Assembly: GCA_002245135.1 (NCBI GenBank)
Contig: NGBS01001175.1
Location: forward strand, 94,197-158,196
Length of the DNA: 64,000 nucleotides
From: Proteromonas lacertae
Lineage: Eukaryota; Sar; Bigyra; Opalinata; Proteromonadidae
Direction of reading: 5' to 3'
Each line of letters begins with the position of its first letter. Positions within the stretch are counted from its first letter, which is position 1. Of the stretch, positions 1 through 64,000 are shown piece after piece. The translations under genes were made by a program, and so were the position numbers. Below the pieces are notes generated by a model. That model had not been told where the DNA came from and did no database searches. It saw only the letters and a program-made list of their open reading frames with translations.

Positions 1-3000
1 AACTAATTATATTGTTAATAATGTCTAAACTTGTATCAGAATCATTCTTTTTAAAGGGAGTATGTTTAGTATAAAGTTCATATAATAAAATACCCAAACA
101 CCATATATCACATCGATAATCATGTCCTTTACAAGTTACCATTCGAGGTTCCATATACTCAGTATCTATACACAACGTAAAACTGTGATTCTTTTCTATT
201 TTACTGTTTAATAAATCACAAAATATTATATTTCCATTATTATCGATTGATAATAAACTTGGAACAAGTGATCTTACCATTATATGATTATCATAGAAAT
301 GTTTTAATTTACAAATTATACTACAGAATATATATTTTATCTCATTTTCTTCTAAGTTATCTATTGATTTTATTAAATTTTCAAGGTTAGAGACTATTTT
401 TACATTAAACAAACTATAAATGTTATTTTTATTATGAAAACTACCGATATAAAATACAGTATCGTAATTGATACTATAATAGAAATAGTTAGTATATAAT
501 AACTTCTCTCTATTAATATTTGTCTGGATTTTATTTTCTCTTATTTTATCAATAGAAGTTATTCTAATTGTTCCTAAACAATAACTATTTTTATTTCTAT
601 AACTATAATAACTATGATAACTAGTATTATATAGTGGATATATCAATTCTATATCATTTATAGACAATTTGTGTAAGTTATTTTCTTTGATATATTCATT
701 ATATTTTAGTTTATGGTCAATTGAAATTAATCGTTTATTATTAATAGATTTTAATTTACTCTCAATTTCAGGATAGTATGTTTTTATATACTTCTTTGAA
801 AGAATAAAACATTTTACTTTTGTTAGAGCTATATACTTGAATGAGAAATTCTTGTCATTTCCATTAACAGCTGTAGAAAAGGAATATCCGAAGTATTGAT
901 AAGTTCCTAATCTTATTAATTCACTATAATAATAATAATAATAATATAAATATAAATATAAATATATATATATACATTTGTTGATTTTCATCATTTTTAG
1001 AATTGTTATTTTCATTCATTTCTTTTGTGTTATCATTATTATTATTATTCAATATTGTAAACTCACCTCTACTATTATTATTGCCTTTCATCACAACTAC
1101 ACCTTCTGTTACAAAGTATATATTATCATTATCTTCATTTCCATTATCTTCTATTATAATATCATTCATTTTAAACACTTTTTCTTCCATATTATTATTT
1201 ATTTCTTCATAATCTTTCTCTTTTAAACTATTAAAACAACGATTTCCCTTCAAAATATTGATTTTTTCATTATAAATATACTTCAAAGCAACACTTCTAA
1301 AAGGTGTTTTACTTATTACATATAATTCACCATCTTCTAAACATTTTATTTCATTATTATTTATTCGATCATACAATAATTCAGTATCACCAAAACTTGG
1401 AAAAACATTATTCAATACTTTATATTCAAAAATAATCTCATTATTATCACTATCTTTGATTATTAAACAATATTTCCCACTGATGGCTATATAAAACTTA
1501 TCACATTTCATTTCACTGTTTATTAACACTTCATCTTTAGTTGATTGAACAATCACTACTTCATTCACTAAACCATTAATAATTTCATCACTTAAATTCT
1601 TAAATATTATCTGTGACTTTAGTGCTTTATATATTTTATCTTTATATTCAGGAATACCAGTATATTCACTTCTCAAATGATATTTCATCTCAATTTCATT
1701 CAAACCTATCATTGATATATTACTATGATAATTGTAGTTATAATTATAATTGTCGGGATTTCTTACAGGTTTTTGATCTAAAGTTATTTGACTACCAATT
1801 CTTGTACGATGATTCAATATTATATTACTGACATTATCAACAGCAATTCTTTTAAAATCACTTATCTTTATAACAATTACTGTTATATCATCACTTTTAT
1901 TGTCATAATGAAGCCATAGATTCCTACTGTCACTCACTATATTTTGGCATGCTTCTAATACAGTTGAACTATCTTCAACAATGTTAATAACCTTTTCATT
2001 TGTTAGGAATTCAAAAACACCATCACTTGCAATAACAAAATATTCATATTCCTCATTCAAGTTTCTTATAAATATCTCTGGATCACATATTACACCTATT
2101 GATTCACCTAATTTATCACCTATACTTCGACTATATTCACAACCAGGTTCATTTTTATCTTTCATCCATATTCTACATCTATCTCCATCATTTTTCATAT
2201 TCTTTAAATCGGATGGTAATAAATCTCTACTTACTTCATTATGTTTTTGTCCAATAGTCAAAATTTCTGCACCACATTTCAATAATCTTTCATATTCATC
2301 TTCTCTATAAGGACTTTGATCAATCGAAAGATTCAAGGCTTCTAAATGATAATTCTTATTTGGATTGATTGTATAGGATAATGAAGATTGTGTAAATTGG
2401 TTTGGATGTTGGTTTTGACTTAGTTGTTGTGGATTTTGTTTGTTGTTGTTGTTGTTGTTGTTGCGGAGGTATTGGTTGTATTTTACATTGTATATAAGGA
2501 TGTATCTGTAATGATTGAGCTCTACTTTGTCTGTATGAAAAATCTTTACTATTATTCAATAAACTAGCTTTATGACTATTGTCATTATTATTATTGCCAT
2601 TTATACTGCATTGATTCATTATTAATGATTTTGATGTATCTTTGTTATTATAGCTATTATTACAACTATTTGGTCTACTTCCACTGTTTTTGTTTGTATT
2701 TATGAATTTATCATTTTCTAATTTTATTCCACAGATTGCTCGACTATCACCTACATTAGAGATATATAAGTCACCTTCCTTAAATAATAAACATACTGCT
2801 GTTGTGCCACTCATTGTCTAATTATAAATTAAAAAATAAGAAATATATATATATAAATACATCATCTATATATTCTTCTTCTAAATCTTCATTATTCATT
2901 GAATGTAATTGTTCATTTATTGTGTTATATGAATCTCTTATTGCTTTTATTGGATCTATTTCATAATACATACTTGTCTTTATTTCATTTGGCAACTATT

Positions 3001-3566
3001 GATTAATTAGAGAATAAAATATACATTTTTACCTACAAAACTACTACATTTTTCACCATATTTCCCATGACCATCAAATACACCAAATAAAATACTATTA
3101 TTTTCTCGATTACTATCTTTGCCAAAATTTTTCTCAAAGATATAATAATCTTGATTAGCTTTACTACTACCTCTCTATTAACAATAAATACAAGTAATAA
3201 ATATACAGATTCTTTAAATCCACCAAGACTTAAACAACAAAAATCGAGTTTATATTCACAGCTTTTACATTTTACTACCTGAGTGTCCTTTCGTATCTCT
3301 ATTATTTGATTACGTCTATTGGAAGGGCCATTACTGAATAGGTAAGAGTTTAGCGAAGATTTTGTAGTTAGTTTTTTAAATTGTGATGAACTTTTATTTG
3401 AACCCCTCATAGAACTAAAATTCTTTGGTGTTGTTTGTGATTTTTTAGGTGATTTTTGAGAAACAATCTCTTTCATCTCTTCTTCACCAGATCTATCTTC
3501 AAAATCTTTGACATATTTATTGTTCATTAATTCAGCTGGTAATAAAGATGATTGAGTACATCCCAT
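1..3566 (-). CDS. PP2C phosphatase / cNMP-binding / pseudokinase fusion protein (3' end beyond window)
   Basis: Start chosen at the ATG at 3566 because it gives MGCTQSS, an N-myristoylation-type N-terminus. Spliced exons (introns about 3175-3206, 2996-3024, 2818-2860, 924-975) give a PP2C domain with FGVFDGHG, SNVGDSRAI, IASDGVFEFL and SDDITV, so the metal-binding acidic residues are kept. Next come one or two degenerate cyclic-nucleotide-binding folds (about 1000-1700) and a kinase-like domain. That domain has VRSLVPSLL where active kinases have YRDLKPENL, and CDLL instead of DFG, followed by an APE-like segment and HDYRCDIWCLGILLYEL. It therefore looks like an active phosphatase fused to a pseudokinase. 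The architecture matches the PP2C/cNMP/kinase proteins known in plants, stramenopiles and ciliates. The reading frame changes in the Gln/Asn-rich linker (2420-2550). A small intron or an indel could explain this, and I could not settle it. The coding sequence continues past position 1. Confidence 0.85.
2441..2463. repeat. TTG/CAA trinucleotide run in the PP2C gene
   Basis: A perfect run of TTG units on the plus strand encodes Gln (or Asn in the neighbouring frame) in the linker between two blocks of the PP2C domain. The upstream and downstream blocks lie in different frames around this run. Confidence 0.8.
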
Positions 3567-3863
3567 AACAAAACGACAAAAAAAGAGATTTTTCAAAATA
3601 GATTTAAAAATTCATTGTATTATTAACATATTGTTTGTTGAGTTCATTGTATGGAGGTTAAATAGTGTTAGAAGTTCATTATTTATAGTTTATCAAAATA
3701 TATAGATGAAATACACACAGATGATGAAGAAAAGTGATTCTAATTTCAATATATTTATAAAACTGTCAGATGATAGATAATCCAACGTTATTATCAAAAA
3801 AAATACAAATTAACAAATATACATATAAAAGTGACTAGATAATTATGTAGAAATGTATTAAAC

Positions 3864-4933
3864 TTATAATAGAGTACTTTCAACAATTAGATTAGCATTA
3901 CTGCCTTTGATTTCATAAAGATAATCCATCCAGAGCTGAAGATCACCACCATTTTTCAAATTTTCTTCACCAATACTACTGATATTCAATTGTCTCAAGT
4001 TACTTAAATATGCAAAATATGGCTTAATCATATTCAATCCATTCAATCCTATTACATTGTTATTTAAAGATAATATTTCTAAATTAGCAGGATGTTCATA
4101 TAACATTTCAGCTAAATAATAACCACCATCTTCCTGTAAATCATTATCATCGATATATAACTCTTTTAACTTCTCACAATTTTTGATTAAGTGTTTAATT
4201 GTACAAACACCCAGATTTCCAAACTTATTTCCATTTAAATACAATATTTCAATTCCACACTAATTACCATTATCGTGTGAATCACCAGAGGTCATGCTAC
4301 TCTTACCAATTTGGCGAAAGAATATTGACATATCAGTTGCACTTATACTACAGTCTAATTTCAATTATATAATAGTTAGATTTTTTATACATGATAAATC
4401 TAAAGATACTAAATGGCATTGTGGTGATGACAAGTATATTAATAAACTATCCATTTGAAATGTTTCAATATGATTTTCGGTTAAATCAAGAGCATATAAT
4501 TTTGGAAATCTTGTTGTTAAGAATGTAGATAAGAAATCGTTATTTAAACCCTTCCAATCGTTTTCTATAACTTATCATTATATTACTCATACTTATAACT
4601 AAATGAACAATGATGAATGATTCTAGTTTAAGATCTTTATACTCATTAAGCATAACTTCAAATCTTTCTGGTTGTAAATATACTATTAATATCAACTCAT
4701 AATAGTAAATGAAAATACATTCTAATATGGTGTTATTTGGATCTTCAAGAGCATTGTGCAAATATTTATATAATTCTATAGAGTTTGTAATTTTATCATC
4801 ATCAATTCTCACTACGTATAGAAATTTGTAATGAATACCTCTTCCATCTTTCGTGGTGAATGGCTCTTCTGTCACTAGAAAAATTAAAATATTTAGAAAT
4901 ACTATGCTCAACCCGAAAGAAATGAGAATTCAT
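3864..4933 (-). CDS. Leucine-rich-repeat protein A
   Basis: A multi-exon LRR protein of the ribonuclease-inhibitor/NLR-like class. The start at 4933 (MNSHFFRVEH...) joins in phase through a 28-nt intron to TEEPFTTKDGRG. Further introns near 4681-4716, 4567-4594, 4348-4395 and 4260-4306 restore one frame. Visible repeats include FPKLYALDLTENHI, CHLVSLDLS, GIEILYLNGNKFG, LKELYIDDNDLQEDG, LEILSLNNNVIGLNG and LRQLNIS. There is no signal peptide or membrane segment, so a cytosolic scaffold or binding protein is likely. It sits 67 bp downstream of a second LRR gene on the same strand, which suggests tandem duplication. The specific function is unknown. Confidence 0.7.
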
Positions 4934-5000
4934 AAGATACTTTTTTTAAACCAAAAACCAACACAAAACGATAATATTTTTATCATGATTGGATTTTTTA

Positions 5001-5869
5001 TCATAGCTCTTCTAACCAACATGGAAACCATTTGTTTGGACAATGTAATTTCATCTTCTCATAGGTTGCAAGCTTATCCCTATCATAATTATTGAATATC
5101 CATAACTCATGTAGGTTTTTACAGTTATGGATGTTGTTGGCTAAAACATCAAATCCATCATCATCTATCAGGTTATACGGCATGTATAAGTGATATAATT
5201 GTGGTATGTACTGTAAATTCTCACTCAAGTATTTTACTCCTTTATTTCCAATTAAACATTCTAGTGTTTTAAATAGAAATAGATGAATATATACTTCCAA
5301 TGTTTAACATCTTTAATAAAGGAATTTCTTTAAGATGGTTTGCTAAACACTTCATTCCTTCAGCCATAATTGGATTCTCTCTTAGATGCAATGATTTTAA
5401 TTTTGGAATAAAGTGAAATTTTTCAGTCAATTCAATTATACCACAAGGACCAATATTGTTGTATGCTATCCACAGAGTTTCTAATTGTGGAATGTGCTGT
5501 AATGTCTTAGCAAGAAAGGCACAACCAGCGTCGGTCATATCGTTGTTCATTAAATCCAAGTATTTTATGTTCTTATACGTTGAATATTTGCTACAGAAGT
5601 ATAAAACTCCAGCTGGACCAATATGAGCTATATTTAATTTAATTAATGTAATTAGATTTTATACATTCAGAAATATTTAACCTATTTTCTTTACTACTGC
5701 TATACTCTGTTATTTTTACGTCGATCTTATGTTCTAGTATATTATAATATTATGTTTTACTGATATCTGATCTTAAAAGTGCTGAGAGTGGAGTGGCGAT
5801 ATCATTATCTATACTTCTGTTATTTTGCGGTGTTTCTGAGGGTATAAACTGTTTGGAAGATCCTTGCAT
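5001..5869 (-). CDS. Leucine-rich-repeat protein B
   Basis: The start at 5869 gives MQGSSKQFIPSETPQNN. Small introns near 5722-5748, about 5626-5662 and 5261-5294 connect the exons in frame. LRR units of 27-28 residues are visible: IKYLDLMNNDMTDAGCAFLAKTL, LETLWIAYNNIGPCGI, LKSLHLRENPIMAEGMKCLA, LYHLYMPYNLIDDDGFDVLA and LHELWIFNNYDRD. These have the ribonuclease-inhibitor pattern (LxxLxLxxNxIxxxG). The protein is about 250 residues with no secretion signal. It is probably a protein-binding adaptor related to the adjacent gene. No specific role is inferred. Confidence 0.72.
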
Positions 5870-5951
5870 CGTTTTAAAAAATGAGAAATTCGATGGAAAG
5901 AAATGATAATTTCTCAAACACAAACAAATCAAAAGAATAGACATTTATATT

Positions 5952-7731
5952 TTACTTGAATTCCTTCATGTTACCGTAATGATCCATTCTATACCAACTA
6001 AAATCCCACTTATCTGGTTGACCAAGATGATTCTCATTTTTGAAATCTGATTTACTCCACACAAATGGACTAATGGGATTATAATCATTATTAGGAGGTC
6101 CTGATATAATATCAACACTTAAATTATGATTCATAATCATATCATAACATGTAATTTTACTATCAGTAGCAACATGGTTTCTATGGCCTAATCCTGGTGG
6201 AGAATATGTTCCATCTATTGGATTCAAATCTCCTCTAGTGGCTATAGCTAATGAAGAAGAATAACCATTTGGAGTACAATTGCAATGACTATATTCATCA
6301 TGTTGATAATTGTTATATCTCATTAAAAATCTCATATCTTTTAAACCTTTTATATTTTTATGCTCTCTTTTGAAGATTAATGCTCTTGAAGTGTTTTCAT
6401 AAGTGTAATAATCACCATATTGTTTTATTAATTCATCTAAATTCATTAAATCTTTTATTTTACTGAAATAAGGAAGATTATATGAAGGGAAATAAGTTTG
6501 ACTTTTCAATACACTATAAAATAGATATAATACTTATAAATAAATAATATTATATTATACTGTGTTAAATCATCATAAATAATATTACCAGGTAATTGTT
6601 CTAACACATAAAGTGTTCCATCTCTTAATTCTTCATTTGGATGGAATAATTTATAATCTATAATCATAAACTCATTGTTATAACATCCATTATTATATTT
6701 TTCAAATACTTTACACCATTCTTTACCACTATTACTAATTCTATTAGCAACCATATTCCTCATCCAAATATAAACAGTATTAGGTTTTATATATTGGTTT
6801 AATGATATATTATGATTTCCAATTGTTGTTTCTTGTACAACCATATTGCCAGATAATAAATAAAAATCATCACCACTAAACATATAACCAGGATATGATG
6901 AAAATGACATTATTCTATTTGGAACAGTTTCTTTTGAATTTTTACTCATCTTCCAAGGAAAGTCATATATCTTCCATATTCTTATCATTGAGTTAAAACT
7001 TGTCCAAGTATCTTGAGATACAATTATATCTTCATTATTTGGTAATACTTTTATTAAGGCAGAACAATGATCTTCTTCGTTTAATTTGTTTTGTATTGCT
7101 GAATTGATATCAGGATAATCTCCAGATAATACCATACTCAATATATTCCATCTTCTTAACGATTTATCACTGTATTTCATATATCCATCAATTAAACCAT
7201 TATATTGTTGAACTAATAAGGATATATGATACCAATAACTGTCATTCACATTCTCTTTGATATTTTTATCAATGAATTTATCATTTTGTTTTAAAAACTC
7301 TTGTAATTATATATTATTAAGGAATATAATCATGTTATATTATTAAAAAGATATCTCTGCAGATGGAGTATCATTGAAACAATTGTGAGCATGATGATAA
7401 ATTCTTTCTCTTGTAAGATATCCTTCAAGAAATCCTGCAGCATATGCTTGAATTTCATCATCAAAAACAGTTGAAGTATATATCTTTAATGTACTCCATC
7501 CTTTATATAAAATAGCATAATTTCTATACCTGTGCTCATGATCGTGTCATTAAAGAATCCTCTTGCTGGTTGTATTTTAGGATTTGGACTGAAAGAAATA
7601 TTATATACACCATTTTCATAATTCACATAAGCTTCAACCAGTTCTATTACAAATGAATAAAATCATATACCTTGAGCATTAATACAACATGAAAAGAAGA
7701 AAATAAAAAATAAAATGAAGTTTCTTAACAT
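5952..7731 (-). CDS. Phospholipase B-like protein (PLBD/LAMA family)
   Basis: The start at 7731 opens a signal peptide (MLRNFILFFIFFF...CCINAQ). Introns near 7650-7676, 7516-7544, about 7300 and 6530 join the exons. Family hallmarks are clear: STGWSTLKIYT, QAYAAGFLEGYLT, HCSALIKVLP with the Cys that is the autocleavage nucleophile of this Ntn-hydrolase family, QDTWTSFNSMIRI, RIMSFSSYPG, VQETTIGNHN, RNMVANRISNSG, NNEFMIIDYK and VLEQLPG. The C-terminal half has SRALIFKREHKNIK and ISPFVWSKSD. The length (about 550 residues) is normal. Family members are lysosomal or secreted acyl hydrolases that remove fatty acids from phospholipids. It appears intact once the 29-nt intron before GWSTLK is removed. 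Confidence 0.9.
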
Positions 7732-7866
7732 TACAGTGAAACACAGTTATTTAGTATGTTCTTTATAAGTTGTGAGTTATTCAAAACCTTACATACAATT
7801 TATACAATTACATTAATCAAATTATCTTGCTTTTATTATATGTATGAGAAATAATATTAACATTAT

Positions 7867-8409
7867 CTAAATTGAATCAAGGAATATTCCATAATCATCA
7901 CATAGATATTTTTCAGAACATGGAGCATCACTACGACATTTAAATCGACTATAACACATCATACAACAATATGAATGTATATAAAACCTATTTAAATTAT
8001 CCAACTCTACATAACTACATATATGAATTGATGTACCATCATTCAATGGACTAATATTAAAATATAAATAATATACGCTTTACAACAAACACAAATGTCA
8101 TTAAATGGTGTTCTTTTGCTTTCACTATCCATAATTGAATGAATTACTTCTGTTAAATTTCTTTTCTGGGGATTATCTGGATGAAACCTGTTGATCTTCA
8201 ACATGTTGAGTAAAATGATTTTCGTTTAGATGGCAATACTTTTCTCATATACACTTTCATGTGTTATATTTACAGCATTATAGTTCTGTGTTATCTCTCT
8301 TTACCTTTTTCACTTGATTTGATGAATATGTGTTTGCTTTCCTTCTATTTGTTACATCTTTGTGTAATTTATTAATTCCAATTGCTAATACTATCTCATC
8401 TCTGCCCAT
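7867..8409 (-). CDS. Small Cys/His-rich hypothetical protein, probable zinc-binding
   Basis: Exons on the minus strand begin MGRDEIVLAIGINKLHKDVTNRRKANTYSS and end in a Cys-rich block (CVCC, HICSYVEL, SYCCMMCYSRFKC, CSEKYLCDDYG) closing with FLDSI and TAG. A 26-nt intron (about 8066-8091) is clear. The centre, which contains YCHLNENHFTQH, needs two more introns of about 20 nt whose exact ends are uncertain. Paired CxxC and HxxxxH motifs suggest structural zinc, but I recognise no family. A CAAGCCAAG-type element lies 27 bp upstream of the start. Confidence 0.45.
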
Positions 8410-8435
8410 TAACTAGAAAATGATAAAAAAACAAA

Positions 8436-8448
8436 AGCTTGGCTTCAA
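8436..8448 (-). promoter_or_regulatory. CAAGCCAAG-type upstream element
   Basis: Plus-strand AGCTTGGCTTCAA lies 27 bp upstream of the Cys-rich gene start. Near-identical copies sit before three other minus-strand genes. Confidence 0.4.
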
Positions 8449-8518
8449 ACAAATCAAAATATTGACCTTCTATAGTTAAAACAAAAAAGTATAAAAAGAA
8501 TAATTTAATTATTATTAA

Positions 8519-9378
8519 CTACTTCCTATACATTGGCGCTATATTTAAATTGATTTTTTTTGACTTTTCCTTTGCATCTGTTTTCTTTGGACCTAAATAA
8601 TGAATTCGTTTTACAGTATGATTATCTTCATCATCATATTCATAAGATCTCTTTGTCGGTTTGGCTACTCCTTCTAATGTGTGTCTTTCTAAAAATGAGC
8701 CTAATTTTTCTGTCAAAACTGGCTTACCTGTAGTTTCAAGAGAATCTGGACGAGGACTTGGCTGTTTAATTCTTATCGGGGATTTTGGTAGTGGTTTAGT
8801 AGTTATTGTCTTTTTACCTGAATTAATTGTTATGGACATATGCAAGGTCAGGTGATACTTTCATTGGAGAAGTATTAATACTACCAAATATAGAGTTTAA
8901 AGTAGATTCTGACTTACTAGAGGATGCTCCACCTCCCAATCTGGAAAACACAGATGATTTGGATGTAGAATCTGAAGATAGCAGTGAATCAATGCTAGAT
9001 GAAGATTGTGAAAAACGATGTGAAAAATCTGGCTCAGGAACCTTTTGATTTTCATATAAAATTCGATTTTATACTTTTATTTTTATAGTTCTATTTTCTG
9101 GTGTTGATTCTTTAACCACTGTCTTTGTTTTACCTGCTTCACCCAAAATCAGTTTCAGACAATTCTTTTCATCTTGAAATGTTAATTGCTAAAAATATAC
9201 GTTCTGTTAATTCTTCTCCATTTTGTTTTTTCTTTTCAATAAATTTCAAGGCAACTTTCTGTTTATTTGTCGTAATCACACCACCAGCCCACGCTATTTG
9301 TTTCTTTTCACTTGGATATACACGTCCATTGCTACTTGATTCTTTAATAGCTTTTAAACTAACTATTTTAGAAGTCAT
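8519..9378 (-). CDS. Hypothetical Ser-rich protein
   Basis: The start at 9378 (MTSKIVSLKAIKESSSNG) is preferred to the ATG at 9444 because a conserved upstream element lies at 9402-9414. The N-terminal exon reads RVYPSEKKQIAWAGG and ALKFIEKKKQNGEELTER. A 28-nt intron then leads to EHEKNCLKLILGEAGKTKTVVKEST. A second intron leads to a Ser-rich segment (FSHRFSQSSSSIDSLLSSD). The last exon is basic (ITTKPLPKSPIRIKQPSPRP, RSYEYDDEDNHTVKR, NIAPMYRK and stop). The junction into the last exon is probably a 63-nt intron starting GTATTAATAC. No family is recognised. Confidence 0.45.
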
Positions 9379-9401
9379 TTTAAAATTTAAATTATGAAAA
9401 A

Positions 9402-9414
9402 ACTTGGCTTGAAA
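9402..9414 (-). promoter_or_regulatory. CAAGCCAAG-type upstream element
   Basis: Plus-strand ACTTGGCTTGAAA lies 24 bp upstream of the ATG at 9378. It matches the elements at 8436, 43334 and 52242. Confidence 0.4.
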
Positions 9415-9584
9415 TGAAATGTCATTTTGTGTAATTATTACCATATTTTTTTAACACACAACTACACACAATTAATTAACTAATTAATTCATAATTTAAT
9501 ATTAATATATAAGATAATATAAATTTATATATTCACTACAATTTACCTTTATTTCTATATACAATTTCAATATACATTTATTAT

Positions 9585-10568
9585 CTATGTTTTAATCTCA
9601 ATATTACCTTCTTCTCCTTCATCGACCTCTTTCAAATCATAATATTTCTCACTATCAGCATTAGTAATAGTTGGTAAATAAATATCTTTATGATGATTCT
9701 TAATAGGTGATGTAGCTGGAATAGTTGGACTTGAGCTATTATTAGACAATTTAATTGGACTAGTATTAAGAGATAGATCACTAGGAGATTCACTAATTAA
9801 AGAAGGAAACATTTCTTTATTTGGACTTTTAGAAGGACTTACTGGCATACTTTTACTGACTCTTCTAACACTACTAAGCTCTTCTTCTTGTAATATTGAC
9901 ACTCTTGGATTAGCAGAGACAGAATGAGGAGTTAATGGAGGAATTGTAGTAATTACTGATAAATTGGACTTTCTACGTCTAGCTGGCATATTCGATGATA
10001 AGTCAAACTGAGAGTTTCTTCTGGGGGTACTTCTCGATAGATTATCCTGATTATCAGTATCTTCAATAACTGTGCCTCCTCTTCGTATTTTACCATTTAC
10101 TATTGGTGAATATGTTTCATCTGCATTTCTTTCAGTGTTTATATTACTTCTGACACTATTTAAAGCTGTATTTGGATTTGATGGAGAAGGTATTTTTATT
10201 GGCTTAACTACAGCCATTTTGTTTATTAATGATGATGGATTGAGTATAGACGATCTTCTTCTAGATGAACCTAATGGAATTTCAGTTGTATCTTTACATC
10301 TTTGAATTGAATCATTTGCAATTTCTTGCGGTGTTCTGTAATCATCTGTGTATTTTTCTAACACAGGAATGAAGTTAGGACGAGGGTTTATTAAGTCATG
10401 TTGCTCTCTGCTGACTATACTTCTCTTAATTTCGTAATTCTTCTTTTCTTCAAGCCTATCACTTTCTCGTTTTAGTTCTTTGATATATTCTGGTGTGTTA
10501 AATAGATTTTTATAGAGTTCAAATCGATCATTGTCTGAATGTTCGTTTTCATTTATATCATATATTAA
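9585..10568 (-). CDS. Ser/Pro-rich disordered protein (possible 3' exon of the EF-hand gene)
   Basis: An open frame of about 325 residues reads LIYDINENEHSDNDRFELYK, then EYIKELKRESDRLEEKKNYE, then a long Ser/Pro/Asn-rich tail with many SP, RR-S and TP sites (RRRSSILNPSS, STPRRNSQ, SPSKSPNKEMFPS), ending EEGNIEIKT. It has no in-frame ATG at its upstream end and is preceded by a good 3' splice site (ATGTAG), so it is almost certainly not a first exon. The obvious upstream exon is the EF-hand ORF that ends 28 bp away. Splicing from GTAAAG there puts the tail out of frame, so the join is unresolved. Clusters of basic-Ser/Pro sites suggest a phosphorylated linker. Confidence 0.5.
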   Translation of the reverse strand, partial: LIYDINENEHSDNDRFELYKNLFNTPEYIKELKRESDRLEEKKNYEIKRSIVSREQHDLINPRPNFIPVLEKYTDDYRTPQEIANDSIQRCKDTTEIPLGSSRRRSSILNPSSLINKMAVVKPIKIPSPSNPNTALNSVRSNINTERNADETYSPIVNGKIRRGGTVIEDTDNQDNLSRSTPRRNSQFDLSSNMPARRRKSNLSVITTIPPLTPHSVSANPRVSILQEEELSSVRRVSKSMPVSPSKSPNKEMFPSLISESPSDLSLNTSPIKLSNNSSSPTIPATSPIKNHHKDIYLPTITNADSEKYYDLKEVDEGEEGNIEIKT

Positions 10569-10596
10569 CTACATAAATAGAAATAAAAATAATACT

Positions 10597-11016
10597 TTAC
10601 TTCTTCTGATTGATTCTGTATATGAGAGAAGAGATCTTATCCCAATGCTCCACTCCTTGTTCAGCACTCAATCGATGGTGTTCTAATTTTAATATATGAA
10701 AAACGTATTTCATACTTTTTGAAGTAGATACTACTTCGGCAAATTGCTCAAAATTAATGCCTCCTTTGTTATCAACATCATAATTCTCAAACTCTTTTAA
10801 AATACATTCTGTATCTGGAGGCAGATCCAATTCCTTCATAGTTATTCTCATTCTGTCAAATTCAATCAAACCACTATAATCACTCAATTCTCTGTACAGA
10901 TCTCTTAGTACTTCTAATTCTCTATGGTTCAATCCTTGCATAGAGAAAGCTCCTCGTTTCTTCCTCTTTATCATCCATTCTTTCGTTTGATAACTTAACA
11001 TCAATAACAATGACAA
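10597..11016 (-). CDS. EF-hand-like protein
   Basis: An ORF of 139 residues carries RITMKELDLPPDTECILKE followed by FENYDVDNKGGINFEQFAEV, an EF-hand loop with D-x-D-x-K-x-G-x-I-x-x-x-x-F spacing. That is a calmodulin/centrin-type Ca2+ loop in which the last acidic position is Gln (NFEQF), so Ca2+ affinity may be altered. A helical segment (FHILKLEHHRLSAEQGVEHW) follows. The frame stops right at a GTAAAG donor-like sequence, so the protein may continue into the Ser/Pro-rich exon at 9585-10568. The start may be the first ATG or one of the next two. Function beyond Ca2+ sensing is unknown. Confidence 0.55.
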   Translation of the reverse strand: MSLLLMLSYQTKEWMIKRKKRGAFSMQGLNHRELEVLRDLYRELSDYSGLIEFDRMRITMKELDLPPDTECILKEFENYDVDNKGGINFEQFAEVVSTSKSMKYVFHILKLEHHRLSAEQGVEHWDKISSLIYRINQKK

Positions 11017-11129
11017 TCAACGAATGTTAGAGGTAATAAGCAAAACTATTCGTTTCACATATTTTAAAAATCAATTTTCACACAATACAATCAATCAAAA
11101 ATAAAAAAAATATTTTGTTATTATATCAA

Positions 11130-11772
11130 TCATGCATTTGAATTAGTTCTATCATTATAAGGGCATCCAGTTCCATCTCTTAAATGCTTTTTCCAACCTT
11201 CATCACCAGGATCAATATCAGCATGACATAATGGACAACGATTAGCTTCAGTCAAAGGTAAAGCAGGTCTACAAGTGCCTCTTTTCACATGTTCATCAAA
11301 TTTATTCAACTGAATTGCTTCTTTACATCTTGGACATAATTTTGGTCTATCTTTCACACTGCATTCAGTGGTTAAATGTTCATTTAAACGACATATTTCA
11401 ACAACTTGATCACATAATGCACAAACAATTAACATTGGACAATCGTACAAATAATGTTCATCCAATAATTCTTCAGTAAATTGTGGATCACTATAATCAC
11501 AAAATTGACATTTTAATTCATCATCTTTACTATCATAATGGTCAGGTTGAGCAGTTGGTGGTCGCATTGTTGACTTTTGTACTCCATCACTAACATTCAC
11601 TTGACGAGCTCGAATTGATTGGCTTGGTAATTGATTTTCATTGATATCTAAATTATTACCATTTTCTTCAAGTAAAGCACTAATTTCACTGATTACATTC
11701 TTTCTTAAACCATTTAAGAAGGGAATTACTGCATCACTGGAAGTATACTATATACATAAATTAATTGATTAA

Positions 11773-11811
<39 letters not shown>

Positions 11812-13909
11812 CTAACTAATAAGCATATTTCTCTAGCAATTTCTCTCACTTCTTGTCTTGCATGTTCAAATGTGCTATTACTCTTCAAATAATTCATAAC
11901 AATTTCCAATGTTAATCCGCTTCTTTCATTTAATCCATTCTTCTCTAATATTGCCTTTAATAAATCCAATCGATCTAACAATGGCTTATATACTGATGCA
12001 TTCTTAGTTTTAAATGGTTTTAATATTAAATTACTCATAATTGCAGGTTCTATATAATCACACAGTTTTAATAAACTTTCATAACTCTTTTGATGTATTC
12101 TTTGGTTATTATCTCCTAATTTATCAACTAAAGTTTTAATTAATGGATCAATTGTGGAGATTAATAGTTTTTCATTATAATCTTTACTTCTACTTATCAT
12201 TTGGTCAAATAAATCAATTGAACTTAGATACACTTGAGCCATTTTGTCTTTAAAAGTTGTCTTTAATATATCACAAATAATAGTCATTTTTTCATCTCCT
12301 TTATATTTATTAAAATCATCATAAGATATTGCTATCTTCTCAATACCAGCACTTCGTAAATTCCAAGCTTTACTAAATATACATTTTACTATGTATTCAC
12401 CTACTAACTCTATCCATTTCCCTATATCTTCTTTCTTTGCAGCTGGTATATCTTCAGGTTTATCTAATAATTCAGCACCTGGTACACCATTCAGTGGGAA
12501 ATCAGAGGTAATATCTTGTTTTGGACTTGGCTCTTTCTCAAAGTTAGTTTGTCTATAAGGAGGTAATTTACCAACTGGTCTACTATCAGGTCGATGTTCT
12601 TCCACTATTCTTTGATATGGTTTCATTGCTGATGGTTCAACTCCTTCATCACCATTATCTACTTTTTCATCATAATATTCACCATTATCTTGTTGCTCTT
12701 GTGGTGGTGGTACATCTTCATATTCAGGTTGCTGTTGTTGATAACTTGATAGTGGAGTTTTACTCATAGGAGTTGGTTGATAAGATGGTGGCATATTCTG
12801 ATTATAAGATGAACCAGGTGTTGATTGTGGTTGATAGGATGATCTAACAGTTGGAGTAGAATGATCTATAAATTAATAATAAATATAATAATATATATAT
12901 ATATACATGATTGTTGATATGATTGTACTGATGGTGTTTGTTGTTGTTGTTGCGAATATTGTGATAAAGGAGTACCTTGCATTGGAAGTGGAGGTGGCTG
13001 GTAAACTGGTTGTTGGAATATTGGTAAATCACTGATCTTTGATTGTATTTCATCTCTTAATTTCTGTATATCTTCCTTCACTTGTGCTGCTTTATCATAA
13101 TCCTCTTGTTCTACACTAATTTTCTTCGCTAATTCTAATTTGGATATTTGTATACCTAATCCTTTTAATTCATCTTCTAATACTTTTAATTTCTTTGCTT
13201 CAGGATAATCTTCTCGATTTACTGCATCTCGTTTTGCTTCACTTACTCGGTTTAATATATTGGCAACTTCTTTATCAAAATGCATATCTACTGCTAAATC
13301 ATCTGTTCTATTTATTCTATTTATAATAATAATAATAATAATAATATATACGGTTTTACTGAACTTGGTGTGATGTTATTACTCATTATTATTCCTTCAC
13401 TTGTTAATGGAGTTGCTGCAGGATTTGGCTTAGGTTCTCCCATGAAATTAACGGCTACTATTCCTACTTGATTGTATAAATTTTGATCGTTATTGTAACT
13501 CTTGTGAACAAGAAATTTGATGAATTGACCTTCACAATTTACAAACACGCTTTTTAATTCTCTTGCTTTATATTCAGAACGTACATTTGGATCTAGTGAA
13601 AGGTATCCTAATCTTCTAAAACGAGCTAGAGTATAATCACTACCAACTCCTACATAAAGTTCAATTTTGGTTGAAATTTTGGATTGGTGAGATAAAATTT
13701 GTATTTGGGAAATTTGGGCATAGCTTTCTAATTCAAATACTAACTCCTGAGGATAATCACAAAATCTATGAAAATTCAATAACAAAACCATACTGTGTAG
13801 TTTGCCATCCTTTTGTTTCTCTTGTGTGTTGATTTAATTCGGAAGAAGGGTAACTTGGATCCTCACCAGAAGCATAAACAACTTTGAATTTCAGTTTTTT
13901 ACTTTCCAT
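11130..13909 (-). CDS. CEP104: CEP104 centrosomal/ciliary tip protein
   Basis: The first exon (13909, MESKKLKFKVVYASGEDPSYP) joins through a 28-nt intron (13766-13793) to FCDYPQELVFELESYAQISQIQILSHQ. This is the N-terminal jelly-roll domain, with FRRLGYLSLDPN and ELKSVFVNCEGQFIKF. Next is a coiled coil (FDKEVANILNRVSEAKRDAV), a Pro/Gln-rich linker, then a TOG domain (GIEKIAISYDDFNKYKGDEK, TTFKDKMAQVYLSSIDLFDQMI). The C-terminus is the CEP104 zinc-finger array (CQFCDYSDP, CPMLIVCALCDQVVEI, CPRCKEAIQLNKFDEH, CPLCHADIDPGDEGWKKH). CEP104 acts at growing ciliary tips, binding tubulin through TOG and CP110/NEK1-type partners in animals. The domain order is complete, at about 800 residues. Introns include (TA)n tracts near 11780-11810 and 12890-12907. 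Confidence 0.92.
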
Positions 13910-14029
13910 GAATATTCAGCTGTTACTATAACTATCGAAATGATAATAATTAACTATACCACTTTTAAAAAATTAAAAACTGAAATTGATTTATCAAGCT
14001 TTAAGTTTGATCATTAAGATTTTAGTTTG

Positions 14030-15250
14030 ATGAGTACTTTAAAACTAAGAAAGACACAAGAAGCTGCAGAGGCTATTGCAAAAGCTGAGAAAAAGTATAG
14101 GTAATTGGTCACCTTTTTAGATTAGCTACTTCATTCTTCAAGAGAAAACCAGACTACTTTTCAGCTGCTCCATTATATGAAGATGCTGCTAAGTGTTATG
14201 AAGTAATTGGAGATAAGAAAAAGGCAGTCCAATATTATCAGAAATCTGCAGAATGCGAATATGAGGTATAAGATATAATCATTGTATTCAATTTATAGAG
14301 TGGTGCTATATATGCTGCAGGTGAAAAAACACAAAAAGCTGCATTAGTACTATCTCAAACAAATGACAAGGCAGACTATCCAGAAGCAGCCAAAATATAC
14401 GAACAAGCTGCAGCCTATTATAGAGAATCAAATAATCCAGAAAAAGCTTGCGAAGTCTTAGTAAAAGGAGGAAAACTCTACGAAAATATAAATATCGATG
14501 AAACAATAAGGTTAGTTGCAGAAGCCTGTGATTTATACAATGATAGTGAAAAAGAAATATATTCAACAGATACTCATTCCTATTTACTAACAGCAGAAGT
14601 GAAGAAAGGATTATACGCAGATGCAATAAAAGAGACTGAATTGATGGTTGATGTTTATACAAAAATCAATCAACCACATAATGTGTATTATTATATATGT
14701 ATGTATATATTAAATTTAGATGGAAATTATATCTTACTCAAGCAATATTATATTTAGCTCAAAATGATTTCCCTAGTGCAAAAGCAACATTTGAAGAACA
14801 CTTACAATGTTCAGAATATTTAAGAACAAAAGAGTGTGAAAGAGAGGAAAGATTGTTGAAAATATTTGAAGAATTTGATGAAGAAGCTTGGGCTGAAATG
14901 AGAGATAGTAATTGCTTTAATAATTTAGAACCACAAGTGTTGAAAGTTGCAAAACATTTACAAGTTACAGGTGGAGTTGCTACTTCTACTCCAAAACCAG
15001 GACAAACCACTCCCAAACCAGCTGTTAAACCTTCAGCAGCTAAACCAGAAGTTGCTTCACCTCCACCACCAGTTGCTACAAGTACTAAAGAAAGTATATT
15101 TAATTGTTCTATATATTGTTTATAGAAGAGAATGAAGAAGCTCCAGAATTACCAAAAACTGAAGAACCAAAAGAGGAAGATAAACCTGAAGAACCAAAGA
15201 AAGAAGAAGAGAATGAAGAAGAACCTGATTATGGAATAGATTTGTGTTAA
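14030..15250 (+). CDS. Gamma-SNAP-like NSF attachment protein
   Basis: The start at 14030 (MSTLKLRKTQEAAEAIAKAEKKY) is followed by a 20-nt intron. Removing it joins AG to A and gives R-LATSFFKRKPDYFSAAPLYEDAAKCYEV. Further introns lie at about 14266-14298 and 14684-14718, and there is one before the acidic tail. TPR-like helical hairpins include AVQYYQKSAECEYESGAIY, YPEAAKIYEQAAAYYRESN, ACEVLVKGGKLYE, LYLTQAILYLAQNDFPSAKATFEEHL and ERLLKIFEEFDEEAWAEM. This matches SNAP proteins, most like gamma-SNAP, which recruit NSF to SNARE complexes for disassembly. The C-terminal 100 residues are Pro/Lys/Glu-rich and end YGIDLC, longer than usual. It is divergent from CEP104, with a 120-bp shared promoter region. 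Confidence 0.85.
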
Positions 15251-15328
15251 AATAATATATTTGTTATTTTATAGAGTTTTAAAATAAAAATAAAAATAAA
15301 GAAAAACTCATAATTCTTATTAATTCTT

Positions 15329-18300
15329 CTATTTCTCTTCTTCTTCTTTATCATCTTTTTTATCTTTATCTTCTTCTTCTTTTTTCTCTTCTTTTCTTAT
15401 ATTTAAATCTGGAGCAATACTTGGATCAAAACTAAATCGACTTCCCACACTTTTTACTTCATTCTTTTCAACATATAAGTAAAGAGTATCATCCATCTCA
15501 TTTATTTCATTCTTACATAGTATTCTCAACTTATAAAAAGATAAAACTTCATTTCTACATCCACTTATTATTCCTGTTTTACTATCAAGTTCAATTCCAG
15601 ATGGTAATTCTATTAATGAATTAATCACAAGAATTATTATACCTTCATCTGATGAAAATGAACAATATAAACCATCACATTCTGGTTTGATTTTAAATGG
15701 CTCATTTATTTTATATCGGAAATTATTTGGAGGTTTGGGATATACGAAATGAGTAATACCTCCTACTGATATTCTAATCTGTTGAGTTGATTCATATAAA
15801 TCACTTTTACATGTTACTGTATATTCAGTTGATTCTAATGGAATATCATATTTACCTTTGATTATTCCATTGTCTGGATCAAGAGATATACCTTCTGGTA
15901 ATGCTATTAAGATGAATATATAACTAAATACAAGGATTAATAGTGAATGAATAACATTTATCAAATAATACTGGAATAATTTCAAAACTTTCTTCTTTCT
16001 TCAAGTTCTTTTCTTTACAAGGATATTTGAATTTTGGTGATGCAATAACAGCGAATGAAATCTGAATGCTTAATTCATTTACTTCATTTTTACATGTTAT
16101 TGTATATTCAGTTTCAGTATGCGGTTTTAAACATTTACCTTTGATTTCTCCACTTCTATTATCAAATTTTATACCTTCAGGTAATTCTATTTATAATAAT
16201 CAAAGGCTATATATATACCTGGTTCTATTGAAAATTCACATTCTCCACCATTATACTTTGGAGAGAAATAAACATCATCATTTATATATCTTTTTATATT
16301 ATTCTTTCTATATGATAATTCTGTTAATTCTCCCATTAATAATACAATACTATATTCTAATTCATTACATCCATTTTTACACTTCACTATATATTTTGTT
16401 TCTTTTTGAGATTTTAAACATTTTCCCTTTATTATCCCAGTTGAATTATCCAACTCTATACCTTTAGGAAAATCTATTCATATTAAATTCTCATCTATAC
16501 CTGGTTCTACTGAAAATTCACATTCTATACCATCATATTCTGGAATTAAATGGATATCCTCCTTGATTTTAAGACATTTACATATATCTCCATACACACC
16601 AAAATATCTATCATTTACAGTTTCATTTACATCTTTATATTCAAATTTTGTTATTTTACCTATTGATATTGTTACATTTTGTTTCATTTCATTTGTTTCA
16701 TTTCTACAAGTAATTGTATATTCAGTTTGTTTAGATGGATGTGAAGATTTACCACTAATTCTTCCATTTGATTTGTCTAACTCTATACCTTCAGGTAAAT
16801 CTATTATATTTAATCTAAAATCTATAAAATACCTGGGTTAACTGAAAATTCACATTCTTCACCATCATATTCAGCAGTTAAATTGATTTCTTCGTTGACT
16901 TTCATTGTTTTATTTGAATTTCCATACCAATAATTGATTTCTCTATAGGCGAATTGAGTCAATTCTCCCACTGAGATAGTTACTATTTGTTGTAATTCAT
17001 TTGTTTCATTTCTACAAGTAATTGTATATTCAGTTCTTTTAGATGGATGTGAACATCTTCCTCTAATTATTCCAGTGTGATTATCTAATTCTATACCTTC
17101 AGGTAAATCTATTTATAATAAAATACAATCTATAAAATACCAGGTTTAACTGAAAATTCACAATTTCCTCCATCATAATCAGCACTTAAATTGATTTGTT
17201 GGTTTATTCTGTAAATATTGTTCATAGAATTATATGAAAATCTTGTCAATTCTCCAACTGATATAATAATTCTTTGTTTTATTTCATTTGTTTCATTTTT
17301 ACATGATATAATATAATCTGTTCTTTTAAACAATTTTGAACATTTACCTTGGATTATTCCACTTTCCCAATCAAAAATAATACCATCAGGTAAATCTATT
17401 TATTATATGGTAAAATCCATTAAAATACCTGGTTCAATTGAAAAAACACATCCTCTACAATCATTATTTGGAATTAATTTGATTTCTTCATTTAGTTTTA
17501 GATTTTTATATTCACCTCTGCAATAAGACATTTGATCTTGATATGAGAATTGAGTCAATTCTCCTATAGATAATTTGATTCTTTGTTGCAATTCATTTGT
17601 TTCATTCTTACATGTTATTGTATAATCACTTGCATTATGTATTGTTTTACTTCTACCTGTCATTCTTCCAGTTGAAGGATCAAGTTTAATGCCATCAGGC
17701 AATTCTATTTATTGATTAATTATTTATAGGTAAAATATACTTGGCCAAATAGTAAATTCACACATTTCACCATCATAACTAGGCATTGTATTGATTTCTT
17801 CATCCACATTTACTTTAATATTATTATATGAAAACTGTGTTAATTCTCCAACTGAAAATGTTACATTATGCGATAATGTTTTTGTTTCATTTTTACAAGT
17901 AATTGTATATACAGTTCTTTTAGAAGGTCTTGAAGCTCTTCCTCTGATTGTTCCACTAGACTGTTCTACTTCAATACCATCAGGTAAATCTATTCATTAA
18001 AGTAGATAAATATACTTGGAGAAACAGAAAATTCACACATTTCACCATCACATTTTGGAGGAATGCTAATATATTCATTAACTTTGTAACTTTTGTTAAT
18101 AGCAACTTCATAATTATAATATTCACGACGACGTCTATAGTATCTATAATCTGTTATTGTTTCTGTATATGAAAACTGTGTTAATTGTCCGATTATAATA
18201 TATATTGTTTGTTTCATTTCGTTTGTCTCATTTTTGCAACAAATTGTATATGTTGTTCTTTTAAATGGATGTGGACATTTTCCACTGATTGATCCGTTTG

Positions 18301-21300
18301 ATATATCGAATACTACACCATCAGGTAAATCTATTTATTACATTATAATATTCCACATTATACCTGGTTCTATTGAAAATTTGCATTCTTCTCCATCACA
18401 TTCTGGAACTAAGTTGATTTGCTGATTTACTCTGAAACTATAGTTGGAAGGGTTATATGAAAATTTGGTCAATGCTCCAACAGATATAATTACACTTTTC
18501 TTCATTTCATTTGTTACATTCTTACATGTAACTACATATTCTGCTTCTTTATACATACTTTTACATCTACCTTTGATTATTCCAGTTAAACTATCCATTT
18601 CAATTCCTTCAGGTAGTTCTATTCATAATATATAATTAACATACCTGGTTGAATAGAAAATTCACATTCACCACCATCATAAACAGGGATTAAATTGATT
18701 TCTTCATCAAACTTAAGGTTTTTGTTTATATCATAATAATAATTGTTATTATATGGATAACGATTATTTCCATATTCTGTATCTTTATATGCAAACTGTG
18801 TTAATTCTCCAACAGATATCTTCACTTTTCGATGAATTTCATTTGTTACATTTTTACAGATTATTAAGTATTCAGATTCCTTAAATGGCTTTGAACATCT
18901 TCCTCTTATTACTCCATTTGATCTATCAAATTCTAAACCATCAGGTAAATCTATTCATTCATTAATAAATGCAAATATATACTTGGCTCAATCATATATA
19001 TGCATTTTGAACAATCACATTGTGGAACTAAATTGATTTCTTCATTTAATTTGTATTTGTTTTTTTCAGAATTGTATGAAAATATTGTTAAATCTCCAAC
19101 TGATATTGTTACTCTTTGTTTCAATTCGTTTGTATCATTTCTACATATTATTGTATATTCTACTGCTTTCCAAGGTTCTGAACAACTACCTTTAATTATT
19201 CCATTTTCATTATCTAATTCTATACCTACAGGTAAATCTATTCATTATTATTCATTCAAATATACTTGGTTCAATTGAAAAGTTACACATTTCACCATCA
19301 TAATCAGGTATTAGATTGATTTCTTCATCAATTTTAGCTTTGATATTCTTTGAATAATATTTGAATTGAGTTAATTTTCCAGCTGTTAATACTACTACGT
19401 ATTGTAATTCATTGCATATATTCTTACAAGTTATCTTATACTCAGTTTTCTTTAATGAATTTAAACATCTTCCTTGAATAACTCCAGTTGATTCATCTAA
19501 CTCAACACCATCAGGAAATTCTATTTATAATTATTAATTCTATGAATTATACTTGGCTCAACTGAAAATACACATACTCCACCATCATGCTCAGGTATTA
19601 GATGAATCTCTTGATTGACTTTTAAATTCAAAATTGTTTTTAACACTTTTCTTTTGAGTTTTTCATTTTCATCACTTTCACTCTCGATTTCATTATCATT
19701 ATCAGAATTTGGATTTTCTTCCATATTCTCTTCTTGTTGATTTTCGTATTTGAAATAGGAAAGCGGAGAAACTGCTATTGTCAATTCATAACTTAATGCG
19801 CTAGTAGGATTTTCACATTCAATTTTGTATGTAACAAAATTCATAAATTTGTTAGGAATTCCACTTATTACTCCTGTTAATCTATCCAAACATAAACCAT
19901 CAGGAAGATCTACAATTATAATAACAATTGAATATTATATATACATGGAGTTACTCTGTAAATACAATTCTTTCCTTTTATGTTTGGTTCAATTGAACAA
20001 TTCTCATTAATTTTGAAATTATATTCTTTTGGTTTATCTTTTTCAACAGTGAGAGAATTATCATATGAAGAAATTGTTTTGAATTTGGCTTTTGATATAT
20101 TCTCCATTATACTTTTATAATCAGAGGAATGTAAATATTCATTTGATATTATTTTCTCCAATAATTCATCAGATAATATTGTCTCCAGTAAATCATCAGA
20201 TACTTTCTTATCCAATAATCCATCGGAAATAATTTTCTCCAATAATTCATCAGATATTTTCTTCTGAATATTTAACGCAAGAATATATGCTATTGTATAT
20301 TATATATAAGATTAATACGAGTATAGAAATAGCTTAAACATTTGATGATTTTATCATTCTCTTTATCATCCTCTTTTCCATATTCTTTCACAATTTCTTT
20401 TATTAATATCATATAATCTTCTTCACCGATTAACTCTATTGCAAAACATTATGAGAATATATATATATATATACCATTTATATCGCCTTTTATATGACAT
20501 ATTAACAATAAACAAGCAATCTTGAATCTTATATTCATATATTTTAAATATTTCTTCAATATCTTTTGTATATCTTTATTATGTAAATATGTTATTAGTT
20601 CATCTGTTACTGATGTAAAACAGGGTGTATCATAGTAATATTCTTTCAGTAACTCCGTTAATTTTTCATCATTATTAATTTCAGGGAAATCTTGAATATA
20701 AATTCTGTTTGAAAGTAGCTTTGATTCATTTTGATATTTCTTAAACATTTCTTCATTTATCAGTTCTGTTGGGTTTTCATCAATCATATTCCAATTAATT
20801 CTATTCCAATTGATATTTGGAAATATTCTTATCTTAAAATCATCAATTAATTCATTTTCATCTTCATAATATTGTTTTATGTTTTTGTAATACTCAAGTA
20901 AAGATTTAAATAGTTTTTCTTCGTTATCAACTTGCAGACAAGGAATTTTCAGTATATATTCAACTGACGGGACAGTCAACTCCTTTAATTCTGGAGATAG
21001 TAATATTTTATTTGCTGTTGTTGAGAAAATTTGTTTGAGTAAAATTTCCAATTCTTCCAAAGCAGCTGAATTTGAATAACTAATTAACTGGTATATGTCA
21101 TTAATCAACTGGTTGTTAATTATTTCTTCGAGACATTTCATGCATGAAGGGATTAGTCGATTATCACCATAACATACACAAAAGGAAAGAATACCAATTA
21201 TATTATCACCATCCAGAGTAATCTCTTGACCACTGTAAAATCGATTGATATATTTCATACAAGCAGGATTTACTTCATAAGAAAGAGAAAGAGGATCACT

Positions 21301-21658
21301 ACATAATGGATCATTAATCAATGATTTAAGCATCTCATTTTGGTAGGATAATATGAACTTGAAACTCTTGATATTTGTATCTTGTATTTCAAGAGTTATA
21401 TCGCCAAATCCTTTTTCTAATAATTCATCGATTTTCCTATTATCATATTATACACTACGAATATACAAATAAGGAGGAGTTTTGTGAATGAACTCACTTA
21501 CTTCCTCATGCTTTTCTGACAATGTTTTCATCATCGATTCTACTGATTTTTCATTCAGAATCACATTCAACTTACCTCGACCATATTTCTTTTCAAACAC
21601 TTTAATTCTATATTGTATGCTGTAAATAATCAATATACTCTTCTTCTATTATACTCAT
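15329..21658 (-). CDS. BTB-BACK protein with about 15 putative-Ig (He_PIG-like) repeats
   Basis: The start at 21658 (MSIIEED) joins through a 19-nt intron to IQYRIKVFEKKYGRGKLNV. A BTB domain follows (GFGDITLEIQDTNIKSFKFI, KYINRFYSGQEI, IIGILSFCVCYGDNRLIPSC) and then a BACK-like region (ELTVPSVEYILKIPCLQVDN). After a linker of DELLEKIISDG-type repeats there are about 15 units of roughly 90 residues, each opening LPxGIxLDxxTGxIxG and continuing TEYTITCKNETNEL, ISVGELTQFSY, NEEINLIPEYDGGECEFSIEP. Each unit is one exon, and all introns between units are phase 1 and 28-36 nt. The C-terminus is Lys/Glu-rich. There is no signal peptide, so it is probably intracellular despite Ig-like repeats and conserved Cys. 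BTB-BACK proteins often recruit cullin-3, so the repeats could be substrate-binding. That role is inference. Confidence 0.8.
15330..19910 (-). repeat. Tandem exon array: about 15 putative-Ig units
   Basis: Units begin (plus coordinates, right end) near 19910, 19519, 19234, 18948, 18616, 18328, 17989, 17702, 17392, 17106, 16798, 16472, 16182, 15904 and 15608, a spacing of about 285-390 bp. Each unit carries LPxG at its start and SIEP or SVEP at its end, with a short phase-1 intron between. DNA similarity is moderate, so the array is not freshly amplified. Confidence 0.82.
20140..20275 (-). repeat. Short coding repeats, DELLEKIISDG type
   Basis: About four degenerate 10-11 residue units (DELLEKIIS, DGLLDKKVS, DDLLETILS, DELLEKIIS) link the BACK-like region to the Ig-like array. 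On the plus strand, TCTCCAATAATTCATCAGAT recurs. Confidence 0.7.
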
Positions 21659-21840
21659 TCTTATGCTTTAGAGTATTTAATGGCTTTATAGTAATAATGA
21701 TGATAATGCAAGTGACTTTCACAGTGAAGGTCAAAGATTCTATTGGACAATACAATTTTTCAATTTTTAACATTATTTATAAGATATATTATATCAATTA
21801 ATTAAGAAATATATTGATAATAACAACATACAGCTTATAT

Positions 21841-23511
21841 TTAATCATTTTCATCATTATACAATTTTATCATATTATCAAAATATTCCAGTATTTCACT
21901 CTTTTCATCAACATCTTCATACAAATATTTTGAACCAGTATATCCTTGTTGAGCGTTATTCAATACAGATTTGAAATATTTACACATATTACTACTTGTT
22001 CTTATATTAACCATCATAGAATAACATTTAACAACAGATGAGAAATATTGAGGAAAATCATTATAATTATTACTCATTAAACATTTATTATCAGTATAAA
22101 TATTAAAGAAATATAAATCAAATAACATATATATATATATATATATAAAGGATATAATAAATGTGGATCAGAATAAATACATTCATAATTCAATTCTTTC
22201 AATATTTCATCAACTTTTACATCTTTAATTCCATTAAACAATACATCACTACTGTATAATGCTTCATATTCATCTTCTTTTACAGAATCAGTAGTTAAAT
22301 CTATTAAATTGGATGTTTTATATTTCATTAAATAATTCAATAATGATGCATTATTTAATGATTCTAATGGTTGTAATGGATAATCAATTAACACTTCTTT
22401 ATATTTCATATTTTCATTTGGTTGATTGATGTATTCATTATAATACGTCATTATATCATATCGATTACTTTTACATCTATAAGGAGTAGTAATTGAATGA
22501 ATAGAATTTGATATGACTGAAGTTTTATGAAATAACGAATTTTCATCAAAATTGTAGAAATGATTTGGATTGTTGTAATTTAATTGAATAATTATTAAGA
22601 AAAGTATATAAATATAATGATGATTTAAAAAATGATATATTCAAATCAAATGGAAATATTGTCTTACTAAATTCAGATATTGTTTTTAAGCTCATTGCAA
22701 TTGATACAGCGCGATCACTTAAATTCTTTTTACTCTATTCATATATAAACAAAATATTATAATTATTATACCATCTTATTAGTAATTTTATTATGATTTA
22801 AAAATGATATAATTGGTATTTTTGGATCTTCGCTGTTTAAATATTCACATATTGAACTACTAACACCTCCCCAACCATTGTATATATCACTATATAAGTT
22901 ATAACATAACACATAATCACAATTTTCCATCTCTTTTCTTATTTTGTCATAGATATTCTCATTTTCAGTTTTTTTCTATATTAATTTATACGTTATTATT
23001 AATATATATATACAGACATTGCTTCTCTACCCATTACATATGTATCAAATGGTAAACATTGCTGATATTCATTTAACTCTAAGAATGAATTTGAATTGTA
23101 AGGAATTGAAGTATATTCACTCCAACTGTATTTAGATTTACTCGACTTCTTCATTCCTGATTGATCATCTAATCTATACTCTTTTATATCACCATTCCAA
23201 CTAATTTCTTCTTTAATTTTCTCAACACTGTATGAGTGAGATTCTGATGGATATTTAATAAAGGGTGAATAAGTACCTAATCCACCTTTTAATGATAATG
23301 AAATTGTTCGTGGATAATAACTATTTGTGTGATCGCTTGTTCTCTTTTTAAAGTAATAGCTATTATCTAATTCTTTCAAGCAAGGAGATTCTTCATGATT
23401 TGAATTTGGATTCTATTAATAAGAAAAAGACAAAAATACCTCAATATTCCACAGATGCGTGCAAATATGGTTGGATATGTCCCCAATCTGTAGCGTAATT
23501 ATACCATTCAT
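21841..23511 (-). CDS. Misato/DML1-family tubulin-like protein
   Basis: The start at 23511 gives MNGIITLQIGDISNHICTHLWNIE, the Misato segment-I signature. Further exons give the family region (RTISLSLKGGLGTYSPFI, SWSEYTSIPYN) and the tubulin-like segment NCDYVLCYNLYSDIYNGWGG with SSSICEYLNSEDPKIPIISF. C-terminal exons read PLQPLESLNNASLLNYLMKY and FPQYFSSVVKCYSMMVNIRT and end YNDEND. Misato proteins act in mitochondrial distribution and, in animals, with tubulin-folding machinery. The gene has at least five introns, one being (TA)n (about 22127-22147). The length, a little over 400 residues, is slightly short for the family. Confidence 0.75.
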
Positions 23512-23643
23512 ATTATTAATCTCTTTTATATACTACTTATGAAGAAAAAAACAAATGAATAATTTCTATGAAAATTTAGAAACACCAATTACATAAAACG
23601 GATATAAAATTAAATATTATATTAATCATCAATATACAAGCAC

Positions 23644-25427
23644 TTATCTAATGTTATTCTTCAATTCACAACCAGCTCCTCTATAACCATCAAAACACTT
23701 ACATGCTCCAGTTTTATAATCACAAATACCTCTTCCACTACAATCTCTATATTCAGAACCATCTATATTGAATTTTCCATCAGGATCAACACTAGAAGGA
23801 CATTCAATTAGACTACAATCATAACCTCGTCTTTTCCTATCACATTTACAACCAAATATCCTATCATTCCCATAGCCATCATAACTATTCAGTTCTTTAT
23901 TATCTAATATTGAACTTAACAATACACATTCACCATAACCATTACAATTATTTGGACATTGAATTCTATTACATGCACTTCCTTCATATCCATTAAAACA
24001 TTCACATTCTCCTGTTTTGTGATTACAAGTTCCTTGACCACTGCATTCTACTTCTACATGAATAGAATTGATATTAAATGTATTAATAGAATAAAGTCTG
24101 TCTGTTTGTAGTAATATCCTATTATTTGTTTGTGTTTTTATTATTGTTGATTTTCCTCTTAATCTGCTTTTATGATGATTATTAGGTTTACTTTCAGATA
24201 ATGATAATATTCTATTAGTTTTTATATTATCAATCGTATCTGTTGTTTTTATTATTAATATTTTATTATCTTTATTTTTTGTCACTTTTATAATGGTTGT
24301 ATATATTTCCTTCATAGTTGTTAATTCTCTTATTATTATATTTGCACCATTTTCTAAATTATTATATAACATATTATCATGAACTAAATTATTAACAGAT
24401 GATATATCAATTGATATTTCATCATTATTAATAGAAAAATCACTTCCTTCTGATGCTAAATATAAAAAAATATTATTATCATTAATCAATCTTATAGATT
24501 TAGATTTAGATGATGAAGTAGGTAGATATAATTTATTATTATTATTATTTATTAACATAATACTAGATACATCACTTTCTTCTAATGAAATAGAATTTCC
24601 ATTATAATCACTTAATAAATAACATTTAGAATCAACTTTAATATTACTATCAAATGTAAATATTATGTTGTTATTACTACTACTATCATCATATTCACAA
24701 TTTGAATAATGAATAGAATTATCTTCACAAATAAAACTATACTTCTTGTCATTTTTACATTGAAAGTTGTATAAAATGTCTTTAAAATTTGCCCATATGA
24801 TTTTATTGTCATTTAATGTAGTAGTAATATAGTATAGTGATAAATCGTTAAATCGATAGAGTGGATTACAGGTTATTTCAGTAATGATTGGGTTTGAATT
24901 TGGAGTATTACTATCTATATTTATATCAAAACTATATTCTATATAATATTCTTTGCTTTGAGTGTTATAACTATACATTCTTGCATAATTAGAAGATAAT
25001 TCATTGTTCTTTCTATTATCGCTACATTTCATTGTATAACCATATGAAAAATCAACTGAATAATCAACTCCAACTACTTTATATATTGGTTTACCATATG
25101 TTGGACCATTTTCAACGTATTTGTTAATACTAATTGATCTTGGTTCACCTCTAGTATTTCTGGTAATACTTGATTTTTCAGTTGGTATATAACCGAACGG
25201 TGTGCCTTTTGGACATAATCCTATATAAAATGTTATAATGTCGTTATAATACTTAGTGAACAATCTCCTCCACCATATCCACTCGAGAATGTACTACTTT
25301 TATAACATTCACAACCATTTTCAGTACACTTACCACGATTTGAGCAATTATTTGGACATAAGCCACAATTAACATACAACAAACTAAATAATAACAATAG
25401 TAATATTTTCAGATGTGGTTTGTTCAT
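23644..25427 (-). CDS. Secreted EGF-repeat protein
   Basis: A strong signal peptide (MNKPHLKILLLLLFSLLYVNC) leads into a first EGF module (CPNNCSNRGKCTENGCECY). After one intron (25221-25252), LCPKGTPFGYIPTEKSSITR and a long Asn/Ser-rich central region of about 300 residues follow. Three EGF/tenascin-type modules follow (CSGQGTCNHKTGECECFNGY, CPNNCNGYGECVLL, CSGRGICDYKTGACKCFDGY), with CDRKRRGYDCSLIECP between them. It ends ELKNNIR with no membrane anchor. This is a secreted or extracellular-matrix-type protein. Similar EGF chains with CPxxxDP spacers are common in protist surface proteins. The partner is unknown. Confidence 0.8.
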
Positions 25428-25525
25428 ATTACACTCTTTCTTTAAAAAAAGAAGATTAAAATTGACTATTGAAAATTTTCATTAAATATCCCTTTTATTG
25501 AATATGGTTATCCGAAAGTTTTGGA

Positions 25526-27368
25526 ATGGATTGTTATTATTGTGTAATATTAATAGCTGTTGGTGTTGTGGTTGTGATATGTAGTACACAATGGAAAACA
25601 CCATTGAAACATCCAGGTTATAGTAAAAAATTTGTTATATCTTCCATATTCAGCGATCATATGGTTCTTCAAGTATTACCTTAAGTCTAATATATAGTCT
25701 GCTCCTAACAGTGCATTTATTTGGGGGAAATCTTTTCCATATTCATCAATATCGCTAAAGATGAATAATCTAGTACTAAATACAAAAACTGATAATGATG
25801 GGTATAAATTGAAAATATGTTTGTAGAATATGGAAATTTCAATTACCTCATATAGAATCATCAAATATTTCTACAAATATTGTAATTACAAATGTGGATA
25901 ATAAAGAAGTGATTTAACTGAATGATATATTATTTGGTGATGTTTATGTGTGTGCAGGACAGTCGAATATGGAACAAGCAGTATATATATGTATGTATAT
26001 ATTGAAGCAATAGTTGTATTATACTGATAAAGGTAAAAAAATGATAAAAGAAAGTTATAAATATCCAAATATACGAATAGCAACAATCCAATTTAATCCA
26101 TCAAATAAAACGATAGATATACTCAAAGATAATATGTTTAGAAATAAATGGGAAGTAGCTAATAATGTCAGTCTTTTACCAACAGGTAGATATGAATCAT
26201 TTGAATCGCTGTTTAGTAAATTCTCAGGAGTGTGTTATATGTTTGGATTAGAATTGAATAAAAAATTGAATGTATTTATAATTATATATATATATTATGA
26301 TAATAGAAACCAATAGGATTAATAGCAACTAGTTATAGGAATACAGATATAGAATCGTGGTTACCTGATGAAATAATAAAAAAATGTCCAATTCAAAAGT
26401 ATAGGTTTTTTGTAAAGAAGAATTATTTATTCAATGGGATGATATATCCTCTGACTCTTATGACAATAAAAGGAATTATATGGTATCAAGGTGAAAAGAC
26501 TGTTGCTGAAGGAACTGATAATCATTTAGCTTACAGTTGTTTATTTCCAGAATTAATAAATTATTACAGAAGGATTTGGTATGAAAATACTCATTCTACA
26601 GATAAAGATTTTTGGTTTGGATTTGTACAAATTTCAGGTCATTGTGTTTGGACAAGATGTAAAAAACCTGAAAGTATTGTTTATTTTTATTTATTTATTT
26701 ATAATTAGAAGGTGGTTCACTAAGATTAGCTCAAACTAGATATTATGGTTATACACCAAATCCAGTACAAAAGAATACATACATGGCAATTTCGTATTTG
26801 TATAATAATAATAATAATTATTATTATTGTTATTATAAATAGATTGGATTTAATGGAATCACATCATACTGGAGGAGATTATCATCCAATATATAAATAT
26901 GATGTTGGCTTAAGATTGAGTTATGGTGCTTTTAACTTTATATATAAGATTCCAACTCAATATAGTGCTCCTATTTATTCTTCTTGTAAAATAAGTGATA
27001 ATAAGATAATGTTGTACTTTAATACATCAATAATTCATAATATGGATGATGAATTACAGTTGATTGATAAATATGGATTTGAAGAATATGAAGGAGAATG
27101 GAAAACAATAGAAATTGATGATGCTACTAAAGATTCAATCACACTAATTTCAAATGACATTAGAAATGTTACTGCAATTAGATATTTATATGGTGATAAT
27201 CCATGTTGTAGAGAAATATATCAAGATTTAAATGTGGTTTGTGAGATAAAGAAATGTCCTTTTTATGGTAAATCATCACATCTTCCTGTTGCTCCATTTT
27301 TAGTATTTATAGAAAATAGTTCTTGCGTATATAATGTAACTAAGTTGAAGTATTTAAGTTTATTTTAG
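25526..27368 (+). CDS. Sialate O-acetylesterase-like SGNH hydrolase, with an in-frame TAA
   Basis: The start at 25526 (MDCYYCVILIAVGVVVVICS) gives a signal anchor. The spliced protein then shows FSDHMVLQSAPNSAFIWG, FGDVYVCAGQSNMEQAV (catalytic Ser in GQSNM), KPIGLIATSYRNTDIESWLP, YPLTLMTIKGIIWYQGE and HHTGGDYHPIYKYDVGLRL (catalytic Asp/His), in family order. Introns (25 nt at about 25674-25698, 25 nt near 25802-25826, and at 25981 and 26269) are in phase. An in-frame TAA at 25915-25917 sits just before LNDILFGDV, and no GT...AG intron removes it without deleting conserved residues. The gene is therefore either a recent pseudogene, a read-through gene, or a base error. The enzyme would de-O-acetylate sialic acids or other acetylated glycans in the endomembrane or extracellular space. 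Confidence 0.78.
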
Positions 27369-27487
27369 AATAATTGGTATTTAATTGATGTATAGTTATT
27401 ATTGAGTGGTTTATTTTTTATTTCTTTCCAAATTCACATAAAAAATAAAATGATCAACAGATAATTAAGCGATATTGCTAATATACA

Positions 27488-29135
27488 ATGAATGAAAATT
27501 ATGGGGAGTTATGTTTCAACGAAAAATCCGAAAACATAATTCCTTATTTCTATTCAATGAGACAAATATATTACATCTTTATAAGTAATTTATTTGCGAT
27601 TACTTTAATCCTATCAGGTTTAATATTTGTGTATAACTATAATGGCATTTTTCAAAGAAGTGATTTATGTTCAAGTTTTATAGATAATGTTGAATATTAT
27701 TCAGATCAAGAATTGTGCAGATTGCCATGTAATGTAGAAAACAAATATGAAATAAGAGTCAAACCAGATAAAGAGGATTGCCCTTACTTTAAGCCATCAA
27801 TATTAATCAAAAATGATACAATTTTTGCATTTATTGATACAGAAGTAGCTCAATATGTTAGAAATGGTAATGAACATGAAGTAAATGTTAAATCACTTCG
27901 TAAAGGTGAATCTGTAAAACTACTCTCTGAGGTTGTAAGAACAAATTCTTCATTTTCTAATAAAACATTTGACTGGTTTATTAAATTTATACCAAAACCT
28001 GTAGAAAAGATAATCAGTGAAAATAAACTATCTGTTAATCTGTTATTAATAGATGCAGCATCAAGATATGTAGCTAAAAAGCAATTGCAAAAAACAGTAA
28101 AGACATTACAATCATTATCATCTCAATATTCTATATTTGATATGTTAAGATATCACACAATTGATTTAAATTCTGATCCTCATTATCCAACATTATTTTA
28201 TGGTGTAAATCAAACAGAAGGAAAAGATATTCATAAAGTAATATTTGATGATTATAAAGAAGAAGGATATAAAACCATAAATACTGTTCTGTTTGTAGAT
28301 TTTGAAGAAAAATTAACAGCTCATAATAATTACAATGGCTCTGATCATTATATTAATTATATGTGTGAAGATCCAAAATATAAGTATATATATTTTTTTA
28401 TTGAGTATTATTTTTAGTAATGTTGATATTGATGGTCAATACGGTTATCATGCAAGATGTGTTGGTCATAAACAAATTCACAAATATGTGTTTAAATATT
28501 TGAAAGAATCAATTAAATATTATCATGATAGAAAACAACCTACTTTTGCATTAACAGTGTTTTTAGATGCTCATGATTACATGTTGTATTCACTTCCAAG
28601 AATTGATAAAGATTTGTCCGGTTATATAAAATTCCTTCATAGGAAGAATATATTGAATCATTCTGTTTTGATTTTGTTTTCTGATCATGGAATACATTAT
28701 GGACCATATAAAGAAACTTATGTATATATTTTTGTTGTTATTTTTCTTCATAGTTTGGAACGTTAGATCGTGCACTACCCTTAATGATTATTGTATAAAT
28801 GAATATATATATATATATATATACCATATATAGATTTTTCCTAAATGGTTTACAAAGAAATATCCTGATATAAATAGGAATTTGAAGATTAATCAAAACA
28901 GATTTGTTACAGGATTTGATTTTCATGCAACTCTGTTTGATATTGCTCATTTTTCTAGTGTATATTATATAATATTGCTTATAATATGTAGAATAGAAAG
29001 AATTACCAAAATAAAAGAGGAATTAGTTTGTTTAATGAAATTCCCAAAAATAGAAATTGTCGTCAGTTTAATGTAACATATGGTTGTTCGTGTAATATGA
29101 CTCAAGAATATTTAAATATTCCTCAATACAATTGA
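27488..29135 (+). CDS. DUF229 sulfatase-fold membrane protein
   Basis: An N-terminal cytoplasmic segment and one membrane anchor (YIFISNLFAITLILSGLIFV) precede a lumenal domain. DUF229 signatures are present: NLLLIDAASRYVAKKQLQKT (the DSxSR-like active-site block), FLDAHDYMLYSL, NHSVLILFSDHG, TLDRALPLMII, FPKWFTKKYPDINRNLK and FVTGFDFHATLFDIA, ending GISLFNEIPKNRNC and CNMTQEY. Introns include one near 28381-28418, a (TA)n intron at 28794-28826 and one near 28959-28990. The family is related to alkaline phosphatase/sulfatases and is abundant in nematodes and protists. The substrate is unknown. It lies 120 bp after the acetylesterase on the same strand, so both may modify surface glycans, but that is inference. 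Confidence 0.8.
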
Positions 29136-29200
29136 ATAATATAAGTTAAAAAAAAAAACAGGCATTAAGAAATATAATAAAATTCTTTATAATTAAGTGT

Positions 29201-31665
29201 TTAACTTCTACATACTGGTTTTATTCCATGAGTTAATTCATCAATTGGTAATAATTCCATAAAATCACTTAAATAAGTTGGATTTTGGCATTTTGATATA
29301 ATCAACACAGTTTCATGTAAATGTTCAAATGTAAACTCAACTAAATAATAAGTAGTATCATCCCAATATCTTGTATAAGCATATATTTTTGTCTCATTAT
29401 CTCTTGTTCCAGTAGCAATGATTAAGAAGTGATGTTGTTGTAATATATCACATAATCTATCTTCAGGGAAGGATCTTATTAATTTTACACAATATGTACA
29501 TAATACAGGTAAATTATTCCACAATTTCTCAAACTGAAGCATCATCGAGTGTATAATCTCCTAATAACATCTTTTCACTAATAAATTGCATTGGATTATA
29601 ATATTGCGACTCTCCAGTAGATACGTTATAATAATATCTCAAATGTTGGTCATCTTCACATAATCTCCACAATTTAGTTCCATCTATTTCAGTACCAGGT
29701 GAATAAGGTAATATAATAGGTGGATAACCAGGTAATGGTGCTTCTTTCTTACCTAAAGTACTCTTACTCTCAATTTCAATCTCTTCATCTTCTCTATCTT
29801 TCTTCTCACGTTTGATATCACAAGCTTCATCATAAGAATCACGATCTGAGGCATACTCATCTTTATTCTCATATTCTTCATTTCTGATGTGTTTACTTGC
29901 ATTGATAATTGGACTTAATTCTCTTTCTATTCTACTCAATTCAAATAATTCATAAAGTCCATATAAATCAATCACTAAGAATAAAAACCATATTATAGCA
30001 TAAGTAATCCAACTGATTGTATCAGGCTTGGTATTAGGCTCGTGGAATACTAACATTGTTGTAGTAAACATCCATATTGAGAAACAACTCAATAATACTT
30101 TTATTATACTTAAAATATATGGATCAAATTTCTTTCTATTGTACGAATATAATTCCTTCGCATTACATAATGATAAACATCCAAATGGTTTTAAATAATT
30201 TTCTACACTGAAATAGTAAGTCAAATAATAGGCAAATATAATATCAAAACTACCTTTAATAATCATAATCCAATGGTAATTCTAATCCACCTTTCGTATT
30301 ATCCATTACTTCATCACTTTTATAAATCACTAAATCAATAATTCCAAATACATATAGCAATATAAAACTCAATAAATGTCCAATAAAGAGAGTTGACATT
30401 CTTCCTTTCTTCTCTCTATATCTTAAAGTATAACGATCTTCATTTCTAAGTGGAATAATTCCTTTTGAACCACATTTAGGTAATAAATAAGCTAATGGTC
30501 TTGTATGTAATAAACGAGTAGTTGCACTGTTGATTTCTTTACGGAATAAGTGAGATAATACAATGAATAGGAATTTCAGACAAGCGCCGACTACTATCAC
30601 ACTCCATTGATAAGTGGTTGGATCTCTGGTGAAGTACCAAATCAAATCCATTGGAAGAGATAATAAACAACAGATATTTAACCAAATATGAGTGTTTTTA
30701 CTATAATATAATAATACATATATATATATATATATATATACTTTGCTGATCTTGGCATATTCATTGAAGCAAATGCAAATATTCCAATCATTACATTATA
30801 ATCAGGTAATATTTTATCTTGACTACAGATTAATCCTTCAATTAATAACAATAATGAAAATATATTCAATATTCCTTTAGATAAGAATAATTCAGTATCC
30901 ATAAAGAATCCTTTTACATAATAATCATCACTAAATAACAATAAAAACAATAATAAAATATACTCTACATCATCTTGATTTTCTTCTTCTCTTTCTTCTT
31001 TCTCTATTTTACCTTCTTCTGGTATTTCACTTGCATCAGTGATATTCAATTCAATTGGAGTTGATTTATTCTCAGGGATCCAATACACAGATCTACTTTT
31101 CAATACAGTATTGTCAGTATCTTCAGTTAATTCGAATTGATTTTCTTTTTCCATTACTACTGGGTTACTTGCATATCTACTTGACATTTCTACTGATAAT
31201 GGTGGAGCTACAGTTAAGGGAGCTTTTGGATTTAATCTATGAGCTGCTCCACTTACAGAAACACTCATATCTAAGCTCTTTTTGTTTGTTGGTGATGGTT
31301 TTCCTTCTTGTTCTTCAGGAAGTGGTATAGCTGACTTTAAAACACTTGTTTTTCTCTCACCTGTTGGAACATTTGTTCCTGATGGAATACTCATTGGTTT
31401 AGGTTTTGTTAAATCAATTACACCATCTTCATCAGGAGGTGGTGGCGGAATATCGTCATCTGGTGGTGGAGGTGGCGGTTGATTATCATAAATTGGCCCA
31501 TTTTTACTTCTGTTACTCACTGAATATTCCTTCTTCACCTTTTCCTGTAGAATGAGCACTTTCAGCATGTTCACATAGTTGGCAAATATTTGCCTTGAAT
31601 TTGTGTGGTTTAAATCCTGGACAACTCGTGGATTGAGCATCACAGACAGTACATACTCCTGACAT
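29201..31665 (-). CDS. Polytopic membrane protein with WW-like and beta-adaptin-appendage-like C-terminal parts
   Basis: The start at 31665 gives a zinc-knuckle-like N-terminus (CTVCDAQSTSCPGFKPHKF, CQLCEHAESAH). A poly-Pro region (PPPPPPDDDIPPPPP) follows, then about eight hydrophobic helices (31000-29950) including FLFIVLSHLF, FIGHLLSFILLYVFGII and ITYAIIWFLFLVIDLYG. Introns at about 30934-30966, 30704-30741 and a 28-nt intron at 30262-30289 join frames cleanly. After an acidic linker comes a WW-like motif (LWRLCEDDQHLRYYYNVSTG). The last block (FEKLWNNLPVL, ILQQHHFLIIATGTRDNE, YYLVEFTFEHLHETVLIISK) resembles the platform subdomain of beta-adaptin appendages. It is one frame away, and I found no intron that joins it. 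The zinc-knuckle-to-poly-Pro junction is also uncertain. Confidence 0.55.
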
Positions 31666-31775
31666 GCTTTAAAAATAATCTTTCAAATACGTTGTATCAA
31701 ACTTTTGGTTTGATTTGAAAAATGCTTGGATTATTTTAAATTTTGATTTTGAATTTTCTTATCTATTACAAATAA

Positions 31776-33030
31776 TTATATGAGTAAAACAGTAAGAGAG
31801 TATAGAGAAACTGCTTATATACATAAAGATCAATTGAAAAAGCCAAAAGAAGTATAATTTGAGTATTTTAGATCATAGAAACTGACTCATGGACAACAAC
31901 ATATATTAGATCATACAGAATTGTGGATAAAACACGAAAAAGAAAAAAAGAAAATGATACAAGTACAGAAGGAGGAATTAGTTTCTAATGAAAATGCTAC
32001 TCAAACAGATAATGGACCTGAACAGTATCATCCAATGATTATGAAAACTGATGAATGTACATCCAAATTTCCTCCTGAAGTTCGAAATAATCCAGAAATT
32101 ATGTCTTTATTTGTCAGTTTACCTGATAAATATAGAGAAAAACTTGTTAGTATATAATAATAAAAACACATAATATATATATAGAAGATATGTCTAAAAA
32201 AGAAACAACAATTGAAACACAAACTCCAACAAAAAAAGTGAAAAGAAGAAGTTGTTCTGTTCCAATCAAAAAAGAGAAAACTAATAAAAATACAACTACA
32301 AAACCAACTGCTAATACTCCATCTATAATAAATCCACAAATCAATTCAAAAAGATTAGAAAAAGAAACATCTGAGTGGATAAAACGACAAAGACAAATTG
32401 AGATAGATAAAAATAGAAATCTTACAGATAAATCACCATCTTCCTATTATTATATAAAATCTAATAAATGTACAAATAAACCAAATAAAACACCACTGAA
32501 AACAATAAGAAGTCAACCAGTATAACTACTTATAATAATAATAATAATAAATAGAAATTAATAGATTATAAACCATTAAATCATGTAACAGAACCAAAGC
32601 CATTCAATTTATCATGTTATAAGAAAATACCAAAAGAAGTTCCAATAGTAAAGAAGAAAGAAATTCCTCCGAATAAATACTGGGATTTGAATGGAAGATC
32701 ACATTTTATATCAAATTATAATGGTGAAATAAATATCAACAACAACAACAACAATGATGATGATGATAGTGATAATGAAAATAATAAATATAAAGATTAT
32801 AATAGTAATGAAAGAAATAATTATAATAATTATTCTGAGAAGGATCAGATTGAAAGAGTTCCATTACCTTCCAAATTAATATACAAATTACCTAATGAAG
32901 AAATAATCAATAAAATAATAGAAGAAAAGAATAAGAAAATATCAAAAAATCCATTACAAAGATCACAGTCAAGTTAGTAATATAAATAATAATAAAAGTA
33001 ATATAAAGACAACTTTTAGACCTTCATTAA

Positions 33031-33087
<57 letters not shown>

Positions 33088-33906
33088 GTGATATTCATAC
33101 AATAAAAAGATCATCATCAGCTGCAGTATTTCGTAATAATTACAGCAATAATTCAAAGCCATTAGAGACATTTAATCCATATAAGAAATATAGTAATAAT
33201 AATAACCTTCAAAATATGACAACTTTCAATCCAATATTAAGTAATAATGATAATAGTCAAATGTATAAACCAATAATAAGAACACAGAACAGATCATCCG
33301 CTCCACTAAAATCAAATAAGGAAATTAAACAACCAAAACAACAATATAAATATAAAGAAGAAGAAATACCAACATCTCCAATTATTGATAAAACTACTTC
33401 ATCCTTGTCATCTACAGATTTATCAACTTCAGAATTATCAATAGCCAATGATATGATTATTAATAAATACAAAATACCTGAAAATACTGAAGATATAATA
33501 GATAATAAAGACAATGACAATGACAATGATATTAATATTGATTCATCTAAATCATCACCATTTTTCAGTCAAAATAACAATAATAATAGCAATACATTAT
33601 ATTATATACCTTCTAATGATAAAAGTCCATCTAAGCAATTATCCAGTTTATCTCCATTAGGTATTGGCTCAGATATATTGGAAGAAAATACACATAATGT
33701 AGTTCAATAATACAACTACATTCTTTCCAAGTAGTTTAAAAGCAACTCCAATATCTAGAATATCTTCTTCTACTCGTAGTTCTTCATTATTATATGATGG
33801 CAATAATAATAATAAAGTTAGCAATAATATAACAAGTGATGATTTAATATTGAGTGATGTTGATGATGAAAATATTGATTTTTATCAACCTAAAATTATG
33901 TCTTAA
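31776..33906 (+). CDS. Asn-rich hypothetical protein
   Basis: The start at 31776 (MSKTVREYRETAYIHKDQLKKPKE) joins through a 27-nt intron to KLTHGQQHILDHTELWIKHE. Exons continue with KFPPEVRNNPEIMSLFVSLP, a Lys-rich segment (KRLEKETSEWIKRQRQIEID), FNLSCYKKIPKEVPIVKKKE and NKYWDLNGRSHF. Then come long Asn and Asp/Asn runs, including an (AAT)n tract at 33032-33087, and a Ser-rich end closing FYQPKIMS. The final 190 bp lie one frame away from the preceding exon, with a TAA at about 33708, so the protein may end earlier. No family is recognised. The helical charged N-terminal half hints at a cytoskeletal or axonemal protein. Confidence 0.5.
33032..33087. repeat. (AAT)n microsatellite encoding poly-Asn
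   Basis: About 18 near-perfect AAT units in frame give a poly-Asn tract inside the Asn-rich gene. Confidence 0.9.
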
Positions 33907-34034
33907 AGAATATATTTATTTGTAATATATATGTACTATTTATGTTTTATTGATAAATAAACACAAACACACTCAATAGATTTAATAATAATAATAAATT
34001 ACAGATTTGTTAATAAAATACACATTTAATATAT

Positions 34035-34667
34035 TTATTGTCTAGTTGCACATCTCCTGAATGAATCAGTGAATTGTGAACTTCTTCTAACTGGTAGTAT
34101 ATAATCTTGTTGATCAGCTTCTTTAGCAAAAAGATGTGTGGATTTAGCTACTCGAGTTGGAGCTGGTTCTGGTTTTGATAATTGTGCTGTTGTAGACAAT
34201 GCAATATGAGCTGTTGTTTGGTACATACTTTTATCATCATGGACATATCGAGAATGTTCTTTAGTTCTCATTAGCATATGTGTTGGTTTATCTACATCAA
34301 TTACTACATTTGGTCTAAAAGCTAAAATTTGATCAGTTCTCATTCTTCCTTGTAATGTTGCTTCACTCATACTAACATAATCTAATGGTTCTGGATCTAT
34401 AGGACCACGGTCTCCATGTCCTATTAAAGCATATAAAGGTAATCCTTTGGATATTGGTGGCTGTTCTGGTGCATTTCTTGTTTGTTTATCATCCATCTTA
34501 CTAGGTGGTATAAAATTACCTGTATAATCTGTCTTCCAATCGGAGTGAAATACACGTTGATTTGTCTTCAAATACTCACCATATCGATCTTCACGCCAGT
34601 TACCAACCAAAGTCTCAGTGCCATATATATTTTTGTGTTCTGCAATACCATGTCCTGGAATATTCAT
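34035..34667 (-). CDS. Uncharacterised single-exon protein, possibly axonemal
   Basis: A single 210-residue ORF without introns, unusual here, starts MNIPGHGIAEHKNIYGTETL. It contains NWREDRYGEYLKTNQRVFHS, FIPPSKMDDKQTRNAPEQPP, LIGHGDRGPIDPEPLDYVSM and RMRTDQILAFRPNVVIDVDK, and ends SSQFTDSFRRCATRQ. The composition (Tyr, Trp, Pro and charged residues, many short NWREDRY-like turns, no hydrophobic core helices) resembles small microtubule inner proteins of cilia, but I cannot name a family. It is followed upstream by an IQ-motif gene. The axonemal assignment is inference. Confidence 0.6.
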   Translation of the reverse strand: MNIPGHGIAEHKNIYGTETLVGNWREDRYGEYLKTNQRVFHSDWKTDYTGNFIPPSKMDDKQTRNAPEQPPISKGLPLYALIGHGDRGPIDPEPLDYVSMSEATLQGRMRTDQILAFRPNVVIDVDKPTHMLMRTKEHSRYVHDDKSMYQTTAHIALSTTAQLSKPEPAPTRVAKSTHLFAKEADQQDYILPVRRSSQFTDSFRRCATRQ

Positions 34668-34792
34668 CTTGTTATTTATCTATTTAACGAGAAAAAAGTA
34701 GAAATAAAAAACAAAACGTTTTTTAAATTTGGTTATAGAAACAATTTTCATTAACCCCCAAAATATTAAAAAACATTAAATAATTTAATATA

Positions 34793-35964
34793 CTATTTTT
34801 TATCCATCCTATCAATCATATCTTGATTCCAAGCATCGTTTAATATATCATAGTCATAATTACAATGTATATCATTCAAATTAATCTTCTTATATTCCTT
34901 CTTATATATTTCTTTCTCTTTATCTTCCAACTGTGATCTTAATTTAACTTGTTCATTAAACAATATCTCATCCCAAACATGGTAATTCCCATTTCAGCTC
35001 TAATTTCTTCTTTTGTCTATATCTTTCTTCTTTTCGTCTGAAGAATTCATTCCTATGATGTCTCCAGAAGTCTTGAATTATAATAGCAGCTCTAAATTTA
35101 ATGTCTTTATATCCATAAGCATCATTTTGATTAGTATTTTCATCCTGTGATTCTGTATTTTTTGATTTATCAATTAAACTTCTGATTTGTTTGAAATGCA
35201 ATAATTTCAATGCTTTTAATTTCTCTTTTGCTTTGAATACACGGTATGCACACTATTTATATTTAAATTAAGGTATTAATATATAGATATATATATACTT
35301 GTATTGATATAGAAGCTCCTTGTACTTTTCCTAAACTCTCTTTCAGCTTTTTTAATCTGTTCAGAAGTTTCATTCCAATTTCTCATTGTCTTTTCATGAC
35401 AAAACCTTCTACCACATCCATCTGGATTTGGATTTACATAAGCAACTAATTTACTTTTTTGTTCTTGATGATGTCTCTAATTAAAATTATTTTTAAAAAT
35501 TTATACTTTTTGCCTTAGTCTGTTTAATGTATCTGGATTAAAAGTACACATTTCTGATTCAAAATCTATTTCATCCTTTTGTACAGGAGAATTTGTGATT
35601 GGAGGAAAAAATGTTGGTTCTTTCTTTGTGAATGTATCTTTTAAATATCTTGGTGTGGATGAATTATACATCGGTATTGTTTTTGATAAGGGCGGATGTG
35701 GTCTTAAATCCATTACATCAACTACATTAAATAATACTTAGTAAAACAATACATTTGGGAGTCCAAGGTACTCTTTCTCTTTTTGGTCTTTTCAATTTTA
35801 CTTTACCAGAGTAGGGATCAACTAATTTCACAGTAGATACTCTAAATATTAAGAATCTATTAATACTCTGGTATATTAACAACATGAAAGGCTCTGGATG
35901 ATCCCATTAATTTTGTAAAATACATCCAATCAAGATTTTCTTCTTGTTCTGGTTCTTCACTCAT
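34793..35964 (-). CDS. IQ-motif protein (putative cytoskeletal/axonemal)
   Basis: The start at 35964 (MSEEPEQEENLDWMYFTKLM) joins through a 25-nt intron to VSTVKLVDPYSGKVKLKRPK. A 31-nt intron then leads to FDVMDLRPHPPLSKTIPMYN. The next exon has DGCGRRFCHEKTMRNWNETS and a helical KKAERELRKVQGASISIQ. Two IQ motifs are visible, ISIQCAYRVFKAKEKLKALK and IIIQDFWRHHRNEFFRRKEE, which should bind calmodulin or centrin light chains. The C-terminal block (WDEILFNEQVKLRSQLEDKE ... MIDRMDKK) is one frame away from the IQ exon near 34977-34985. No donor site was found there, so either an indel or an unrecognised intron is present. Confidence 0.6.
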
Positions 35965-36150
35965 CTGTTATCGAATAAAAAAACAAAACGATTTTTATTG
36001 ATTTTGAAACGATTATATTTTTAAAAACCTTAAAAACACAAAAGAAAATGTTGTATAGGAATTTTAGATATATAATCCAATATTTAAAGATATTTTCACT
36101 AATGACTTTTAAATAATTTTACTTAAATCATGTTTTTCTTTTAAATAGAT

Positions 36151-37870
36151 CTATTTTGCTTTTTTAACCTCTTTCTCATCCTCATCCTTAACTCCATCAA
36201 CCTCACCTATTTTTCGCTTAATATTACGAGGATTAATCAAAGCGAAACTATGATTATAACCACATCCAATAATATAAATCTAATTAAGTATAATATATAT
36301 ATATATATATATAAATATATACATTATGGATAGTTTCAATATGAACAGGTGTATTAGAGTTATCTTTACTACCATTTCCCAATTGTCCTTCATTATTACA
36401 TCCCCAACTATATAATTCACCATCATTTGATAATAATAAAGTATGATTTGCACCACAACAAATACGCAGTGGATTTTTATCATTCAAACTGTCTATTAAT
36501 GTAGGTGTATAAACATTATTATGATGGCCTAATCCTAATTGTCCATAGTTATTTAATCCATAACTATATATATTAGCTTTCATATCTATTAATATTACAT
36601 GATTTTCACCACAAATTACATCTTTCACATGTAAATTGTTGATTAAAGGTAATGGTGTTAACTTATTGATTTTAAGTTGTTGAGATGAACCAAATGTGTG
36701 ATTAACTTTACTTTCATCATCTTGATTATTATTATCTTTGTTTAAATAATCAGGAACTAAAGTTAATTGTCCATTAGTTGATAATCCCATTCCATAATAT
36801 TGATCTTTATCATCTTTAACAATAGAATAATTATATCCACCATATATATTCGTGTATTTCAATTCATCATCTGTCATTTGGGTACAAGCAGTTCTCATAC
36901 AATTTGGCACTTCTCTTCCATTTACATTAAGGAAATGAGGAACCCATTGATCTGTGAAATCACCTGATCCTAATTGACCACAATCATTGTGTCCTACAGT
37001 TAATAATTCACCATCTGTAGTGATTAATAAAACATGATTATTACCACAACTTACACTGCTGACTTTACGTTCACATTCTTTATAACACTATTATATTATA
37101 ATAATATATATATATATATATACGCCTGGCTTGACTGGTTTCTTAATGTCATTTTCTTTTTGATTACCAAATATACCATACTGTCCACTACCCCAAACAT
37201 AGATACCATTCTTAATAGTGGTAATATAGGAGCATTCTTCACCACATTGTATGTGATTTATTGCACCATCACTTTTAACACGTTTTCCTGGTTGTAAAGA
37301 TTGGATCATTCGGAAATGAGTTAATGTTTCATGAATTATATCAGTATGTCCTAATTTTCCATTGTTTCCATCACCACATGTGTAGATGGTATCATCTGTT
37401 GTGAGTAATACTGAGAAACGTGCTCCTCCACTCATTTCTGTAAAAGACATGGATTGAGCCTCTTTTATTAAAGTGGGAGTAAGAACAAACTCTGGATCTG
37501 TTGTACCTAAGCCAAGCTATTCAAATTAGACGATTATGTAAAAAATACCTGACCATAACTATTATCGCCCCATCCATATAGTTCAGACTTTATTGTGTCT
37601 ACTACAGGTGGGAAATGATCCGCACAGAATTTACAATACCAATCACCAACTGGTGTAATGCCTTTAACACAACCTGGTGCTTTTTTATGACAACATGTGC
37701 AACCCATCTATTAGTATTATCGATACGAAGCATACAACACAGTAACTATGAAAAGCTTTATCACATCCTTTACAAAACAACAGTTGAGCAGTGTCAGTAT
37801 TTTTTAAACAGACCTCACAAGATTTGCTATTATTCTATTAACATTATAATCTACAAAATACAGAGGACAT
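36151..37870 (-). CDS. PHD-finger / RCC1 beta-propeller fusion protein
   Basis: The start at 37870 (MSS) joins through a 27-nt intron to a PHD finger: CEVCLKNTDTAQLLFCKGCD, KAFHSYC, then (second 28-nt intron) MGCTCCHKK, GDWYCKFC. All C4-H-C3 ligands are present. RCC1 blades follow: LYGWGDNSYGQLGLG, IYTCGDGNNGKLGH, IYVWGSGQYGIFGN, LLTVGHNDCGQLGSG, YYGMGLSTNGQLT, IYSYGLNNYGQLGLG, LYSWGCNNEGQLGNG and a last IIGCGYNHSFALINP. This makes about seven blades and a basic tail (EDEKEVKKAK). Two introns are (TA)n tracts (36287-36324, 37088-37123). PHD fingers read histone H3 tails and RCC1 propellers bind chromatin or Ran, so a nuclear chromatin reader is likely. Confidence 0.85.
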
Positions 37871-38070
37871 GAAATATCTACTCAAATAAAAAAAGATTAC
37901 TTAAAATGGGTTTATCTAAAATCTTTTCTGAATATGAAACGACAATCTATTCATTTTTTAAATAATGCCCATACAACAGCTCAATGTTTATTGTTAAATC
38001 AGAATACAGTGTGACTAATTACACTTATTTTTTTGTGAAGTTCTATATGCTTAAATTCTTCATTTTAGTT

Positions 38071-41000
38071 TCAGCTTCTAAAAACAGTCCTTACACATTC
38101 TGTAGTGTGTTTAGGATTCTCCATTAGATCATTGTACATATCTTTCAACTGTTGAACATCTGTATTTACTTCTATTGTAGATAATTTCTTAAGTCTCTCG
38201 TTCAATATATTGAAAATTGAATTTCTGAGATACTTCTTAAATCTATGAACATCCTTCTCAATTTCGTTATTTTCCTTCCTTAATTCAGACAAAGATAATG
38301 TTGTGTAGTCTGATTGTAAAAACTGTTTCATTTTCATAAATGAATCATTATCAATAAGACCATCTAGTTTTTCAATATTCTCATCAACAATTTTCACTAA
38401 ATTCTCTAATGAAGCTTTATTATAAGCCATTAAGTCGAGAATAATCATCCTGTTTATATTACCAGCTTCTTCTGAAAATTTATATGCGTTAGAGATTGTA
38501 TCTAAGTTATGAGAAGCGTTAATGAACTCTTGTATCTTCAATTTCAGCTTTAAATCTTCCACTTTAAATCTGTTCTCTTCAATTTCCTTTTTATTGAGTG
38601 TATAATAAGTAATATAGGATTTTATTAAGGAATTTAAGTACATTTGTTTCGCATTATCGATTCTTATATATTCCGAGAATTTTATATCCTTATTTTCTAA
38701 TAGTGGAATGTTTTCATTAATAAAACTAGAAAATTTATTCTTTTCTCCACTATCTGGTAAATTCTTAATCTCATTTTCATACTTCTTGAGTTTTCCCTTC
38801 AACAATTCACATCTGTGTGTAAGAGAATCATTTACTTGCGATTTACAATCTTCAATGATGGAATTGATTATTGATCCATCTGTTTCTGTTTTTATCTTCT
38901 CATTATTGCTGTTTAACATCTTATATAATGAATGTAAAAGTTGATCATCAGGATTTCTATCTTTCAATTCTTTGATTTGTTTATCTCTAATATTTAATAA
39001 AAATATAAACAATAATATATATATATATAAATATATACATATATGTATGTGTAGATGTATTTGTTTTGTTTATTTCAGTTGTACTTTTCAACAATAATGA
39101 TCCATTAATCAAAGACTATTCAATTAATAACAAACATTTATATACGTTAATATCTTCACAATAAGAAACTAAAGATCTTCCTGGTCTTTCAATTTTCACT
39201 TTTATCTGATTAATTCTTCTTCTAAAATCATCAACACAATCCATTATTTCATTATCCTCTTCACAACCATCTTCAATATTATCACATTCATCTTCATTAT
39301 CAATTCTAACAATAATAAACAATAACAATATATAATACACTAAAATATTCACTTTATCTTTTGCACATTGTAATACATATTCATAATCATCATTACATTC
39401 TCTAAACTTCTTAAATAACTCAACAACATCTTTATCACTTATGGAGATTAAATGATCATTTTGAAATGTTTGAATTGTCTTGTAGAGATTCTCTTCTGGA
39501 TCTATTTGTTTCAAACTCAAATCAATATCATCTCTATTTCATTTTAAAAACAATAAACATCACTATATATTTATACTTTATCTTCTTTATCTTATTTTGA
39601 TAAAATGGAATTGCTTGTTTAGTTTCTCTTTCTATATTGCTTCTTGTTTCATAAATCTCTTTCAGGTTTTGATAATGGTTGTTTATTGATAGTTGTGATA
39701 TTTTTATTATTGTCTTTAATGTACTTAATCGGATATAAGGAGGTAACTCTTTCTCAATTTCTGGTATTACAGTTTCTAATTCTGATAGATATTGCTTGAA
39801 TAATTCATGTTCTATTTTAACTATATCTTTGTAAGGTGTATATGTTTTCTATATTATATAATATTACAATAAATGTATTATTATTATTATACATTATAAA
39901 TTGAATATAACTCATCAATATCTTCAGGAAGTATTGTTGGTATTTCATCTAACAATTTTCTTATCTTTTCTTTCAATTCTAATGGCAATAACTTGAATTC
40001 CACATCATTTCTTATCTGATTAAAATCATTTTGAAAATCCTTAATAATTGAATGGAATTGACTGTTTAATTCGTCAAATTCCTCATTCACTTGTTCAAAA
40101 GTAACAAATGTGTGGATATATGTTAAAACTCCATTCATATAATCAGTCATAAAGCCAATTGATTGGTAAGGTAAATGTATAATTGTTTGAAGTGATTTCT
40201 GATAATGATAACTATCAATAATAAATAATAATAACAATAATATATACATTTTATTCTCTAAATCATTTCTTCTTGACATTATACTGTTATAGTTATTATC
40301 ATATGAAATAAACTCATTTTCTTTCTTTTTTGAATCATCTAAAGATAATACAGCTATAATTAACTCCAATTTCCTTTTCAATAATTCATATTCTTTCACT
40401 ATCTCTTTCAATATTCTCATTATATTTGGGGCATTATCATACGATATTGTTGAATCAGATATTAGTGTATAAAACCTCTGCATTATTATACATAATCTTG
40501 ACAAACCAGCAGCTTGATAATCTTTCCACTTATTCTCCATCTGAACTAATGTTATTTCTAAAGAATCTTGAAATGATATTTCTGTAGGTTTATTTGGTCT
40601 ATAAACATTGATATCTTCATCATCAGATTCTGAATCTGTAAAAGCACTTTCACCATCTATCTTACTATTTCCACTAGATTTTGTATCAACCATCTTTTCA
40701 TCTTTTGTTTCATTACCTTCGTCATCTTTCTTTTCATTATTCTTTTTCTCTATTTTACTATGATTATGTTGATTCTTTGGTTTTTCTTTCATCATCTCAT
40801 TCAAATATCTCACTTCATAGGTTAAACATTCAGATACTTCTTTAATCAGTTCAGGATGAGTGACTTGTATTTCTGATTGATTTATCAAACATAATGTATC
40901 AAATATATCTAAATACTTCATTTCTATTTCAGATGGCTAATAATTTCATTTCAAATGGATAACTATAATTATTAAATAAAACAACAATAAATATACTCAT

Positions 41001-43324
41001 AATTAACACTTTTCACTTGCTTATCTTCCTTATAATAGTAATTCCATTTTCCCTCTTTGATTAAACCATAGTAACTATTTCCATTACTTATACATTCATC
41101 AATATTTATACTCTTATTCACTCTGTTTTCATTGTTTATTGATTTTAAATATTCTTCTATTGTTGTTTGAAATAATGGAATTCTTGAAGTTCCACCAATC
41201 ATTACTACTTCTATTAATTTCTTCTCTTCATCATTCAATTCACTTTCTTTTATCAATGTGTCAATTCCATTAGTCAATTCATCATCAATATAACTTGTAT
41301 TAATAATACCATTCAATTCCTTATTATGAAATGTTCCTTCAAAATTATCATCTCCTAAATCAATAGAATAATAAACAAAACCACAACCGCTTGATAATTT
41401 TTCTTTTATATCAATCACTTCTGATTTTACTCTTAAATATAATATACTATTCTCACTTGATTCAATATTGATGGATGTTTTAGCAAATATTAATGATTTG
41501 AAATAATCTATTATCAAATTATCAATTCTTCTACCTCCTAAATTACTAATTGTTTTTATTTTCAATACTTCCACATAATCACTGTTAAAACTACTCAAAC
41601 ATAGGTTTGTATCTAAATATCCAATATCAACGAATAATTCAATTCTATTGGTTGTTTTAGGTGAATAGTTGTTGGTTTAAATATGCATAATTCAAATTTG
41701 TTGATAAATACTCTGGAATTATTTCAATATTCTCAAAACCATTACTCTTATAGATATTTCTTAATAACTCAATCTGATATTCGTTATAGTAAACTGGAAC
41801 TGATAAAACACAATTCAAATGTTTGAAATTGTATTTATTCTTCATTATATCGTATATATGCTTGGAATAACAATAATATAAATCAGTTATTGATAGTGTT
41901 CTTTCACCAAGAGGCATGTTTAATCTAATTACAATATTAATATCAATATATATACTTTAAAACCAATTGATCCATCATTCATTCTACATATTGATTCAGG
42001 GAAATGATTCTTTTCAATATTCTCTACATCTGCATACTTTCTACCAAATAAGTCTTTTATATCTGTTATAACATTCTTATAATTCTTACTTATCTATAAA
42101 TAAAATAAAGATGAAATGATATATACTCTATTATTCACACCAAATAGACGATTATTAGAAAACTCAATTGATACTCTATAATATAATTATAATAGCTTAA
42201 AATATACATTTCTTTATCTAAAAAATAATTAACATTCGTCAATGAATCATTTCCACTCATTTTAAAACTATTTCCACCAAAATCTACACCAACTGTAAAA
42301 ATATTCGTTTGTGGAAGGTTATGCAAATCCATAAGTTGTTTTATATCACATTCTAAACCATCAAATACCTGCAATAACACCTCTTCTTCTGTTGTTTCAT
42401 CATCTGGTAAATAAAATACATTACATTCTATTAATGAATTAAAGATTATTATAAATCTATACTATCTAATATTCTTTCTATTTTATCAAGCGATAATCTT
42501 TCTTTTGGATTTGCTCTTATTATCATTTCTAATAACATCTTCAAGCACAAATTACCTATCTTCTTTTATCTTGTATTTACACAGCTTTATTTCTTCACTT
42601 GTTACATTTGAATCAAATAAGTCATTTCCAACTAGAAACTTGTATATTATCAAACCTAAATTCCATATATCCGTTTCATAGCTTATTTCCTTATTCTCTA
42701 ATTCTTCTGGACTTGTATAATTCAAACACTTTTTTCTTCTATTTGTTCTTACATTATTAATTCCATAATCACAAAGCAATATTCTATCTCTCTTTTCATG
42801 GTATAATATATTGGATGGATTTAAATTGCCATGCATTATTTGTTGACTATGCAACTGCTTCAATCCTTCACAAATTTGGATTAAGTAACTAATAGAGTCT
42901 GTGCTAATATTCTCTGCTGGATTTAAAGATGAAAAAATAGTATAAGAAAATCTTACTAACAGGAACGCATCTTCTATATACAACATTTTTGAGTAATATG
43001 CAATATTATCTCCTTCTAATTGCAATATTGTATTCTCCTAATCCATATAAACAATAATAAAAATACTAATCTAGCTAAAGCTTTTTTTGAACATGAGAAT
43101 TCAAACAATTTCATCACTCTTTCTTTTCCATCATCATATGTGCGATAAGGACGAACTTTACAAGTAATTTCATTTTTCAGTAGATATAAAACACCAACAT
43201 TCTAAAAGATATACAGCAGAAATACTCTATAATTCACATTTTGGTCGAGATTTGTCTAAACAAAATAAAAATGATAAGATACAAATTGATATTTGTATTT
43301 AGCAATTTCTTTAAAGTCAAGCAT
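38071..43324 (-). CDS. Pseudokinase / Hsp70-ATPase / coiled-coil fusion, copy A
   Basis: The start at 43324 (MLDFKEIAKYKYQF) follows an upstream element and has two short introns in the same places as copy B. The kinase-like domain (42470-43090) has ICEGLKQLHSQQIMHGNLNP, LLCDYGINNV, YTSPEELENKEISYETDIWN and ANPKERLS. HRD is HGN and the catalytic-loop Lys is Asn, so catalysis is unlikely. The Hsp70-like domain (40980-42380) has TVGVDFGGNSFKMSG, DIKDLFGRKYADVENIEKNH, CVLSVPVYYNEYQIELL, LFVDIGYLDTNLCL, SNLGGRRIDNLII and EVVMIGGTSRIPLFQTTIEE. The GTT and GGGT nucleotide loops are altered. The rest (to 38071) is Lys/Glu-rich helical coiled coil, with no Hsp70 substrate-binding beta domain. It is probably a scaffold. 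Exact C-terminal splicing is uncertain. Confidence 0.8.
41042..41213. repeat. Near-identical tract shared with copy B (47392-47563)
   Basis: By eye, 172 bp match the paralogue with no difference. The tract encodes the Hsp70 adenosine-motif region from MIGGTSRIPLF to GLIKEGKW. Flanking sequence is strongly diverged. Confidence 0.85.
41951..42083. repeat. Near-identical tract shared with copy B (48353-48485)
   Basis: About 133 bp with two differences. The tract covers an exon end and the intron donor, encoding KNVITDIKDLFGRKYADVEN to DGSIGFK. Confidence 0.85.
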
Positions 43325-43333
43325 TTTTAAATA

Positions 43334-43346
43334 AGCTTGGCTTGCT
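43334..43346 (-). promoter_or_regulatory. CAAGCCAAG-type upstream element
   Basis: Plus-strand AGCTTGGCTTGCT lies about 10 bp upstream of the copy A start at 43324. Confidence 0.4.
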
Positions 43347-43417
43347 TTTCATTTTCAAATTTCAAAATAAAATTATGCTTGATCTAGAAAAATAATTTAA
43401 AAACAAACATCTTAAAT

Positions 43418-46400
43418 TTAAGATTCAGGAAGATTTTCATCTTCAGTCGAATTATTATCTGGTTTGAATGTCATTTTCACTTTTGAACCTGAACGCTGGT
43501 GTGGTGGTGGTAAAGGATTAGATGTTGGAGGAGTTTGTGGTGGTTCAATTCCATCAAACAATTCAACACTTGATTTGATTGGAAAACTCCCTTTTCTCTG
43601 TAAATGAGAAGACACTGATCTTCTATAAGATGTTATTAACTTTGAAGAAGATCTGCTGGTTTGAGAAAGTGAATGCAAAGGATTTTCATTCATGAATCAC
43701 TTTATTCTTTGATAAGTTGGTAGATTTGATATTTCTCCTGATCAACTTCTTCTTCTTATTTCCTTTTTCAGATGTAGGTAACATGGGAGTACTAACTTTC
43801 TCATAACTAAACAAAGTATCACAGACATCAAACAAAATAGAAAATGTAACAGTATTTTCTTCCATTTTTTTCTTTAAATCATTCTGAAGTTCAACATTCT
43901 CCAGTTTGGTCAAATGTACATCAAATTCTTGTTTTACTCTAAGTATTGATGAGTTATACATCTTTAATATCTCTTTAGAATAAGTTTTCCAATCTTCATC
44001 TTCATGTTCATCATTATTAATCTGAGAATATTCATCCAATTGACTTAAATAATATTCATTATAACAATCAATTATATTATAATAATTAATTTCATTTAGA
44101 TGTGATATTGTGTCAATTGTTACGGATTTATAGTAATCTATTACTGACTGACGATATTTTGTGAATGTTGATATTAGTTTTGATATTTCATTCTCTTTAT
44201 ATTGTTTTATGTGTTTTGAATTTTCATTTTCATCAACAAATGTAATACATTTCAAGATTTTAGCAACTTTATTACTATTTAATAATAATAATAATATAAC
44301 AATATATATATATACTAATATTCTTTTATAAAATCATGAATAGAATCACAGAAATATTGATGTAATTCTTTCATATCTACAATTGATAATATTACATCGA
44401 GTGAAGCTTTCTTATCATCCTTATTACTGTATTTATCAAATAATTCTTTATATTTCAAAACATCTTTATTGTCTAGGAATGAGAATACTTCTGGAGTTGT
44501 ATTGAAGTAAAAAATAAACAATTGAATTATTTTCTTTTCCTCTTCTATCTGTGATTTTAATTCATTCTGAGTGTCTAAATACATATCTTTTACTTCCAAA
44601 TAACTCTTAATTAAATCAGTTGAAGCTATTCTTTTATTAGATCCTTTATTGGTAAGTATTGATTGATATTTCTCTATTAGTTTCTCTAAAACTGGATATT
44701 TCTCTTTAAATTCAACTAATTGTTCTACAATTGGAGTACTACAGTATAGTCATTAATAAATATTATTATATACATATAATTATTCACATTTTCAGTAATG
44801 GAATCTCTCAATTTGGTTATTATTTTCTTTGAATCATCTAACTTAGTTTCTAATACATCAAATTTGTATTTGGTAAAATCATCATCTACATAATTCTGAG
44901 CTTCTTCTAATGGAACATTTTCTAATATTACACTCAAATATTCTTTATTTTTCATAATGAGATTCAAAAATTCATTCAATTTACTTTTCTTTTTATTGCA
45001 TTTATCAATCAAAATCCTTTTATAAAAGTCACAAGCAGCTTTATTCACAGAAAATGTTTCTGAAATTGAATTTGGTTTTGTGACTCTTTGATAAGAATTC
45101 ATTAATTTCATCTTTCAATTCTTTATCATCTAATCTATTACTAAGGTTTATTAATTTGGATTTATAACTCTCAAATGATGTTAAATATGATTGTATAATC
45201 TGCTCACTTCTTTTCAATACATCATTTTCAATAACAATTAATTGCGATAATCCAAGTGTTGTATTTTCTAACATGTTTAATATTGAATTAGAAAATTGAT
45301 TAAAATCATCTTTAATGATTCTTGGTAGGAGTTGTACTTCATCATTACATTCACTAAGATAGGTAATTAATTCACTCTTTTTAGTTGCTATTGTATCTTC
45401 TCTTCTTTCAACTATTTCATTATATAACTTACAGTTTTCACCGAATGAATGAATCATCATTAATCTCATTTCTGCTTCATTTAGATAGTTACTAAGACTG
45501 CTGAATGTGTCTGATTTCATTTCTTCATTGATTAATTCCTCTTTTATTGATTCTCTATAATATATATGAATGTATGAATAATACATTAAATTAGGTAACT
45601 AATGCTGTGATGGTTTGAATTGAATTCTGACTGTAACTTGTTAATTTCTATATATTACAATAATAATAATTATAATTATTCATACGTTTAAATCTTCACA
45701 ATATGATATTAGAGAGTGATGATCATCATCCACATTTGATTTGACATTTTCAACTATTCTTTTATATTCCACAAGACATGGAATATTTAGATTCAAATTA
45801 CCCACATTTGTATTGAAATCTTCACTATATATATATTTATAAGAAAAAGATAAAACAATTATAATACATCAATAAAGACAATCTCTTCTTTGTCATTTTT
45901 AACAATTTGTTAAAATCTTCATATATTGACATATTCCTATTTATATCATCACTTACATTCAAATTCTGTCTTTGAAAGGTTGGATGAGTAGTTTGAAACT
46001 TAATAAATTCCATTTTCAATTCTTTTTCATTCTCTAACTTTGGAACACATTCTTGTATTTCATTTCTATTAAATCAATAAATAGTATATAATATATAATA
46101 CATATATTTAGTCAATTGTTCGTGATATTCATTATTTGTCAAATTCGCTTTTTCATTCAATTTCATGCAATATTTCATATATTGACTTCAGTGTATTATA
46201 TTTTACTTCAATATTATCAGCTACAACTTCAATAACTTTATCCTAGTTCATTCATTTTAATACTTAACTCTCTTCTTTTATCAAACATATCCATATAATC
46301 TGATACTTTTTGAGATAATAACAACTTTCCATCATGAATAAGCTGTGAGTATTGTGGTTGTACTTGAGAGTATATATCAGCCAATTCAAATATTGTAGTA

Positions 46401-49400
46401 GGTAAAGGATTTGGAAATATATTAAACAATAATTTCAAAGTATCTTTTTGAGGCTTGTGATATATATTCACATTGATAATCATATGCAATACTGTTTCTA
46501 TACAATAAATATGAGATAAAATCATTATACTTCATCTTTTTCATATCTTTTCCTAGCAATTCAACAACAGAATTCAATTTTGTATTGAGTGCTTGTATAA
46601 CATATTCAATATCATCTAATTTGGATAAAAAGTGCAATTGAGTAGGTAATATCTGAAGATATCTTGATAATTCATTTATATATTCATATTGGCAATCTTT
46701 GAATGTTTCTATCACTGACTGATTCTCATTTCTAATAAAAATGATATTAAAAATATAATGATAATACATTTGTGTCTGTAATTCAGCTATTTGTAACGAA
46801 TATAATTCAGCATTCTTATCATATTCAGATAGTTTCTCTTCCATTTCTTTCGAATGTTCTAATAATGGTTTTGTTTTGACTATATCAATATGACTATGGA
46901 AATAATCAAATTGCATTTCTATTAACGACAGTATTTCACTCATTTCATTCATTCCATTAACTTCTGTTTCTTCTTCAATTTCTTCTTTTACTGTATTGTT
47001 GTTATTGGATATTATTTCCTGTAGATTATATGATATTGTGTATAATTCCAATAATCCTTCATTATCTTCATATTCTAACCACTTTGAATTTATTTCTTTT
47101 AATAATGCTTCAATTACTTGTTTTTCTATATTATCACTATTATTATTATTATTATTATTATTAAAATGTTTCTTTAAACATGATATTTGATGTTTAATAC
47201 ACTTTGCTAATTGAATTAAATCAATATTTGTAAAATCAAAACTTTGTTTATTATTACTATTATTGAGAGTTTTAATCAAATAATAAGTATTTAATATCTT
47301 CATAAACAATGAATTAGGTTTAGATGGTAAAGAGAATGACTTTTTAAATGTTTGTATTGAATCATATGATGGTTCATTCACAATTGTATATTTCCATTTT
47401 CCCTCTTTGATTAAACCATAGTAACTATTTCCATTACTTATACATTCATCAATATTTATACTCTTATTCACTCTGTTTTCATTGTTTATTGATTTTAAAT
47501 ATTCTTCTATTGTTGTTTGAAATAATGGAATTCTTGAAGTTCCACCAATCATTACTACTTCTACTGATTTCTTCTCTTCATCATTTAGTTTTGAACTGTT
47601 TATTATCTCATTTAACGATTTTGTCAATCTCTCTGTAATTAGTTTGGATGTTATTAATGTGTTAAATTCATTATATGTAAAAGAATAATCAAATACATTA
47701 TCATCTAAAGTGATATGAACTTTCAACTATTGAAAATAAAACCAAAAAATATATATTTATACAGAATTAGTTATTTGATTTGATAGTGATTCTTTCAGTT
47801 TAATTATTTCATTCTTTACTTTCAAATAATACCTTGGCACTTCATATATATTGACATTACATGAATCTTTAATCAATTTATCAAAATATTCCATCATTAT
47901 ATTATCTATCTCTTTACCTCCAAGATTATTAATAAACACATTATTCACTATCTCTAAACTATTTCTTTTGTATTTATTCAAACTAATTGTTGTATTCAAA
48001 TAGCCAATATCAATTATAAGCACCAATTTACCAACTGTATCTCTCAAATACTTTGAATTCATTTTATAACCATAATATAATGCTGTTGAAACATATTCAG
48101 GAATAAAATAAACAGTATTAAATCCATTGTAAGTGAATATTTGTCGAATTATCTCTATATCACTGTTTGTATAGTTTGATGGAGTTGATAAAATGCAGTG
48201 GATATTTGAAGTGGAATATTTAGTGGATAGATAATTGTGAATATTATGAATATAACCATACAATATATCACTAATATTCAATTCAATTTCACTACCATTT
48301 GAATGAATAAACTATAATAATAATAATAATAACATAAATATATATATATATATATACTTTAAAACCAATTGATCCATCATTCAATCTACATATTGATTCA
48401 GGGAAATGATTCTTTTCAATATTCTCTACATCTGCATACTTTCTACCAAATAAGTCTTTTATATCCGTTATAACATTCTTATAATTTGATGATTCACTGT
48501 TTACTTTACCAAATAATCTGTTATTTGTATAATCAACAACTACTTCAGTCTTCTTTTCATTATAAATATTCTCAATGATCATTGGAATTGAATTCTGATT
48601 GGATGAATCATATCCACTCATCTTTATATATTTTCCACCTAAATCAATTCCAACTGTCATTTCATTTCCACTGGAAAACAACTTCTTTTCATCAATACTC
48701 ATTCCAATACCTTTTAAGGTGTCTCTTGTGAAATTAAAATCGCTAATATTCTCAGATTTATCTTTATTAATATCTATAAAAACAATAATATATATATAGA
48801 AAATTACTATTCAACAATGATATTATAATATCTAAAGATATTCTCTTAGAAGGATCTGTATTAAGCATGCCTATTAATAAAGCTCTAAAATAACATGGAA
48901 ATGATTTATCTAAGTTATAATTACACTCTATTATCATCGAATATATTTCATTAAAACTCTTTCCTTTGAATAAAACATCTCCATTTGTTATATAATAATA
49001 AATAACACAACCATAACTCCATATATCTGAATTATTACTTAATTCACAACTTTTTAACTGTTCAGGACTGTAATAATTGATATTTTCTATTGAACAACTA
49101 CGTAGTTCATTAATTTCATAATCTGATAGTAAAATATGACTTTTATCATCTGTTAGTATGATATTAGATGGTTTTAAGTTCCCATTAATAATATTTTGAG
49201 AATGTAACTGTTGTAAACCTTCTCCAATTTCAACTAAATAAGGTAGTATAGTAATATTCAAGCTACTCTGGTCTGAAGATATACTAGGGAGTAAACAACC
49301 CTCTGCTGCATAAGATCTAATTATAATAAACTGATGCTTGTCAGTAATAAGGGATTTTGTTATAGGAAGAATTTTGTCACCACATTGCAATGACATATTA

Positions 49401-49693
49401 TTTTTCTATTAAATTATTACTAAAATATACAATTTTTTCTAATGTATCTGTTGGAAGTTCTGATTTCAGTATTTTCAGTATATAATCCTTTCCTTTCTTC
49501 GATTTTGTATTCTTCACTTTGCATGTCAGTGTATTTTCTGATACTGTAAGCGTTTTACAATTCTAGAAAGTAATTATTTGTATATACGCTAAATGTTAAA
49601 CTTGAATCAATTGCTGTCTGATAGATACATATATATATCGAAAAAATATACAAAATCATATTTTAATCCTGAATAATGTCTTAAACTTTGCAT
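43418..49693 (-). CDS. Pseudokinase / Hsp70-ATPase / coiled-coil fusion, copy B
   Basis: The start at 49693 (MQSLRHYSGLKYDF) joins through introns of 34 and 25 nt to TAIDSSLTFS and NCKTLTVSENTLTCKV. The kinase-like domain has IGEGLQQLHSQNIINGNLKP, LLSDYEINEL, YYSPEQLKSCELSNNSDIWS and TDPSKRISL. HRD is NGN and DFG is DYE, so it is a pseudokinase. The Hsp70-like part (47400-48702) has TVGIDLGGKYIKMSGYDSSN, CILSTPSNYTNSDIEIIRQI, LVLIIDIGYLNTTISL, NLGGKEIDNIMMEYF and VMIGGTSRIPLF. About 1100 residues of charged coiled coil follow. The gene ends in a Ser/Pro-rich tail (RKGSFPIKSSVELFDGIEPP ... DENLPES), whose junction may be a 61-nt intron. The order of parts equals copy A, so this is a tandem duplication. 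Confidence 0.8.
47392..47563. repeat. Near-identical tract shared with copy A (41042-41213)
   Basis: Ungapped partner of the copy A tract at a constant offset of 6350 bp. It begins shortly after the divergent coiled-coil exon and ends inside the Hsp70 adenosine motif. Confidence 0.85.
48353..48485. repeat. Near-identical tract shared with copy A (41951-42083)
   Basis: Partner of the second copy A tract. It includes the GTATA donor of the adjacent intron, while the intron interior differs. Confidence 0.85.
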
Positions 49694-49822
49694 TTTTAAA
49701 AATTGATATTTGTGTAACGGATAATATTTCAAAAACATTCAAAACAAAGAATTTTAAACACAATAATACTAAGTAATGATTAAAAAAACTTAACAACTAT
49801 TTTGTAAACTTTAAATTAAAAA

Positions 49823-52206
49823 TCAATTATGATCTTTAGAATTGTTGTTCTTATTAGCTTTAGCTAATCGTGGTATCTTTGATACAAATGCAGATGATTC
49901 ACAAGATGGTTTTCTTTGACTCAAATACATATTATTGTATTTCCTATCAAAAACATCTTTTGTCAATAAAGTTGATGAATAATTGGTATTATTTACTTTC
50001 TTCTTCTTTACAGGATGTACTTTCTCAGACTTAATCGATCCTTCTAAAAATGATATTTGATTCTTTAATCTAGCAATCTTTTGATTCAATTGTTCTATCT
50101 GTATTTTATACAATATTTCATTATCTTCCATCTTCTTCTTGACTTTAATAAATCCATCACTAATCTTTCTTTCATACTTTTCAAATTCTTCTTTCTGTAG
50201 TCTCAATTTCTCAGCATTACATTGAATCAATGTTTCAATTTGTTTCTTTAATTTCTTAACTGTTTCTTCTTGATTCTTTATCTCCACAATCTTTGAACAT
50301 TTACCAAATTCTATCTTCTTTACTCTATTTCCAAATGTCAATGTACAAAGACTGTCTTCATAATCATCTTCATTATCACAAACTGTAAAAATTATAGCCG
50401 TTTTACTATTACCATTTAAGCTATCTCTTAATAATAATGTTAATTTTGAATCTCTATAGGGAATGTGAGTTTGTTTCTCATTTATCGCTGTTATTACATT
50501 TCCTAGTGCTGATAATGATTTATTGATACTTTGAGCTTCTTTTAATCTTTCACCACATGCTCCAGATCTTTTGACTCTTTCACTACCAGCTAAATCAACT
50601 AAATTCAACTTACTGATTAATATTCCACTTCCTTGAGGTAAATATTGTAATAATTCTACTGTCAATATACAATGTGATCTGGAACTATGTTCATTTATAC
50701 AAGTGATTGATGTTGATCGATATAATAATCCTTTTTGATATATATCAATGATATTTTGAATATTTTCACTCTTTCCTATTTCTACTTTTGTTACATCTTT
50801 TATTTCAACGTTTTTATCTGTTGCTCTTAATTGGACTTTGGTTGGACCATTGCTGTTCAATAAATCAAACACTTCTTCATTGTATATCTCAACCATTGAT
50901 ATAAACAATTGATAAGGTGTTTTATAATATCTCAAATATTGATACAATTTATCTAATAATCGATAATTCAAACCTAATTCTTTATCATAAACCATTGTAG
51001 CTTCCTGTGCATTTATTTGTAAGCTTGTCTCAGAACCAAACATTGTATACGATTTACCACTTCCAGTTTCACCATATGCCATTAATGTGATATTATATCC
51101 ATTTAAGAATATTGGAATTAAGCTTTCAAATTCATCATATATTCTAGTTTGAGTGGTATTACTATCAAAACACTTGTCAAATTCATAAGGTTTCCAGTTT
51201 TTAGTATATTCATCTTTTATTGCTACTACCTCATGATCAGAATGGATTATATTTAATATTCTCTTATTATTATTCTCATTTTCATTGTTTGGTTTTACTC
51301 TAACATATGTTAATATATTGCCTTTCATATTTTGTAATTCTAACTGCAAATCTCGATTTTTTTTATTCAGTTCATTTATTTCGTTATTTTTATAACTTAA
51401 TACTTCCATTATACCATTTGAAAAATCAGTAAATATATCATTAAAACTATTAAAACTATTCTTTATTGATATATTCATTTCCTCATTTATTCTTCTTACT
51501 CTTTTTCTTCTTTTCATACCTATATCTTCATTCTTAACATTATCTAATTGAAATTCTTTTAATGATATTTCTATTTTATCTAAATTACTACTTAAGGTTG
51601 CTAATGAAGGTGGATTGGAATTATAAATGATTGATTTCGTTGAGTTTAGTAATTGTTTATTACTATTATCGCTAATAATAAGATCAGGTGGTAATGGAAC
51701 TGGATCGACTGATTCACGACCATCTTCAGAATTAGCATCAATTGAATGAGGAGATATTTTGTGAAAAGATGAGGATATAGATGACAGAGATACAGATAAA
51801 GGAGATGAAGAGATATTATCTATATTGTTTAGATAGTTTGAAAGAGAATAAACTGTATTCTTATAACTAATAAATTCCTAGATTTCATTATATCAATATT
51901 TGTATATACTTTACTATTTTGAATTGATTTGTTACATGATATTAATACATTGCAACTATCCTATTTTATAATAATAACAAAATAAAGTATATTTATACTT
52001 CTACGCTTCTAAAGGATGTTTTAATAAAGGATAGCATGTCACTATAGCATTTATTCTTGCTGTAATATTCATTTACTTTTTTATTCAACTCTTCAATATC
52101 ACTCTAAAAAACAACCTATAAACCATAAAAATACCTTCAGAGTAGTATTTTCTTCTTTCTGTAATATATACTTTGTTTTCCAACTTATATCATTCTCATT
52201 TGACAT
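49823..52206 (-). CDS. Kinesin motor protein, kinesin-14-like
   Basis: The start at 52206 (MSNENDISWKTKYILQKEEN) lies 36 bp downstream of a CAAGCCAAG-type element. Short N-terminal exons (SDIEELNKKVNEYYSKN, EFISYKNTVYSLSNYL) and a Ser/Pro-rich stretch precede a neck coil, ELNKKNRDLQLELQNMKGN, then the motor. Motor motifs: NILTYVRVKP, AYGETGSGKSYTMFG (P-loop), NEHSSRSHCILTVE (switch I), LVDLAGSERVKRSG (switch II) and THIPYRDSKLTLLLRDSLNG. The neck-before-motor arrangement is that of minus-end-directed kinesin-14. A coiled coil of about 100 residues and a basic tail follow, so the motor is not strictly C-terminal. Roles in spindle or ciliary microtubules are likely. Confidence 0.88.
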
Positions 52207-52241
52207 TATATTACGTTTAAATAAAAATATTAAAAATTTGA

Positions 52242-52254
52242 GGCTTGGCTTGAT
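52242..52254 (-). promoter_or_regulatory. CAAGCCAAG-type upstream element
   Basis: Plus-strand GGCTTGGCTTGAT lies 36 bp upstream of the kinesin start at 52206. Confidence 0.4.
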
Positions 52255-52321
52255 ATGAATATGGTAAATTTAATGAAAATTTTGAGGGTTATTACATTTT
52301 CATTTTCTGTTTACAGTTGAA

Positions 52322-54443
52322 ATGAAGGGTATTAGAAGTATATTATCTCAATAATTTTGATATAGTCTTATTCTTCATTATATTGCTACTTCCAATTTAC
52401 TGTTCAGTTGAGAAGAGAGAAAAGATTTTGGGATTATCTCACAGAAGTGAAAGATCTAAACACATTAGTGGAATATCCAACAAAGACATTAACGCTGCTA
52501 TATTACCTGATATCCCATTACATCTAAGTGGAAGTTTTATATTAAGTAGTATCTTTATTACCGATACGAATATTAATGTTATTAGAAGAGGTTGGAATTA
52601 TTATTATAAATGGGTATTTTCATTTGAATATCAGATAGAAGATGATTACATTATAATAAATAATATAGTATTTGAAGAGAATAGTTCCAATTTCTTATTT
52701 AATGAATGGGATGATTTAGGTGATTGTGAAGTTGATCGTAATAAAATATTTACTTATAGGTATAATTATTGAATATAATCCTTATATAGAGAATTGAAAG
52801 AGAAATGTGTTAACACAACTAAAGATATTGAAGAAATAATCACAGAAATTCATAAAACAGAAAAATTATCTTGTGAAACAGATGACTATCAGACAATATG
52901 TTATATACAATCAGATGAAAGAAACACTTACTTAAAAGAATATAGTATTATAAATAATATATGTAATATAGGTAGTTTGGATGGAATAATGTATGTATTG
53001 AATAATACAAAATTAGAATCTTATTCACCTGGAACAGATTTTTATGGTTATACTCCTAATCGTTTAAGTAGATTTAAAGGTATTAAATTGATAGAAGTTA
53101 GAAATGAGGGAATATCTTTAAATATTGAAAGTTATAAATACAATGCACTTGTCTATGATACATATACTAGGATGGATTATGGAGGACATTCTTACTTTTA
53201 CACATGTCTTGAAAGTAAGTGCAAATATATTTGTGATTTAGGGAATTATATGAATAATAACTGGGATTTATATGAATGTTATGAAAAAGCATTAGATTTT
53301 GAAACTGATTTAGATATTTTATTCAATAAGACCTATAACAATGCAAAGAATTATAATCCTTCCAATAAAATTGGAATAGAAAGATTATTGAAAGAAGAAT
53401 CTAAAAAAGAAACAAAAGTATCAAAAGGATATTATTATGAAGATGTTAATGAATTTAATGGTAATTATAGAGGATATTTTGTTGTTGATAATACTTTAAC
53501 AATAATTAAACAAACAAGTTCATATCATCAAGATGATGTTCAGCAAATAAAATTAGTATTATCATTAGATTCAGAAACAAGTATATATACTAATAACTAT
53601 ATTCATTTTATTGAAATAGAATCAGTGAAATTGATGAGTATAAATGATGAGATAGTTGATAAAGAAAAGAGTGGAATTGAACCAGGATGGAATAATTTTA
53701 TATATGACCAATCAATATGTAGTTATTTTTTCCCTTTAAAAGATAAAGATTATTACAAGTGTAATGTTAACGACTATGCTTTTGATACACTTGTTAAAAA
53801 AGAATATATTATAACAGAAAGTGAATCAGAAAAAAGACTATTAATTTATAATGATGCGGGTAATTATGATGATAATTTGTATTTATTAGAATATGAAAAT
53901 TCAACCAAACTGAATGAAATAATCAACCGAATTACTAAATTCACCAAACCAATTCCTAATGATAAATGTTTAAAGTATAATTACACATCAGATGAAGCAG
54001 ATGAATCTGTTGCATTGTACAATAATATAATCTACTCTAGTAGATTATATTATTATGATGGTCATATACATATTGATTTTGTATTTGCTGAAAATGGTAA
54101 TAATAAATACTATACTAAGGATTTGAAGAATTATTTCTCCATATTAGATGGGTATGATGATCAATATATGCATAGTACTAGTTCATTTCGTCATAAATAT
54201 GTAGATTATCATGGAAATGATTATGTTGTATGTAGTGAGAGTTTAAAAAACGATGTTCTTACAAAATTTGAACAGATATTCTTAAAATTTAAAAAAGAGG
54301 AAATATATGATGATGATAATGTAAATGAAAATACAGGAAGTATAGAAACAGTTAGTACAAGTAACGACGATACAAGCAATAATGGAGTAATATACACTCT
54401 CAATATTATATTATTCTCATTATTATTCTTTATATTCATATAA
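52322..54443 (+). CDS. Secreted/surface protein with C-terminal hydrophobic tail
   Basis: The start at 52322 (ATGAAGG) is spliced through a 43-nt intron to give a signal peptide, MKVLFFIILLLPIYCSV. A second intron (52759-52789) joins KIFTY to RELKEKCVNTTKDIEE. The roughly 670-residue ectodomain has scattered Cys (ETDDYQTICYIQSDE, YFYTCLESKCKYICDLGNYM, YNDAGNYDDNLYLLE) and many Tyr/Asn/Asp. The C-terminus (STSNDDTSNNGVIYTLNII then LFSLLFFIFI) has a Ser/Thr/Asn spacer and a terminal hydrophobic run with no cytoplasmic tail, which fits a GPI-anchor signal. No domain family is recognised. It is convergent or parallel with no partner. Confidence 0.7.
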
Positions 54444-54676
54444 TTGCTTTAATTATGTGAATCTGACCACATTTTACCATATCAACATTTCAAGTTGTAT
54501 ATTGGGTTTATTTGTCATGTTTCACTATTAAAATAAACATTATAAGGTAATTAATTGTTTATTATGGATATATGAGATTATATTGATGATTTATTTATTA
54601 TACACAAATACAGTGTGTATTTGTATTAGATTTTCAATTTTTCTAATCTCCGTTATACAATCACATTAGTATTTTT

Positions 54677-57060
54677 ATGGGGAATTGTTGTTCTGGAAAA
54701 TCAATAGGTATGATATATACTATTATAAACCTCTTATTTAAATTGGTTGTGTAAATGAAAATGAGGTAGTGTAGAATATACTTAAATCACATGATATCTG
54801 CATAAAATGAATAATTTATTACAAGAGAATATATTCATCTATCCTATATATTATGATTTGTTTGTATTTATACATTATAGATATTATCGAAATAAAAGAA
54901 ACTCCCCAAATAAATGAAAATGTAGAATTAGTAAATATATTAGAAAAGAAAGATGAAACACATGAGAGTATCATTTAATTACCATATAATGATATAGATG
55001 TACCAAACACATGCCAAATAGAATCAATAGCAACCCCTAAAACAGTTGAAGTAAATGCACAATCAGCAGATACCAAGAAAGAATCAATCCAAACAATGTC
55101 CTCTAACCACATGCGTATATTAAGGAACCATAGTCCCAGTGATAAATATCATGAATATATACCAAACGGTGTAATTGACTTACTACCGGACACAGAAATA
55201 AAGATGAGGAATATGAATGAATATCCATCCATTGAAAATGATAGTGAAATAAATAGAATAGATAGTGTAATTGAATCATACGATTATGAAAATGACTATT
55301 TATTGATAAATAGTTATAATAATTTAATCTACAATCCATTTACAATAGAAATTATGGAAGAAGAAAGAATGTTTTTACAACCAAATTACATATTCGAATG
55401 TAAAATATATGAAAGTGTGAATATGATAGAAGATAATGAATTATTTTATAATTATGGATTTAGTGATGATTCTGATAGTGAAAATGACAATATTAACAAT
55501 GGAGAAGATGAAGATGATGATGAAGAAGGAAGTGAAGATAGTATAAATGATAGAATTAGTTCAATCTGTTTCAGTGATTTATCTGCAAGATCAACTACAT
55601 CATCACTCAATTCACATAGACAAACAGTGTTAAGAAGAAAGAAACCAATTAATAAATCATCATCTAGTAATAATATGTTGATAATTGATAAGAATAAATT
55701 ACCTCCAAAGCCACAAACACCGACTATTTTACAATTACAACAACTTAATAATAATAATAATAATAATAATAGTCGTAAGAATAGCAGTAGAGTATCCAAT
55801 CATAGTAGAAATAACTCTATATATAATAATATTAATTCACCTGGATCAAATAGAAATTTGTTAAAGAAATCATTGAATGAATTAAGTACAACAAGTGTAT
55901 TTTCATTAGCATCAATTGATAATATTACTCATGAAGTTGAGGATGGTTTTATTAACAAAAGTATTTTAAATGCAAAGTGTTTGGGTATTCATATCTCAAT
56001 ACAGTTATATGATAATAATAAAATGAGTAATAAATTAGATGTGACTCAATATAATGAAAGTAATAAAAAGATTGTAGAAATAAGTAGAGATTTGTTGTTG
56101 AATAAAAAGAAATCTATAAATGACCAACTACAGACAATATCTAAGACAAATTATGTAAAGAATAATACAAATGTAAATTCAACTAATACAATCATAAACC
56201 ATTCTATTCCTTTAATTATATCAATAGAAAATGTGATTGATAAATCCATTATACCATCAATATATAACCCCCAGTTTGTTAATTTTGGAATAACTGGTTA
56301 TTTAGGTTGGTATTATACTCGACATAGTCTATCTCTATTGCAGAATAGTAATACAAACATCACAAGTTTAGTAATTAAATTCCTACCTCAACAAACATTA
56401 ATAACAGGTTTAAAAATAGAAAATAAAATGATCAATACAATTGGTCCATCTCATTCTTTGAAATATAATTCATATCGTATAATTGACTGTATTAGAGATT
56501 ATTATAATAAGAATATATTACAAAATAATAATAATAATAATATGAACAGTAATAGTTTTAGTAATCTAAATATCTTATCTTCACCACTATCTCCTTTATC
56601 TCCACTTAATAATCTAACAAACACATCACCAGGTGATGGTGGTAGTAATATAATACCTCCTGCTAATATAATGAATTGGAGTAGAAGTAAATGTATAGAA
56701 GAATGGAAGATATGTAGTGATGTGAATAATTTCTATTTTAATTGTCCAAAAGGAAGTGATTCAAAGAATGGTAATTATGTAATGTCAAAAATTACTTTAC
56801 ATCATTCAATTTTATATGAAATTCATAAATCATTGATGAATGAGATTCATGAATATTGTAAAGAGAATAATATAGTTAAACCCAAGTATATAATAATGTT
56901 AGATCATCAAGAATATCATATTCCAAGTGAATTTATATTTTTGGATTTTGCTGATAGTGAAGTTCATGTAAGTTCAAATAGTAGATGGTGTGGTGTTGGA
57001 AGTGGTATTATTAGCTGTAATCAATTTTTACAATCATATAAAATACAGAGTTATATGTAA
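54677..57060 (+). CDS. N-myristoylation-type uncharacterised protein
   Basis: The start at 54677 gives MGNCCSGKSI, a classic MGxxxS myristoylation plus Cys palmitoylation N-terminus. A 173-nt intron (54708-54880), the longest seen here, leads to DIIEIKETPQINENVELVNI. A 30-nt intron removes an apparent TAA at about 54977. The main exon (to 57060) has YIPNGVIDLLPDTEIKMRNM, an acidic run (EDEDDDEEGSEDS), Asn tracts and a conserved-looking C-terminus (NFGITGYLGWYYTRHSLSLL, LVIKFLPQQTLITGLKIEN, NFYFNCPKGSDSKNG, FIFLDFADSEVHVSSNSRWC). No family is recognised. Membrane attachment through the acylated N-terminus is the only firm inference. Confidence 0.7.
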
Positions 57061-57163
57061 ATTTTTTCAATCTTTAATATAAATGATATTTAAAATTTGT
57101 GTATCTATGTGTATTATTGTTTTTGTATGTTTTTTTGGTTATTTAAAGAAAATGTATAATGAA

Positions 57164-58981
57164 TTATTTTATTAATATTTTATGACTTTTTCTTTCCTTT
57201 ACTTTTTCTTCTTCTTCTTCTTCATCATCATCACATTCTCCTTCTTCCTCTTCCTTATCATCATCACCTCCTTCTTTCACTTCATCTTTCATTTCATCTA
57301 AATGATCTACAGCATTTATTCTGTTTTGATTATCACACAATTCAAATAAATATTGATCTATCTTCTGATCACAGGATTTTAACAAATCAACTAAATCAGG
57401 AGCAAGCGCAGAATAGTTTCTTGTGAAATAACTAATGGCTGTTCCTTTTATATTTCCTCTTCCACATCTTCCAATTCTATGAATCTATTGATATTTAGAA
57501 ACAATTAAAAATAATAATAAATACATATTGATCAAGATTAGAAGGAAAATCATAATTGATAATATAATTCAAATTCTTTATATCTAATCCTCTTCCAGCT
57601 ATATCTGTCGCTATTAGAATAGGAACTTTACCACATTTAAAATTCTGTAATGCTAAATCTCTTTCTGTAAAAAAACAAGAATTAAAATAAACTACAATAT
57701 AAATAGATTTTTTAAAAAATGATATTTCTGTGTCATTTTACTATGTAAAACAGCTGATTCAATATTATCTATTAATTTCTTCTTATCACTCTTTGTTGGA
57801 AGTTGTGAATCAGAATTAAAACGACTATTCTTTCTTGGTAAACAATTCTCTTTTAGAAACTTTGTTAAGAAATGCATTTTCTTTATTTGATTCACTATAA
57901 TCAGTATAATACTCTTTTGTCTTTTATCTTTTTCATCTTCTCGTAATTTCTAACACAAATAGTTGAAATAACAATACTTCAAGGAATTTAATCAATTTTC
58001 TTGGCTTCTTATGTTCTGCACATACTTGTACAATTTGTTCTACATTTCTATTAATATCATATTTATTCTGTTTTACTGAAATTGATATTGCATTTTTTAT
58101 ATATTTATTCTTTATTTCTTCATCCTATTTTTATATATAAATCAAATAACAACATACAATTCCACTTAATGTTGCACTAAATAACCCTATTTGAGCATCA
58201 GATGATAATAATGATAAGATTAATAATATCTGTTCTTTAAAACCCATTTACATCTATAAATTAAAGAAAAAATAGAGAAAATGAAAGAAATAAAAAAAAA
58301 GATATATCCAACATCTTATCAGCTTCATCTAAAACACAATAATTAATTACATCCATTTTAATCTTCTCTTCTTGAATCATATCACATATTCTACCAACTG
58401 TACCTATTATTATATCATATTCACTCTCTAATTTTTCTATTTGTTTTTCTCTATCTTTACCTCCACAAATTAATATACTTTTCATTGGATATATTTTTGA
58501 TATTTGTCTTACTACAGTGAATATTTGAGTTGATAATTCTCTTGTAGGACTGAATACAATCGCTTTTTTTATCTTTCTAGATATTTAAATAGCTTTTGTA
58601 ATATACTTATTTTTGTGTAATTCTATAAATGGTAAAAGAAATGATAATGTCTTTCCACTTCCTGTTTCAGCTTCAGCAATAACATTTTTCTGTTCTAAAA
58701 GTAACGGCCAACATTTTAATTGTATATTTCGAGGTTCTTTAAAACTAACGACAATAATAAAACAATTTATACTTAACTTTATTGAAAAACTGCAAAAATA
58801 ATTCTGGTATTTTAAATTCTTCCTTTTCCATAGAGTTTGATATTGATTGCTCAACAACTGTAGATTCTTTTCTAATTTTTTGGGGTGGATGAGTTAAACT
58901 ATCATTTCCTTCTTCATACTTTCTTTTTCGTTTTTCTTTAGTGAAATCCTTGCTTTTTTCTTTTCTATGTCTAACATTCAT
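57164..58981 (-). CDS. DEAD-box ATP-dependent RNA helicase
   Basis: The start at 58981 (MNVRHRKEKSKDFTKEKRKR) gives a basic N-terminus. Helicase motifs across short exons: FKEPRNIQLKCWPLL (Q motif), AEAETGSGKT (I), FSPTREL (Ia), CGGKDREKQ and TVGRICDMI (Ib), YCVLDEADKMLDI (II, DEAD), GLFSATL (III), SIILIIVNQIKKMHFLTKFL (IV), ILIATDIAGRGLDI (V) and IHRIGRCGR (VI). A nearly pure Asp/Glu tail (57180-57300) and a basic end follow. The core is complete and probably active. The basic N-terminus fits a nucleolar or spliceosomal helicase, but the orthologue cannot be fixed. At least seven introns of about 28-50 nt. Confidence 0.87.
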
Positions 58982-59189
58982 AGAAATGGCATAAATACTT
59001 CTCTTGCCTGTATTTATTATCCATTTTTGTAATATAATTGATGAAATGATTACAATATGTAAATAAAAATGGTTAATATATCTCTAGATGATGAGAAAAA
59101 CAAGAAATGATTCTATTAAAGCTTGATTCTGTTTGAAACTTTACTCACTATATTTTTAATAATATTGAAACAAACACATATAAAAAGAG

Positions 59190-62100
59190 TTAAGAATTAA
59201 TATTTGTGTTATAACTCTCAATAACTTCAGGAGGTTCAAGTCCTCTGCAAACCTTAACGAAGTCATTACAAACTAAGTCAAATTTTCTCTTTTCATTCAA
59301 TCTCCTATTGAAACAATAATTAATAGTAATAACATACAAAAATAGTGTATTCAATAGAATTTCACTCTGATAACTATTCAATCTAAACTCATTCATAGAT
59401 GTAGCAAATATATTCATCAAAATAGGTTTAGATTCTTCAGTAAATGTTTGTAGAATATGTGAAAAGAGAGTAATATAACTATTAGTCATAATAGAAACTG
59501 AATCACTAGCTAATGCTTTAATAGTATTTACTAAAATAGGATTTAAACTATTTCTCATCAAATCAGTTAAACCGACTTTATAATCAACCATTATTGGTTT
59601 ATCTAACTGTTGGATTAACGTTGTAATGAATTTAACTACACTTCTAGCTGTTTCAATTTCTGATTTATTCATATATAATATTGAGCATTGAAATAACATT
59701 GGAAAGGCTGAGCATGTGATTAATGATATTGGTTCAAATATAATGTGAATATGAAGTAACTATAAAGTATAGAATAAGGTTAAAAAACAACATACTGAAA
59801 ATAGGGATTGTAAGATATCTGGATGAATATCACTTCTCTTATTTACGATATTATTGGTTAATGATATATAGATAATATCTGCACTATCAGTAATGAGTTT
59901 AATAATATTCATATCTTTAGTTGTTGTTTGTAATAAGTTCTGAATTAAATTCATCTTGGAGGAAGTGATAAGAATGTCATTTGTTTCTACATTTCTATTT
60001 AATATCAATTTTTCAATCTATTTATTATATATTAATATAATAATATATATATATATATATACAATAACTGGTAAATTAACATAAACAAACTGATTCTCAT
60101 TCAATGTCAAATCAGATATAAAGCTACAAATAGAATCCATTATTTCTTCATTGTATTTGTTATTATCAACAATAACAACAATACAATTCCATATTAACTG
60201 CAATATCTCATTTAAAGGATTAATCAACTTTGATGTGAATTTAATAAACTGAAATAATGATCGAATATACTCAAAGTATAGTGATATTTGTTTGGATATT
60301 TCATTGGATTGATTAAAATTACCAACTAATGATTCTATATTCTGAATAATTGGGTTAATGAATAGTAATATTCTATCTTTAGCTTGATTTGCATCGAGTG
60401 TTATTAATCTGGATATGCCTGAATAAATGCTCTTTATACTTTCACTATTAATACTAGTCGTATATATGTATTGCTATAATATTATAGATTATATATATAT
60501 ATATATACCAATATAAACTGCAATAAATCATTTAGATATGGAACTAATATGGATTTCCAGTTCATTAATATTTTACCAATATTTTGGCTAATTGATTCTT
60601 CATCAACAATGAGATTTTCAAATAAATATTTAATAATAGAAATATAATCAGTAGAAAATGAATTATTATTATTTGTTGTGAATATAAATGAATATTTTGA
60701 CAAGAATTCACAATAAGTTTTGATTAAATATTTCTCATTTTTATAAAAAGGTAATGAGAATAGTGTATATAACTTACTTATAATTATCATTGAATTTGGT
60801 ATATTATAAAGAGTATTCTATACATAATAAGATAATATAAATAGAGTAATAAATATACTGTCTGTAATTTATCTTTATTTAAATATCTTTGAAATTCACT
60901 ACTAATTCCATTTATACAATATAATATAGCTTCATGACATATCCAATCATTTTGGTTCTCATCAAATATCTTTATACAAATATCGAAATAATGTTGGAAT
61001 AAATTATTATATACTGTAACAAGTGTATCTTTACAATTCGGTGTAGCTGTTCTATAAAATGAATTTGTCCCTATTCGATAATAATATATATATATTCAAT
61101 TATATTGTTATACTATTATCTAATCTACAGTGCTTTATTATAATTGGCAATAGTGTTGAAAACAATGGAATTCCATATTCTACACATCTTTCACTCTGAC
61201 TAAAATCATTAATTCTTTCCCAAAAATCAAATAATAACGATGAAATACTTCCATCATAATAATCAAAGTATTGAACTAATAACTTCATATATTGTTGTCT
61301 TAATTCTATATTATCTTTATTATTTACATCTATTAAATAAGTGATAACAGTCTCTCCACATTGTGACAATAACATAGTTAAACTTCTTAATACATAATAA
61401 TAAAAACTACTGTCAATATTATTATTGTTGTTGTTGCTAATACTCAAATTCATCCATTTATTTCCTACTTCAATTAATAGTTGTAAAACCACTGGAATAT
61501 TCTCTGCTTTTAACTGATAACATTCATTTAAGACTGTATTTAATGTGTCACTACTTAATATAACTATTGATTGATTATCTAAAGATAATGTGTGTTGATA
61601 TATCTTAAATAAATCAGGATAATTTTCTAATGTCATATCTAGTTTTAACCATGATTTTAATGTGTCAAAACATAGTTTTATTATTGATTCAGGGATATTG
61701 GGAGTGGACAAATAGAGATAAAGAAAACTAATTAGTTGAGGTATGAATGGATTTGATGATTGTGAAACTGAGGAGATATTTTTACAACCACTTTCACTGG
61801 TTGAATGTAAATCTTCAGGTAATGTCTATTTACACATAGTATATATATATAATACTTTAATCAACAGTAAACATAATTCAATTTTTGGAATGGATGTTCC
61901 AGCGTTGTTTAACCATCCAAATACTTGTGTAAGATACGGTTGAACAGTTTCTGGTTTACTGTACACAAAAAGAGCTGATGAAAGACATAAATAATTCAAT
62001 GGTTGAAATGAAAGAGTTAACCTATCATTCATAATATCATCGAATATAGAAAATAAATTTTGATGAATCTGAGTTTTCTGATCATCATTTAAACGAAACC

Positions 62101-62341
62101 ACTCATTTTGTTGTTTGTTGTAGAATGCTTGACATGCGTACATAACAATATTACTGTTGCTAGAGTATTCTTTAACAAGTTCTATTAACACAGGCCAAAT
62201 ATCATCTCTAGAAATGTAAGATGTGATAGTATCTGTTGTTTCCTTTAACAATTCGGGTTTTATACCCTAGAAAATAATAATTATAAACAATACGGAATAT
62301 AATAAAGTCAACGCCTGAACGAATGGTTGAAAATTCTGCAT
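59190..62341 (-). CDS. Transportin-3/importin-13-like karyopherin beta
   Basis: The start at 62341 (MQNFQPFVQALTLLYS) joins through a 27-nt intron to GIKPELLKETTDTITSYISR. The N-terminal Ran-binding HEAT region shows CQAFYNKQQNEWFRLNDDQK and LQPLNYLCLSSALFVYSKPE. Many HEAT-like helices follow (CFDTLKSWLKLDMTLENYPD, VVLQLLIEVGNKWMNLSI, QQYMKLLVQYFDYYDGS). The C-terminus reads KFDLVCNDFVKVCRGLEPPE, close to the FVKVCRG end of transportin-3. The length, about 920 residues, is right for the family, which imports SR-type splicing factors in a Ran-dependent way. There are several (TA)n introns (60037-60062, 60488-60512, 61077-61100). Confidence 0.82.
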
Positions 62342-62483
62342 TTTAAAAGTTTTGGGGTATCTTCTATTCGAAAATTTTGATTGATTTTGTTTTTCATATC
62401 TCATCATACAATATACATATAAGTTTAAAAGTATTAAATTTTCAAATAAAACAAAGAAATTAAGGAGAAGGAATAATAAATAA

Positions 62484-62720
62484 CTAATTGTCTTTAGGTA
62501 ATTCATGAAAGGTAGGTTCTGGTGGTGAGATTGTATTTATTATAGGAGAATTGAAATGTCCAAGTGACGATGAAGACAGTTTCATAGTATCTAAACTATT
62601 GGTGACAGATGTTCTTCCACCTTCACTTAAACTGGAATTATAAAAAGGAATCTGATCATTTATAAGTTGAGAAGAAGTGAACGAATTCATCGGGTTAGGA
62701 AAATTTTCGAGTAAAGCCAA
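62484..62720 (-). CDS. Short Ser-rich ORF, possible 3' exon of the PHD-AP2 gene
   Basis: An open frame with ATG at about 62687 reads MNSFTSSQLINDQIPFYNSS, then TNSLDTMKLSSSSLGHFNS, then PPEPTFHELPKDN. It lies 27 bp beyond the stop of the PHD-AP2 gene on the same strand and has similar Ser/Asn/Pro composition. No suitable acceptor joins the two unless an intron of about 110 nt ending near 62660 is used. It is either a small gene or the last exon of that gene. Confidence 0.35.
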   Translation of the reverse strand: MALLENFPNPMNSFTSSQLINDQIPFYNSSLSEGGRTSVTNSLDTMKLSSSSLGHFNSPIINTISPPEPTFHELPKDN

Positions 62721-62747
62721 TAGAATTAATAGAAACGAAGTTTAAAA

Positions 62748-63794
62748 TCATATAACACTCTCATAAAAGATATATTCAAATCCTCCTGGAGAATTGAATG
62801 GAATATCTACACTAGAATCTGGCTTAGGAATACTCATTGTCATATTTCTGATATTATTATCTTCATCAATCTTCTGCTGCTGTGCTTGCTGTTGTATTTG
62901 TTGCTGTTGCATTTGTTTATTCTGTTTGTTCTGTAGAGATTGATCTAAAGAAGTTGGAATTGGTAAATCATTCATCACTGGTATTGAAGATGCTAAAGAA
63001 CTATCATTAGCTATAGAAACATCATTATTTCTAGTATGTTCATCCATGAAATGATATTCTATCTCATTTTCTATATTATTATGTTGTATATTGTTTACAT
63101 TATTATTATCTGTTGTATTACTATTACTAATATCACTACTATTAGAGGTATTGGTAGTAGAAGGTTTATAATTAATTATATTATTATCATCATCATAATC
63201 GTAGTTTGTAATTGCTCTAGTTCCATGGTACTTCTTTGCAGCTATATCATATGCACGTGCTGCTGCTTCTTCTGATGTAAATGAACCTAAGTACTTCTTA
63301 TGACCATTGTGTTGGATTGTGCATTCCATTTACCAGCTCGTGAATATACTCCACGAAAATCTGATGTGTATGATTGCCTTTACTACCTTTATCTTTTGGC
63401 TGACTACTTTTGGCTGACTCATTATCGAATTTCATTCTTTTAGTTTTCCCTATATAGAAAATTAGTATTTCTTAAACAACAGGTGATTTATAAATATATG
63501 AATACTCTCCAATAGATCTGAATACGATGGGACACGAGCTATTTTTCGGAATTCTACTGTTTCATTATTCTCTATTAACAATTAATTCCAATCAATACTT
63601 TCCTGACACTCTGGACAAGCCCATAGATCTTTTGGAATTTCTTCAAGCGGAGGGTTGAGACAATTTAGATGATATACATACTTACAATAGTCGCAACACA
63701 ATAATTCCCCTGTAAGACCACATATATGACATATGTAATCGTATTTCCCTTTGAATAGAGTGAGACCAGGATATGGATTTTGAAATTCGCTCAT
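62748..63794 (-). CDS. PHD-finger / AP2-ERF domain transcription factor, apparent frameshift in AP2
   Basis: The start at 63794 ([20 protein letters not shown]) begins a PHD finger: [39 protein letters not shown]. Introns of 27, 56 and 30 nt in matching phase lead to [20 protein letters not shown], then [19 protein letters not shown], an AP2 first strand. The next bases read on in a different frame as [39 protein letters not shown], the rest of a good AP2 domain. One base is missing relative to the expected WNAQIQHNG at about 63314-63319, and no intron fits. A Gln/Asn-rich tail ([14 protein letters not shown]) follows. AP2 domains bind DNA and PHD fingers read histone H3, so this is a chromatin-linked transcription factor. 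Confidence 0.78.
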
Positions 63795-64000
63795 AATATT
63801 ATATTAAATATATGCTTATTTTTAAAAACAACAATGAAAAGAGCCACGTAATTAATATACAATAATACAACTAAACAACAAAGAAATTCCGAAATGAAAT
63901 AATTCGCGCCTTTTGTTCTGGCTATTTCTACTTCGCTAAATTTAAAAAGCTTTAGATGTGTATTCGCTGAGTTGATGTAGTGAGTCTGGTGAACTCATAA

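Follow-up and report, generated by a model that had tools for sequence, protein, structure and literature searches.

Two described systems are close to the genes reported here: Sse1 grips Hsp70 with its nucleotide-binding domain (NBD) and its helical bundle, and MLKL-type pseudokinase adaptors couple a nucleotide-binding, non-catalytic kinase fold to a helical effector. Within the window, a stretch of 64,000 nucleotides (C681:94197-158196) from an assembly of 50.2 Mb in 1181 contigs, two adjacent minus-strand genes, A (43324-38071) and B (49693-about 43418), encode a pseudokinase followed by an Hsp70-type NBD and a long heptad-periodic tail (Table 1). Together with a third copy, F, they resemble Hsp110/Sse1 (HSPH) in the line of the NBD, in a degenerate phosphate-2 motif (DIGY/DMGY) and in the adenosine motif; however, all three have an N-terminal pseudokinase, a very long helical tail and no substrate-binding beta domain. 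The kinase fold and helices of A and B recall MLKL, which in contrast has no Hsp70-type domain. The same order of kinase and Hsp70 NBD was found in P0042, an 830 aa protein of a Bacteroidia MAG (Pkinase 3–210, HSP70 304–784), although P0042 keeps the catalytic-loop Asp (HSD) and its Hsp70 profile match runs to position 451. P0042, with both domains, was one of the matches (14 and 41) given by protein searches (5.8 billion proteins; 8000 and 7997 candidates scored). Among 19 pattern-matching stretches in one scan of genome contigs no relative of it was confirmed. We found no description of pseudokinase-Hsp70 fusions in the open-licence literature, an absence of little weight, and the terms 'hsp70' and 'heat shock' do not occur in a paper on the accessory domains of oomycete kinases (PMC3019232). 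A sequence-only reading of this DNA had named no known characterised system with this build; the kinase-Hsp70 order, at least, is also that of P0042.

Table 1. Coordinates of the pseudokinase-NBD genes and their parts (window positions unless a contig is named).
Feature	Position	Strand	Remarks
Gene A, pseudokinase module	42463..43324	-	exons 43324-43283, 43255-43226, 43201-43067, 43037-about 42463
Gene A, kinase/NBD intron	42428..42462	-	35 nt, phase 1
Gene A, Hsp110-type NBD	41017..42427	-	DFGG, IKDLFG, PEYLS, DIGY, GGTSRIP
Gene A, long heptad-periodic tail	38071..40923	-	five introns placed as in the tail of F
Gene A, tract 98% identical to B 47389-47585	41039..41235	-	gene conversion-like
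Gene A, tract 96% identical to B 48337-48486	41933..42084	-	gene conversion-like
Gene B, pseudokinase module	48808..49693	-	exons 49693-49652, 49617-49588, 49562-49431, 49405-48808
Gene B, kinase/NBD intron	48774..48807	-	34 nt, phase 1; hand splicing
Gene B, Hsp110-type NBD	47388..48773	-	end computed from exon lengths
Gene B, helical tail	43418..47387	-	3' part modelled in pieces
Gene F, third pseudokinase-NBD-tail copy	C88:199007-about 194218	-	Pkinase 34-239 (E 2.1e-18), HSP70 304-700 (E 1.9e-38)
L053, class 2 fusion	C391:18443-22174		678 aa
L054, class 2 fusion	C1119:370657-374388		678 aa
L058, class 2 fusion	C1119:312758-316435		at least 585 aa

Gene A runs from an ATG at 43324 to a stop at 38071, and profile searches with PF00069 and PF00012 matched its kinase exon (E 3.8e-21) and its NBD exon (E 1.1e-19). 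Gene B was spliced by hand into seven exons, the four of its pseudokinase module and 48773-48358, 48311-47763 and 47726-46422, with introns of 25–46 nt that are all GT...AG; from 49693 to 46422 these exons form one 1023 aa frame through both domains (Pkinase 43–261, E 1.5e-21; HSP70 308–699, E 8.7e-41). The HSP70 part of B is an NBD only, since the match spans profile positions 2–378 of 599. The two genes are identical at 300/673 positions of the kinase-NBD part and have six DNA matches, the longest two (197 nt and 152 nt) being so similar that they resemble gene conversion. Exon 1 measures 42 nt in A, B and F and likewise in K, a pseudokinase-coil gene. A phase-1 intron sits precisely at the kinase/NBD junction of A, B and F and is also present in K. 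Exon structure, profile matches and heptad period thus bear out the order kinase-like domain, Hsp70 NBD and coil that the sequence-only reading had proposed for two adjacent genes, and the first exon and junction intron confirm the exon pattern that it saw conserved in both copies. The pair has company, in that the genome also contains the fusion F, the single-module sister genes K and H, and a second class of pseudokinase-Hsp70 fusions.

The kinase-like domain matches PF00069 in A, B and F and has lost its catalytic residue, which agrees with its earlier designation as a pseudokinase. In place of HRD, the catalytic loop reads HGN in A (HGNLNPSN, with DYG), NGN in B (NGNLKPSN, with DYE) and HSN in F and K, so that Asn stands for the catalytic Asp, while the Lys of VMK (A) and of ILK (B) is retained. 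Twenty kinases of this genome were aligned, drawn from the best-scoring relatives and not as a random sample, with near-identical copies dropped. At the HRD Asp, 17 of the 20 carry Asn, two Gly (L060, L067) and one Asp (L062); L064, outside this set, has Ser. The DFG Asp is kept in 20/20, the DFG Gly in 3/20 (A, F and K) and the VAIK Lys in all 15 sequences that cover it.

By its residues and matches, the kinase of A and B is a member of a larger pseudokinase family of this genome with varied partners. A search of the genome with the F kinase gave at least 119 matches at E <= 1e-8 among the best 150 of 1021 candidates, some of which may be ordinary kinases; PF00069 itself has 131 matches (best E 3.9e-79). 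Partners recognised by profile are thioredoxin-like (L057, PF13905, E 4e-43), LRR (L068, E 4.4e-14), the Hsp110 NBD (F, and L017 in reverse order) and the Hsp70 NBD (L053, L058), while LRR-like repeats in L048, L050, L059, L061 and L034 and a second pseudokinase in L055 were read from the models by eye. In L057 (C713:99951-103667) the pseudokinase is joined to thioredoxin-like domains. L017 (C706:33535-37341) displays an Hsp110-coil part and then a pseudokinase in one predicted 877 aa frame, which may represent either a third arrangement or a pair of separate genes. A phase-1 intron closes the kinase module on its 3' side in A, B, F, K, L052-L054 (near-identical copies), L058, L062/L063 (copies) and L068; in L050/L051 a phase-1 intron lies about 30 aa further on from the kinase end, and none was found at the kinase end in the models of L048/L049, L055/L056, L057, L059, L060, L061, L064, L066, L067 and L017. 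Such a boundary would fit, short of proof, the swapping of partner exons among some family members.

The sequence-only reading had spoken of an Hsp70 NBD with a coil in the place of the substrate-binding domain; the NBD without a substrate-binding domain stands, but its line is that of Hsp110. The best PDB match of the NBD is SSE1 (E 7.4e-26), followed by SSB1 (E 7.3e-21). In an unrooted tree, A, B, F and L004 fall inside the Hsp110 group of this genome, with its Hsp110-like protein L021 and Blastocystis Hsp110 (100/99), while seven Hsp70-line sequences, including L053 and L058, form a 100/100 group. Residues are named here by homology to bovine Hsc70, as read in the alignment. The NBDs of A, B and F keep D10, K71, E175, D199 and the GG-RIP adenosine motif, and these class 1 proteins therefore look able to hold ATP; they lack T13 and the Hsp70 phosphate-2 GGGT loop, and have DMGY/DIGY as in Blastocystis Hsp110. 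As judged by tree and best PDB match, the NBD of A, B and F derives from Hsp110. No substrate-binding beta domain was found after the NBD, where the HSP70 profile match ends at 378 of 599; the genes thus lack the NBD and substrate-binding domain pair of an Hsp70 chaperone, and belong to Hsp110 by NBD grouping but not by the beta domain. In L021 (C1160:313318-317388) the NBD is soon followed by a helical bundle, apparently without a beta domain, and by a Q-rich tail; its relative P0056 also seems to have no beta domain.

The second class of fusions (L053/L054 and L058) shares with A and B the order of pseudokinase and NBD, the missing substrate domain and the phase-1 junction intron. In contrast, its NBD is of the Hsp70 line and the protein ends directly after it, with no coil. 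The NBDs of L053 and L058 retain D10 and E175, but K71 has become Gln and D199 has become Asn; L053 is also altered in its adenosine motif. Class 2 thus looks disabled in both pockets. When A, B, F, K, L053 and L058 are constrained to be monophyletic in the kinase tree, the log-likelihood drops by 25 units (AU p 0.0153). This p value is weakened by the choice of the tested group after the kinase tree had been seen; five long-branch sequences were left out of the tree used, and deep kinase nodes are weakly supported. The separate NBD lines, Hsp110 and Hsp70, strengthen this result, and the pseudokinase-NBD fusion probably arose twice, independently.

In the tails of F and A the mean power peaks at 3.5 residues, and this period exceeds 95% of shuffles in 37/46 windows of the F tail and 25/59 of the A tail, compared with 0/14 in the F kinase and 6/25 in the F NBD as controls. 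By its sequence period, the tail has the long heptad stretches of a coiled coil. When the helical-bundle model is built from Hsp110 together with members of the genome's own family, it scores 18.7 bits in A, 16.5 in F and 1.5 in B, the best of 1000 shuffles reaching 10.2; L021 matches the bundle with E 6.2e-20. With an Hsp110-only model none of the three stands out, A (8.6 bits) and F (8.7) scoring below the best shuffle (10.8) and B likewise not separated. The A and F tails may retain a faint remnant of the C-terminal helical bundle of Hsp110, in A at about 40340-40210 (place computed). The earlier claim of a coil where the substrate-binding domain should be was right in kind, except for this trace.

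The array at C88:209797-194218 holds an Hsp110-coil gene (H), the pseudokinase-coil gene K and the fusion F side by side, spaced by 116 and 159 nt in our models. F and K are nearly identical in the kinase C-lobe (95% over residues 70–243), as are F and H in the NBD (dN 0.02, dS 0.04), which fits recombination within the array. Eight of the ten aligned A introns match F in residue and phase (244/1, 341/2, 357/0, 882/2, 988/0, 1089/2, 1200/0 and 1221/2), the junction intron among them; three lie in the kinase/NBD part, the other five in the tail. The remaining A introns are 53/0, close to 56/0 of F, and 711/0, which has no partner. B and F have 590/0, 1089/2 and 1200/0 in common in the alignment, the B junction intron coming from hand splicing.

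The existence of H and K raises the possibility that each locus consists of two adjacent genes, a pseudokinase gene and then an Hsp110-coil gene. In-frame ATGs lie 1–35 codons ahead of the NBD in A, B and F, and array neighbours are separated by just 116 and 159 nt. An independent start of the NBD part is therefore conceivable, and spacing is uninformative as to one gene or two. Such a split nevertheless appears very unlikely, given the GT-AG intron of identical place and phase in A, B and F and the open frame 5' of the NBD, which is coding-like upstream of the first ATG (log-odds +7.8 in A, +5.4 in B and +15.7 in F, a few intron bases being included). In L053/L054 the stretch from the preceding stop to the NBD lacks an in-frame ATG, and the NBD exon therefore cannot begin its own gene at that point; L058 has such an ATG, 25 codons upstream. 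Introns and frame thus support, short of proof, the earlier view that kinase and NBD do not belong to separate genes, and in A, B and F they are in all likelihood one gene. Frame breaks are seen at ~42554, ~41952 and ~41659 in A, at ~46505, ~46243 and ~46155 in B (the aligner lists five, two of which fall on hand-spliced introns), and at C88 ~196880 in F, in the second half of an NBD that otherwise lies in one frame with the kinase; no Hsp110-type fusion is therefore proven intact. The first break in A could be a 25-nt GT-AG intron, although a true break is equally likely there because the residues are kept in the alignment to F and B. A and B might then be decaying pseudogene copies in a recombining tandem array, a fusion real in ancestry whose protein is no longer made. 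Splice-aware alignments show no break in H, L004, L009, L020 or L053/L054, nor in K over kinase residues 69–243, and the kinesin gene beside A and B is a single unbroken 684 aa frame. On the other hand, C88:198-210 kb is nearly duplicated on the small contig C541, which has five breaks over about 590 aa while gene H of C88 has none, and some contigs of the assembly therefore probably contain indel errors. L015 and L027 have a single break and L029 has two, with one stop besides in L027 and one in L029; L058 has one stop, upstream of its open model. The dN/dS values, with dS saturated in most blocks, are 0.26–0.27 for three A-F blocks, 0.27 for one A-H block, 0.42 for F-B and 0.42–0.58 for A-B blocks, and point to past constraint on the kinase and NBD parts. 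We consider decay possible but the less probable outcome.

Two further explanations grant the protein a conventional activity. It could be a functional co-chaperone that serves Hsp70 as a nucleotide exchange factor in the manner of Hsp110 and is targeted through its pseudokinase and rod, as the Hsp110 line of the NBD and the bundle signal in A and F would allow, both being parts with which Sse1 grips Hsp70. The bundle signal is however absent in B and hangs on a model that includes the genome's own sequences, while the class 2 proteins terminate directly behind an NBD of the Hsp70 line, which makes this role improbable, though less so than a split into two genes. Activity of the kinase through an unusual catalytic loop is the least credible proposal of all: Lys, DFG Asp and loop Asn are kept, but Asn takes the place of the catalytic Asp in A, B, F and K, as in most of the aligned relatives, and few sequences retain the DFG Gly.

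We favour, at roughly even chances, the reading of A and B as single multi-domain genes making catalytically silent, nucleotide-gated scaffolds, a proposal drawn from residues and build. The pseudokinase, which keeps the ATP/Mg-holding residues (VAIK Lys, DFG Asp, loop Asn) and has Asn for the HRD Asp, would most likely be without catalysis and serve as a docking module. The Hsp110-type NBD would be an ATP-closed clamp, perhaps gripping Hsp70 the way Hsp110 does, and the tail a long helical rod that would oligomerise or space the other modules. The family would have originated by joining a pseudokinase exon set, ending at the phase-1 intron, to different partner exons. The idea of a nucleotide-sensing scaffold thus survives in part: a scaffold does seem likelier than a chaperone or a signalling kinase, while 'nucleotide-sensing' is an extrapolation from the retained residues. 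Gene build, family, residues and junction intron are apparent in the genomic sequence itself, and they describe a real and unusual gene build, a variant of pseudokinase and Hsp110 that sits within a wider, more interesting family. More tentatively, the genome may use combinatorial paired pseudo-enzymes, in which a silenced kinase is combined, partly via one phase-1 intron, with interchangeable partners (LRR, coil, Hsp110 NBD, disabled Hsp70 NBD), with two independent kinase-NBD joinings giving two-pocket scaffolds, possibly for recognition or local Hsp70 recruitment. Two unrelated ATP-binding folds lie here in one polypeptide, both apparently without their usual catalysis, in a pairing with probably two origins within one genome. 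Provided that the proteins are made, they offer a natural test of the selection of pseudoenzymes as nucleotide-gated scaffolds and of how Hsp110 turns from chaperone partner into building block; the family would also be a case of partner exchange at a fixed-phase intron in a compact, intron-rich protist.

The window is AT-rich, with short GT-AG introns (n=92 in our gene models, median 39 nt) of mixed phase (35/31/26 for phases 0/1/2), and a tRNA scan found no tRNA. The top matches of L021 are two sequences at 92% identity; among named sequences Blastocystis sp. comes first (E 9.4e-86), followed mostly by oomycetes. Given these matches, the unrooted NBD tree and a gene model in the window that we take to be CEP104-like, the organism is a stramenopile near Blastocystis and probably ciliated. 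Elsewhere in the assembly, C139:253121-255514 has two HSP70 NBD matches, each in a 1021 aa open frame, apparently the same one. In the window, the minus-strand gene at 24-3566 encodes PP2C and cyclic-nucleotide-binding domains; its model continues with a kinase-like part, apparently without HRD as judged by eye. The 19-exon minus-strand model at 15329-21658 has a BTB-like start and a long series of similar Ig/He_PIG-like repeats (domain names by eye), several of its exons measuring 255 nt.
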